The notes beneath the pieces were generated by a model. The model saw only the letters and a program-made list of their open reading frames with translations, did no database searches and was not told the origin of the DNA. This document shows, in pieces, positions 1 to 47,937 of a stretch of 47,937 nucleotides of DNA. Numbering within the stretch: the first letter of the stretch is position 1; the number at the start of each line of letters is the position of its first letter. Location: assembly GCA_003402745.1 (NCBI GenBank), contig QQND01000014.1, positions 1-47,937 on the forward strand, in the 5' to 3' direction. The stretch is from Verrucomicrobiota bacterium (GTDB lineage: Bacteria; Verrucomicrobiota; Verrucomicrobiia; Chthoniobacterales; Chthoniobacteraceae). Position numbers and translations under genes: made by a program.

Positions 1-95
1 AAGATGAAGGGCTTCATCTTGGGATTCCAGCGCTTGCTCTGGTGCCCGAAGTGGACACCCGCTTCGAGCAATTCTGTCATGAGTTCTGTGGACAT
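1..95 (-). CDS. rpsB: 30S ribosomal protein S2, N-terminal fragment (cut by window edge)
   Basis: Reading the minus strand from ATG at 95 gives 31 codons starting [14 protein letters not shown], then [17 protein letters not shown]. This matches the highly conserved start of ribosomal protein S2, where the stretch [21 protein letters not shown] is a family hallmark. S2 sits on the small subunit body near the Shine-Dalgarno cleft. The gene runs off the left edge, so only about an eighth of the protein is seen. No clear Shine-Dalgarno sequence precedes the start; an in-frame Met at codon 6 is an alternative start. The DUF1501 gene ends 189 bp upstream on the same strand. Identification is by sequence pattern and is strong despite the length. 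Confidence 0.93.
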
Positions 96-197
96 AGCTT
101 ATACGACTTTAGAAAAAGGGTTGTGAGATTGACCCCATGGCCCGTCCTTGGCAAGCCCTGGTTTCAGTTTTTTAGATATAACGAAGGGAACCCAGAA

Positions 198-218
198 AGC
201 GCGCGGCGGAAACGCGCT
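198..218 (-). terminator. Hairpin between the DUF1501 gene and rpsB
   Basis: Stem AGCGCG/CGCGCT (198-203 with 213-218) and a 9-base loop. Read on the minus strand it is followed by a short pyrimidine stretch rather than a true T tract. It may weakly terminate the DUF1501 transcript or be part of the rpsB leader. The rest of 96-284 shows nothing else I can name. Confidence 0.3.
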
Positions 219-284
219 CGATCAAGGCCGCAAGATTAAAAGCAAGGCGTTCACCGGCAATAATTAAGCCAGAGACTACGGATC

Positions 285-1748
285 TCAATCTACAATCGCC
301 CGCACCACAGATCCATGAACGTCCGTTAAACGAAAATCCCTTCCCTGAAAACGATAGGTGAGCTTTTCGTGATTGAATCCAAGTTGGTTGAGGATCGTCG
401 CCTGTAGATCATGCACGTGCACGGGGTTCTCTGCGACGCCAAATCCCAGCTCGTCACTGGCCCCGTACGCAAACCCGCGCTTAAAGCCCCCGCCCGCAAG
501 CATCACTGAAAAACAGTCCGGATAATGATCGCGCCCTAAAACCGTTCCTCCAGAAGTGCGCCCCTCGCGGAACGGAGTGCGACCAAACTCCCCGCCCCAG
601 ACAATAATGGTATCCTCCAGCAATCCGCGTTCTTTGAGTTCAGTGATCAACGCCGCGACGGGCTTGTCAGTGCGTGCCATTTTCTTTGTCAACCCGTCCC
701 GGATATCCTCGCCCGGTCCCGTGCCATGAAAATCCCACCCCCAGTCAAAGAGCTGCACGAAACGAACGCCTTGCTCAACCAATCTTCGGGCCAGTAGACA
801 GTTGTTTGCAAAGCTCGCCTCGCCTGGCTGGGCCCCATAGGCCTCCAGGACCTCCGGGCTTTCCTTGGAAATGTCCATGACTTCGGGCACTGAAGTCTGC
901 ATGCGGTAGGCAAGTTCGTACTGCGCGATCCGTGTGAGCGTTTCTGGATGGCCCAACTCCCCCGCCTGTATTGCATTGAGGTCTTTGAGCGCATCCAAGG
1001 TCTGCCGCCGCGTGTCGCGAGTCATTCCAGCAGGGTCTGATACGTAGAGGACCGGATCCCCCTTGGAGCGACACTGCACTCCTTGGTAGACAGAGGGAAT
1101 GAACCCACTCCCCCAACACCCTTGACCCCCACTCGGTTGAGTCCCCGAAGAAATGAGCACCACAAAACCCGGCAGATTTTCGTTCTCGGATCCAAGGCCG
1201 TACGTCACCCACGAACCCATCGAAGGCCGCCCCTGTCTCGGAGACCCAGTATAAAGCAACAGCTCCGCAGGGGCATGGTTGAACTCATCCGTCTTCATCG
1301 AATGCACCACCGTGACATCGCCGGCAATGCGGTGGAAGTTAGGAACAGCGTCCGACATCCAGATGCCGCCAGGCCCTTGCCTCTTAAAAGTGCGCGGAGT
1401 TCCCATCAACTTTGGAACGCCCGTGGTGAATGCAAATTTCCGTCCCTTCAGGAAGTCATCCGGACAGTCCTGACCGCTGCGCTTCACCAGTTCCGGTTTG
1501 TAATCAAAAATATCCAGGTTTGGCGGCCCCCCGGACATGTGCAGATAAATCACACGCTTTGCTTTTGCCTTTAAAGGCGCGGAGCGCGGGGCCAGCGGAT
1601 TCTCGGCCACAGCCGTCGCCCCCGACTTTGAGGCAAACAAAGCCTGCATCGCAACGCCCCCCAAACTCAGCCGGCCGGTATCCGCCAGAAAATGGCGCCG
1701 CGTCTGGTTTGCCAAATAAGCAGCTACGGGATTTTCGTGAAAGTTCAT
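285..1748 (-). CDS. DUF1501 family protein (sulfatase-like fold), Tat-type N-terminus
   Basis: 487 residues. The N-terminus carries TRRHFLADTG followed by a small hydrophobic stretch, a twin-arginine-like export signal typical of this family. Family hallmarks seen are YLHMSGGPPNLDIFDYKP (about residues 68-85), the mid-protein HAPAELL, and the C-terminal GGEFGRTP and GRDHYP motifs. DUF1501 proteins are related to the alkaline phosphatase/sulfatase fold, but their biochemical role is not settled. The gene lies 46 bp downstream of the DUF1549/DUF1553 cytochrome gene on the same strand. This pairing is very common in Planctomycetota and Verrucomicrobiota, so the two probably act together in the periplasm, perhaps in polysaccharide use. 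That last step is inference. Confidence 0.92.
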   Translation of the reverse strand: MNFHENPVAAYLANQTRRHFLADTGRLSLGGVAMQALFASKSGATAVAENPLAPRSAPLKAKAKRVIYLHMSGGPPNLDIFDYKPELVKRSGQDCPDDFLKGRKFAFTTGVPKLMGTPRTFKRQGPGGIWMSDAVPNFHRIAGDVTVVHSMKTDEFNHAPAELLLYTGSPRQGRPSMGSWVTYGLGSENENLPGFVVLISSGTQPSGGQGCWGSGFIPSVYQGVQCRSKGDPVLYVSDPAGMTRDTRRQTLDALKDLNAIQAGELGHPETLTRIAQYELAYRMQTSVPEVMDISKESPEVLEAYGAQPGEASFANNCLLARRLVEQGVRFVQLFDWGWDFHGTGPGEDIRDGLTKKMARTDKPVAALITELKERGLLEDTIIVWGGEFGRTPFREGRTSGGTVLGRDHYPDCFSVMLAGGGFKRGFAYGASDELGFGVAENPVHVHDLQATILNQLGFNHEKLTYRFQGRDFRLTDVHGSVVRAIVD

Positions 1749-1794
1749 ACGTTTTGTATCTGTTGAAAAAATGCGGTGTTGCTACTGGTGCCGA

Positions 1795-4700
1795 TTACCG
1801 GCGCATTAATACTTCGTCAAGGTTCAGCACAACGTTCGCGAAAACCGTCCAAGTGGCGTATTCAGGCGCCCCGCCTCCGGGCGGTAATGCTCCAAGTGGT
1901 TCCGTTGCCATCGATATTGCTCTCGCTGGGTTTGATGCAAACTCTGCCTCCATTTCTCGAATAAGGCGCCCAAGCCGCTCCGCTTCTTTCCGAGAGGGCT
2001 CGCGGGAAAGCACCCGCTGGAATGTGTAACGGACACGCTCCTCGATGGATGCCCCCCCTTCTTTGATGATCTTCCGGGCAAGCGCCTGGGCAGCCTCGAT
2101 GAACACGGGATCGTTCAACGTCACTAGGGCCTGAAGAGGCGTGTTGGTTCGGTTGCGACGTAGGGTGCAAACCTCCCGGTTGGGAGCGTCAAACGTCGTG
2201 AAACTGGGGTAAGGGCTGTTCCTACGCACCTCCGTGTAGAGGGCGCGCCTGTAACGGTCCTCTCCAGCGCTTATTTCCCAATCGTTTGCCCGACCAAAAG
2301 CGGTGCTCAACCCCATGTTGGGTTTGGGCGGACGCACCGGCTTTCCAAACATCTTCGGACTCAAAAGCCCGCTCACAAAAAGAGCCTGGTCGCGAAGAAT
2401 TTCAGCGGACATCCGAAACCGTGGACCTCGCGCCAAAAACCTGTTTTCAGGATCTTTTTCCTGAAGTTCAGGAGTCACTGCCGAGGACTGCCTGTAGGCG
2501 GCCGTACTCAAAAGCGTCTTCAAAAACGCTTTCACGTCCCAGCCACTGCGAACGAGCTCCAAGGCAAGCCAGTCAAGCAGCTCGGGATGTACAGGCATCT
2601 CACCCTGCGCGCCAAACTCTTCGCTGGTTCTCACAATACCAACACCAAAGATCGATTCCCAAAAACGGTTGGCAATCACACGCGCCGTCAACGGATTCTC
2701 CGGGCTCACAAGCCAACGAGCCATCGCAAGCCGGTCGGGCGCTACCCCCCGAGGCAGCGGGGGCAAAACGGCCGGCGTCCCCGCAGAAACCTCATCGCCA
2801 AGGTTCAGATAATTACCACGGATTTGAACCTTCGTGATGCGCTGCTTTTCAGCAGCAAGATCGCGCATGACAGGCACGGTGTTGGGTTTAAGCGCCTCTA
2901 ATTCGCGTTTCTTCGAAGCAAGAGAAGCACGCTCCGCGGCAGCCTCAACAGCATGATTGCGGACGTAATAGTCCATCAACTGCGCCGCGCTTGCCGCGGT
3001 CCTCGCAGCCAAAACAGAGCGCAAAATCGCCACCATTTGCGGCGGCGTCGAGACAGCCAACTCAGCTCGCGAATCCAAAGTGTACTTCAACGCAAATGAG
3101 GCCAGAAGCTGCTCCTTCTTCCGGCTGCGCTGATCCAATTCCACCCTGAGCGTGTCTCCAGTCTGAAGTTTCACGGTCTTTTCTGGTATCAGGGTCAAAG
3201 ACTGTGGCTTTTGACTGTTAGGCACGCTCCATCCTTTGTTTCGCGCATTCTGTTCGACGTTCACTTTCAGCCCAACGACCGTTTGCGGCTCAAAGCCGCC
3301 CGCTGTCGTCGTGGCGTAAACAGCCCGAAACTTCACCTCCCGCGGCTTGGCCTTGGCACCAGCAGGAACAATACTTACCCGGATTTGGTCGACTATAAAC
3401 GCTCCATTGGCGCCATACCCGGCGCCGCCACCCGGCAAACGGGCTTCGGGCAGCGAGTTCAATTGTAACGCCGCCACTTCTCCGACAATTTCCCCTAAGT
3501 GAACAGTCACCGTGTCTCCGCCCTTCTCAGAGGTCCCCACAAAGAGCGAGCCGTCTTCACGCACAGCAACGCTTCCGCCGTTGAGCGACTTTGCCTCCCC
3601 GGTCATACCGCTCTGCCACTCCAAGTCTCGAGGAAAGCCTGCATCCCACACAGCGAAGCCCTGGCTCCACGCGGGAACAGGGTTTTTAAAAAGAGCTTCA
3701 ATCTCTCCAGCCTCTTTTTCCAACTCCGCTTTCCGCGCTTTCTCCTCAGGCAACAAAAACTGGTGCAAAGGCGCTTCGTCATTCCGGTCAGCATCTTCTG
3801 TTTGGTTAAGAATCGCGTAAAAGCTGAAATACTCTTTCTGCGTCAGCGGATCGAACTTGTGTGTGTGGCACTGCGCGCAGGCCATCGAAGTCCCCATCCA
3901 AACTGACCAGGTCGTATTGACCCGATCAATGACCGCGGCGTTGCGAAACTCCTCGTCCGAGGTACCTCCCTCGTTGTTGGTCATCGTGTTGCGGTGAAAT
4001 GCAGTCGCGATAATTTGCGCCTCCGTGGGCTCCGGCAGCAAATCCCCGGCAATCTGCTCTATTGTAAACTGATCAAACGGTTTGTTTTCGTTAAAAGCCC
4101 TGATGACGTAATCCCTAAACGCCCAGATGCTGCGACCGGGATCGCTGGGATATCCAGCGGAGTCCGCGTACCGGGCGAGATCCATCCAAACTCGCGCCCA
4201 GTGTTCGCCAAACGAAGCCTTCGCAAGAAATCCATCCACCAATCTGGAATAAGCGTCCGGGGCCTTATCCGAGAGAAACGCGGCCACTTCTTCCGTCGTG
4301 GGAGGCAGACCCGTCAGATCTAGCGCCACGCGTCTGATTAAAGCCGCGGCATCCGCCTCTGGACTCGGCTGCAATCCCTCTGCCTGAAGGCGAGAATACA
4401 AAAACCGATCCACGACAGACGCACTCCATCGGGGGACTGTCACGTTCGGAACTGGGGCTGCAGTCGGCTTCTCATAGGCCCAGTGTCCCGCATACGCTGC
4501 CCCTTCTTGAACCCAACGCCGCAGGAGGGCGATTTCATGCTCCGTCAGCTTTTTTCCAGTCTTTGGAGGCGGCATTAACTCGTCACTTTCGTGGGAAAGA
4601 ATCCTATCCAACAAAGCGCTTTTCTCAGGGTGCCCCGCCACCAGGGCGAACCCCGATTCCAGCGCTTCAAAAGCGCCTTCCTCAGTGTCCAGCCTAAGGC

Positions 4701-4878
4701 CCTTCTCTCCGTTCCCCTTCCTGTTTTTATCGTCCGGTCCATGGCAATGAAAACAATTGTTGGACAAAATCGGGCGAACTTCCCGAGCGAAATTAACTTT
4801 TGGAGCGGCGGCCGCATTCCCGCCGAAAACAGCCAAAAAAACGGCCAGAAGTGCTGGTTGCCAGAGATGAGAATCCAT
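1795..4878 (-). CDS. Planctomycete-type cytochrome protein with DUF1549 and DUF1553 domains
   Basis: 1027 residues from ATG at 4878, which begins a clear signal peptide ([20 protein letters not shown], then NAAAA). An in-frame TTG at 4911 adds 11 residues that would spoil it. A PSCyt1 cytochrome domain with CFHCH (residues 42-46) comes first, followed by a DUF1549 domain containing LDLTGLPP and a second heme motif CAQCH. A middle beta-rich part follows, and a C-terminal DUF1553 domain ends near NVVLNLDEV. The protein is predicted to be periplasmic and to carry covalent heme. It sits immediately upstream of the DUF1501 gene, as is usual in this phylum group. Such pairs are highly multiplied in planctomycete and verrucomicrobial genomes and often adjoin sulfatase or glycan loci, but none is seen here. 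The substrate is unknown. Confidence 0.93.
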
Positions 4879-5080
4879 AATTTCTAGTGCTTGGAAGGAA
4901 CTTAAAGACAACCCACAGCCTTGGTGAAAATTTGAACGGACTCAATCTTTTCACCCGTGCAAAAACCTCAGTCATACTCCCTTTTTCCGAAAAAGTATGG
5001 CAATAGGAGCCAAGGATGTGTAACGCGATATTTGACGCTTCCTGGGTACAGAAAATGCTTTTCTTCATGTCCGTTTTTTT

Positions 5081-6238
5081 ATGACCGAACCCGAACCACC
5101 CAATTCCTTTGAAGATACCGCTCCGGCGGGGCCAGCTTGGCTCTTCAAGATGATCCACGAGCCAACCTGTACGGCCTACCACAGACTGCACGCGTTTCTG
5201 AACTCGATTATTTTCGTTGCCGCCATCCTTGGCGCCTTGGAAACCGTGGACGCTATCCATACGCCGTACGCGAAATTTTTCGAAATTTCCGAGTACGTAA
5301 TCGTCGGAATTTTCTCCCTCGAGTACATCGCTAACATCATCACCACTCGGAACAAGATGGGCTACATCTTCAGTTTCTGGGGGATCATCGATTTCTTAGC
5401 CATTGCTCCCACCTTTCTGCAGATGGCAAATATCACGGCGCTCAAATCCGCTCGTATTTTGCGGGTACTGCGAGTGCTGCGAGTGCTGCGAGTTTTGAAA
5501 CTCGCGAGGGAAGCTCTCCAGCGCGTCCAGCAGACAAGCGCCGCAGAAAAGCGCAAAAACCCGTTGGCGATGAATCTCACGATTTACTTCCTCGCGCTTT
5601 TCTCCGTGGTCATCATTTCCAGCACTCTCATGTTCTTCGCCGAGTTCTCCACCGGAGAGGTCCATTCGGTGGAACGCCAAGGCGAAGCTCACCTCGTGTT
5701 TCGCTCCGACGAATTCCATGGAGAACTTGCCCCCTCAGGCAAGATAACCATCGTTGGAACTGACAAATACGACGGAACCTTCGAGGTAAAAAAATGGAGC
5801 CCCGAAGAACATGTGATCGAAGTTCTTGTCACGGATCCTGACATCCTTGCCGCCATGCCTTCCGAACTCACAAAACTTCAGTCCGCACACTGGCAAAAGG
5901 ACACACCCTTCACCTCCGTTCCAGCCTCCAGCTGGTGGTGTGTTGTAACCCTGACGACGGTCGGTTACGGGGACATGTATCCGGTCACCGTCCCAGGACG
6001 CATTGTCGCAACCGTCACCATGTTCATGGGCTTGGCCTTATTCGGCATGTTGATGAACATCATCGGCAAGGCCATGATGGCTGCCCTTTTTGGTGCGGAG
6101 GAAATCGATCCAGACCATAAGCCTACGGCAGCTTCCTCCGCGGAATTACCCAAGGAGTGGAATCCAGCATGGAGACACTGCCCAACCTGTGGGATCGAAC
6201 ATACTGCGGCGGAACACACGCCATCATCATCTCATTAA
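5081..6238 (+). CDS. Voltage-gated potassium channel subunit with extracellular insert
   Basis: 385 residues. Six membrane segments: S1 about 36-56, S2 68-88, S3 97-115, S4 119-141, S5 164-187 and S6 304-330. S4 has regularly spaced arginines (RILRVLRVLRVLRVLK), the voltage-sensor pattern. The selectivity filter TTVGYGD (292-298) is that of K+ channels. Unlike ordinary short Kv channels, S5 and the pore helix are separated by about 90 hydrophilic residues (188-280), predicted to be a beta-rich periplasmic turret. The C-terminus holds one CPTC (367-370) and a histidine-rich tail rather than an RCK/TrkA domain. The gene stands alone on the plus strand with a strong terminator behind it. Function as a K+ channel is secure; gating ligand and role of the insert are not known. 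Confidence 0.9.
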   Translation: MTEPEPPNSFEDTAPAGPAWLFKMIHEPTCTAYHRLHAFLNSIIFVAAILGALETVDAIHTPYAKFFEISEYVIVGIFSLEYIANIITTRNKMGYIFSFWGIIDFLAIAPTFLQMANITALKSARILRVLRVLRVLRVLKLAREALQRVQQTSAAEKRKNPLAMNLTIYFLALFSVVIISSTLMFFAEFSTGEVHSVERQGEAHLVFRSDEFHGELAPSGKITIVGTDKYDGTFEVKKWSPEEHVIEVLVTDPDILAAMPSELTKLQSAHWQKDTPFTSVPASSWWCVVTLTTVGYGDMYPVTVPGRIVATVTMFMGLALFGMLMNIIGKAMMAALFGAEEIDPDHKPTAASSAELPKEWNPAWRHCPTCGIEHTAAEHTPSSSH

Positions 6239-6290
6239 CAGCGCTTTCATCCCCGGCTAAAAACCGAGTTTAACCCGACTGCCTGATACG

Positions 6291-6326
6291 AAAAGCGGTG
6301 GAGTGAAAAACACTCCACCGCTTTTT
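6291..6326. terminator. Strong bidirectional terminator between the K+ channel and tpiA
   Basis: A 15-bp perfect stem (6291-6305 with 6311-6325; core GCGGTGGAGTG/CACTCCACCGC) closes a loop of five A. It is flanked by AAAA and TTTTT, so it can work in both directions between convergent genes. The remaining bases to 6458 show no gene; in particular no secG follows tpiA. Confidence 0.9.
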
Positions 6327-6458
6327 GCATTCAGGGACATCACAGAAATCCGCCGAATGGGATCTACGGCACCGCGTCCGCGAACACCGCTGGAGAAAGC
6401 AACGATTCCCTCAGTAGGTGAACTCGGCACGGGCTTGATGCGCCCCCTTTCTCTAAAC

Positions 6459-7226
6459 CTAATGAGCAGCCGCCGCCGCTTTTACAATCTCCGCAAAGCC
6501 GCGGGGATCGAGGCTTGCCCCGCCAACTAGAGCCCCGTCAATGTCCGGTTCCCGCATCAATTCCATTGCATTCTGCGGCTTCACACTGCCGCCATACTGA
6601 ATTCTAACTTTTTCAGCAGTGGGCGAATCCCATAGTTCGCCGAGCGTCTTGCGGATAAATGCGTGCGCTGACTGCGCCTGCTCCGGGGTGGCCGTGCGCC
6701 CGGTTCCGATGGCCCAAACCGGCTCGTAGGCGATCACCGCGTCCCCGAGTTCTCGGGCGCTCAAGCCATGCAAACCAAGTTCGATTTGCCGGTGCAATAC
6801 GGCCTCCACCTGGCCTGCATCTCTCTGTTCGAGCGTCTCTCCAACGCAAACGATCGGCTTGAGGGCCGCATCGAGGGCAGCACGCACTTTGAGATTAACC
6901 TGCTCGTCCGTTTCGCCAAAAAGCGACCGGCGTTCGCTATGCCCGAGAACCACGTATCGCACGTAAAGTTCTCGGAGCATCTGCGCGCTGATTTCACCGG
7001 TAAATGCTCCAGATTTTTCCCAGTGCATATTTTGGGCGCCAAGCTTCGCCGCCTGGCTTCGGCCCAAAATCTCAGACACTTTTGCCAAAGAGGTGAAAGG
7101 CGGGACGATAACGACTTCTGCCCCACTCTCCGCGCCTATTTCGTGCAGAAAGGTGTTCAGAAAGGCTTCGGCCTCACTCACCGTTAAGTTCATCTTCCAG
7201 TTGGCCGCTATGATTTTTTTCCGCAT
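6459..7226 (-). CDS. tpiA: Triosephosphate isomerase
   Basis: 255 residues, the normal length. Interconverts dihydroxyacetone phosphate and glyceraldehyde 3-phosphate in the cytoplasm. All catalytic residues are present: Asn9 and Lys11 in AANWKMN, the electrophile His96 in LGHSERR, and the base Glu168 in AYEPVWAIGTG, which also begins flexible loop 6. The phosphate-binding YGGSVKP and VGGASL motifs follow. It is the last gene of the minus-strand run gap-pgk-tpiA and lies 54 bp after pgk, so it is very likely co-transcribed with the other two enzymes of lower glycolysis. The transcript ends at the hairpin around 6291-6326. Confidence 0.98.
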   Translation of the reverse strand: MRKKIIAANWKMNLTVSEAEAFLNTFLHEIGAESGAEVVIVPPFTSLAKVSEILGRSQAAKLGAQNMHWEKSGAFTGEISAQMLRELYVRYVVLGHSERRSLFGETDEQVNLKVRAALDAALKPIVCVGETLEQRDAGQVEAVLHRQIELGLHGLSARELGDAVIAYEPVWAIGTGRTATPEQAQSAHAFIRKTLGELWDSPTAEKVRIQYGGSVKPQNAMELMREPDIDGALVGGASLDPRGFAEIVKAAAAAH

Positions 7227-7280
7227 GGGGTGGAATGTTAGGGTTGAGCCGCGCGCGTTATCCGGATCGATTCTCTTTTT

Positions 7281-8492
7281 TTAAACTTTGTCCGTCAATG
7301 CGGCAACGCCGGGCAGGACCTTGCCTTCGATGAGCTCAAGCGAAGCTCCACCCCCGGTCGAACAAAATGAGACTTTTTCGCCCAACCCAAACTGCTTGAC
7401 CGCCGTCACGGAATCTCCCCCTCCGATGATTGTCACCGCAGAAGAAGCCGCCACCGCCTCTGCAATCGAGCGGGTGCCGGATGCAAAAGGTGCAAGTTCA
7501 AAAATGCCTACCGGTCCGTTCCACAAGACCGTCTTCGCCCCAGCAATTTCCTGGCGATAGAGGGAAATGGTTTCAGGTCCGATATCCACCGCCTCCCAAC
7601 CTTCCGAAACCCCCTTTTCCGGCGATACAAGACCCGTAGAACGTGGTTGAGCCGTCGCACTGATTTCCTGCGTCTCAAGGTTGTCCAAGGGCAGCAAAAA
7701 CCGAACCCCCTTCGCCTTCGCGAGCTCTAGGATTTCCTTGGCAAGGTCTACCTTGTCCGCTTCAACTCGACTTTTGCCCGTCGGAATTCCGAGGGCACGA
7801 AAAAATGTATAGGCCATCGCACCGCCAATCAAAAATGTGTCAGCCTTCTCCATGAGCGCTTTGATCACTCCGATTTTATCGGAGACCTTCGAACCGCCGA
7901 GGATCACCACAAAGGGCCTCGCGGGAGCTTTCAACTCCCCTTGAAGATACCGCAACTCTTTTTCCATGAGCAGACCCATTGCTGCGGTGGGCACGTGATG
8001 TGCGACACCCGCGGTGGACGCATGCGCACGATGGGCAGCGCCGAAGGCATCATTCACGTAGATTTCGCCGAGGGCGGCAAGCTCCTTGGCAAACCCCTCA
8101 TCATTGGCTTCCTCTTCCCCGTGAAAGCGGACGTTTTCCAGAAGCAGTACGTCTCCGTCGTGCATCCCTGCAATTAGGCCCGCAGGAATCTCACCAACGC
8201 ACTCAGTGGAAAATCCGACGGGGGCATTTAGCAATTTAGAAAGGTGCTCTGAAACAGGACGCAGCGTGTACTTCAGATTGGCCGTCCCTTTCGGGCGTCC
8301 GAAGTGCGCCATCACAATCACCTTCGCTCCTGCTGCCCGCAAGTGGTTGATTGTGGGAAGGCTTTCCTTGATGCGCGTATCGTCGGTAATGCGAGTATGA
8401 CCGTCATTTTCTTCAGTAGGCACGTTGAAATCGACGCGCAGCAAAACACGTTTACCAGCTAGGGAAAGATCGCGGACAGATAGTTTGGACAT
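7281..8492 (-). CDS. pgk: Phosphoglycerate kinase
   Basis: 403 residues from ATG at 8492 (MSKLSVRDLSL). An in-frame TTG at 8555 would add a 21-residue tail foreign to the family. Transfers the acyl phosphate of 1,3-bisphosphoglycerate to ADP. Seen in order: RVDFNVP (substrate site), AHFGRPKG, the LLENVRFH region, GGSKVSDKI, WNGPVGIFE and GGGDSV (nucleotide domain). Second gene of the gap-pgk-tpiA operon. A 132-bp spacer with a stable hairpin separates it from gap, a wider gap than that before tpiA, which may let the messages be processed or attenuated separately. Confidence 0.98.
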   Translation of the reverse strand: MSKLSVRDLSLAGKRVLLRVDFNVPTEENDGHTRITDDTRIKESLPTINHLRAAGAKVIVMAHFGRPKGTANLKYTLRPVSEHLSKLLNAPVGFSTECVGEIPAGLIAGMHDGDVLLLENVRFHGEEEANDEGFAKELAALGEIYVNDAFGAAHRAHASTAGVAHHVPTAAMGLLMEKELRYLQGELKAPARPFVVILGGSKVSDKIGVIKALMEKADTFLIGGAMAYTFFRALGIPTGKSRVEADKVDLAKEILELAKAKGVRFLLPLDNLETQEISATAQPRSTGLVSPEKGVSEGWEAVDIGPETISLYRQEIAGAKTVLWNGPVGIFELAPFASGTRSIAEAVAASSAVTIIGGGDSVTAVKQFGLGEKVSFCSTGGGASLELIEGKVLPGVAALTDKV

Positions 8493-8576
8493 AAGCAAAA
8501 AGGATTGAGAATGGATCTGAAATAAAAGAGCCGCAGCACTGCTGGCGGCATTCAAAAAGGAGCCGGAGGCAAAGGT

Positions 8577-8602
8577 GCCGAGAGGAATTATCCCCTCTCG
8601 GC
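8577..8602 (-). other. Intercistronic hairpin between gap and pgk
   Basis: Stem GCCGAGAGG/CCTCTCGGC (8577-8585 with 8594-8602) with an 8-base loop, located just after the gap stop in the transcript. There is no immediate T tract, so it looks more like an RNA-processing, 3'-stability or partial attenuation element than a full terminator. It could raise gap expression above that of pgk and tpiA; this is inference. Confidence 0.5.
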
Positions 8603-8624
8603 CCCCGCAAACGCCTCAGCAGTT

Positions 8625-10048
<1,424 letters not shown>

Positions 10049-11083
10049 ATGAAACGTTCCCTCCATCTTATCCTCTGCGCCTTGGCTCCGCTGACTTTTT
10101 GCCTGCCACAGGCCACAGCCACCGAAACCTCTCTTGTTTTCGAAGCCGTCGGCACCGCTGGTCAGGGAAAACACATCGTGCTTATCGCAGGCGACGAGGA
10201 ATACCGCTCCGAAGAATCGCTTCCAATGCTCGCTAAAATCCTCAGCCAGCGACACGGATTCAAGTGCACCGTTCTTTTCTCCGCCGCAGAGGACGGGACC
10301 ATCACGCCAAACGATGGCACTTCCCTCACCAATCCTGAGGCGATCGACAAAGCCGACCTGTTCATTACCTCCCTCAGATTCCGCACGTGGCCAGAAGAGA
10401 GTCTTGCCCGTTTTGAGAAGGCAATGGACTCCGGCAAACCGATCATCGGCCTGCGCACGAGCACACACGCCTTCACCAAAAACAGGCTCGACGGATTCGG
10501 TAAAAAAGTTCTTGGCGAAAAGTGGGTTAGCCACTGGGGGAAACACAAGTCCGAAGCGACCCGCGGCATTATCGAACCGGGAGCCGAGGGATCCCCTCTT
10601 CTGCACGGAATCAGCGACGTTTTCGGGACATCCGACGTCTACGAAGCCTATCCGCCCTCTGACGCCACGGTCTTGCTTCGCGGCCAGGTGCTCGCGGGCA
10701 TGAACCCCGATTCCAAACCTGCGGAGTACCAAAAAAAACGTTCCTCCGACAAACAGGAGCAAGAGGTTAACTCCCCGATGATGCCGGTAGCATGGACCCG
10801 CCTCAATCAGACGGATTCGGGTCACACCAACCGTGTCCTGTGCACCACTATGGGCGCGGCGAACGAGTTTGAAAACGAATCCCTCCGGCGACTCGTAGTC
10901 AACGGAGTTTACTGGGGCCTCCAAATGGAAGTCCCCTTGAAAGCCGATGTCACCTTTGTCGACGAATATAAACCCGGGTTCTATGGGTTCAACGGCTATC
11001 GCAAGGGAATGAAGGTTTCAGACCTTGGCTTGGGAAAAGCGATGCCCGGAGAGCCCAACCCGGCCCCAACCCCGAAACCCTAA
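10049..11083 (+). CDS. Exported ThuA-like protein
   Basis: 344 residues with a signal peptide (MKRSLHLILCALAPLTFCLP, cleavage probably near QATA). The body resembles the ThuA/trehalose-utilisation fold, a class I glutamine-amidotransferase-like domain. HIVLIAGDEEYRSEE leads a Rossmann-like strand, followed by ADLFITSLRFRTWPEES, PIIGLRTSTHAF and late VAWTR and GAANEFENESLRRL motifs. Proteins of this type are very abundant in Planctomycetota and Verrucomicrobiota, often near PSCyt/DUF1501 genes or sugar oxidoreductases. Substrate and reaction are unknown. The gene is single, read away from gap, and ended by a strong hairpin. The fold call rests on the motif pattern alone. Confidence 0.8.
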   Translation: MKRSLHLILCALAPLTFCLPQATATETSLVFEAVGTAGQGKHIVLIAGDEEYRSEESLPMLAKILSQRHGFKCTVLFSAAEDGTITPNDGTSLTNPEAIDKADLFITSLRFRTWPEESLARFEKAMDSGKPIIGLRTSTHAFTKNRLDGFGKKVLGEKWVSHWGKHKSEATRGIIEPGAEGSPLLHGISDVFGTSDVYEAYPPSDATVLLRGQVLAGMNPDSKPAEYQKKRSSDKQEQEVNSPMMPVAWTRLNQTDSGHTNRVLCTTMGAANEFENESLRRLVVNGVYWGLQMEVPLKADVTFVDEYKPGFYGFNGYRKGMKVSDLGLGKAMPGEPNPAPTPKP

Positions 11084-11097
11084 CGTCACAAAGTTAA

Positions 11098-11134
11098 AGC
11101 GGCGCGGCCAACCGACAACCCGCGCCGCTGTTTT
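11098..11134 (+). terminator. Rho-independent terminator after the ThuA-like gene
   Basis: Perfect 10-bp stem AGCGGCGCGG/CCGCGCCGCT (11098-11107 with 11120-11129), 12-base loop, then GTTTT. It lies 15 bp after the stop codon and also sits between convergent genes. Confidence 0.85.
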
Positions 11135-11167
11135 CTCGAGAAAACACCTTTTGTCCCGCTGGACTGT

Positions 11168-11788
11168 TCACAAAACTCCGAGAAAAACATCCGCAGCAAG
11201 CGCCGCGACAGCACGCACATCCAGCAAGCACGCCCCCTCCCGCTCGAGGCTCGTGACTTTCACTCCGGTCAATCCGCAGGGCGTGATGTGTTCGAACCCT
11301 TCCAGTGCTCCACAGACGTTAAGGGCAAAGCCGTGCATCGTCACCCAGCGGCGCACGCCGACTCCGATGGACGCGAGCTTTCTGTCCCCGCACCATACGC
11401 CCGTGAGTCCTTCGCGCGTCTGCGCCCTGACTCCAGCCAGTCGTGCGACTTCCACAAGCCCCTCTTCCATGAGCCGCAAGTGTCTGTGCAAATCCTGCCC
11501 CCGCGTCCGAAGATCCAAAACAGGATACCCCACCAGTTGCCCTGGCCCGTGAAAGGTGATTTTCCCGCCCCGGTTAATCTGTAACACGGGATGGGGCAAC
11601 CCACTGAATTCCGGGTCTGTTAGGGATACGGAGCGGCCCACCGTGTAGACCGGGTCGTGCTCAAGAAGAAAGAGGCGGTCCTCGGCGTTTGGATCGGCGG
11701 CCTTGAGCTCCACAAGATCGGACTGCAGCTGCAGCCCAGCTTCGTAGGAAACCCTGCCCAACCATTGCGCGTTCACAGTTTTGCCCAT
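11168..11788 (-). CDS. lipB: Lipoyl(octanoyl) transferase
   Basis: 206 residues. Moves octanoyl from acyl carrier protein to lipoyl domains, the first step of lipoate synthesis on 2-oxoacid dehydrogenases and the glycine cleavage system. The family motif RGGKITFHGPGQLVGYPV is at about 73-90. The catalytic dyad is Cys171 in HITPCGLTG and Lys137 in GDRKLASIGV. Start ATG lies 2 bp after the ruvC stop, so the two genes are almost certainly one transcript. No lipA is visible nearby. Confidence 0.97.
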   Translation of the reverse strand: MGKTVNAQWLGRVSYEAGLQLQSDLVELKAADPNAEDRLFLLEHDPVYTVGRSVSLTDPEFSGLPHPVLQINRGGKITFHGPGQLVGYPVLDLRTRGQDLHRHLRLMEEGLVEVARLAGVRAQTREGLTGVWCGDRKLASIGVGVRRWVTMHGFALNVCGALEGFEHITPCGLTGVKVTSLEREGACLLDVRAVAALAADVFLGVL

Positions 11789-11790
11789 GG

Positions 11791-12345
11791 CTAGATGCGT
11801 TCCATCGTTCCAACCCGTAGTCTGGCTTTGTCCACAGCCTGAAAATGAGTCAACCCCACGGCAAGGGCGTCGGCGGCATCCGCAACCGGAGTTTCCGTGA
11901 GCCCCAATAACGCGCGCACCATAAACGCGACCTGCTCCTTATCAGCCCCTCCTCGCCCCACCACGGCCTGCTTCACTCGGCGCGGCGCGTATTCGAAAAT
12001 GGGCAGTCCTCGCCCGGCCACAGCAAGCATGGCAGCGCCGCGGGCGCACCCCAAGACAATGGCAGTTTTATAACTCTGAACATAAATGACGGCCTCAAAA
12101 GCCGCAACAGTGGGAGAAAAATCAGTGATCAGCTCCTGTATTTTTTCGTGAATCGCGACAAGGCAGCCTGACTGCAGCAGCACAGGCGCGTTTCGGACAA
12201 CCCCCCAAGCGAGCGCGCGCAAGACAGTCGCCCCTCTAGGACCAGCGCCAGGCGCCCGCTCGAGCACTGCGTATCCCGTCCCCCTCAGAGAGGGATCCAC
12301 GGCGAGGACACGTTCAATTTGGGTGGAGGCATGGGCAGAAAGCAT
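11791..12345 (-). CDS. ruvC: Crossover junction endodeoxyribonuclease RuvC
   Basis: 184 residues. Resolves Holliday junctions as a homodimer with the RuvAB helicase. The RNase H-like active site is complete: Asp17 in AVDPSLRGTGYAVLE, Glu84 in AFEAVIYVQSYKTA, and Asp156 and Asp159 in DAADALAVGLTH. The ADKEQVAFMV segment matches the conserved basic helix region. The second motif differs from the proteobacterial EQVFMA form, as expected for this lineage. It is coupled to lipB rather than to ruvA/ruvB, which must lie elsewhere. Confidence 0.95.
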   Translation of the reverse strand: MLSAHASTQIERVLAVDPSLRGTGYAVLERAPGAGPRGATVLRALAWGVVRNAPVLLQSGCLVAIHEKIQELITDFSPTVAAFEAVIYVQSYKTAIVLGCARGAAMLAVAGRGLPIFEYAPRRVKQAVVGRGGADKEQVAFMVRALLGLTETPVADAADALAVGLTHFQAVDKARLRVGTMERI

Positions 12346-12448
12346 TCCCGTTCACTGAAGCCTTCGGCGAAGCTTCCTGCAATCCACAACCAACAAGAGA
12401 CACCCAGTCCTTTTCAAAACGCTATTCTTCCCTACACTTCCGTCCTGA

Positions 12449-13213
12449 ATGAAAGTTATTGCGGTGGCCAATCAGAAAGGCGGCGTGGGCAAGACCACGA
12501 CATCTGTGAACCTAGCGGCGGCTCTCGCAGAGCTTGGTTGTAAGGTGCTGCTTGTGGACTTGGATCCTCAAGCCAACGCCACCAGCGCTCTGGGCCACGA
12601 ACCCTTGGAAGATCACAGCGTTTATGCCGCCCTTCTCCATGAGGGAACGCTCGCCGATGCGATCATCCCCACACGCAGGGACAACCTCTGGCTAATTCCG
12701 GGCGACATCAATATCGCGGGAGCCGAAATCGAAGTTGCTCGCCAGGAGGATCATCTCACACGTCTAAGGGACGCGCTGCTCCCTCTGCGCGAAGCTGCAC
12801 CCTTCGACTACCTCTTCCTCGACTGCCCACCTTCCCTTGGAATCCTCATGACCAACGCCCTGGCCGCCGCGGATGAATTGCTGGTCCCCCTTCAGTGCGA
12901 ATACTTTGCATTAGAGGGCCTTTCAAAGATCGACAACATTGTCTCTCAAATTCGCGACTGCGGCGCCAATCCCAGCCTCCACATTGCCGGCATTCTGATG
13001 ACCATGTACATGCGTAACAACCTGGCCCAGCAGGTGGTTTCTGAAGTCCACAAACACTTCGGAGACATTGTCTACCGCACCATCATCCCAAGGACCGTCC
13101 GCCTTGGGGAGGCCCCCAGCCACGGGAAAACCATTATGGAATACGAGTCCAACGGACTGGGCGCCACCGCCTACCGAGCGCTTGCCAAGGAGTTCCTAAA
13201 AAAACAGGGCTGA
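12449..13213 (+). CDS. parA: ParA/Soj-type partition ATPase
   Basis: 254 residues. Starts directly with the deviant Walker A motif KGGVGKTTT (10-18), then [16 protein letters not shown] and the Walker B-like [24 protein letters not shown]-like end (here [16 protein letters not shown]) is typical of chromosomal Soj. It lacks an N-terminal DNA-binding helix-turn-helix, fitting the short ParA class that binds DNA non-specifically as an ATP dimer and segregates chromosome origins with ParB. No parB and no parS-like palindrome is seen next to it. The gene is single, divergent from ruvC, and followed by a hairpin terminator. Confidence 0.93.
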
Positions 13214-13250
13214 GCGGAAACCTCACTGCTTAGGGTTCACTTCAGTCGCC

Positions 13251-13279
13251 TGAACCGCCTTCTCGGTTCACCATTTTTT
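13251..13279 (+). terminator. Terminator after parA
   Basis: Inverted repeat TGAACCG/CGGTTCA (13251-13257 with 13264-13270), 6-base loop, followed by TTTTTT at 13274-13279. It overlaps the last codons of the convergent lipoprotein gene. A competing upstream GGTTCA (13234-13239) can pair with TGAACC at 13251, giving an alternative fold. Confidence 0.65.
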
Positions 13280-14134
13280 CAGCCCCACCGCCTCAGCGGC
13301 GGCCGCAGGAGAGACACTTTTTTCCTCCAGAGACGCCAGAAACGCGTCCTTTTCAGGAAGCTTAGCTACCTCGGCCAGTTTTTCAGGACTTTCCAGCCTC
13401 GAAAAAACCACCCGCTGTATCTTGCTGCGGGGCACCTCCTTGGTTCCATACCCGCCCGGTTGGTTGCTGCTCCAAAACGAGACCATTTCCTGACCGTTGG
13501 TCGAACCCGTTCCCATAAAAATAACGGAATGCCCGCGCTCGGAAGCCCCGATCCCTTCATTCCAAAAAATCTTCATAAAATCCCCCGGCTTGGCCTGTTT
13601 GATATCCGTAAAGTTGGTCCCGATTCCCAACTCGTGAAAAAGTCGGGCCGTGCCCGGCCCATTGGCGTTCCACCTGCCCCAAACTCCATGGCCGTCCGCC
13701 TGCCCTTCCACAATCAAAGCACGCCAAGCATCCGGGGTCAGTATGAGGCGCCCCGCACGCTGCTGCTGGGCAAGCATCACCAAAAAAGCCAGATAGGTCG
13801 CGCCTGAACAAAAGCTTGGCTGCGCGGCCTTGGGGCGCAGCGCAGGTTTATCCTCTTCCCACGAAATTCCAGCCAGCAGGGCATCCCTGGCGTCGACTCC
13901 CGTGGAGTAACCGCCGCCGATGGGGATTTTATCCAAAGCAGCGAGAACCGCCTCGTTCCATGGCGCAGTTGCCGCCGGAGCGGAAGCCGTTTTCGCTTTC
14001 GCCTTGGCGTCAGACTTCGACGCTTCTTTTCCCTCGGGAGGTTTGCCAGCGATGGCAGCGCAGCCCGAAATGAAAGGCAGCACCGAAAAAAGGACGGATG
14101 CACGAAACAGAACGGGGCGGATAAAAGAGTGCAT
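13268..14134 (-). CDS. Lipoprotein with a possible cysteine-peptidase-like domain
   Basis: 288 residues, start supported by AGGAG 6-7 bases before ATG. The signal peptide ends in a lipobox (FISGC, Cys25), so an outer-membrane or periplasmic lipoprotein is predicted. A low-complexity Lys/Ala linker (31-57) leads to a globular domain. In it Cys109 (PSFCSGATY), His202 (ERGHSVIFMG) and Asn224 (WSSNQPGG) occur in the order and spacing style of NlpC/P60 or CHAP amidases, and AKPGDFMKI before the His resembles the usual P.GD segment. A wall-peptide hydrolase is therefore plausible but not proven. A C-terminal helical tail follows. The gene is convergent with parA and I do not recognise a named family. 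Confidence 0.7.
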   Translation of the reverse strand: MHSFIRPVLFRASVLFSVLPFISGCAAIAGKPPEGKEASKSDAKAKAKTASAPAATAPWNEAVLAALDKIPIGGGYSTGVDARDALLAGISWEEDKPALRPKAAQPSFCSGATYLAFLVMLAQQQRAGRLILTPDAWRALIVEGQADGHGVWGRWNANGPGTARLFHELGIGTNFTDIKQAKPGDFMKIFWNEGIGASERGHSVIFMGTGSTNGQEMVSFWSSNQPGGYGTKEVPRSKIQRVVFSRLESPEKLAEVAKLPEKDAFLASLEEKSVSPAAAAEAVGLKKW

Positions 14135-14286
14135 CCACTACTCCTGCAACACTGCGAGATCGGGTGCAAGCGAAGGTGCTGAGGAAACGGTAGATGGTGG
14201 CAAAATTAGCCCTTATTTAAGGCCTTCGTTGAAAAGTTTGGATAGCGGGTTGAAGAAATCTGGGGCAGCTTGAAGTGCTATTTAAG

Positions 14287-14324
14287 ACGGCGCGACGCTT
14301 CCTTCGAACAAATGTCCGCGCCGT
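14287..14324 (+). other. Inverted repeat upstream of the M16 peptidase pair
   Basis: Perfect 8-bp arms ACGGCGCG and CGCGCCGT (14287-14294 and 14317-14324) around 22 bases, ending 21 bp before the ATG at 14346. It could be a leader stem-loop near the ribosome site or an operator; the sequence alone does not decide. Confidence 0.35.
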
Positions 14325-14345
14325 TGGTCTATTGATCAAACCCCC

Positions 14346-15728
14346 ATGAAATCCGCTGTTTTTCTTTCTGCAGCCCTAACCGTGACCTTGGGCAGTTCCT
14401 CCCAGGCGGCCCCTGCAAAGGCCGGTAAGGGAAACGAACTCGCACCGCCCGCCGATGTTCGCAGCGTCCGTAAGCCCATCGAGTTTACCGAGTACGACCT
14501 GCCCAATGGAATGCACGTCATTCTGCATCAGAACCACACCGCGCCAGTCATCGCCACCTACGTCCTCTACAAAGTAGGCAGTAAAAACGAACGTCCAGAT
14601 CGCACCGGCTTCGCTCATTTCTTCGAGCACTTGATGTTTGAAGGATCGGAATTCATTCCTCGCGGCACGATCGACAAGTACATCTCGGGGGCAGGAGGAA
14701 ACCTCAACGCTTCCACCTCCTTTGATAGGACCGACTACTTCTTCAACCTTCCCGCGCATCAACTGCCCTTGGCCTTGTGGATTGAGAGCGAAAGGATGCT
14801 GCACCCGAGGATTGATGAGGCTGGGGTGGAGACCCAACGCGCCGTCGTCAAAGAGGAACGCAGACGCTCTTACGACAACCAGCCCTACGGAAGCCTGTTT
14901 GAGGAGCTTTCCGCCCTCGTCTTTGAAAATACTCCCTACCAGTGGGTTCCCATCGGCTCCTTCCAGTACATCGACAAGGCCACCATCGAGGAATTCCGCG
15001 CTTTCCACCGCACCTTCTACCGGCCCGAAAACGCAACCCTCGTGGTCGCAGGCGACTTTCAACAGGGAGATACACGGAAACTGATTGAGGATTATTTCGG
15101 GACAATCCCAAACGGCGAGCCTATCCCAAGGCCTGCGTTCGAATGGAAACTTGATGTGCCGGGGAAGACGAAGGACGTCATCAAAAAAAACACTCCCCTT
15201 CCGGCTCTTGTTCATGCCTGGAGGGCGCCCGCGGAGACTGATCCGGACGCTTATCCGCTGGAAATGCTTTCCCACATTCTTGGCGAAGGCCGTTCCTCCC
15301 GCCTCTACCAGAGCTTGGTGGAAACAAAGGGCGTAGCCATGAGCGTCAGCCCGTATTGCTACCTTTTGGAGAAAACAGGAATGCTGGCCATTGAAGTCAC
15401 CGGCCAGGCTGGCGCCTCTTTAGAAGAGTTGGACCAGGTTCTCACGCAAGAAATCACCCGCGTTGTGAACGAGGGAGTTTCGGAGGAAGAGTTCCAAAAA
15501 GCGCGCAACGCCATGGAAAGTCAGTTTGCACAATCCGGCGGTACCATGTCGGACCGGGCACGCACGCTGGCGCACTACTCGACGTTTTATGGACAGACAG
15601 GTCTCATCAATACAGAGCTGGAGCGTTATCTCGCCGTTCAGAGAGAGGATCTGCAGCGCGTAGCCAAAAAATATTTCACTCCTTCTGGCAAGTTCGTCCT
15701 CCGCTATCCCCTCCCTCAATCCAAATAA
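14346..15728 (+). CDS. M16 family zinc peptidase, catalytic subunit (exported)
   Basis: 460 residues with a signal peptide (MKSAVFLSAALTVTLGSSSQ). The inverted zinc motif HFFEH is at 91-95, with the third ligand Glu at 170/171 in VVKEERRR. Two half-domains follow, the second containing the Arg-Tyr type substrate clamp region near the end. The length fits one half of a two-gene peptidase such as the PqqF/YmxG-like heterodimers rather than the 900-residue pitrilysins. It lies 9 bp upstream of a zinc-less M16 gene, its probable partner. Predicted to degrade peptides in the periplasm. Homologous pairs are widespread in Gram-negative bacteria; the substrate is unknown. Confidence 0.95.
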   Translation: MKSAVFLSAALTVTLGSSSQAAPAKAGKGNELAPPADVRSVRKPIEFTEYDLPNGMHVILHQNHTAPVIATYVLYKVGSKNERPDRTGFAHFFEHLMFEGSEFIPRGTIDKYISGAGGNLNASTSFDRTDYFFNLPAHQLPLALWIESERMLHPRIDEAGVETQRAVVKEERRRSYDNQPYGSLFEELSALVFENTPYQWVPIGSFQYIDKATIEEFRAFHRTFYRPENATLVVAGDFQQGDTRKLIEDYFGTIPNGEPIPRPAFEWKLDVPGKTKDVIKKNTPLPALVHAWRAPAETDPDAYPLEMLSHILGEGRSSRLYQSLVETKGVAMSVSPYCYLLEKTGMLAIEVTGQAGASLEELDQVLTQEITRVVNEGVSEEEFQKARNAMESQFAQSGGTMSDRARTLAHYSTFYGQTGLINTELERYLAVQREDLQRVAKKYFTPSGKFVLRYPLPQSK

Positions 15729-15737
15729 GGCGCGGCC

Positions 15738-17177
15738 ATGTTTTTCTCCTTTTTCAAACCCTCCGTTTTCCGTCCTGCGTTCCTTTGCCTCGGCCTGATG
15801 CTGGCTCCTGCCGTTCAAGCCGAAGGGGTGGACCGCTCCATCAAACCCAACCCCGGATCCGCTCCGGCGGCTTCATTCCCTGAATTCAAGGATCTTACGC
15901 TGCCTAACGGTCTGCGTGTTTTTATCATCCAGGACGACCGCCGCCCCATGGTGACTTTCCGGCTCGTCGTAAAATCGGGTTCCTCCCAAGACGAGACAAA
16001 GCCAGGGACCGCTTCTCTTGTGGCGAATCTTCTCAATCGCGGCACTAAAACCCGCTCTGCAGAGGCCTTCGCCAAGGAATCTGATTTCTTGGGATCGCGC
16101 GTGGAGGCCGCCGCAGGGCCGGATTCAACAGCTCTTATTGCCAGTGCACTCAACAAATATACGGGCCAGTTGCTGGACCTGATGTCCGACGCAGCGCGCA
16201 ACCCCGTTTTTTCCGAGGAGCAATTGGCAAAGGCCCGGAAAATCAGCCTCTCCGCCCTTGAGGCACAAAAGCAACAACCCCAAGCACTCCTCTCAAAGCT
16301 CGTAGCGAAAGTGGTTTATGGAGTGCACCCCTACGGAAACCTGGCGACGCCCGAAAGCGTTTCCTCCATCGAGAGAGGGGACCTGGAGCGTTTTCACCAG
16401 ACCTATTTCCACCCAAAAAACGCCACGCTGGCTGTGGTTGGAGATGTTGATCAGAAACAGGTCATCGCTCTGATCGAAAAGGCGTTTGGCTCCTGGGAAA
16501 ACACAGAAATTCCCAAAACCCTCCAAAACCCGCTTCCCGAGATCAAGGGCCGCTCCGTTCACTTGGTGGACAGACCAGGCTCTGTGCAAAGTAACATCGC
16601 CGTTTGCAGGCCTGGCCCGCGCCGAAACACGCCGGATCTGCCCGAAGTGCTGGTGCTCAACTCCACGCTTGGCGGTGGCTTCTCCGGCCGTCTTTTTCAA
16701 AACCTCAGGGAAACACACGGCTGGACCTACGGGGCATATTCGGCATTCGACCCCCGCCGTGAAGCAGGTAGTTTTGAAGCCTCGGCAGAAACACGTAACG
16801 AAGTCACAGCACCCGCGGTCACGGAAATCCTCAAAGAAATCGACCGCCTTTGCAAGGAACCCGCCCCGGAGACCGAGCTCGCACTACAGCGGGAATACAA
16901 CATCGGCAACTATTTGCTGAGTCTTGAAAAAAGCGACCGCACCGCCCAACGCGTCCAGGACATCGACCTTTACGGCCTCCCCCAAGACTTCTACAAAACG
17001 TATGCCCGCCGCATGGGAGCCGTCACCCCTCCGCTTATGCAGGCAACGGCGCAGGCCCACCTGGACACAGACAACATCTGCATCGTTGTCGTTGGTGAGG
17101 CCAAGGACATCAAATCCTCATTGGAAGCTTTCGGCCCGGTGACCGTGTACGACACCGACCTGAAGATCAAAAAATAG
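15738..17177 (+). CDS. M16 family peptidase homologue without zinc site (partner subunit)
   Basis: 479 residues with a signal peptide (MFFSFFKPSVFRPAFLCLGL). The fold signature is clear (LPNGLRVFIIQDDRRP, FHQTYFHPKNATLAVVGD, GGGFSGRLFQNLRETHGW). At the position of the HxxEH helix it reads SLVANLLNRG, so the zinc ligands are absent and the subunit should be inactive alone. The later Gly-rich loop and RE-x-GW motif, which help bind substrate in such dimers, are kept. The likely role is to complete the chamber with the upstream zinc subunit. Its last 11 bp overlap the end of the convergent folB gene. Confidence 0.93.
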   Translation: MFFSFFKPSVFRPAFLCLGLMLAPAVQAEGVDRSIKPNPGSAPAASFPEFKDLTLPNGLRVFIIQDDRRPMVTFRLVVKSGSSQDETKPGTASLVANLLNRGTKTRSAEAFAKESDFLGSRVEAAAGPDSTALIASALNKYTGQLLDLMSDAARNPVFSEEQLAKARKISLSALEAQKQQPQALLSKLVAKVVYGVHPYGNLATPESVSSIERGDLERFHQTYFHPKNATLAVVGDVDQKQVIALIEKAFGSWENTEIPKTLQNPLPEIKGRSVHLVDRPGSVQSNIAVCRPGPRRNTPDLPEVLVLNSTLGGGFSGRLFQNLRETHGWTYGAYSAFDPRREAGSFEASAETRNEVTAPAVTEILKEIDRLCKEPAPETELALQREYNIGNYLLSLEKSDRTAQRVQDIDLYGLPQDFYKTYARRMGAVTPPLMQATAQAHLDTDNICIVVVGEAKDIKSSLEAFGPVTVYDTDLKIKK

Positions 17178-17577
17178 CCACCCCCGCAGTCGGCGACTCA
17201 AACCCAGTCCGCATGACGCGTACCGCCACAAATTCGGTGTCCGGCAGAATGTACTTTCTCAATTCGACTTCTACTGCTGCCACGGCAAACTCGCCAAGGA
17301 TACACTCCGCGATTTCCTCCACCAACGTCTCTATCAACTTACGCGGCCGTTCTGCTGCCAGTTTTCTGATCCGGCGAGTCAGGGCAAAGTAGTCGACGGT
17401 GTGGTTGAGATCATCGCCGAGATTGTGGAAACCTCGCTTTGGAAAAACGGTGAGGTTAAGGGTCAGCCTCTGCGGATGCTCTCTTTCAAAGTCAGGAACT
17501 CCGACATGGGCACTGAGCTCGAGATTGGAAACGACAATGGCATCGGAAGCCTCGCGGATGTGGGATGATGAATTCAT
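17167..17577 (-). CDS. folB: Dihydroneopterin aldolase
   Basis: 136 residues, somewhat longer than the usual 120 because of a 10-residue N-terminal extension. Cleaves dihydroneopterin to 6-hydroxymethyl-dihydropterin and glycolaldehyde in folate synthesis. Family features seen: VVSNLELSAHVGVPDFER near the start (the usual I.GIE.E), a Leu/Asn/Asp-rich middle with NHTVDYFALTRRI, TLVEEIAECIL and the catalytic-lysine region VELRKYILPDTEFVAVRV. It lies 12 bp after the PBP2 gene on the same strand, so it is probably the last gene of that run. Its 3' end overlaps the convergent M16 gene by 11 bp. The other folate genes are not in the window. Confidence 0.88.
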   Translation of the reverse strand: MNSSSHIREASDAIVVSNLELSAHVGVPDFEREHPQRLTLNLTVFPKRGFHNLGDDLNHTVDYFALTRRIRKLAAERPRKLIETLVEEIAECILGEFAVAAVEVELRKYILPDTEFVAVRVMRTGFESPTAGVAIF

Positions 17578-17589
17578 GATGGCCCTTGA

Positions 17590-19656
17590 TCAACCGAAGA
17601 TCCGCTTCCAAAAGGGGGTGGGCGTTTGCTTAGGCTCTGCGGGGGTAGGCTCCGAGGGGATTTCTTCCTGATCGGACGGATCTCCAAGAGGCGGATTTGC
17701 CTTCCTCGATACTGGAGGAATTGCAGTCGGCTCGATATCATCTCCATTTTCATCCTTCAACGGGACGGGTTTGATGTTGGCGGGGTTCTTGAAGTACTCC
17801 CGCAAAACCTTTCCCACCATGGGAGCTGCATGCGTGCCTCCGTGAACGTCATTCCGATGGGGATCCCCCTCATACACCGCGGCAAAGGCGATCCGGGGTC
17901 CCTCGGCGGGGGCAAAGCCCGCAAACCAAGCCACAGTTTGATTGTTGTGCCATTGCGCGGTTCCCGTCTTACCGGCCACATTCACCTTTTCCACCTTCGC
18001 CTGGTGCGCCGTCCCGCGCGAACCTGCAACGACCTGAATCATCCCCTGCCGCAAGGCGAGGAACGTCTCGGGAGGAATTTCCACGCGCCGCTTAATCCGG
18101 ACGTTGTACGCATTCACCACTTCTCCCGTAATATCCTGAATCTGCTGCACCAAACGCGTCTGGTGCAACACCCCTCCGTTACCCAGAACAGCCATAGCCT
18201 GAGCCATCTGCAGGGGCGTAATTTCAGTTCCTCCCTGTCCGATCGCCAACTGCGCAAGCATGCCCCCCACCATACGCCCCTTGTGCTTTTGCCGCATGTA
18301 TTCGTCAGTGGGGAGCAATCCCGCACTCTCTTCCGGAATTGGAATCCCGGTTCTTTCGCCAAACCCGACACTGGCGGCGTAGTCGGTAATGACATTGGCA
18401 CCCATTTTCAAGCCCGCCTGATAAAACCAGGTGTTGCAGGACTGCTCCAAAGCCTCCACAAAATTGAGGCTCCCAGTATTGGTTTTTTTCCAATTGTGGA
18501 AAATTTGATCTCCAATTTGGAACCCCGTGGTGCACTCGTATTCCTCACTCGGGCTGATTTTACCGGAGGCAAGCCCTGCCAGTCCCACAAAACACTTGAA
18601 GGTCGAACCCGGCGGATAGGAGGCCAGTGAAAAGCGGGGGAAAAGGGGCTCATTCTTATCCCTTTTTATCGCCTCATAGTCCGCCTCGCTGATTGAAGGA
18701 ACAAACTGGTTAGGGTTGATGGGCGGCCACGAAGCCATGGCAAGAATATCCCCGTTTTGCGGATCCATGATCACCATCGCACCCCGTTTCGTGCCTGCCG
18801 CCAGAGCGGCTTCGCAACTGCGCTGAAGAGAGAGATCAAGGGTGGTGATCACGTGTTTCCCCGTAATCGGAGTGATGCTCACCTGCTCGGAAGTCTTCTT
18901 TCCAGCCCCGTTGTACGTCACATTGAGCTGACCCGACTCACCGCGAAGCACCTGATCGAAAGTCCGCTCAAGCCCCTCCCTGCCTTCTAGATCCGGCCAG
19001 AGCGATTCGTTATTCTCCACAACGCCGTCCTGAAACTTCCCTGTCCGCCCGACGTACCCAAGCGCATGACCGGCAAGCGTTCCGTTGGGATAATGCCGAG
19101 CATAAAATGGCAGCACCTCCCAATTCGCGTTCTGCGCTGCCTTCACGCTTACCAGGTCCGAGGCACTCAGGTTTTGCAGGAGAACGAACGGCAGTAAAGG
19201 CCGGTTCCGATAGTGCTTGAGCGCCGCTCCGGCCTGGGGCGTGACAGGGCGTCCCAACACCTGCCCCAGCCGCTGGGCCTCGCCTGCCACAAAAGCATTC
19301 AGCTCCGCAGCCGTAAATTTCAAGGGCCGGGGAAACTGCAGCGCAAGGTTGTAACCCATCCGCTGCAAGGCGAGCGGCTCGCCATTACGATCGCAAATCT
19401 GCCCCCTCGGCGCTGGGATATTGAAGACCCAAAAATGCGCCTGCTTCTGGGTTTCCCAAGTCGGACTGGCAGCTTGGGAAAGTGTTTCGGAAACCGTTTT
19501 AGATACCGGAGCGGCCTCAGAGAGAGGCGACGGGGCAGCGGGCAACTGGGCATGGAGAACAGCGACACCTACAAAAAAAACTCCGCAGCCAAGCCTCGCT
19601 GCCGGCCACGGGTCAGCCCCTCCCTCCAACCAACTCCCGGGTCGCAGCAGGCGCAT
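17590..19656 (-). CDS. mrdA: Penicillin-binding protein 2 (class B transpeptidase)
   Basis: 688 residues. Crosslinks peptidoglycan for side-wall elongation, normally with RodA. A short hydrophobic segment (22-35) follows an unusually long N-terminal start for PBP2; a Ser/Pro-rich linker precedes the dimerisation domain (PRGQICDRNG at 83-92). Transpeptidase motifs are complete: STFK (351-354) with nucleophile Ser351, SCN (406-408) and KTG (563-565). GREGLERTFDQVLRG is the usual pre-domain signature. A Pro-rich tail of about 60 residues ends the protein. The start ATG shares one base with the stop of the upstream TatD-like gene (TGATG), so translation is probably coupled. No mreBCD or rodA is seen. 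Confidence 0.93.
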   Translation of the reverse strand: MRLLRPGSWLEGGADPWPAARLGCGVFFVGVAVLHAQLPAAPSPLSEAAPVSKTVSETLSQAASPTWETQKQAHFWVFNIPAPRGQICDRNGEPLALQRMGYNLALQFPRPLKFTAAELNAFVAGEAQRLGQVLGRPVTPQAGAALKHYRNRPLLPFVLLQNLSASDLVSVKAAQNANWEVLPFYARHYPNGTLAGHALGYVGRTGKFQDGVVENNESLWPDLEGREGLERTFDQVLRGESGQLNVTYNGAGKKTSEQVSITPITGKHVITTLDLSLQRSCEAALAAGTKRGAMVIMDPQNGDILAMASWPPINPNQFVPSISEADYEAIKRDKNEPLFPRFSLASYPPGSTFKCFVGLAGLASGKISPSEEYECTTGFQIGDQIFHNWKKTNTGSLNFVEALEQSCNTWFYQAGLKMGANVITDYAASVGFGERTGIPIPEESAGLLPTDEYMRQKHKGRMVGGMLAQLAIGQGGTEITPLQMAQAMAVLGNGGVLHQTRLVQQIQDITGEVVNAYNVRIKRRVEIPPETFLALRQGMIQVVAGSRGTAHQAKVEKVNVAGKTGTAQWHNNQTVAWFAGFAPAEGPRIAFAAVYEGDPHRNDVHGGTHAAPMVGKVLREYFKNPANIKPVPLKDENGDDIEPTAIPPVSRKANPPLGDPSDQEEIPSEPTPAEPKQTPTPFWKRIFG

Positions 19657-20459
19657 CAGCTAATTTGGAAACGGGGATTCTGAGAAAGAAACCGCACTGG
19701 GTTGCCGAACACAAGCGCATCAACGGCCTCTTTGGAATGCCCTCGCCGACCCATTTCTATCGCCGTGCGTGGAACCGCCAGCGGTTCCGAACGGCCCCAG
19801 TCGCAGGCACAATTGAGCCAGATGTTTTTCATCCCTGCCCGCTCCACCATGTCCACGGCTCGAGCCGGAGTCGCCTTGGACTCAGGGTATAGAGTGATGC
19901 CGGCCCAGAAACCGGCTTCCAGCACCATTTCCACGGTGTGCTCTTCGACATGATCAATAATCACACGCCCTGGGTGGATTCTAGAGTCGGCGCGCAGCAC
20001 GTCCAGAATCAGTCGGGTTCCCTTAAACTTATCCTCCAAGTGCGGGGTGTGCACGAGGATGAGCTGGTCGTACTTTGCAGCCAAGTCGATGTGCTCCTCC
20101 AAAATCGTAATTTCGTTCCTGGTATTTTTGTTGAGCCCTATCTCACCGATTCCAAGAACGTTGCTACGCTTTAAAAACTCGGGAATGATCCCAAGAACGT
20201 CCCTGGCCAGACCCATGTCCTCTGACTCTTTCGGGTTGATGCACAGCCAACTGAAATGAGGGAGCCCGAATTTTGCGGCCCGCTTCGGCTCGTAATCCGT
20301 GAGCTGACAAAAATAGTCGTAAAAACCGTCCACGCTGCTCCGGTCAAACCCAGCCCAAAAAGCGGGTTCACAAATCGCCTCGCAACCCGCCAACCGCATT
20401 GCCTCGTAGTCGTCCGTAATTCGACTGACCATGTGTGCGTGAGGCTCGATGTAACGCAT
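19656..20459 (-). CDS. TatD-family metal-dependent hydrolase, EboB-like
   Basis: 267 residues. TIM-barrel metallohydrolase with the TatD-type metal site: His7 and His9 (EPHAHM), Glu106 (GIGEIGLN), His137 (VHTPH), His170 (IDHVEEH) and Asp220 (CACDWG). The sequence departs from DNase TatD in long stretches such as YFCQLTDYEPKRAAKFG and WAGFDRSS. From memory, this sub-type is the one found in ebo gene clusters (EboB) and in many planctomycete and verrucomicrobial genomes; none of the other ebo genes is visible here. It follows an 89-residue gene by 42 bp and is coupled to PBP2. Substrate unknown. Confidence 0.8.
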   Translation of the reverse strand: MRYIEPHAHMVSRITDDYEAMRLAGCEAICEPAFWAGFDRSSVDGFYDYFCQLTDYEPKRAAKFGLPHFSWLCINPKESEDMGLARDVLGIIPEFLKRSNVLGIGEIGLNKNTRNEITILEEHIDLAAKYDQLILVHTPHLEDKFKGTRLILDVLRADSRIHPGRVIIDHVEEHTVEMVLEAGFWAGITLYPESKATPARAVDMVERAGMKNIWLNCACDWGRSEPLAVPRTAIEMGRRGHSKEAVDALVFGNPVRFLSQNPRFQIS

Positions 20460-20501
20460 TCGGGAATCTTGATTAAAACGTGAAGAAAAACCGTCTTTCG
20501 T

Positions 20502-20771
20502 TCACCGAGGGGCCCCGGGCCACGCGCCACACGCGCCTTTGCCGAAGGCGGCGGGGATCGGGTCCACGGTCGGGTCACTCAATGCCATAAGGACTGCCTT
20601 AGCCCGCTCCGCATTCGGGGAAGCGAGCAAAGGCAGTGCATTACGCAGAGCGGCCAGACGAAAATCCGCCTCTCCCTCCGAGCGATCCACGCGGTCCAAG
20701 AAGGCCGCGAGCTCGATGAGCTTGCAGCGTGCGTCCATGAAGTACAGGTCCAGAACCTGGTCGCGTGTCAT
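20502..20771 (-). CDS. Small conserved-looking protein upstream of the TatD-like gene
   Basis: 89 residues, mostly helical by composition. The N-terminus MTRDQVLDLYFMDARCKLIE is followed by a charged stretch with RVDRSEGEADFRLAALRNAL and a less ordered Gly/Ala/Pro tail. No signal peptide or membrane segment. Because it sits 42 bp before the TatD/EboB-like gene on the same strand, with similar codon use, I treat it as real and probably functionally tied to it. I do not recognise a family and give no function. It could be a partner or a remnant of a larger protein. Confidence 0.65.
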   Translation of the reverse strand: MTRDQVLDLYFMDARCKLIELAAFLDRVDRSEGEADFRLAALRNALPLLASPNAERAKAVLMALSDPTVDPIPAAFGKGACGAWPGAPR

Positions 20772-20805
20772 TGCTTGGAAGGGAGGCTGATTCTGAGGCG
20801 TTGAA

Positions 20806-21222
20806 CTAGTCTTTTTTGAAGTCTTCGTGCCCTTTTTTCTTCAGATCGTTCAGCTTGTCAAAGGACGCCTTCGCGGCAGCGGTGTTTCCAGCTGTCACGG
20901 CGGCCTCCAGAGCAGACACTTCCTTGGCAAAGGCATCCATCTGGGCCTTATACTTTTCCAAATAAGCGGCCTTGCCAGCGGCGGGCTGATCAGCCGTGGT
21001 CTTGGGCTCCATTTTTGAAGAGGTCTCCGTCGTCTTTTTGATGTCCGCGATCAATTTCAGATTCTCGTCCTTCTTTGCAGGATCTTCGACGGATTTCTTG
21101 AGAGCCTTGTAGGCTTTGTTCATGGCGCTCATTTCCTTCTCCATGGGCGTATCTTCAGCATACGAGGAGAGGCCAAGGGTGAGAACAAGAAGGAGGGGGG
21201 TGATACGTTTCAGCATTTTCAT
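20806..21222 (-). CDS. Periplasmic cytochrome b562-like four-helix protein
   Basis: 138 residues: signal peptide (MKMLKRITPLLLVLTLGLSS, cleavage near YAE) and about 115 residues of charged helix. The mature N-terminus carries EKEMSAMNKAYKALKK and the C-terminus LNDLKKKGHEDFKKD. Position and spacing match the axial heme ligands of E. coli cytochrome b562, where Met lies near residue 7 and His near 102 of the mature chain; here the candidates are Met31 and His132. The middle helices (ENLKLIADIKKTTETSSK and a QMDAFAKEVSALEAAVTAGN segment) fit the same four-helix layout. Heme binding is inference. The gene lies 34 bp before the 89-residue gene. Confidence 0.7.
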   Translation of the reverse strand: MKMLKRITPLLLVLTLGLSSYAEDTPMEKEMSAMNKAYKALKKSVEDPAKKDENLKLIADIKKTTETSSKMEPKTTADQPAAGKAAYLEKYKAQMDAFAKEVSALEAAVTAGNTAAAKASFDKLNDLKKKGHEDFKKD

Positions 21223-21448
21223 ACAGATTCAGGGTTTGGGTTAACGGTGAAAGCGCCTTTTGCCAAGGTCTGTTTCCACCTCACTCTTTTAGAGCTTCTC
21301 ACAAGCCAAACGTTGGAAACAAAATTGCGCAACTGCCGAATTTCATTTTTTAAAACCAACAACCGCCGCCTGCCGCCGAAATTCCGCGTTGCACCGCCCC
21401 TCAAGAGCCAGCACGTTGCTGCGTTTCCTTTCCGACTATCCCAGTTTT

Positions 21449-22843
21449 ATGAGCCAGCCATCAGACCCTTCCCGCAAACTATTCGGCACAGACGGCATCC
21501 GTGGGGTCGCAAATTTAGAGCCGGTGACCGCAGAAACCGCGCTCAGATTGGGCCGCGCGGCGGCCCACGTTTTCACCCAGCACGGTGCACCTCGAGCCTC
21601 CAACAGCTCCCGGCCGACCATCGTCATCGGCAAGGACACCCGGGTCTCGGGGTACATGTTGGAAAACGCACTGGCGGCGGGCGTCATGTCCCTGGGGGCA
21701 AACGTCATCTTCATCGGACCCCTGCCCACCCCGGGGGTTGCCTACATCACGCGCTCGCTGCGTGCCGATGCCGGAATCGTTCTCAGCGCCTCTCACAATC
21801 CCTACGAGGATAACGGAATCAAGTTTTTCAGGCATGATGGCTACAAACTCGACGACGCCGTGGAGCGGAGAATCGAGCATCTTGTCTTCAGCGGAGAGAT
21901 CGAAACAGTACGGCCCACCGCCGGAGAAATTGGCCGCGCCAAGCGCATCGACGATGCTCTGGGCCGCTACGTGGAGTTTGCCAAGGCTAGCTTTCCCAAG
22001 GGAATGACACTGGAGGGGATGCACATCGCCGTGGATTGCGCAAACGGCGCGGCGTACAAGTCCACCCCCTGCGTGCTGCGTGAACTTGGAGCGCGCCTCA
22101 CCGTGGACCACCACACCCCGGATGGCCGCAACATCAATACCCAGTGCGGCAGTACCTACCCCGAGGAAATTTCCCGCCTCGTCAAGGCCAGCGGCGCGAG
22201 CGTCGGCATCTCCCACGATGGGGATGCTGACCGGGTCCTTCTGTGCGATGAAAACGGCGAGGTCGTCGACGGGGACGAAATCCTCGCCATCGCCGCAATC
22301 GACGCGATGAGGCGCGGCTCTCTTTCCCGCAATACTCTGGTCGCCACAGTAATGAGCAACTTCGGCCTAGACGAGGCCCTTCGCGGCCACGGAGCGCGTG
22401 TCTTACGCACGGCAGTAGGCGACCGCTACGTGATCGAAGCGATGGTGCGCGAAAATTATAACATCGGCGGAGAGCAAAGCGGGCACATGATTTTCCGAGA
22501 CTTCGGCACCACTGGCGATGGTCTGGTTGCCGCCCTCCAAATCTTGCGGATCGTTGTTGAAACAGGGAAACCGCTAAGCGAGCTCAAGTCCTGCCTCTCG
22601 AAGTATCCCCAGGCGCAACGCAACCTGCGAGTAAACCGCAAGCCCCCCATCAAGGATCTTCCTGCTGTGGTGCAGTTGGTTGACGAGGCTGAGCGCGATC
22701 TTGCGGGCGAGGGCCGCGTCTTGCTGCGCTACTCCGGCACAGAACCAAAAGTGCGCCTTCTTATCGAAGGACGCAATGCGGACCAAATTAACACGCACGC
22801 AGACCGTATTGCCCAGGCGCTCCGAGCTGAAATCGGCGCCTGA
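21449..22843 (+). CDS. glmM: Phosphoglucosamine mutase
   Basis: 464 residues from ATG at 21449 (MSQPSDPSRKLFGTDGIRGV). An in-frame TTG at 21389 adds 20 residues unlike the family. Converts glucosamine 6-phosphate to glucosamine 1-phosphate, feeding UDP-GlcNAc for peptidoglycan and LPS. Present: the phosphoserine loop SASHNPYEDNG (Ser115), the Mg site DGDADR, the sugar loop GEQSGH and the phosphate-binding RYSGTEPKVR near the C-terminus. The start is divergent from the cytochrome b562-like gene. It is followed after 13 bp by bioD on the same strand. Fits with PBP2, kdsD and lpxA elsewhere in the window as part of envelope synthesis. Confidence 0.97.
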   Translation: MSQPSDPSRKLFGTDGIRGVANLEPVTAETALRLGRAAAHVFTQHGAPRASNSSRPTIVIGKDTRVSGYMLENALAAGVMSLGANVIFIGPLPTPGVAYITRSLRADAGIVLSASHNPYEDNGIKFFRHDGYKLDDAVERRIEHLVFSGEIETVRPTAGEIGRAKRIDDALGRYVEFAKASFPKGMTLEGMHIAVDCANGAAYKSTPCVLRELGARLTVDHHTPDGRNINTQCGSTYPEEISRLVKASGASVGISHDGDADRVLLCDENGEVVDGDEILAIAAIDAMRRGSLSRNTLVATVMSNFGLDEALRGHGARVLRTAVGDRYVIEAMVRENYNIGGEQSGHMIFRDFGTTGDGLVAALQILRIVVETGKPLSELKSCLSKYPQAQRNLRVNRKPPIKDLPAVVQLVDEAERDLAGEGRVLLRYSGTEPKVRLLIEGRNADQINTHADRIAQALRAEIGA

Positions 22844-22856
22844 TTTTTCCCCATTC

Positions 22857-23531
22857 ATGGCCTCAGGAATTTTTATCACAGGTACGGACACCGGTGTCGG
22901 GAAGACCACTTTTTGTGCACTTTTCCTACGCGCCTTGCGCTCCCGAGGCATCGACGCGGTGGGGATAAAGCCTTTCTGCTGCGGAGACCGCTCCGATGCG
23001 GAAATCCTGCAGTCTGCTTCGGGCGAGTCTGTTAGCCTCTCAGAAGTGAATCCGGTATGGCTACGAGTGCCGGCGGCGCCCTACACGGCTTGCCTGATTG
23101 AAAACCGCAGCCTCGACGTGGCAACGGCCCTTGAAACCATTGGAGCCCTCGGTAAAAAACATGCCTTTCTTGTGATAGAAGGCGTTGGAGGATGGCGGGT
23201 ACCCCTCACCCAGCAGCTCTGCATGAGCCAGTTTGCAGCCTCCCTTGGATTTCCCGTTCTAGTCGTGGCCGCCAATCGCCTCGGAGCGCTTAACCACACC
23301 CAGCTCACGCTGGACTCTATTGCGGCACGTGGCACGGAATGCCTGGGAGTCGTTTTAAGTGAACCTGAGAAAACCGAGCAAACCCCTGCCACTTTGACGA
23401 ACCGCGGGCTGCTGGAAGATCTCCTCTCCGTACCGGTTTTGGGCGAGATAGGCCATGGCTGCACCGAACTCGATACGAACCTCGAGCAGCGGCTCCTGTC
23501 CGCACTCAGCCTGGCCGTGCATCTCCCCTAG
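22857..23531 (+). CDS. bioD: Dethiobiotin synthetase
   Basis: 224 residues from ATG at 22857; upstream in-frame codons overlap glmM and are not part of the protein. Closes the ureido ring of dethiobiotin from diaminopelargonate, CO2 and ATP. P-loop TGTDTGVGKTT at 8-18, the KPFCCG substrate lysine region, VIEGVGGWRVPL (Mg/ATP loop) and the RLGALNHTQLTL motif are diagnostic. It follows glmM by 13 bp and is likely co-transcribed. No bioA, bioB or bioF is nearby, so the pathway is dispersed in this genome. Its TAG stop overlaps the stop of the convergent HtrA-type gene by 4 bp. Confidence 0.94.
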   Translation: MASGIFITGTDTGVGKTTFCALFLRALRSRGIDAVGIKPFCCGDRSDAEILQSASGESVSLSEVNPVWLRVPAAPYTACLIENRSLDVATALETIGALGKKHAFLVIEGVGGWRVPLTQQLCMSQFAASLGFPVLVVAANRLGALNHTQLTLDSIAARGTECLGVVLSEPEKTEQTPATLTNRGLLEDLLSVPVLGEIGHGCTELDTNLEQRLLSALSLAVHLP

Positions 23532-25021
23532 TTGTTGCGTAAAAGCACAAACGTCCGCCGCCCTTGTCGCTCCACCTGCAGCAGCGCCCCGCTCGAACCT
23601 CCGCGAGTTACCGAAGCGCGGATGGCCTGCATGCACTCTGCCACGTTTCGAACGGACCGGTTGTCTACTTCCGTGATGACATCCTGCACCTCCAAATCAC
23701 TGCGCGAAGCCAGGCTGCCCTCCGAAATCGCCTCGACCCTTACTCCCCTTGCCTTGATCTCGTGCAGACTAAGGCCGAAGCGGTCCTGGGCGGCTCCGGG
23801 GTTGCGCGGGCCCCTCTCCGTTTCTATGACAGGTTGCGGCGCCCCAGGGAGTTCAGCCAGTTGAATTGAAACCGACTTGTTAGCCCCCTGCCTCCAAACA
23901 CCGATACGGACAAAACTCCCCGCCTTGCGTTCAAAAAGTTCCCGCTGTAAATCAAGGGCCGTACCCACAGTCTGGCCGTCCAAAGACTGGATCACATCTG
24001 CGGGCCGCAGGTCAGTGCGGAAGGCTGGCCCGTCCGCTTCAATGGATAAGACCACAACTCCCGACTGAACTGCCCCCAATTTCTCCTGAAGCGAAGGAGT
24101 TTCCCCCAACGTTTCCACACGGATCCCAAGCCACGGCCTGGAGACCTTGCCGAACTCCAAAATCTGATTGATTGTCTGTTGCAAAAGATTGGAGGGCACC
24201 GCAAAAGCCAGCCCGCGTTCCGCACGCGCAATGAGCGTGTTCATGCCCAGAACCCGTCCCTCGCCATCCAGTAAAGGCCCGCCACTGTGGCCCGGGTTAA
24301 TGACCGCATCCGTCTGTAGATAATCTTCGTAAAGAGGCAAAGCACTGGTCGGCCCCAGCAAGCGAGACCGCCCCTTCCCACTCAACATGCCGGAGGTAAA
24401 CGACCATTCCTGGCCAAAGGGCACTCCGATGGCATACACAAACTGCCCCACGCTCGCCGCATTGCTGTTAGAAAACTCGAGGAAAGGAAGTTCGTTTGCC
24501 TCCACTTTTACAATCGCCACGTCCGTGCGTTCGTCTGTGCCGAGAATACGCCCCTCCAACCGCCGCCCATCCCGAAGGCGAACCGTGATCCGGCGCGACT
24601 GTGCGACAACATGCAAATTCGTGGCGATCAGTCCATTGGGCTTAACAATAAACCCCGACCCCTCACTCCGTACTGGCGGCCGCGAATCCCCTCGCGCGCT
24701 CCGCTTCTGGAGGGCGCCCGGATCCACGCCGTCCGAATCCCCATCGATAGCCTCCTGCAGGAGTTCAACTTCCAGAATAACCACAGCGGGAGCGGCTCTC
24801 TGAAAAACATCCATTCTCGCCCTCTCGAGCGCCCGCAGCACATCGGCGGAACTTGGAATGTCGGCCGGCAACGCCACAACAGACGGCACCCCCCATCCAA
24901 AAAGCGCGGCTGCGCTAAGGACCGTCCAATAAAAAGAAGTTGTGCGAACAAAAGTCACCGGTCGAAGTCTGCCACGCTCCGTGCCCCGACGCCAGTCTGG
25001 CCTCACCCAAGCGCGGAGCAT
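23528..25021 (-). CDS. HtrA/DegP-type serine protease with two PDZ domains
   Basis: 497 residues. The N-terminus has a basic stretch and a hydrophobic export/anchor segment (about 31-50). The trypsin-like domain has the triad His137 (ATNLHVV), Asp167 (ERTDVAIVKV) and Ser246 (NPGHSGGPLL). The usual GNSGGP is GHSGGP here, an Asn to His change beside the nucleophile; the oxyanion glycines are kept. Two PDZ domains follow, about 285-375 and 400-490, the first with the SRPWLGIRVE entry. Predicted periplasmic quality-control protease or chaperone. Convergent with bioD by a 4-bp overlap and divergent from rlmI with only 46 bp between starts. Confidence 0.93.
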   Translation of the reverse strand: MLRAWVRPDWRRGTERGRLRPVTFVRTTSFYWTVLSAAALFGWGVPSVVALPADIPSSADVLRALERARMDVFQRAAPAVVILEVELLQEAIDGDSDGVDPGALQKRSARGDSRPPVRSEGSGFIVKPNGLIATNLHVVAQSRRITVRLRDGRRLEGRILGTDERTDVAIVKVEANELPFLEFSNSNAASVGQFVYAIGVPFGQEWSFTSGMLSGKGRSRLLGPTSALPLYEDYLQTDAVINPGHSGGPLLDGEGRVLGMNTLIARAERGLAFAVPSNLLQQTINQILEFGKVSRPWLGIRVETLGETPSLQEKLGAVQSGVVVLSIEADGPAFRTDLRPADVIQSLDGQTVGTALDLQRELFERKAGSFVRIGVWRQGANKSVSIQLAELPGAPQPVIETERGPRNPGAAQDRFGLSLHEIKARGVRVEAISEGSLASRSDLEVQDVITEVDNRSVRNVAECMQAIRASVTRGGSSGALLQVERQGRRTFVLLRNN

Positions 25022-25024
25022 GCG

Positions 25025-25052
25025 TTGACATCCTGCCCGAAGATCCTAGCGT
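25025..25052 (+). promoter_or_regulatory. Possible promoter of the rlmI gene
   Basis: A perfect TTGACA (25025-25030) is followed 16 bp later by TAGCGT, a poor -10. Transcription from it would start within a few bases of the rlmI ATG, giving an almost leaderless message. The -35 overlaps the first codons' upstream edge of the divergent protease gene. Confidence 0.3.
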
Positions 25053-25067
25053 CTGTGCTCTCTAACC

Positions 25068-26237
25068 ATGGCAGGTCTTATTGTTCAACCACGCGCTCGT
25101 CTCTTTCACGGCCACGAATGGGTCTACTCCACTGAAATCCTCAAAACTTTCGGCGATCCGCAAGACGGCGGCCTCGTGTCGCTCAAGGACGGACGGGATC
25201 GCATGCTCGGAACAGCGATTTATAACAGCCGCTCGCACATTGTCGCCCGCCGCTTTTCACGGCAACGCCAGGACCTCGACCTGGATTTCTTCAAGCGCAG
25301 AATCACTCAAGCCCGAAACTATCGCACCCGGCACGGCCTGCCCGAGAAGCTCGGACGGCTCATCTGGAGCGAAAGCGACGGGTTGCCCGGGGTTGTCGTG
25401 GACCGGTACGGAGATGATCTCGTACTGCAGACCCTCACGCTCGCCATGGACCAGCGCAAAGAGCTGATCGTACAAGCCCTCGTAGAGACCTTCCAACCCC
25501 GCTGCATCATCGAGCGCAATGATACCCCCATCCGCAAGGCGGAGGGCATGGAGCTCGTGGCAGGGCTCTTGTATGGGAGCGATCCTGGACCAACTTCTTT
25601 TGCGACCGACGGCCTCACCTTTGAAATCAACCTTCTGACAGGCCAGAAGACGGGCTTCTACCTGGACCAACTTGCCAACTATCGCGGGGTTGCGGGATAT
25701 GCGGCAAACCGCAGCGTCCTCGATTGTTTCACCAACCAAGGCGCCTTCGCCCTCAGCTGCGCAAAAGCCGGGGCTAAAGATGTGACTGCCGTCGATATCA
25801 GCGCGACAGCGATCGAACAGGTAGGGCGTAACGCCCTGGCAAACGGTCTCGCAATCAATGCCATCGAGGCCAATGTCTTCGACTACCTGCATGAGCGGGA
25901 AAAGGCGGAGTCCATCTACGACCTCATTGTGCTGGACCCCCCGTCCTTCACCAAGTCCAAGGGACGCATTCACGATGCACTACGCGGGTACAAAGAAATC
26001 CATCTTCGCGCCATGAAACTTCTGAACCCGGAAGGGTTGCTTGCCACCTTCTGCTGCTCTCACCACATGACGGCAGACTTGTTTCAGGGCGTGATCAACG
26101 AGGCGGCCGTCGATGCAAAAAAAACACTGCGCCTGGTCCAGTCTTTCACTCAGGGCCTCGACCACCCGGTGATCACAACCATTCCCGAGAGCGGCTATTT
26201 GAAGGGTTTTTTATTCGAACTCGTTCCGGGTCGTTAG
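25068..26237 (+). CDS. rlmI: 23S rRNA m5C methyltransferase, RlmI family
   Basis: 389 residues. An N-terminal PUA domain (about 1-80, with HGHEWVYSTEI and VSLKDGRDRMLGTAIYN) precedes the Rossmann methyltransferase. SAM site LDCFTNQGAFALSCAKAGA, then AVDIS and the catalytic-site motif VLDPPSFTKSKG, and the catalytic-cysteine motif FCCSHH. In E. coli RlmI methylates C1962 of 23S rRNA; the same target is expected but not shown. Other close members of the COG1092 family exist, so the exact base is inferred. The gene starts 46 bp from the divergent protease gene and is convergent with the pirin gene. Confidence 0.92.
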   Translation: MAGLIVQPRARLFHGHEWVYSTEILKTFGDPQDGGLVSLKDGRDRMLGTAIYNSRSHIVARRFSRQRQDLDLDFFKRRITQARNYRTRHGLPEKLGRLIWSESDGLPGVVVDRYGDDLVLQTLTLAMDQRKELIVQALVETFQPRCIIERNDTPIRKAEGMELVAGLLYGSDPGPTSFATDGLTFEINLLTGQKTGFYLDQLANYRGVAGYAANRSVLDCFTNQGAFALSCAKAGAKDVTAVDISATAIEQVGRNALANGLAINAIEANVFDYLHEREKAESIYDLIVLDPPSFTKSKGRIHDALRGYKEIHLRAMKLLNPEGLLATFCCSHHMTADLFQGVINEAAVDAKKTLRLVQSFTQGLDHPVITTIPESGYLKGFLFELVPGR

Positions 26238-26267
26238 AATCCACACCGCAATCTCCGTAAAATCCAA

Positions 26268-26285
26268 CCCTCCCCAAAAGGAGGG
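26268..26285. terminator. Hairpin between the convergent rlmI and pirin genes
   Basis: Perfect stem CCCTCC/GGAGGG (26268-26273 with 26280-26285), loop CCAAAA. No good T tract follows on the plus side; on the minus side GGATTTTA follows a few bases later. Probably a shared terminator. Confidence 0.45.
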
Positions 26286-26306
26286 CTGTGCACCGAATCA
26301 GACAGG

Positions 26307-27005
26307 TCAGGCAAGGTCAAAAAGAAGAAAATGTGCAGGCTCGCTCGCGTGGATTCGGAGTTCGTCCTCAGAATTCACCGCAACCGCATCCCCTTCCGAA
26401 ATTGCCTCCCCATTAACCACCAACCGTCCACTAATAAGCTGAAGCCACGCTGCACGCTCCGGCGAGAGGTGGTAAACCGTGCTATCGCTTTCAGAGAGGC
26501 GTCCCACCCAAAGCTGGACGTCCTGGCTGATCTGAAGGCTGCCGTCTTTGCCATCCTGGGAGGCCGCAAGCGTGAGCCCATCTTTTGAAATCAATCCAGA
26601 GAGATCGAGGTCCCGATAACGCGGGGCAAGGCCCATCTCCTCGGGCAAAATCCAAATTTGAAGCAAATGCAAAGGCTCGCTAGGTGAAGCGTTGAACTCA
26701 CTGTGCTGGACACCCTTGCCGGCGCTCATGTGCTGGAGCTGTCCGGGGCGAATCACCCCCTCTCCGCCGCTTGTGTCGCGATGCGCCACCGCGCCCGAAA
26801 CGACATAAGTGAGGATCTCCATATCGCGATGCGGGTGCGTCGGAAATCCAGCTCCGGGCGCTATGTGATCTTCATTGATGACACGCAGCGAGCGGAAATG
26901 CATGTGCTCCGGATCGTAATAATCTGCAAAAGAAAAGGTGTGCTTGGAATCTAGCCAGCCGTGGTTGGCATGACCGCGCGCTTCAGACCTGCGGATGTGA
27001 ATCAT
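26307..27005 (-). CDS. Pirin family protein (YhhW-like quercetin dioxygenase)
   Basis: 232 residues from ATG at 27005 (MIHIRRSEARGHANHGWLDS). A longer reading from 27065 adds 20 residues that do not fit the family. Bicupin fold; the metal ligands expected from YhhW are all in place: His57 and His59 (PTHPHRD), His101 and Glu103 (QHSEFN). Members oxidise quercetin in vitro, but their cellular role is usually unknown. The SKHTFSFADYYDPEHM opening is a family hallmark. The gene is convergent with rlmI and divergent from the alpha/beta hydrolase gene, with 242 bp between the starts. Confidence 0.93.
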   Translation of the reverse strand: MIHIRRSEARGHANHGWLDSKHTFSFADYYDPEHMHFRSLRVINEDHIAPGAGFPTHPHRDMEILTYVVSGAVAHRDTSGGEGVIRPGQLQHMSAGKGVQHSEFNASPSEPLHLLQIWILPEEMGLAPRYRDLDLSGLISKDGLTLAASQDGKDGSLQISQDVQLWVGRLSESDSTVYHLSPERAAWLQLISGRLVVNGEAISEGDAVAVNSEDELRIHASEPAHFLLFDLA

Positions 27006-27247
27006 GGGTGTATTGGCACCAAAAGCCCAAGGCAGCGCAACCCCAGTTTTTTTAAAGCCCGCCAAACTCAGGTTTCGGCCAGTGCGCGTGTGGATTTCTG
27101 CGACTAGCAGCCCTTGTCATCTCGGCTGCACACGGGCACTCGGGTGTGGGAAGAGGTGCGTCGTAAAAAGAAGTGTCCTCAAAATCGTGGAACTGAATGG
27201 AACGATTTAAGCTGCGCTGCGTAGGCATGTTTCCCCCTTTTTCCTAC

Positions 27248-29230
27248 ATGCGCCGTATTGCCACCTTTGCCATGCTTCTTTCTCTAACGGTAGCCGGCGC
27301 ATCGGCGCTCCCCCTCCCTGCCTGGCAGAAACAGCTGAACGCCGACGCTGCAGAAATCGAGTTTGCCACGGCATCGGAACTAGCGAATCCCGCGAAATGG
27401 CTGGCAGAGGCCTCCAAGCACCGCACCGAGCTTCTTGGAATGCTCGGCCTTGATCCACTGCCTGCACGTTCCCCCCTAAACGCGGTCACGGTGGACACCC
27501 TTGAGCACCCTCAGTTCACCGTCGAGAAGATCCACTTCCAGTCAAGCCCAGGCCTGTACGTCACCGGAAACCTCTACGTTCCCAAGGAGCGTAAAGGCCT
27601 GCTTCCCGCGATTCTATATGTCTGCGGTCACAGCAAAATGAAGGAGGGGAACGTTTCTTTCGGCAACAAGACCGGCTACCAGCATCATCCGACGTGGTAC
27701 GCCATGAATGGATTCATCGCCTTCGTGATCGACACGATCCAACTGGGCGAAATCGAAGGACTCCACCACGGCACCCACCACCTGAACCTGTGGTGGTGGA
27801 ACTCGCGCGGATACACTCCCGCGGGTGTAGAAACCTGGAACGGAATGCGCGCGCTGGACTACCTACAGTCCCGCCCCGAGGTTGATCCAGCACGCCTCGG
27901 GGTCGCCGGTCGGTCCGGCGGAGGCGCCTATTCCTGGTACATCGCAGCCGTCGACGAACGGATCAAGGCGGCGGTACCCGTTGCCGGGATTACAGACATC
28001 CACAACCACGTTGTCGACGGCGTGATCGACGGGCACTGCGACTGCATGTTTCTCGTCAACAGCAAGCGCTGGGATTTTCGGAAAGTCGCTGCCCTGGTCG
28101 CGCCAAGAGCCCTGTTGATCACCAACACCGACAAAGATCCTATTTTCCCGCTCGACGGCGTACAAAGGGTTCACCAAGGAACCGTTCAAATCTACAAGCA
28201 CCTAAACGCGGCCGACAAACTCGGCTTGCTGATTGCAGAGGGCCCGCACAAAGACACCCAAGAACTTCAAACCGCAGAGTTCCGCTGGTTCAAACGTTTC
28301 CTTGCCGAAGATCCCGACTACCAGGCGCTGCCTGCCTCAAAACTCTTTTCCCCCGCAGACCTGCGCGTCTTTAAAACCCTTCCTTCCGGGCAAAAAACGA
28401 CCACCACAGACACCTGGTTTGTTCCAAAAGCAGACACGTCGGGTTTTCCAAATTCTCAAAAAGAATTAAAAACCGTTGCGCTGCAATGGATTGAAAAGAT
28501 ACGCACCGCGAGCTTTGACGCCTGGCCCGTTTCGAAAGAAACCTGCAGGCTCCAGCTCTTAGATTCAAGAACTGCCGGAGAGGAGACCACCACCCAGTTT
28601 TTGGTTCAGACGACCCCGAACCGCTCCGAACCAGGAGACACCACCCTGATCGTTCACGGATACACGGCGCAGGCTTCTGAATTAGTACGCGTACTTTCTG
28701 GTGATTCGTCCTCCAAGAACACGTTCAATGCTCCACTTTCGGTCCGTGTCGTAGATTCCCGCAGTCTTTCTGAATTCCTTTCGGCAGCACCAGGATCCCG
28801 CGAGCACGATCCCGCCGAGCTTTTACTGCTCGTGGCGCCTCGTGGATTTTCTGAGGCCGGAAAGCAGGGAATTCAGGCAGTGCCATGGGCATCGGATCCT
28901 AAGGAACTCACCCGCATTCGCAGGAGATTCATGCTCACAGGAGCGACCCTGGATTCGAGCCGCGTGTTTGATATCAAGCGCTGTGTGGAAAAACTCAGAG
29001 AGGTTTCACCACACGCGAAAATCAGCCTCACCGCGAGTGGTCCCCAGGCTGTCAATACCCTTTACGCGTCGCTGTTCACGCCGAGTATCCACAAACTGCA
29101 GCTCGAAAAAACACCGCTTACACACGAGGCGGCGGAGGTTCCAGACTACCTCGGAATCCTGCGGGTCATCGATATTCCGCAAACATTGGAACTTGCCCGC
29201 ACGCAGACTGAAGTAGTGCTGAAGCCATAA
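27248..29230 (+). CDS. Exported alpha/beta hydrolase of the acetyl-xylan-esterase-like type
   Basis: 660 residues from ATG at 27248, which opens a signal peptide (MRRIATFAMLLSLTVAGASA). An upstream start at 27197 would mask it. The catalytic domain (about 80-345) has nucleophile Ser223 in AGRSGGGAYSW, acid Asp297 in TDKDPIFPLD and His334 in EGPHKDTQE. A prolyl-oligopeptidase-like layout with a helix-rich cap is likely. The C-terminal 270 residues have no motif I recognise; they may be a second degenerate hydrolase-like domain, since HVYTAQ-like and VAPRGFSE patterns resemble strand ends. Proteins of this build are frequent in Planctomycetota and Verrucomicrobiota near glycan-use genes. Substrate unknown. 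Confidence 0.82.
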   Translation: MRRIATFAMLLSLTVAGASALPLPAWQKQLNADAAEIEFATASELANPAKWLAEASKHRTELLGMLGLDPLPARSPLNAVTVDTLEHPQFTVEKIHFQSSPGLYVTGNLYVPKERKGLLPAILYVCGHSKMKEGNVSFGNKTGYQHHPTWYAMNGFIAFVIDTIQLGEIEGLHHGTHHLNLWWWNSRGYTPAGVETWNGMRALDYLQSRPEVDPARLGVAGRSGGGAYSWYIAAVDERIKAAVPVAGITDIHNHVVDGVIDGHCDCMFLVNSKRWDFRKVAALVAPRALLITNTDKDPIFPLDGVQRVHQGTVQIYKHLNAADKLGLLIAEGPHKDTQELQTAEFRWFKRFLAEDPDYQALPASKLFSPADLRVFKTLPSGQKTTTTDTWFVPKADTSGFPNSQKELKTVALQWIEKIRTASFDAWPVSKETCRLQLLDSRTAGEETTTQFLVQTTPNRSEPGDTTLIVHGYTAQASELVRVLSGDSSSKNTFNAPLSVRVVDSRSLSEFLSAAPGSREHDPAELLLLVAPRGFSEAGKQGIQAVPWASDPKELTRIRRRFMLTGATLDSSRVFDIKRCVEKLREVSPHAKISLTASGPQAVNTLYASLFTPSIHKLQLEKTPLTHEAAEVPDYLGILRVIDIPQTLELARTQTEVVLKP

Positions 29231-29304
29231 GGTTTTGCAGCGCCACCGGCCACCGCCAAATTCTGCCCTCATACCGCTGGCCTTCAGCGATGGGTTTCGT
29301 GCCC

Positions 29305-29796
29305 CTATTTTTTAAGAGCGATGAAAATCCAAAGCAACATGGCGGAACCTGCGATCACCCTGGAAACTACGCCCGCAGCGTTTCCGACGAGGGTTCCCCA
29401 GGCGGCCCGCATTGCTTCGCTGTGGTCCTTGCCCGAATAAAGTTCGCCCAAATAAACGCCAACGATCGGCCCGAGAAGGAGTCCGGGAAGACTGAAAAAC
29501 AGACCAACGAAGAGGCCGACAAAAGCCCCAATTACACCGTGCCTGGATGCGCCGAAACGATTCGCTCCGACCAAGGCCGCGACGAAGTCTATGATCTGGG
29601 AAAGCACCACCACTGCGGTCAGTCCAAGAAGGTTTCCCCAACCAAGCCCAAGGCCCGGAGGCGCAACCATCCAGTCATAGACAAATGCCCCGGCAAGAAT
29701 GAGGGGAGTGCCCGGCACCATGGGAATAAAACAGCCCGCGAAGCCCGCAACCATGAGGACCACAACTAAAACCCAGCCCATAAAATTGAGAAACAT
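29305..29796 (-). CDS. DUF456 membrane protein
   Basis: 163 residues, almost wholly hydrophobic: about four to five membrane segments. The opening hydrophobic helix is followed by FIPMVPGTPLILAGAFVYDW, then QIIDFVAALVGANRFGASRHGVIGA with small-residue-rich helices FVGLFVGLFFSLPGLLLGP and GVYLGEL. These GxxG-rich segments and the PGTPLIL pair are the DUF456 pattern. Function is unknown in all members I know of. The gene is convergent with the esterase and stands alone. Confidence 0.9.
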   Translation of the reverse strand: MFLNFMGWVLVVVLMVAGFAGCFIPMVPGTPLILAGAFVYDWMVAPPGLGLGWGNLLGLTAVVVLSQIIDFVAALVGANRFGASRHGVIGAFVGLFVGLFFSLPGLLLGPIVGVYLGELYSGKDHSEAMRAAWGTLVGNAAGVVSRVIAGSAMLLWIFIALKK

Positions 29797-29917
29797 AAAA
29801 TTAAGCTGACGATTTGAGGTTGCCGAGGGAAGGGGTCTGTTCTAAAGGGTGCGCGTGGCATCTGCTTCCCAGCCAATTCAGACTGGGTCCCAAGCCTATT
29901 TCGAACCTGTACACACT

Positions 29918-30394
29918 ATGGCAATTTCAACCGGCTCAAAAGCCCCTGATTTCACACTGAAAACAAAGACAGCTGATGGCCTCCACGACATCAAGCTCGC
30001 GGATAACCTTGGGCACCGCAATACAGTGCTTCTCTTTTTCCCCCTCGCCTTCACCGGGGTGTGCACCAAAGAAATGTGCGACGTTTCAGGCGGCCTGAAG
30101 GCCTACACGGATCTGAACGCGCAGGTGATCGGCATCAGCGTGGACAGCCCCTTTGCGCAGGAAGCGTGGGCGCAAAAGGAGAACATCCACCTGCCCCTTG
30201 CAAGCGATCTCAACAAAACGGTCTCAGAAGCTTACGGAGTGCTCCTCGCGGACCTTGTTGGCATCGGAGCAGCTTCGGCACGCGCCGCGTTTGTGATCGA
30301 TAAGGAGGGCATCGTGCGTTACGCGGAACAGACACCGACGCCCCTTGATCTTCCCTCGTTTGACGCCATCAAGGCGGTTCTCGGCCAGCTCTAA
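29918..30394 (+). CDS. Peroxiredoxin (AhpE/BCP-like)
   Basis: 158 residues from ATG at 29918 (MAISTGSKAPDFTLK); an upstream GTG at 29849 would add 23 residues without family likeness. The active site is FPLAFTGVCTKEMC, with peroxidatic Cys49 and a second Cys54 five residues on, the arrangement in BCP-type enzymes where the second Cys resolves the first. The Thr46 and later Arg (SARAAFVID) complete the peroxide site. Reduces H2O2 and organic peroxides in the cytoplasm with thioredoxin-like partners. Convergent with kdsD across a bidirectional hairpin. Confidence 0.94.
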   Translation: MAISTGSKAPDFTLKTKTADGLHDIKLADNLGHRNTVLLFFPLAFTGVCTKEMCDVSGGLKAYTDLNAQVIGISVDSPFAQEAWAQKENIHLPLASDLNKTVSEAYGVLLADLVGIGAASARAAFVIDKEGIVRYAEQTPTPLDLPSFDAIKAVLGQL

Positions 30395-30422
30395 TTTTGC
30401 AACGGGCCACCAGGCAAAATTA
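30392..30422. terminator. Bidirectional hairpin between the peroxiredoxin gene and kdsD
   Basis: Perfect 9-bp inverted repeat TAATTTTGC/GCAAAATTA (30392-30400 with 30414-30422) around 13 bases. The left arm begins with the peroxiredoxin stop codon TAA. AT-rich outer arms give T runs in both directions. Confidence 0.65.
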
Positions 30423-30474
30423 GGCACGGTTGCCCGAAGCCCGGAGACTTGCGGCGGCGCTCTCCAGCGAGTCC

Positions 30475-31446
30475 TCAGACAAGGCGCCAACGCGCCAGAT
30501 CTTGAGAATCCACCATTCCAACCGGGTGGCCGGAGTTGTCCAATACGACGACTTCGTCCACCCGATGTTTTTCCAGAATCCGCAGCACCTCCACGGCCAA
30601 CCGTTCCGACTCCACCGAAACGGGATTGGCCGTCACAAAAAAACGGACCTCCTGTTCTCCGATGTTGGGAACGGACTGGAAGAATCTGGCGAAATCACCG
30701 TGAGTAAAGATCCCGAGCATCAACCCTTGCTCATCCACCGCCACGGCGGCGCCCGTCTTATGCAGCGTCATGGCTGCAAGCACTTGGTTTATATTTGTTT
30801 CCGGAGACACAAGCGCCATCTGCGTTTGAGCGCGCATGATATCCTTCACCTTCAAGAGCAGGGTTCTGCCAATCTGACCGCCTGGGTGAAATCTGGCGAA
30901 ATCATCCCGGCTGAAACCGCGTGCCTCCAGCAGGACCATCGCCAAAGCATCCCCCAAAGCCAGCATTACGGTAGTGCTCGATGTCGGCGCCAACTCCAAA
31001 GGACACGCCTCCCGTTGCACGTTCACATCCAGAACAATGGCGCTGTTTTTGGCGAGCGTCGAAGCGGGGTTGCCCGTCATCGCAATGAGTCGTCCTCCCA
31101 TGCGGGCAAAGGACGGCAGCACAGCGAGTAGTTCCTCGGTTTCCCCGCTGTAGGACAAAGCGAGAACGACGTCGCCTTCCGCAATCAGCCCGAGATCCCC
31201 GTGCAAGGCATCCACTGGGGCGAGCACCACTGCCGGACAGCCCGTGCTTGTAAGCGTTGCTGCGATTTTTTCGCCGATACATCCTGACTTGCCCACGCCG
31301 CACACCACAACTTTCCCTCGCCGTTCCATGCAGTCGATGAGCGCTTCCAGCGCCCGGGAAAAACTACCGTCCAGACGAGAGCGAAGCCTTTCCAGCTCAG
31401 ATATTTCCAACTCAATCACCCGCCCCGCTTTTTCAAGATAGTCCAT
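30475..31446 (-). CDS. kdsD: Arabinose-5-phosphate isomerase (KpsF/GutQ type)
   Basis: 323 residues: an SIS domain (about 30-180) and two CBS domains (about 205-255 and 272-320). Converts ribulose 5-phosphate to arabinose 5-phosphate for KDO of LPS. Seen: VVCGVGKSG with Lys53, HGDLG (His82), SYSGETEEL and the catalytic ARFHPGG (His187). In the LAPVDALHGDLG segment the usual HP.EA is altered to APVDA. The last gene of the minus-strand run M48 peptidase - methyltransferase - kdsD, 30 bp behind the methyltransferase. Together with lpxA it shows an outer membrane with LPS. Confidence 0.95.
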   Translation of the reverse strand: MDYLEKAGRVIELEISELERLRSRLDGSFSRALEALIDCMERRGKVVVCGVGKSGCIGEKIAATLTSTGCPAVVLAPVDALHGDLGLIAEGDVVLALSYSGETEELLAVLPSFARMGGRLIAMTGNPASTLAKNSAIVLDVNVQREACPLELAPTSSTTVMLALGDALAMVLLEARGFSRDDFARFHPGGQIGRTLLLKVKDIMRAQTQMALVSPETNINQVLAAMTLHKTGAAVAVDEQGLMLGIFTHGDFARFFQSVPNIGEQEVRFFVTANPVSVESERLAVEVLRILEKHRVDEVVVLDNSGHPVGMVDSQDLARWRLV

Positions 31447-31476
31447 AACAAAAAATACGCCCTCAGGAGAAAAAAC

Positions 31477-32172
31477 TTACCCCTTTTCAAACCAGAGCGC
31501 CTGGCGGGCAAAGAGAAAACGGCCGTGGTTGAACTTCTGCCACCCCGCAGCCTTCGCCATGTGCTTCAGTTCCCGGCAGGAAAACGCGCGCTGCGCCGAC
31601 ACTCGGGCATCGTAGCGCGTCATGGGTTCGCGATAAAAAAACTGGGTTAGCATCCAAATTCCAACCGAGGCAAAGGCTGACCTTTCCAAATCTGAGACCA
31701 GTGCCCAGCGGCGGGACAGCGCAGCGCATCTGGCGAGAACGGCGATGGCGTCGGCTTCCGAAAAGTGATGCAGGGCGAGCGAGCAGATCACCAAGTCGTA
31801 GGGTTCGGCGGATTCGAAGGAACGAATATCCCCTTCCGTCCATGTGATCTCTGGGAATTCCTGGCTTTTGGATCTAGCAATGGCGAGCGTGGATTGCTGG
31901 AAATCAACCGCATTGACGGTGAGCGCAACTCCAAACTTCCTCGCCCAGCGCACAAGTTCCCGAGGCAGGTCTCCCGCGCCGGTGGCCAGATCCAAGACTC
32001 GATATTTTTTGCCAGGCTGAAGCCAGCGAGTGGCAAATTTGCGGAGAAGCCGATGGCTGCCAAACTTCGCATTCAGAGAGACAAGGTTCTCCAAATCCCG
32101 CTCCAGTTCCGCAGAGACGGGCTGGGGCCGGTCCATGAGCTCCGGTTGCGCTGGATCGAAACGGCGCTGCAT
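31477..32172 (-). CDS. Class I SAM-dependent methyltransferase
   Basis: 231 residues. SAM site VLDLATGAGDLP (about 59-70), then a NAVDFQ second strand, TEGDIRSF and the motif IV region YDLVICSLALHHF. The N-terminus MQRRFDPAQPELMDRPQPV is typical of a methyltransferase subfamily that in many genomes sits beside polyketide or quinone-type genes, but here it lies between an M48 protease and kdsD. Substrate unknown. Four bases separate it from the upstream M48 stop and 30 from kdsD, so it belongs to one operon. No motif for rRNA or DNA binding is seen. Confidence 0.88.
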   Translation of the reverse strand: MQRRFDPAQPELMDRPQPVSAELERDLENLVSLNAKFGSHRLLRKFATRWLQPGKKYRVLDLATGAGDLPRELVRWARKFGVALTVNAVDFQQSTLAIARSKSQEFPEITWTEGDIRSFESAEPYDLVICSLALHHFSEADAIAVLARCAALSRRWALVSDLERSAFASVGIWMLTQFFYREPMTRYDARVSAQRAFSCRELKHMAKAAGWQKFNHGRFLFARQALWFEKG

Positions 32173-32176
32173 CAGG

Positions 32177-34144
32177 TCAGGCCTGGACTTCCATCTTGCC
32201 CGTGGAAAGGTGAGGAACGGGGCAGCCGAGGACGTCGGCGCACAGGCGTACGATGGCCATTTCGCGCTCTGGAATCGTGCCCTGATAACTGGCGGCGAGC
32301 CCGCAAGCCACTAGGAGTCTCTTTTTTAAAAGCGGAGAAGCCTGCTCACAAACCTCCAAGGCATCCACGATTTCTACGACCGAACAATCGTCAAGCGGCG
32401 GAGTTGGGTTCTCGTAACCGAGAGAACTCCATGCGGCCAAATGCGCCGCACTTCTGCCCGACTGGGTGGGAGCGCCCATCCGCAGCAGTGAAGAGATAAG
32501 AACCCGCGCCTCCTGCCAAATCGACGGGAGTTCCTCAAACACGACGGGGGAAACCTCCCTCACGCCCAAGGAAATCCCGATGCGGCGGCGGACCATCTGA
32601 AGGAGCAGAAAACGCACCACGTCTATGGCTTCAGGGCGCACAACTTCCCGACGACACTGCTTCATCAACTGGAAATACTCAGCCACCGAAAGGCGACGAA
32701 ACATGGGCATTGCCAAATCCATGAGCAGGAGCATTTGGCTGGTGGAGGCGGAGCCAAGATCCAACTTGGCGTTGATCGGGGCCTTTAAAAGTTCCACCAA
32801 CAAAACTTTCACGCCCTCGGTTGAATGGGTGAGGTCGAGCCAGGCCGCCTTGAGCGTGCGCTTGAGCACGCCCGAGGAAAGCAACTGAGCTGGCTGCATA
32901 CACAGACCCAGAAAATCCAGATTCGCAGCAGGGTAAGTCTTCACCGAGGTCACCAGGGCCATTTCCTTGGCCCGGAGCTTTTCACGCTTCCGAGCTCCGA
33001 TTGCGGCGGCTGCCTTCGCCGCGGCTGAGAGGTTGCCCTCGTCCCCAGAGCCCAGGCTTTCTCGAGGCACAGACTCGAGCTCGATTTTACGCACAACACT
33101 CGGCAGAAAATCGCCGTTCCATTCCGGATTCAAACGCCGGATCCGGTCCTCAAGGGCGGGATGCGTGGGGAAAAAAGCGGATACGATCCCGATCGAGGAT
33201 GCTCCAAAAAATAAGTGGCCAGACTCCGGCGCGGTCGGGTTCTCAAGCCAAGAGCGGTTGGGAAGTCCCCCAATTTTACGCAGGGCGTTTGCCACTGGGA
33301 TCACGGACGCCAGGGCATTGGCTGAAGACTCGTCCGCCGCAAACTCCCGATCTCTGGAAATGGCGGCCTGCAAAAAACGGCCGAACAGGCCGGAGACAAA
33401 TCCCAGGACCATCAACAAAAGACCAATGACCGAACGGCTCTGACCCTCGTCGTCCTTTGCGGGAAGACGGCCTCCGGAAATTTTGTGGTGGTCTGAGGCG
33501 CCCGTCTTTCCCCAGAAGCCCGCCTTGTTGGGGGCGTCGGAGGCAATCATGAGCCGGCCGGCAAGAGTTAGGAAGAGGATGCCCTGGACCCAGACCAGCA
33601 TCTGGAACCGCATCTGCATGTCACCGCTCAGAATGTGGCTGAATTCGTGAAGAAGAACGGCGCGGAGTTCTTCGACGCTCAACCGCTCGAGCGCTCCCAT
33701 CGTCACCCCCAAAACCGCGCTGGAGGGATCGTGACCGGCCGCGAATGCGTTGATGGAGTTCTCCCCCTCCAAAAGCCAAACTTCTGGAACAGGGATGCCG
33801 CTAGACAAAGCGAGTTCCTCCACCATCCCAACCAAGCGCATCTCGCCCGGTTCCTTTGTGGAAGGATGCAACCGGCGCCCGCCAAGTTCCTCCGCGATGC
33901 CAGAGCCCCCGAGGCGCAGGGCATACACCCGGACGACAACTCCCACCAGAAGAACCGCGATCGTCGCAGGAAGAGTCCACCCCACAACGCTCCGGTGGAC
34001 TGCGGCATCAGAAATTGCCCCGCCCACGCAGAGGACCACCAGCAAATGAACAACAGCGACCACTCCTGCCATTAAACACATAGCAAGTGTGAACATTCCT
34101 GCAGCCCGCCGCCGGGCATCGTCCTGTGCCAAAAACAAATCCAT
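32177..34144 (-). CDS. M48 zinc metallopeptidase with long C-terminal extension
   Basis: 655 residues from ATG at 34144; an in-frame GTG lies 18 bp earlier. Two N-terminal membrane helices (about 20-42 and 55-77), then an HtpX-like catalytic domain with HEFSH (166-170) and the third ligand Glu267 in SRDREFAADE. Two more hydrophobic helices lie at 181-201 and 238-260. After about 330 the protein continues 320 residues beyond an ordinary HtpX. The last part (LVACGLAASYQGTIPEREMA, then IVRLCADVLGCPVP) resembles a TerB-like helical domain, which other large M48 proteins share. Probably inner-membrane quality control. First gene of the operon with the methyltransferase and kdsD. Confidence 0.9.
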   Translation of the reverse strand: MDLFLAQDDARRRAAGMFTLAMCLMAGVVAVVHLLVVLCVGGAISDAAVHRSVVGWTLPATIAVLLVGVVVRVYALRLGGSGIAEELGGRRLHPSTKEPGEMRLVGMVEELALSSGIPVPEVWLLEGENSINAFAAGHDPSSAVLGVTMGALERLSVEELRAVLLHEFSHILSGDMQMRFQMLVWVQGILFLTLAGRLMIASDAPNKAGFWGKTGASDHHKISGGRLPAKDDEGQSRSVIGLLLMVLGFVSGLFGRFLQAAISRDREFAADESSANALASVIPVANALRKIGGLPNRSWLENPTAPESGHLFFGASSIGIVSAFFPTHPALEDRIRRLNPEWNGDFLPSVVRKIELESVPRESLGSGDEGNLSAAAKAAAAIGARKREKLRAKEMALVTSVKTYPAANLDFLGLCMQPAQLLSSGVLKRTLKAAWLDLTHSTEGVKVLLVELLKAPINAKLDLGSASTSQMLLLMDLAMPMFRRLSVAEYFQLMKQCRREVVRPEAIDVVRFLLLQMVRRRIGISLGVREVSPVVFEELPSIWQEARVLISSLLRMGAPTQSGRSAAHLAAWSSLGYENPTPPLDDCSVVEIVDALEVCEQASPLLKKRLLVACGLAASYQGTIPEREMAIVRLCADVLGCPVPHLSTGKMEVQA

Positions 34145-34295
34145 CCTTGATAATAACGGCACGAAAGACCGTTTCCTTAATGCTTAAATTGAACTAGTTT
34201 TTCCTTGTTTGAAAGCAAATAGAAATTCCTCCAGCCTAATTGCACCTCGCCTCTGTGGAACCCTCTCGGCTAAGAAACTCCAGCGCTTTCCTCTC

Positions 34296-34655
34296 ATGAA
34301 TTCCTCGAACGATTCCATTAAGCAACTTACACTTAAAATTTGTGAATTTCGGGATGCCAGGGATTGGGCCCAGTTTCATTCGCCAAAAGACCTCGCCGTA
34401 GCAATCACTGCCGAATCCGGCGAACTCCTGCAGCATTTTGTATGGCAGAGCGCGCAGCAGTCGGAACAACGCCTGGCCGAACGGCGCGCTGAAATCGCTT
34501 CCGAAGTTGCGGATGTCGCCATGCTGCTTTTTGAATTTGCGCACGTTTCTGGCATCGCTTTGGGGGACGCCATCACGGCCAAACTGGCCCGTAACGAGGA
34601 GCGTTACCCCGTAGCAAAAGCTCACGGTTCGAACCGCAAGTACAACGAACTGTGA
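34296..34655 (+). CDS. MazG-like nucleotide pyrophosphohydrolase
   Basis: 119 residues from ATG at 34296 (MNSSNDSIKQLTLKICEFRD). A TTG at 34209 would add 29 residues with no family likeness. Short all-alpha NTP pyrophosphatase: the metal motif is Glu40/Glu43 in ITAESGELLQHF and Glu70/Asp73 in EIASEVADVAMLL, and a Lys/Tyr-rich tail (NEERYPVAKAHGSNRKY) closes the site. Such single-domain members hydrolyse modified dNTPs. The TGA stop overlaps the GTG start of rsmH by 4 bp (GTGA), so the two genes are translationally coupled. Confidence 0.9.
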   Translation: MNSSNDSIKQLTLKICEFRDARDWAQFHSPKDLAVAITAESGELLQHFVWQSAQQSEQRLAERRAEIASEVADVAMLLFEFAHVSGIALGDAITAKLARNEERYPVAKAHGSNRKYNEL

Positions 34656-35698
34656 GCGACGCTCCTTCTCCTCATCGGCGCCGGGTCAGATATTCGGGAA
34701 AAAACCCGCGGGGGTTTTCCCAAAAATACAAGGAGCACGCACCCGGCCTTTACCCGGAGACGTTGGAAAAGATCCTCGCCTCAGGAAAAACTCCCGCTGG
34801 AGCGCACCGACCGATTCTCGTGGCAGAAATTCTCGAGGTACTGCGCCCTGCCCCCGGGGAATTGGCGGTGGATTGCACCCTCGGTTACGGAGGTCATGCG
34901 GCCAAGATGCTCCCCTATTTGCTCCCAGGCGGTCGGCTTCTGGGCCTCGACGCCGATCCCATTGAACTGCCCCGCACGGAAGCGCGCCTGCGCGAGTCGG
35001 GCTTTGGCTCCGAGGCATTCACCGCACACCGCTGCAACTTTGCTGGCCTCGCGTCAATTTTGGCCAAGGAGGCCCGCTCTGTTGCCGATGTACTCTTGGC
35101 TGACCTCGGTGTCTCCTCCATGCAGTTGGACAATCCTGCGCGCGGATTTTCTCTCAAACACAACGGTCCTCTGGACATGCGAATGAACCCCAACAAGGGC
35201 CAGCCCGTGTCTCTTTTACTGGCACGCAGCTCGGCCTCTGAACTGGAGCAGTTATTGCGTGAAAACTCCGATGAACCCCATGCCTCCGCCTTAGGAACCG
35301 CGCTTGCAGGGAAGATTTTTGGAGGCACTCTGGCGCTTGCCCAGGCGATACGCTCCCTCCTCTCCAAGCGACCGGAAGAGGAGCGCGACCTCTCGGTGCG
35401 CCGCGTGTTTCAAGCGTTGCGTATCGCAGCCAATGAGGAGTTTGGAGCCCTGGAGACTTTGCTCAAACAACTGCCCCAATGTTTGGCCCCGCAAGGCCGC
35501 GTGGCGATTCTCACTTTCCATTCCGGGGAGGACCGGAGGGTCAAAAAAAGTTTTGAAAGCGGCCTGCAAGAGGGAACGTATAGTGCAGTTTCCGACGGCG
35601 TGATCCGCGCCGGAGAGGAGGAGCGAAGGGCCAATCCGCGTTCGACATCGGCCAAACTGCGCTGGGCAGTGAGGGCCTCCCTCTCAACCCGCTCCTGA
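34652..35698 (+). CDS. rsmH: 16S rRNA m4C1402 methyltransferase
   Basis: 348 residues from a GTG start sharing GTGA with the preceding gene. Methylates N4 of C1402 in the ribosomal decoding site. Present in order: a basic N-terminal extension (HRRRVRYSGKNPRGFSQKY), the SAM motif VDCTLGYGGHA (73-83), LGLDADP, DLGVSSMQLDNPARGFS, GPLDMRMNP and ILTFHSGEDRRVK. The first motif differs from the TxGxGGHS of proteobacteria, and the substrate-recognition helical insert is shorter. The gene is not in an mraZ/ftsL wall-and-division cluster, which is its usual home, but follows a MazG-like gene. Confidence 0.94.
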   Translation: MSDAPSPHRRRVRYSGKNPRGFSQKYKEHAPGLYPETLEKILASGKTPAGAHRPILVAEILEVLRPAPGELAVDCTLGYGGHAAKMLPYLLPGGRLLGLDADPIELPRTEARLRESGFGSEAFTAHRCNFAGLASILAKEARSVADVLLADLGVSSMQLDNPARGFSLKHNGPLDMRMNPNKGQPVSLLLARSSASELEQLLRENSDEPHASALGTALAGKIFGGTLALAQAIRSLLSKRPEEERDLSVRRVFQALRIAANEEFGALETLLKQLPQCLAPQGRVAILTFHSGEDRRVKKSFESGLQEGTYSAVSDGVIRAGEEERRANPRSTSAKLRWAVRASLSTRS

Positions 35699-35886
35699 AT
35701 AACTCTTGGGTCGGGTGTTCCCATTTTGTGACAAGAATGCATTGTGCCCGCCACCGTGGACGAACAGAGTCCTTCCCAACGGTGCGGCGTCTCTGATGCC
35801 GCCTTGCCGGCATTAGTTGTCTGCGCCACGAACACCATCTTCCAAGAGGAAGACAGAGTTCGATGCGGACGGGCGACTAGCGCTTT

Positions 35887-35892
35887 TACAAT
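35887..35892 (+). promoter_or_regulatory. Possible -10 box of the histidine-rich gene
   Basis: TACAAT (5/6 match) lies 22 bp before the ATG at 35914. The sequence 17 bp upstream (TGCGGA) is a poor -35. The rest of 35699-35886 has no gene; an open frame on the minus strand across it is a by-product of rsmH. Confidence 0.3.
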
Positions 35893-35913
35893 AAACAACC
35901 GACCCACCCGACT

Positions 35914-36234
35914 ATGTCCGATAAAAACCACGACCATTCCGAACACGACCACGAACTTCTGGTCTCAGCATCCCACGCGCATCGCGAAGCAGCGCATCAC
36001 TTTGAACTCGCAGCGAAGCATCACCTGCTCGCAGCTGACGCAGACGAAAAAGACGACGTAGAAACAGCTGCGCATCAGGCCTACATCGCTTACGGACACG
36101 CTCTTCACGGCAAGCTTTTTGCCGAAGAAGCCGCTTGTGAACAAATCGCCGCCGATGAAGACGACGAAGATCACGGTCACGAAGAACACACGGACCACTC
36201 CCACGACCAGCACGGTCACTCTGACAAACACTAA
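35914..36234 (+). CDS. Small histidine- and acid-rich protein
   Basis: 106 residues, 21 of them His. Both ends are His/Asp/Glu clusters (NHDHSEHDH at 5-13; HGHEEHTDHSHDQHGH near the end). Between them a helical core carries paired histidines (HAHREAAHHFELAAKHH) and one Cys. The core resembles small helical proteins of unknown function seen in other bacteria, in which HH pairs recur every 7-8 residues. Metal storage or buffering (Ni, Zn or Cu) is an obvious guess from composition alone. No signal peptide. A single-gene unit closed by a strong terminator; no metal-transport gene adjoins it. Confidence 0.85.
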   Translation: MSDKNHDHSEHDHELLVSASHAHREAAHHFELAAKHHLLAADADEKDDVETAAHQAYIAYGHALHGKLFAEEAACEQIAADEDDEDHGHEEHTDHSHDQHGHSDKH

Positions 36235-36256
36235 GCAGCCGACTGCGTCCCTTAAA

Positions 36257-36291
36257 AAGGCCGTCCCAGATTCCTGGGGCGGCTTTTTTTT
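36257..36291 (+). terminator. Rho-independent terminator after the histidine-rich gene
   Basis: Stem GCCGTCCCA/TGGGGCGGC (36260-36268 with 36275-36283, one G-U pair), 6-base loop, then eight T (36284-36291). Confidence 0.92.
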
Positions 36292-36307
36292 CGATGGATG
36301 CCTGCAT

Positions 36308-36341
36308 AAAAAACCGCCGGCCGGTTCGCACCAGCAGGCGG
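36308..36341 (-). terminator. Rho-independent terminator of the carbonic anhydrase gene
   Basis: On the minus strand CCGCC-T-GCTGGT pairs with ACCGGC-C-GGCGG around a GCGA loop (11 bp with one mismatch), then a run of T (the A run at 36308-36313 of the plus strand). It sits 22 bp beyond the stop. Confidence 0.88.
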
Positions 36342-36363
36342 TTTTCAAGACAACCCTAACTCT

Positions 36364-37023
36364 TTACTTGAGCCATTCGACCTTGCCTGAGTCGAGGTCG
36401 TACACGGCGCGGACCACGCGAACACTGGAAGCCTTGTCACCCAGGACTGCCTTGCGACAAATCTTGTCTGCCACACGATAAATATTCTCATTCACCGCGT
36501 TCACGAGCACGTCTCCGGGAGACTTGTTCACGGCGGTCACCGCAGGACGGATATCCTTCACAATGGATCCGACATGGCCAGGGGCAGAAGCTCCCGCCAC
36601 CGCAGCCTTAACCGCACCACAGCGCTCGTGGCCAAGGACAACCACCAAGCGGGCGCCCAAATGCTCAACCGCGTACTCAATGCTTCCTAAAGCGTAATCG
36701 TCCACAAGGTTGCCTGCAGTGCGGATCACGAAAAGATCGCCCAAGTTTTGATCGAACACAATTTCAGGCGAGGTACGGGAATCAGCGCAGCCAACAATGA
36801 CCGCGAAAGGATGTTGACTCTGCGCGGAAGCGGCGCGGGCCTTGGCCGTCGGCTTCTCGGAACTCACCGACTTGGCGGCGTAGCGCGCATTGCCAGCCTG
36901 AAGTTTTGCCAGAGCGGCCTCCGGGGAGACGACAGGGGCGTCATGATTGTTGGCAGCGGAAGCGGCGCCCGCCGAAGCGAACGCAACGAGAGCAGCAATG
37001 AGATGTTTCGGGTGGATGGTCAT
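36364..37023 (-). CDS. Beta-class carbonic anhydrase, exported
   Basis: 219 residues from ATG at 37023, which has a strong Shine-Dalgarno (AAGGAGGG) 1-8 bases upstream; a longer reading from 37095 is wrong. A signal peptide (MTIHPKHLIAALVAFASAGA, then ASA) sends it to the periplasm. Zinc ligands Cys79 in CADSR with Asp81/Arg83, His132 and Cys135 (HERCGA). Hydrates CO2. An exported beta enzyme is less common than a cytoplasmic one but is seen in a number of Gram-negative bacteria. It is a single-gene unit with its own terminator and divergent from the sugar-isomerase-like gene. Confidence 0.95.
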   Translation of the reverse strand: MTIHPKHLIAALVAFASAGAASAANNHDAPVVSPEAALAKLQAGNARYAAKSVSSEKPTAKARAASAQSQHPFAVIVGCADSRTSPEIVFDQNLGDLFVIRTAGNLVDDYALGSIEYAVEHLGARLVVVLGHERCGAVKAAVAGASAPGHVGSIVKDIRPAVTAVNKSPGDVLVNAVNENIYRVADKICRKAVLGDKASSVRVVRAVYDLDSGKVEWLK

Positions 37024-37295
37024 TCCCTCCTTAAACTCACGCAGCCCCGTTGGCGCAAGCTTGAAACGCGAACTTGAGCCGTTCAGTACGTCCAAATAGC
37101 GGGCTACCGCGTTTTTGGCTGCAACTTGGCCCCCGTCCAGCGCGAGACCCGCAGGGGGTGAGGGGCCATAAGATTTTCCCTCCTCGCCTCATTCTTGACA
37201 CTGCTAACCAACTCGGAAGCCCTCCTTCGGGCCCAGCCGCTCCGCGTTCCAAGCGCTTGACTCCTGGCCCGCATCGGCTTCCTCTTATATTCCTT

Positions 37296-38144
37296 ATGAA
37301 ATGGTTTCCCTCACTCACCTCACTAGCCGTGATGATTTCTGTGGCTGCGCAGGCAGCCGCTCCAATTCCAGCGGATGTTCGCACCAACGGGTTCGCTCTT
37401 GGAACCCAGTCTTACACCTTCAGACTCTTCACCTTTGAAGAAGCCTGTGAGAAGTCGGCGGCGGCAGGCCTGCACACCACAGAGTTGTTCCCCGGCCAGA
37501 AAGTTTCCGCCGCATTGCCCAATGAAAAGACGGGGCCCGGCGTCTCCCCCGAGGGGCTCGAGGCGATTAAGGCCATCCTGAAAAAGAACAATCTTCAGGC
37601 TGTTGCCGTCGGTGTGATTGGCATTCCCGTCGACGAAGAGGCGGCGCGGAAGGTGTTTGCCTTCGCGAAAGAACTGGGAATCGGAGTGATCAACACCGAA
37701 AGCACCAACGCCATCGATACCATCGAGAAGATGGTAAAGGAGTTCGACATCAAGGTGGGCTACCACAACCATCCCCGCCGGCCGAACGACGAAAACTACA
37801 AAGTCTGGGACCCCAACTACATCCTTGAACTCACCAAGGGCCGCGACGCCCGAATCGGTTCCTGCGCGGACATGGGCCACTGGACGAACTCTGGGCTTTC
37901 AGCAGCGGACGCTATCCGCTTGCTCAAGGACCGCGTTGTTTCCAGCCACATCAAAGACATCGCCAAGGGTGGCACTTCCGTGGTCCCAGCAGGCACGGGC
38001 CGTGCAAACCTTTCTGAGGCGCTCAAAGCGCTCAAGGAGGTGGGTTTTGAGGGCCCCATTTCGATCGAGCACGAAGCCAACTGGGACAACAACGTGCAGG
38101 ATGTCGTTACCTACGTGGACCTGGTGAAGTCCTTCGGCAAGTAG
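37296..38144 (+). CDS. Exported sugar phosphate isomerase/epimerase-like protein
   Basis: 282 residues from ATG at 37296, which begins a signal peptide (MKWFPSLTSLAVMISVAAQA); the open frame extends far upstream but has no likely start. The domain is the xylose-isomerase-like TIM barrel (AP_endonuc_2 family): GTQSYTFR at the start, GLHTTELFPG, a VGYHNHPRR central motif, SCADMGHWTNSGL and HIKDIAK with final ISIEHEANW. The His, Glu and Asp residues of these motifs form the usual metal site. Exported members are characteristic of Planctomycetota and Verrucomicrobiota. Substrate unknown. No partner gene adjoins; the next gene starts 168 bp later. Confidence 0.87.
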   Translation: MKWFPSLTSLAVMISVAAQAAAPIPADVRTNGFALGTQSYTFRLFTFEEACEKSAAAGLHTTELFPGQKVSAALPNEKTGPGVSPEGLEAIKAILKKNNLQAVAVGVIGIPVDEEAARKVFAFAKELGIGVINTESTNAIDTIEKMVKEFDIKVGYHNHPRRPNDENYKVWDPNYILELTKGRDARIGSCADMGHWTNSGLSAADAIRLLKDRVVSSHIKDIAKGGTSVVPAGTGRANLSEALKALKEVGFEGPISIEHEANWDNNVQDVVTYVDLVKSFGK

Positions 38145-38312
38145 GTCCAACCGTGCTTTAAATGAGGGGCGCGGAGGCGCGGAAAACACCACGGAGCGGC
38201 TGGGCTTTCAAAGCCTTGCTGCTGATGGAAAATCCGCTCTCCCGCCCCTTTTGCTTTTGCCCCTGCTCCAACTTTCAAGTTCACCCCCGAGTCTCCTCAA
38301 CAAACACCCCCG

Positions 38313-39089
38313 ATGCGTCACCTTTTCTTTTGTCTGCTGTTTTCACTGGTCCTCGTTGGAGATTCGCTGGGCAGGGACAAGGCGGTGCTGGTGGTTGGGA
38401 TGGAACTGGCCTATCCGCCGTTTGAAATGGCCGGCAAGGACGGCCAACCCGAGGGCGTCAGCCCGGACATTGCACGTGCGCTGGGCGAGTTTCTGCACCG
38501 CAAGACTGAGATTTTAAACCTGCCCTTCGACGGGCTCATTCCCTCCCTCAAAACCGGAAAAATCGACCTCATTATTTCCTCGATGACAGCCACTGAGGAG
38601 CGCGCTCGTTCCTTGGATTTCTCGGAACCCTATCTCTCCACGGGGCTTTGTCTGCTCGTTGGAAAACAATCGAGCCTCGGCGCTGCGGCCGATTGCGACC
38701 AGCCTGGCAGGACGATTGCGGTCAAGCAGGGTACGACGGGGCATTTGTTTGCACGCCGTTTTAAACGCGCCAAGGTCCTCGTGCTCGACCGGGAAACGGC
38801 CTGCGTTCTTGAAGTCGTGCAGGGGCGCGCCGACGCGTTCATCTACGACCAGATGTCCGTTTTGAAACACTCTGAACAAAACCCGGAAACCACGCGCGCC
38901 CTTCTTGCCGCCTTCCAGACTGAGTTCTGGGCAGTTGGAATCCGCAAGGGCGACCAGGAATTGCGCTCGCAGGTGAACAACTTCCTCAAAGATTTTAAAG
39001 ACCGGGGCGGGTTTGACGCTCTGGGGACACGCTGGCTGGGCCCGCAACGGGAAGCCTTCCGCGCGGCCGGCATTCCCTTCCTATTTTGA
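38313..39089 (+). CDS. ABC transporter solute-binding protein, polar amino-acid type
   Basis: 258 residues. Signal peptide MRHLFFCLLFSLVLVGDSLG with no lipobox. Family 3 solute-binding fold: VVGMELAYPPFEMAGKDGQP, GVSPDIARALGEFL, FDGLIPSLKTGKIDLIISSM and the TEERARSLDFSEPYLSTG signature. The Arg79-type and Asp residues that bind an amino-acid backbone are in the usual segments (MTATEERA; YDQMSV). First gene of a three-gene transporter; its TGA stop overlaps the start of the permease gene by 4 bp (TTGA). Confidence 0.93.
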   Translation: MRHLFFCLLFSLVLVGDSLGRDKAVLVVGMELAYPPFEMAGKDGQPEGVSPDIARALGEFLHRKTEILNLPFDGLIPSLKTGKIDLIISSMTATEERARSLDFSEPYLSTGLCLLVGKQSSLGAAADCDQPGRTIAVKQGTTGHLFARRFKRAKVLVLDRETACVLEVVQGRADAFIYDQMSVLKHSEQNPETTRALLAAFQTEFWAVGIRKGDQELRSQVNNFLKDFKDRGGFDALGTRWLGPQREAFRAAGIPFLF

Positions 39090-39877
39090 GAACGCCCAGG
39101 TCGCTTTTTTTCCTACGCAACCCCGAGGCAGAGCCTGGGCGGGCAGTGTATTTCTTCAATGTGCTCCTGACCACCGCCGCCTTCTCCCTGACCAGCGCCT
39201 GGCTGCTGCATCGCTCAGGGCTGCAGTGGGATTGGGCGCCCGTGGCCGCTTACTGGCGTTTGTTTGCGTCGGGCTGGGGGACGACTTTGGGCGTGTCGCT
39301 TGCTGCGCTGGCAGTGAGTACGCTCATCGGAGGGTGCGTCGCACTCGCCCAACGCAGCGTGTTCCTCCCCCTGCGGACGCTTGCGGAGGGGTATGTCGAA
39401 CTGATCCGAGGCACGCCGTTGCTGGCGCAAATTTACATCCTTTTTTATATCGTTGCCGAAGCCGTACACCTTGAGAACCGCATCATCGCGGGAATCCTGA
39501 TGCTCTCTATTTTCAGCGGCGCGTATCTCGCCGAGGTTTTCCGCGCCGGTATCGACAGCATCGGACGCTCCCAACTGGAGTCGGCGATGGCGATAGGCCT
39601 CACGCGGGCGCAGACATACCGGTTTGTGATTCTGCCCCAAGCCGCGCGCATCGTCCTCCCCGCGATGACAGGCCAGTGTGTTTCGCTCATCAAAGACTCC
39701 TCCCTTTTGTCCATCATCGGATTGAACGAGCTCACCCAGAGCTCCCGCAATGTCGCCAGCTACACCTTCAGCAACCTCGAAAGCTACGTGCTCCTCGCCC
39801 TAGGCTATCTGCTGCTCACTCTGCCCATTTCCTTGGCGACGCGCCGGCTTGAAAAACGGTTTCGCTATGAAACTTAA
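39086..39877 (+). CDS. ABC transporter permease, polar amino-acid type
   Basis: 263 residues if begun at the TTG at 39086 that overlaps the upstream stop; an internal GTG about 20 codons on is an alternative. Five to six membrane segments. The HisM/GlnP hallmark EAA-like loop is at about residues 179-200: QLESAMAIGLTRAQTYRFVI, then LPQAARIVLPAM. YVELIRGTPLLAQIYILFYI is the usual RGTPLL motif of amino-acid permeases. With its solute-binding and ATPase partners it forms an importer; one permease gene suggests a homodimer. Overlaps the ATPase gene by 11 bp. Confidence 0.94.
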   Translation: MRTPRSLFFLRNPEAEPGRAVYFFNVLLTTAAFSLTSAWLLHRSGLQWDWAPVAAYWRLFASGWGTTLGVSLAALAVSTLIGGCVALAQRSVFLPLRTLAEGYVELIRGTPLLAQIYILFYIVAEAVHLENRIIAGILMLSIFSGAYLAEVFRAGIDSIGRSQLESAMAIGLTRAQTYRFVILPQAARIVLPAMTGQCVSLIKDSSLLSIIGLNELTQSSRNVASYTFSNLESYVLLALGYLLLTLPISLATRRLEKRFRYET

Positions 39878-40598
39878 ACTCTCAAACGTCGCGCGTGCAT
39901 TCGGACGCCACAAGGCTCTGGATGGCGTTTCCCTCGAAGTCAGGGACTGCCGGGCGCTCGTCTTTATCGGCCCCTCCGGGGGAGGTAAATCCACGCTTCT
40001 GCGGATTTTGGCGGGGCTCGAAAAGCCGGACTCCGGGGAGGTGGAAATCAACGGCAAACCTTTGGTTTTCGAGGAGGCGCAACTATTGAAACACCGCAGG
40101 AACCTCGGAGTGGTTTTTCAAGGATTCAACCTCTTTCCCCATTTGAGCGCCGTCGAAAACGTGGTGCTCCCGCTTACCGCCGTGCACGGACACACGCACG
40201 CGCAAGCCCGCGAAGTCGCCATGGAGCTCCTCCGGCGGTTTCAACTGGACGCACACGCCGACAAAAAACCCGCAGCGCTCTCGGGCGGCCAAAAGCAGCG
40301 CATCGCCATAGCGCGCGCCCTTGCGGTGCAACCCCAGGTCTTGCTTTTGGACGAACCCACTTCTGCGTTGGATCCGGCGATGACCGCGGAGGTGCTCGAG
40401 ACGATCGAGTTGCTGCGAGATCAGGGACGTGACTTTATTCTAGCCACGCACGAGATGGGTTTTGCAAGGAAGGTGGCCGACCAGGTGGCCTTCATCGCCG
40501 AGGGCAGGCTGGTGGAACTTGCGGAGCCCGGGACCCTCTTCGGAGCCTCCTCGGCACCGGCAACGCGGCGTTTTTTGGAGCGGGTGCTGCGCTGGTGA
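39867..40598 (+). CDS. ABC transporter ATPase, polar amino-acid type
   Basis: 243 residues from ATG at 39867; an earlier TTG at 39849 is less likely. Walker A GPSGGGKST (about 36-44), Q-loop VVFQGFNLFPH, signature LSGGQKQR, Walker B LLLDEPTSALDP, and the H-loop ATHEMGFA. The Gln/Leu spacing and MGFA after the H-loop are typical of the polar amino-acid (GlnQ/HisP) group. Powers the importer encoded by the two preceding genes. The three genes overlap each other by 4 and 11 bp and are one operon. Confidence 0.95.
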   Translation: MKLKLSNVARAFGRHKALDGVSLEVRDCRALVFIGPSGGGKSTLLRILAGLEKPDSGEVEINGKPLVFEEAQLLKHRRNLGVVFQGFNLFPHLSAVENVVLPLTAVHGHTHAQAREVAMELLRRFQLDAHADKKPAALSGGQKQRIAIARALAVQPQVLLLDEPTSALDPAMTAEVLETIELLRDQGRDFILATHEMGFARKVADQVAFIAEGRLVELAEPGTLFGASSAPATRRFLERVLRW

Positions 40599-40678
40599 GG
40601 GAGCGTTCGAACCATCAGCCGGTTCCGCCTCCGCGCGGGGGTCTTGCCTCGGGTCGGTTTTTCGCCTAGCCTCCTTCC

Positions 40679-41341
40679 ATGATTGACTACATGCAAAAGG
40701 GAGGCCCCTTGATGTGGCTGCTTCTCTTTTGCAGCATTCTTGCCGGAGCGATTTTCCTCGAACGCGCCCTCTATTTTCACCGTGTCACCCTGCACTTGGG
40801 TGAATTTTTGCGCGGCCTCGCCGAGCTCATCCGCCACAAGCGATGGGCAGAGGCTCAATTGGAGTGTGCCGGCAATCCCATGCCCGTCACACGCGTCATG
40901 CATGCTGCGGTGCTCCGCCACAATGCCCCCCGAGCCGAACTCAAAGACATCGTGCAGGAAGCAGGCCAGTTGGAGTTGCCCAAACTCGAACGCCACCTTG
41001 GGATGCTCGCCGGCCTCGGCATGGTCGCGCCGCTGCTAGGGTTACTGGGAACCGTCACCGGCATGATCGAGGTCTTCAGCAACATCAGTGCCCAAAGCGG
41101 CCTCACCAGCTCCACGGACCTGGCAGGCGGCATCTACCAAAGCCTTCTCACCACCGCCGCAGGACTCATCGTCGCCATCCCCTGCGCTCTCGGCTACAGC
41201 TTTCTGTCCACGCGGGTCAACGACCTCATCCACGATATGGAGCGCGCCGGCATCGAAGTCGTCAATCTGATCACCGATCACCGCCACAACCCGACCATCG
41301 TTGAATTCGAGTCCGCCGAGGAAACCTCCCACCGCGGTTGA
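40679..41341 (+). CDS. exbB: MotA/TolQ/ExbB family proton channel protein
   Basis: 220 residues. Three membrane helices: 10-30 (PLMWLLLFCSILAGAIFLER, the ExbB start), about 107-130 (LGMVAPLLGLLGTVTGMIEV) and about 152-176 (LLTTAAGLIVAIPCALGYSF). The Thr in LGTVTGM and the TTAAGL region correspond to the polar residues that face the ExbD helix in the pore. Energises TonB by proton flow. Read with exbD, tonB and a zinc-ribbon gene in one operon. The 80-bp gap after the ABC transporter makes it a separate unit. Its stop overlaps the ExbD start (TTGA). Confidence 0.93.
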   Translation: MIDYMQKGGPLMWLLLFCSILAGAIFLERALYFHRVTLHLGEFLRGLAELIRHKRWAEAQLECAGNPMPVTRVMHAAVLRHNAPRAELKDIVQEAGQLELPKLERHLGMLAGLGMVAPLLGLLGTVTGMIEVFSNISAQSGLTSSTDLAGGIYQSLLTTAAGLIVAIPCALGYSFLSTRVNDLIHDMERAGIEVVNLITDHRHNPTIVEFESAEETSHRG

Positions 41342-41763
41342 CCGCCCTCCGCCCTGTGAAACTCCAGCGCTCCGTCCAGTTCCGTCCCGAGCTTTTCCAC
41401 GTTCTGCCAGTGGTTAATGTCTTGTTTCTGGCGCTATTGCTTTTCGCACTCAGTTCGCGCTTTACCCTGCAGCCCGGCCTCACCCTGAGCCTCCCCGCCT
41501 CCCCATTCACCCTCGCTCCCCAACGCAACCCGCTCGTCATTAGCATCACGGCCGCCCCGCTGCCTACCGTTTATCTGCGCGAGGAAAAAGTCACCCCCGA
41601 GGAGCTCGACCTTCTACTCCAGGACCGCCAACTCGCCGGACGCCCCGTCATCCTGCGCGCAGACCGTGAAACTCCTTACGAACGGATCGCTGAGATCAGC
41701 AATCTGGCCCTGCGTCGAGGCTTTGCGGTTGCACTCGCCTTCTCCGCCCCCACCAACCCCTGA
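41338..41763 (+). CDS. exbD: ExbD/TolR family protein with Asn in place of the pore Asp
   Basis: 141 residues from the TTG overlapping the exbB stop; a GTG at 41356 (MKLQRSVQFRPE) is an equally good start. One N-terminal helix reads FHVLPVVNVLFLALLLFALSS. In E. coli ExbD and TolR the matching segment is P.(I/L)D.(M/L)(L)V, where the Asp carries protons; here it is Asn. A periplasmic domain follows with the ITAAPLPTVYL and PVILRADRETPYERI beta-strand features of ExbD. Otherwise intact, so the protein is probably functional, but the Asp loss suggests altered or no proton coupling. Coupled to exbB and followed after 11 bp by tonB. Confidence 0.88.
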   Translation: MTALRPVKLQRSVQFRPELFHVLPVVNVLFLALLLFALSSRFTLQPGLTLSLPASPFTLAPQRNPLVISITAAPLPTVYLREEKVTPEELDLLLQDRQLAGRPVILRADRETPYERIAEISNLALRRGFAVALAFSAPTNP

Positions 41764-41774
41764 GGGCCACGCAG

Positions 41775-42497
41775 ATGCCCCAAAAAAGCGCTGCCTCCGC
41801 GGATCCCACCGCCCTCACCTTCCTTTGGCCTCACCAGGAAAAGTGGTATCACTCGCGCCTCTTGCGCTTCGTGCTAGTCTCCGTCCTAGGCCATTTGCTC
41901 GCCTTTATCCTCTTCCAAATTGTCAACCCGGAGACCGTCACAGCCCCTGGTCGGGAGCGGGAACTGCAGCTGCTCAGCAGCGATTTACCCGAGCACCAGG
42001 CACTCCTCCAAGCCGTCGAAGCGGAAGTGCCCCTAGCCGCCCTCGCCCACCAGTTGCTTTCCCCAGATGGCCTGCTACAGGGATCTTACCGCTCCGCCTT
42101 TCTGGAATCCCACGTCCCCCCCAAAGCCCCCCCGCGATGGAGCCCCACTCCCAAAAGTTTGGCGCCCGCCTTCCCTCAGCGCCCCCCCGCCGCAATCTCG
42201 CAGCCTGCTCCCGAACCGTACCCAGGCCTCCTTGTTTTGGAGCCGGATCTTGAGAAAAGGCTGGTCTCCAGGGCCGAAATTCCCTTCCCACCTCCGGGAA
42301 AGCTGCTCGAAAGCCCCCGCTTTCTGCTTGGAATCGCCGGTTCGGGCGAAGTTCAGTTCGTTTTCTTAGACAAAAGCAGCGGGGACGCCGATGCGGACGA
42401 CGCGGCCGAGCGCGCCCTGCGCCGATCCATCTTCACCGGCGGCACAACCGGGACTGCCTGGGGCCAGGCCACCCTGATTTGGAGAAGCGCCCCATGA
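41775..42497 (+). CDS. tonB: TonB-like energy transducer
   Basis: 240 residues. A cytoplasmic N-terminus leads to one membrane helix (about 31-50: RFVLVSVLGHLLAFILFQIV). It contains SVLGH, with Ser36 and His40 spaced as the essential Ser16/His20 of E. coli TonB. A Pro/Ala-rich periplasmic linker (about 110-165) is followed by a short C-terminal domain (GIAGSGEVQFVFLDKSSGDA, ending TAWGQATLIWRS), which has the beta-alpha-beta layout of TonB ends. No single conserved YP element is present, so TonB assignment rests on order, helix and fold. Its stop overlaps the zinc-ribbon gene by ATGA. Confidence 0.82.
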   Translation: MPQKSAASADPTALTFLWPHQEKWYHSRLLRFVLVSVLGHLLAFILFQIVNPETVTAPGRERELQLLSSDLPEHQALLQAVEAEVPLAALAHQLLSPDGLLQGSYRSAFLESHVPPKAPPRWSPTPKSLAPAFPQRPPAAISQPAPEPYPGLLVLEPDLEKRLVSRAEIPFPPPGKLLESPRFLLGIAGSGEVQFVFLDKSSGDADADDAAERALRRSIFTGGTTGTAWGQATLIWRSAP

Positions 42498-42712
42498 TCC
42501 GCGTCAGCATGACTTCCCTGGTTCTGGTGCTCGTATGCACTAGCGCCGGCCTGGTGATCCTCCTCTGGCTTTTGGGCGAGTGGCGCCGCTCCCGCAGGGA
42601 AGCCCGCCTGAGAAGTCGCTCAAGAAAATGCCCCCTCTGCTTTTTTGAATTTCTTCCCGCACCCGCCCCTCCCAGGGCGCCCTGCCCGCGCTGCGGTGCA
42701 CCCACAGAGTAA
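42494..42712 (+). CDS. Small membrane-anchored zinc-ribbon protein
   Basis: 72 residues from ATG at 42494, which overlaps the tonB stop as ATGA; a TTG at 42479 would add five residues. One N-terminal helix (7-28), a strongly basic stretch (RRSRREARLRSRSRK, 31-45) and a cytoplasmic zinc ribbon with CPLC (46-49) and CPRC (64-67) separated by a Pro/Ala-rich loop. I do not recognise a family. Coupling to tonB makes a link with the TonB/ExbB/ExbD complex likely, but no function can be given. Confidence 0.82.
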   Translation: MIRVSMTSLVLVLVCTSAGLVILLWLLGEWRRSRREARLRSRSRKCPLCFFEFLPAPAPPRAPCPRCGAPTE

Positions 42713-42760
42713 ACTCCGCCAATTGCGGCCCCTCCACGGTAACCCCCCCTTCCTATTTTC

Positions 42761-44332
42761 ATGAAACAGTCGTCCCAACAACGCGTTAAGGAGCACTACC
42801 AGACCCTTCGTAAACTCGGCCCCGAAGCGCTTTGGAACCTCGAAGTCCCTGCTTTCAACGCCGCCCCCCCCGAAGAACGAATTCAAAACGTCTCTGTAAT
42901 AAGAGCCGTGGGCGTCGTCTTTTCAGAGGCTGGTTCCTCTGCGCAAAAGGCCGCAGCGCTCGTCTGGCTGCGCGAACTCGTCCATGATCCGGAGGAAAAA
43001 GTGCGCCGTTATGCCATGGCCGCACTGCCCAAACTCGGTTCCGGGGAAGCCGAGGAAACCCAACTCCTCTCCCTTGCCTCCAAGTCCTCCGGCCCCAGGG
43101 AGACTCAGTTTCTAGCCAAAACCCTCGAACGCATCGGGGGCCGCGAAACCCTTAAAGTTGCCCACGCAGCCTCCCTGAGCCCGCTAGGTTTGGACGCCCA
43201 AAAACTCGAAGCCAACATCGCCCGACGCCAGGGAAAGGGGGGTATTTCCCTCAGCCAACCCCTCTCCCCATTCGAGGGCCTCCGCCTCAAACTCGAGTGC
43301 CGTACCGGTCTGGAACCGATCCTTCTGGAGGAACTCGCCCAGACCCACCGCCTCAAAAACCTCCTGCGCGTCGTCCATTCCAAACGAGGCGGGATCGAAC
43401 TGGCGCCCCAGCGACCCTTTTCTCTCCAAGAGCTCCACGTCTTGCGCTGCTTCAGCCACGGCCTCTTTGTGCTGGGAGAACTGCCCCCCCTCCCGCGCCA
43501 AGGCGCATCGCTCCCCTGCGAGGCCATCGCATCTCTCATCGCCTCCGAACTGGCGGCGCACATTTTTACCAGCCTTTCCGACGGTCCCATCCGCTACAGA
43601 CTGGAGTTTCCCTCGCGCAGAGCCGATGCAGCTTTGGTTGAAGAAATCACCAGTCGCGTCTTCAAACGCAAACCCTTTCTGCTCAATGATTCCAGGGAAG
43701 CCCCCTGGGAGGTTCAAATCCACGAGTCCTCCCAAGGCGTCTCCGTGGAGCTCCACCCCAAACTCCGCCCTGATCCCCGCTTCGCCTACAGGCGCGGCGA
43801 CGTCCCTGCCGCCTCTCACCCACCTCTAGCCGCGGCTCTCGCACGCATCGCCGGATTGGGCGCCTTTAAAGACGAACGCATCTGGGACCCTTTTTGCGGT
43901 TCAGGACTGGAACTGGCCGAGTCTATTCTCAGCGGTCACGTCTCAGAAGTTTTCGGCACCGACCTCAGCCCCGAAGCGATAGCCGTTTGCCGCGAAAACC
44001 TCCATTCCGTGCTCACCGGCGCCCCGGGAAAGCCGGGCCTGCACCTCAAGGACTGCGACTTCCGTGAAGGCCCAAAAATGGTGGGAGCGAAAGAACTCAC
44101 CCTGATGATCACCAACCCGCCTCTGGGAAAACGTGTCCCGGTGGCGGATCTGCGGGTTCTATTGGCGGGACTCTTCACGGTAGCAGAGCGGGTGCTGCGA
44201 CCGGGGGGACGTTTGGTTTTGGTAAACCCCTTGGATCGTCTTCCCCATGGAGGACGCCTCCGCCTGGCGTTACGGCAGCGCGTGGACGTCGGTTTTGCCC
44301 ACCTGCACGTCGAAAAATATATCTTGGATTAA
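42761..44332 (+). CDS. THUMP-type RNA methyltransferase with N-terminal helical-repeat region
   Basis: 523 residues. The first 160 residues are alpha-helical with a HEAT-like repeat (AALVWLRELVHDPEEKVRRYAMAALPKL), not found in ordinary RlmL or Trm14. The middle (about 173-345: LRLKLECRTGLEPILLEELA, then HSKRGGIELA) looks like a THUMP-related domain. The C-terminus is a Rossmann methyltransferase with DPFCGSG (376-382), GTDLSPEA and the catalytic NPPLGKR (452-458), the N-P-P-Y type motif of N2-guanine or N6-adenine enzymes, here with Leu at the last place. RNA is the likely substrate. It lies 48 bp after the zinc-ribbon gene. Confidence 0.82.
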   Translation: MKQSSQQRVKEHYQTLRKLGPEALWNLEVPAFNAAPPEERIQNVSVIRAVGVVFSEAGSSAQKAAALVWLRELVHDPEEKVRRYAMAALPKLGSGEAEETQLLSLASKSSGPRETQFLAKTLERIGGRETLKVAHAASLSPLGLDAQKLEANIARRQGKGGISLSQPLSPFEGLRLKLECRTGLEPILLEELAQTHRLKNLLRVVHSKRGGIELAPQRPFSLQELHVLRCFSHGLFVLGELPPLPRQGASLPCEAIASLIASELAAHIFTSLSDGPIRYRLEFPSRRADAALVEEITSRVFKRKPFLLNDSREAPWEVQIHESSQGVSVELHPKLRPDPRFAYRRGDVPAASHPPLAAALARIAGLGAFKDERIWDPFCGSGLELAESILSGHVSEVFGTDLSPEAIAVCRENLHSVLTGAPGKPGLHLKDCDFREGPKMVGAKELTLMITNPPLGKRVPVADLRVLLAGLFTVAERVLRPGGRLVLVNPLDRLPHGGRLRLALRQRVDVGFAHLHVEKYILD

Positions 44333-44353
44333 GAGCCGTGCCCGACAGGAGGT

Positions 44354-44410
44354 CCTTCAAGAGGCGCCTTCCAAGAGACGCCTTCAAAGAAGACGCCTTC
44401 AAAGAGGGCC
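44354..44410. repeat. Imperfect 13-15 bp tandem repeat downstream of the THUMP methyltransferase
   Basis: Four back-to-back units, CCTTCAAGAGGCG, CCTTCCAAGAGACG, CCTTCAAAGAAGACG and CCTTCAAAGAGGGCC. The unit grows by one base between copies, so it is not coding. No gene covers it; it lies between the stops of the methyltransferase and clpC. Confidence 0.85.
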
Positions 44411-44435
44411 CACAAATGCCGTTGCCTGCGGCCCC

Positions 44436-44466
44436 CCCCTCCCGAACGCGGAAACTTCGGGGGGGG
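44436..44466. other. GC-rich hairpin in the same intergenic region
   Basis: C4-T-CCC-GAA (44436-44446) can pair with TTC-GGG-G-G4 (44456-44466) to give an 11-bp stem with one G-U pair. Homopolymer runs C8 and G8 flank it. No T tract follows. Confidence 0.5.
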
Positions 44467-44507
44467 TTGGCTCCCGTTCTACCCTTAGCCGCCTCACCGC
44501 GTCTCCA

Positions 44508-44540
44508 TCTGGCAAAGGAAAAGTCTGGCAAAGGAAAAAG
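44508..44540. repeat. Two-copy 16-17 bp direct repeat
   Basis: TCTGGCAAAGGAAAAG occurs at 44508-44523 and again with one extra A at 44524-44540. The second copy runs straight into the hairpin at 44535-44576. Confidence 0.85.
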
Positions 44541-44576
44541 AGCCTTCGAAAAACTTTTCGGATCAGGCTTTTTTCT
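44535..44576. terminator. Terminator-like hairpin between convergent genes
   Basis: AAAAAG-A-GCCT (44535-44545) pairs with AGGC-TTTTTT (44565-44574), enclosing an inner stem CGAAAA/TTTTCG. T runs are available on both strands, so it can end the methyltransferase transcript and, from the other side, clpC, which ends at 44605. Confidence 0.65.
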
Positions 44577-44604
44577 CCAAGGCAACGCGCCGCCCGGCCG
44601 AGCT

Positions 44605-47118
44605 CTACGCCACGCCGGACGCCGCTGCGGCCTCGCCAGGAGTCGCCCCTTCGGAGGTGGCAAACGACAGCTTCCCGTCCACCGCACTCACCTTGACGGT
44701 GTCGCCGGACTTGATGTTGCCGCGCAGGAGTTCCTCCGCCATCGGATCTTCCAAGTAACGCTCCACAGCCCGGCGCATGGGACGCGCTCCGTAGTCGGGA
44801 TCGTACCCTTTTTCAGCCAGAAACGCCTTGGCGCTCTCCTCGAGCTCAATTGTGATTTCCTTCGCCTTGATCCGGTCCACCACTTTTGAAATTTCCAGAT
44901 CAACGATCCGGAACAACTCGGGCTTGGCCAGCGGATGAAACACAATCAGGTCGTCCAAGCGGTTGATGAACTCAGGCTTGAGCACCTTCTTGGCCTCTTC
45001 CAGAATTTTGTCCTTCATCACGTCGTACTTGGAGTCGTCCCGCTGGTTGGCGCCAAAGCCCATCACCCCCTGCCGCTTCATCAGCTCAGCGCCGATGTTG
45101 GAGGTCAGGATAATAATCGTGTTCCGGAAATCGATCTTGCGTCCCAGCGAGTCCGTAAGCTTGCCCTCCTCCAAAATCTGAAGCAGCAAGTGCATCACGT
45201 CGGGATGCGCCTTTTCAATTTCGTCGAAAAGAACCACCGAGTACGGACGGCGGCGCACCGCCTCGGAAAGCTGCCCGCCCTCCTCGTGCCCCACGTAGCC
45301 GGGAGGCGAACCGATCAGCCGGGAGGAAGTGAACTTCTCCATGTACTCAGACATGTCGATCTGAATGAGGGCGTCGCGGTCCCCGAACATGAACTCGGCC
45401 AGGCACTGTGTCAGAAAGGTTTTGCCCACCCCAGTCGGCCCGAGGAAGATAAACGAACCAATCGGCCGGCGGGGATCCTTCAGGTCCGCCCGGGACCGGC
45501 GCAGCGCCTTGGAAATGGCCACCACCGCCTCCTCCTGCCCAATCACCTTGCCCCGGAGTTCCTCCTCCATCTTTAAAAGCTTGGCGGTTTCAGCCTGTTC
45601 CATCCGGCTCAGCGGCACGCCAGTCCACTTGGAGAGCACGTGCATGATGTCTTCCTCGCCCACGATCACCTCCTTCTCCTCGCGCTGCTCGCGCCACCGG
45701 GTGAGAATGCTTTCAAGCCGCTCTTTCGCCTGCTTTTCGGTGTCCCTGAGTGCCGCCGCCTTCTCGAAGTCCTGGGCCTTGATCGCCCCCTCCTTCTGGC
45801 CGCGGATCTCCTCAATCTCTTTCTCAACTTCCTTCACGTCCGGCGGACGCGTCATGGAAGCGATGCGTGCGCGTGAACCGGCCTCGTCCATGATGTCGAT
45901 GGCCTTGTCCGGCAGGAAGCGGCCCGTCAAATACCGGTCTGAAAGTTTGACCGCCCCGATGAGTGCTTCCTCGGTGTAGCGGGCCTTGTGATGGGCTTCG
46001 TATTTGCCGCGCAGCCCCTTGAGAATGAGGATGGTCTGCTCCACCGTGGGGGCCTCCACCTTGACTTGCTGGAAGCGGCGCTCCAAAGCGGAGTCCTTCT
46101 CAATGTACTTGCGGTATTCGTTCAGAGTGGTCGCACCCACGCACTGCAGTTCCCCGCGGCTGAGGGCCGGTTTGATGATGTTGGAGGCGTCCATGGCGCC
46201 CTCGGCGGAACCGGCACCCACGATGGTGTGCAGTTCGTCGATGAAAAGGATCACGTTCTTGGTGCGCCGGATCTCGTCCATCACCGCTTTGATGCGCTCC
46301 TCAAACTGGCCGCGGTACTTGGTTCCCGCCACCATGAGGGCTAGGTCTAGAGTGATGACCTTTTTGTCCCTGAGAATTTCGGTCACGTTGCCGTGGGCGA
46401 GTTCCTGGGCGAGCCCCTCGACAATCGCGGTCTTGCCCACCCCCGCCTCGCCGATGAGGACCGGGTTGTTTTTGGTGCGGCGACAGAGCACTTGGATGAC
46501 CCGCTCAATTTCGCTTTCGCGCCCGATCACCGGGTCAATCTCGCCCTTGCGCGCCACCTCGGTGAGGTCGCGCCCGAACGCCTTGAGTGCCGGGGTTTTG
46601 GAATCCCGCTTGGCACCTCCCGCCGCGGCGGGTTCGGCGGTGTCGGAACCGCCCTCGGGTTCCCCCTCCGACGGAGTGAAGTTGGGGTCCAATTCCTTGA
46701 GAATTTCGTTCCGGGTCCGCTCTATGTCGACCTCCAGGTTTTTGAGCACCCGGGCGGCCACCCCCTCGCCCTCGCGCAGAAGCCCCAAGAGAATGTGCTC
46801 GGTGCCGACATAGGAATGGTTGAGAGACTTGGCTTCCTTGCCCGCGAGGGCCAGAACCTTTTTCACCCGAGGCGTGTACGGAATGTTGCCGACCATTTTG
46901 GTCTCCGGGCCCGACCCAACCTGCTTTTCCACTTCGCTGCGGACGGTCTCCAAATCGAGCCCCATTTTTTGAAGGACATTGACCGCGACCCCCTGCCCCA
47001 GCTTGATCAGCCCCAAAAGAAGGTGCTCGGTGCCCACATAGTTATGGTTAAATCGGTCGGCTTCCTTGCGGGCGAGGGCCAGGACCTGCTGGGCACGGGG
47101 AGTAAAGTTGTTCATCAT
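44605..47118 (-). CDS. clpC: ClpC-type AAA+ unfoldase of the Clp protease
   Basis: 837 residues. Two ClpN repeats (1-70 and 78-145), then AAA+ module 1 with Walker [10 protein letters not shown] (223-231), a middle domain with the UVR-like coiled coil ([20 protein letters not shown]) and module 2 with GPTGVGKTF. The QGVMGFGAN loop in the second module is the ClpP-docking signal. Middle domain and UVR distinguish it from ClpA. Unfolds substrates and passes them to ClpP. No ctsR, mcsA or mcsB is beside it. Two ATG codons in tandem (47113 and 47116) open the frame. The 5' leader bears tandem repeats. Convergent with the methyltransferase gene. Confidence 0.97.
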
Positions 47119-47424
47119 AACGCTCGGTTCGGTTCAGAGCCCTGCGACGGGAAACTCCAGGAGGAGTCGGGAAACTCCAAGAGGAGTCGGGAAACAGGGT
47201 CGTTAATGCGGCCCTGCCCGCGTCCCATCTAGGACTCTGGCTAACAGTGTACCACGTAAAGGTGAGGCGCAAGGGAGAGAAGCGGTAGAAATGGAAAAAT
47301 ATACGCATTTCAGAAGAAAAATCACCTCTCTCCCCCCCGAGGGACCGCCTCCCCAGAAGCCCCAGAAGCCCCTCCGGAAGGTTTGCCAGCAAACCCACCC
47401 ACCGCAGCCATCGACTGCAACGCC
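47119..47424. other. Leader and promoter region of clpC, behind lpxA
   Basis: No gene is seen in these 306 bp. The leader next to clpC holds the tandem repeat at 47147-47195. A candidate minus-strand promoter lies at about 47245-47271 (CTTGCG, 16-bp spacer, TACACT), weak at -35. From 47290 to 47424 the sequence is C-rich without structure I can name. It separates lpxA and clpC, both on the minus strand. Confidence 0.4.
47147..47195 (-). repeat. Tandem 20-bp repeat in the clpC leader
   Basis: Two full units (GAAACTCCAGGAGGAGTCGG at 47151-47170, and one with A for G at 47171-47190) and the start of a third (GAAAC). On the minus strand each unit forms ACTCC-N4-GGAGT, so the array can fold into two hairpins or act as two operator half-sites exactly two helix turns apart. 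Confidence 0.8.
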
Positions 47425-47937
47425 TCAGCGAATCACGCCACGGTGGCTGCTCGTTAGAAATGCCACCAAACGCTCCAACTCGGGAGTCCGCGTTTCAAAG
47501 GCCAAGAGGCGCTCCACCGCCTGCTGCAAATTCAGCGAACTGCGGTAAAGAATCCGGTAGGCCTCCCTCAACTCTCGGAGCACCTCCACCCCAAACCCAT
47601 GCCGCTCCAACCCCACCTTGTTCAGGGCGCGAATCTCCGCCGGATTCCCATCAGCGATCATAAAAGGAGGGACGTCCTGCACGATTTTCGAGCATCCGCC
47701 CGTGATCGCGTAAGCGCCAATCCGGCAGAACTGGTGCACCGCCGTCAACCCGCCAATCACCGCATGGTCCCCGACTTCGACGTGCCCGGCGATGGTGCCA
47801 TTATTGGAAAAAATCACCCGGTCACCCACAATGCAATCATGCGCAATATGACTGTACGCCAAAAAGCTGCCTCCGCTCCCCACCACCGTTTTGGACCCCG
47901 GCGCGGTCCCGCGGTTGACGGTGACGAATTCGCGGAA
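47425..47937 (-). CDS. lpxA: UDP-N-acetylglucosamine acyltransferase, C-terminal part (cut by window edge)
   Basis: The frame is open from the right edge to a stop at 47425: 170 residues beginning FREFVTVNRGTAPG, which is the mid-protein REFVTVNRGT motif of LpxA. Left-handed beta-helix hexapeptides follow (YSHIAHDCIVGDRVIFSNNG), including the His pair that holds the catalytic base, then the GGLTAVHQFCRIG and DVPPFMIADGNPAEIRALN segments and a helical C-terminus. Catalyses the first committed step of lipid A synthesis. It precedes clpC by 306 bp on the same strand. About a third of the N-terminus lies outside the window. Confidence 0.95.
   Translation of the reverse strand, partial: FREFVTVNRGTAPGSKTVVGSGGSFLAYSHIAHDCIVGDRVIFSNNGTIAGHVEVGDHAVIGGLTAVHQFCRIGAYAITGGCSKIVQDVPPFMIADGNPAEIRALNKVGLERHGFGVEVLRELREAYRILYRSSLNLQQAVERLLAFETRTPELERLVAFLTSSHRGVIR

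Follow-up and report, generated by a model that had tools for sequence, protein, structure and literature searches.

The locus analyzed here raises the question of what an ExbD protein does when the aspartate that carries protons through its transmembrane helix is replaced by asparagine. This Asp has been called strictly conserved (PMC9008036). In the Ton complex, Asp25 of ExbD lies beside a ring formed by Thr148 and Thr181 of ExbB (PMC6778125), and the D25N variant of ExbD is listed as inactive and as failing to crosslink (PMC11658791), an inactivity that is known from E. coli only. We analyzed a 47,937-nucleotide stretch of DNA from a Verrucomicrobiota bacterium (hereafter the window) that carries an exbD gene whose predicted helix reads ELFHVLPVVNVLFLALLLFALSS, and asked if the Asn is genuine, if it is maintained, and what the complex that contains it might do.

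In alignments made with the family profile, the Asn of the LPVVNVLF segment fell on Asp25 of the solved E. coli ExbD (6tyi: INVTPFIDVML) and also on the Asp of 7ajq. An earlier note on this DNA, made from the sequence alone, had read the residue as a replacement of the ExbD Asp, and these alignments bear it out. The protein passed the curated cut-off of the ExbD family (43.4 versus 25.4 bits); it has Asn where the single transmembrane helix that characterizes an ExbD has its proton-carrying Asp, and we would not call it an energised ExbD because this defining carrier residue is absent. The window's genome assembly is fragmented and incomplete (2.79 Mb in 102 contigs, 69% complete), which leaves a sequencing or assembly error at the codon conceivable, and the earlier note had held that such an error would undo its observation. 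However, the Asn is identical in 36 genomes of the window's family, and Asn-type members occur on single-contig genomes as well (G249, G241 and G376). An error is thus effectively excluded.

The exbD gene belongs to a module of four closely spaced genes on the + strand, encoding ExbB, ExbD, a TonB-like protein and a membrane zinc-ribbon protein (Table 1). The open reading frame of exbD is listed from a TTG at 41338, overlapping the exbB stop codon; because its relatives begin with MKL or VKL, we took the GTG at 41356 as the start, which would likely make the Asn residue N21 of a 135-residue protein. The ATG of the zinc-ribbon gene overlaps the stop codon of the TonB-like gene (ATGA). This gene, which had been noticed earlier as part of the same operon, is a member of the module throughout the phylum. 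A gene for an RlmL/RlmK-like methyltransferase with a HEAT-like N-terminus adjoins the module in the window (42761-44332) and stands beside it in the window's genus only.

Table 1. Features of the module in the window, with the evidence for each.
Feature	Coordinates	Strand	Evidence
exbB, MotA/TolQ/ExbB family, 220 aa	40679..41341	+	PF01618, 106.8 bits; alignment to solved TolQ/ExbB; order-wide alignment
exbD, Asn at the site of the proton-carrying Asp	41356..41763	+	PF02472, 43.4 bits; aligned with Asp25 of 6tyi; AF2 match; dN/dS
AAT codon, Asn at the Asp25 position	41416..41418	+	Asn unchanged across the family, with at least 7 synonymous codon switches
TonB-like protein: TM helix with SVLGH (S-x3-H), proline-rich linker, TonB C-terminal fold	41775..42497	+	PF13103; AF2; Foldseek
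Small protein: one TM helix and CxxC...CPRCG zinc ribbon	42494..42712	+	Sequence; orthologues about +1200 from exbD across the phylum

Apart from the proton site and the Glu of the third transmembrane helix (TM3) of ExbB, the encoded machine looks intact. Consistent with its membership of the MotA/TolQ/ExbB family, the window ExbB keeps both lumen threonines (LLGTVTGM and SLLTTAAGL, equivalent to T148 and T181); it has Gln (GIYQSLL) where E. coli TolQ and ExbB have the TM3 Glu. Its top matches were to TolQ (90 bits), with solved TolQ chains heading the list. The AF2 model of ExbD (mean pLDDT 75.6) showed the ExbD periplasmic fold, matching 8vgd, 8p9r, 8pek and 5by4 in Foldseek with a probability of 1.00 and TM-scores of at most 0.82 by target length. 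The TonB-like protein has a transmembrane helix with the S-x3-H motif, and the SVLGH reported by the earlier note is indeed present, with the His at position 40. Its sequence matched PF13103 weakly (18.3 bits, below the cut-off of 22), but its C-terminal domain was modelled with pLDDT mostly above 90 and the best Foldseek matches of this domain were TonB C-terminal domains (e.g. 2gsk_B, probability 1.00, TM-score 0.74 by target length), so that the model points to a TonB C-terminal domain despite the weak sequence match. Against the NCBIfam equivalog models, the window ExbD scored well below the cut-offs both for ExbD (TIGR02803, 20.2 versus 152.95 bits; TIGR02804, 17.2 versus 123.45 bits) and for TolR (TIGR02801, 28.9 versus 127.3 bits), and ExbB scored far below those for ExbB and TolQ.

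Orthologues of exbD were present in 9 of 12 genomes of the window's genus, all of them with Asn. Across the family, 36 of 40 genomes, spread over nine genera, had an orthologue, and all 36, each read individually, carried Asn. On the family tree we counted at least 7 exchanges of AAC and AAT at the codon for this residue and 0 amino-acid changes, demonstrating that Asn is held in the family by selection and is not drifting. Its column is one of 13 among the 129 ExbD columns without any amino-acid change, the median column having undergone 6 changes. Furthermore, dN/dS against most relatives in the genus was 0.03-0.07 for exbD and 0.03-0.08 for exbB, and against the most distant relative in the genus it was 0.16 for both genes alike. 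Thus, the acid-less genes are under strong purifying selection in the window's genus, Asn itself is maintained by selection in the family, and the retention of Asn in place of drift indicates that the site still does something there. Two loci that by sequence belong to the window's genus (L066 and L068, 81-82% ExbD identity) stand in MAG records titled 'Opitutus sp. GAS368' and 'Akkermansia muciniphila'; these titles are probably wrong.

We traced the module through the order and the class and into further classes of Verrucomicrobiota, its genes keeping a constant spacing relative to exbD (exbB at about -680, the TonB-like gene at about +480 and the zinc-ribbon gene at about +1200), the TonB-like gene in the other classes often being too diverged for the profile used. 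In the order, 209 of 213 genomes matched the family ExbD profile, a count that includes paralogues. Since profile matches include these, residue counts were taken only from sequences read singly: in the families of the order, orthologues were those trailed by the TonB-like and zinc-ribbon genes, and the class-wide sample comprised 40 module loci. Housekeeping genes resembling guaB and fabF lie downstream of the module in many families and are absent from that place in the window's genus; a guaB-like gene within the fetched flanks of 50 loci, from many families, supports the orthology of the module. As a hint at what the module does, these conserved neighbours were rejected.

Among 150 module ExbDs, the Asp position was occupied by an acid in 60 (56 Asp and 4 Glu) and by a non-acidic residue in the other 90 (64 Asn, 8 Ser, 8 Thr, 6 Gly, 3 Gln and 1 Cys). 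Asp and Asn occurred together within single genera (f6g15, f11g35 and f11g42) and within the families f18, f25 and f37. A maximum-likelihood tree of ExbB plus ExbD, built with the key columns removed, required at least 15 changes between acid and non-acid and at least 27 residue changes, with 12 independent acid/non-acid pairs on well-supported (starred) branches. As a control, we read 46 paralogous ExbDs, taken from the window's genus and from elsewhere in the order, and all 46 had Asp. Judged from these sequences, the acid has been lost or changed many times within one orthologous group, whereas paralogues from the same order keep it. We infer that the direction was loss and not gain; the basis is the universal Asp of the paralogues and not a rooted tree. 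Relatives with Asp, which the earlier note would have counted against its own observation, do exist among distant members of the orthologous group, whereas the orthologues in the family all have Asn; the pattern is one of repeated loss or change and not of one odd gene, and the finding stands. In the whole of genus f8g18 (L098 and L177-L179; PLVEVV), Glu replaces Asp, so that a D-to-E variant of this site exists in nature.

We also examined the partner residues of the missing acid. In acid-less members, neither the helix of ExbD nor the lumen columns of ExbB had gained an acid. Compensation there by Cys, His, Tyr or Lys was likewise sought and rejected, and the columns flagged in the compensation scan (E83 of ExbD; Y7, K92 and E212 of ExbB) fall outside the helix and lumen. 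The Gln at the TM3 Glu of ExbB was rejected as a coupled change because it is not specific: Gln, Lys and Glu also accompany Asp-type members. At the ExbB position equivalent to Thr181, each of the 60 acid members had Thr or Ser, and 20 of 84 acid-less ones had Ala. Of the 12 independent pairs, an average of 4.6 showed loss of the hydroxyl together with loss of the acid, and none showed the reverse; however, a sign test on these few pairs gave a median p of 0.06, so the co-loss is not significant when relatedness is allowed for, and co-evolution of the ExbD acid and the ExbB Thr is suggestive only. The His of the TonB-like S-x3-H motif was conserved to at least 90% among 45 orthologues drawn from the whole order, and in the window's family this His is kept and both ExbB threonines are mostly kept.

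Some individual loci depart from these patterns. In genus f12g44 (L152, L156 and L158) the module has lost the ExbD acid, the Thr at the Thr181 position of ExbB and the TonB contact His together, and the four genes are kept, which would make it the most extreme uncoupled version seen. The TonB His is also missing from one long-branched, Asp-bearing member (L167, family f5). An Asn-type member (L101) reads LLGRVSGR in ExbB where others have LLGTVTG or similar, placing Arg at the Thr148 equivalent.

The window's genome, though 69% complete, encodes seven other ExbDs, all with Asp, so that the standard exbBD for which the earlier note proposed a search is found. It also encodes two plug-domain receptors and two other proteins with a TonB C-terminal domain, one of them just below the family cut-off. 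Together, these genes indicate that standard Ton machinery exists beside the module.

Many lineages of this orthologous and syntenic module can dispense with the acid, so proton-driven rotation is probably not what the module's task depends on today. The reading that we favor, and hold to be fairly probable, is that of a Ton-type complex uncoupled from proton flow and acting as an envelope scaffold or tether. The four-gene, phylum-wide module would be derived from a proton-driven Ton/Tol motor. The Asn-type complex would still assemble, with an ExbB pentamer around two ExbD helices and the TonB-like protein as its arm, but would no longer cycle protons; it would serve as a static or passively moving link from the inner membrane to the periplasm or outer membrane, with the zinc-ribbon protein as a putative partner on the cytoplasmic side. 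The D22N variant of MotB mimics the protonated state with little structural change (PMC9389320), and in the window's family Asn may similarly hold the axle as a permanently protonated Asp would, joined by hydrogen bonds to the threonine ring of ExbB. The acid-keeping members, the roughly 40% with Asp or Glu, may still have an energised role. Against uncoupling, components of the energised machine, namely the ExbB threonines and the TonB His, persist in the window's family. The earlier note had offered a non-energised variant and a distinct transduction module as possible readings; the comparative evidence favors both, with non-conduction remaining a deduction from that comparison. A wider version of the idea, for which we see the chances as evenly balanced, is a phylum-wide 'pseudo-motor': a 5:2 rotary complex that was uncoupled many times from the proton motive force and re-used, with its zinc-ribbon partner, as a passive trans-envelope scaffold or signalling unit, Asn having been selected in some lineages as a mimic of protonated Asp. 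Such a complex would resemble pseudokinases, which keep their fold without catalysis.

Other explanations retain a working motor. The complex could be energised by another route: some other residue in ExbB or in ExbD or a bound water chain might serve, the ion might be a different one, or a neutral polar side chain might let protons through inefficiently. The retention of the TonB His and ExbB threonines in the window's family fits this explanation, as does a polar residue (Asn, Ser, Thr or Gln) at the site in most members. However, acid-less members gain no acid at any helix or lumen column, Gly too occurs at the Asp site, the ExbB threonine hydroxyl is lost in acid-less members only, and ExbD(D25N) is inactive in E. 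coli (PMC11658791). We therefore regard an alternative route as unlikely, and the earlier note's suggestion that another residue or ion is used found no counterpart in the alignments, where neither ExbD nor ExbB has a conserved acid that takes over from the Asp, and where Ser, Thr, Gly, Gln and Cys also occur in its place. Alternatively, an Asn-type ExbD and an Asp-type ExbD from another locus might share one 5:2 complex, in which just one of the two chains carries protons. The genome encodes seven Asp-type ExbDs that could take part, and solved structures place the two ExbD chains in non-equivalent positions (PMC6778125). Mixed complexes are nonetheless very unlikely, given that every module has its own adjoining exbB, and that the Asp-type paralogues sit with exbB genes of their own and are distant in sequence (about 30% identical).

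The carrier might also be restored by post-translational deamidation of Asn to Asp, in keeping with Asn being by far the commonest replacement (64 of the 90 non-acid members). But a D-to-N replacement also takes only the simplest single-base transition, other residues (Ser, Thr, Gly, Gln and Cys) are found at the site as well, and the Asn lies in a buried helix and is followed by Val, not by the Gly that favors deamidation; this explanation is scarcely credible. A different possibility is that the module is under relaxed selection, degenerating and on its way out. The Asp position does drift freely in some families (Cys, Gly or Ser in f9g23; Ser or Gly in f12), and the module is apparently missing from several lineages of the class, in which the best scores drop to paralogue level. 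Degeneration is nevertheless highly improbable in view of the low dN/dS of both exbD and exbB (about 0.03-0.08 in most comparisons within the window's genus), the invariance of Asn in the family despite synonymous codon switches, the continued association of the four genes across the phylum, and the lack of internal stops in the orthologues listed for the family and the order.

The module can be set beside several known systems. With the E. coli ExbB-ExbD-TonB system the module shares its gene types, the order of ExbB then ExbD, PF01618 and PF02472, the ExbD periplasmic fold, the TonB C-terminal fold, the S-x3-H motif and the polar threonines of ExbB; unlike that system, it is without the proton-carrying Asp, has Gln for the TM3 Glu of ExbB, scores far under the ExbD and ExbB equivalog cut-offs, and has fixed TonB-like and membrane zinc-ribbon genes in its operon. 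The module's ExbB scores best against TolQ and its ExbD also scores against TolR of the TolQ-TolR-TolA (Tol-Pal) system, but both lie under the respective equivalog cut-offs, the Asp is absent, and there is no Pal or TolB among the operon genes. Verrucomicrobia and others also have vWA force transducers (PMC12204202), with which the module shares TolQ/TolR-like genes, a non-standard transducer and the phylum; however, the proton-binding Asp is still present in the one of their families that has a TolR-like helix, and the module is without a vWA protein. SjdR of Anabaena, formerly TonB1, was reported to shape the septum and not to transport siderophores (PMC8262864). It offers a likeness in the non-transport envelope role of a TonB-annotated protein, but it is cyanobacterial and short, its periplasmic domain is not TonB-like, and no Asp-less ExbD is described with it.

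The Myxococcus Agl-Glt gliding machinery (AglRQS, MglA and GltJ) shares TolQR-like motor genes with the module, and GltJ has a TonB-like domain (PMC8262864); according to PMC9389320, AglQ and AglS have the Asp, whereas the window ExbD has Asn. A gene for an MglA/Arf-like small GTPase, which recalls this machinery, lies just upstream of the module in f8, f9 and f35g129, and one for a large protein with a C-terminus that looks roadblock-like by eye lies just upstream in f8, f9, f10, f12g44 and f1g5; these genes are about 0.7-3.2 kb from exbD (L096, L098, L099, L100 and relatives). Both genes are absent from the window's locus, and the MglA-like GTPase had no match in the window's genome as assembled (69% complete). 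A link to MglA and gliding was therefore rejected, as the GTPase and roadblock-like genes adjoin the module in some families only and the window's genome has no match.

In the open-access literature, to which our search was confined, we found no published report of an ExbD without the Asp. The Asp of ExbD, TolR and MotB is described as strictly conserved and essential, and the module is a natural series that breaks this rule: the same syntenic complex carries Asp, Glu, Asn, Gln, Ser, Thr, Gly or Cys, with contrasting pairs even within genera. These natural variants are ready comparisons for what proton flow does in Ton/Tol motors and for which parts work without it, and they mark out an uncharacterised four-gene envelope module that is common in Verrucomicrobiota. 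The repeated loss of the acid, while the other genes stay together under selection, suggests that what was once a proton motor has here become a passive component of the envelope.
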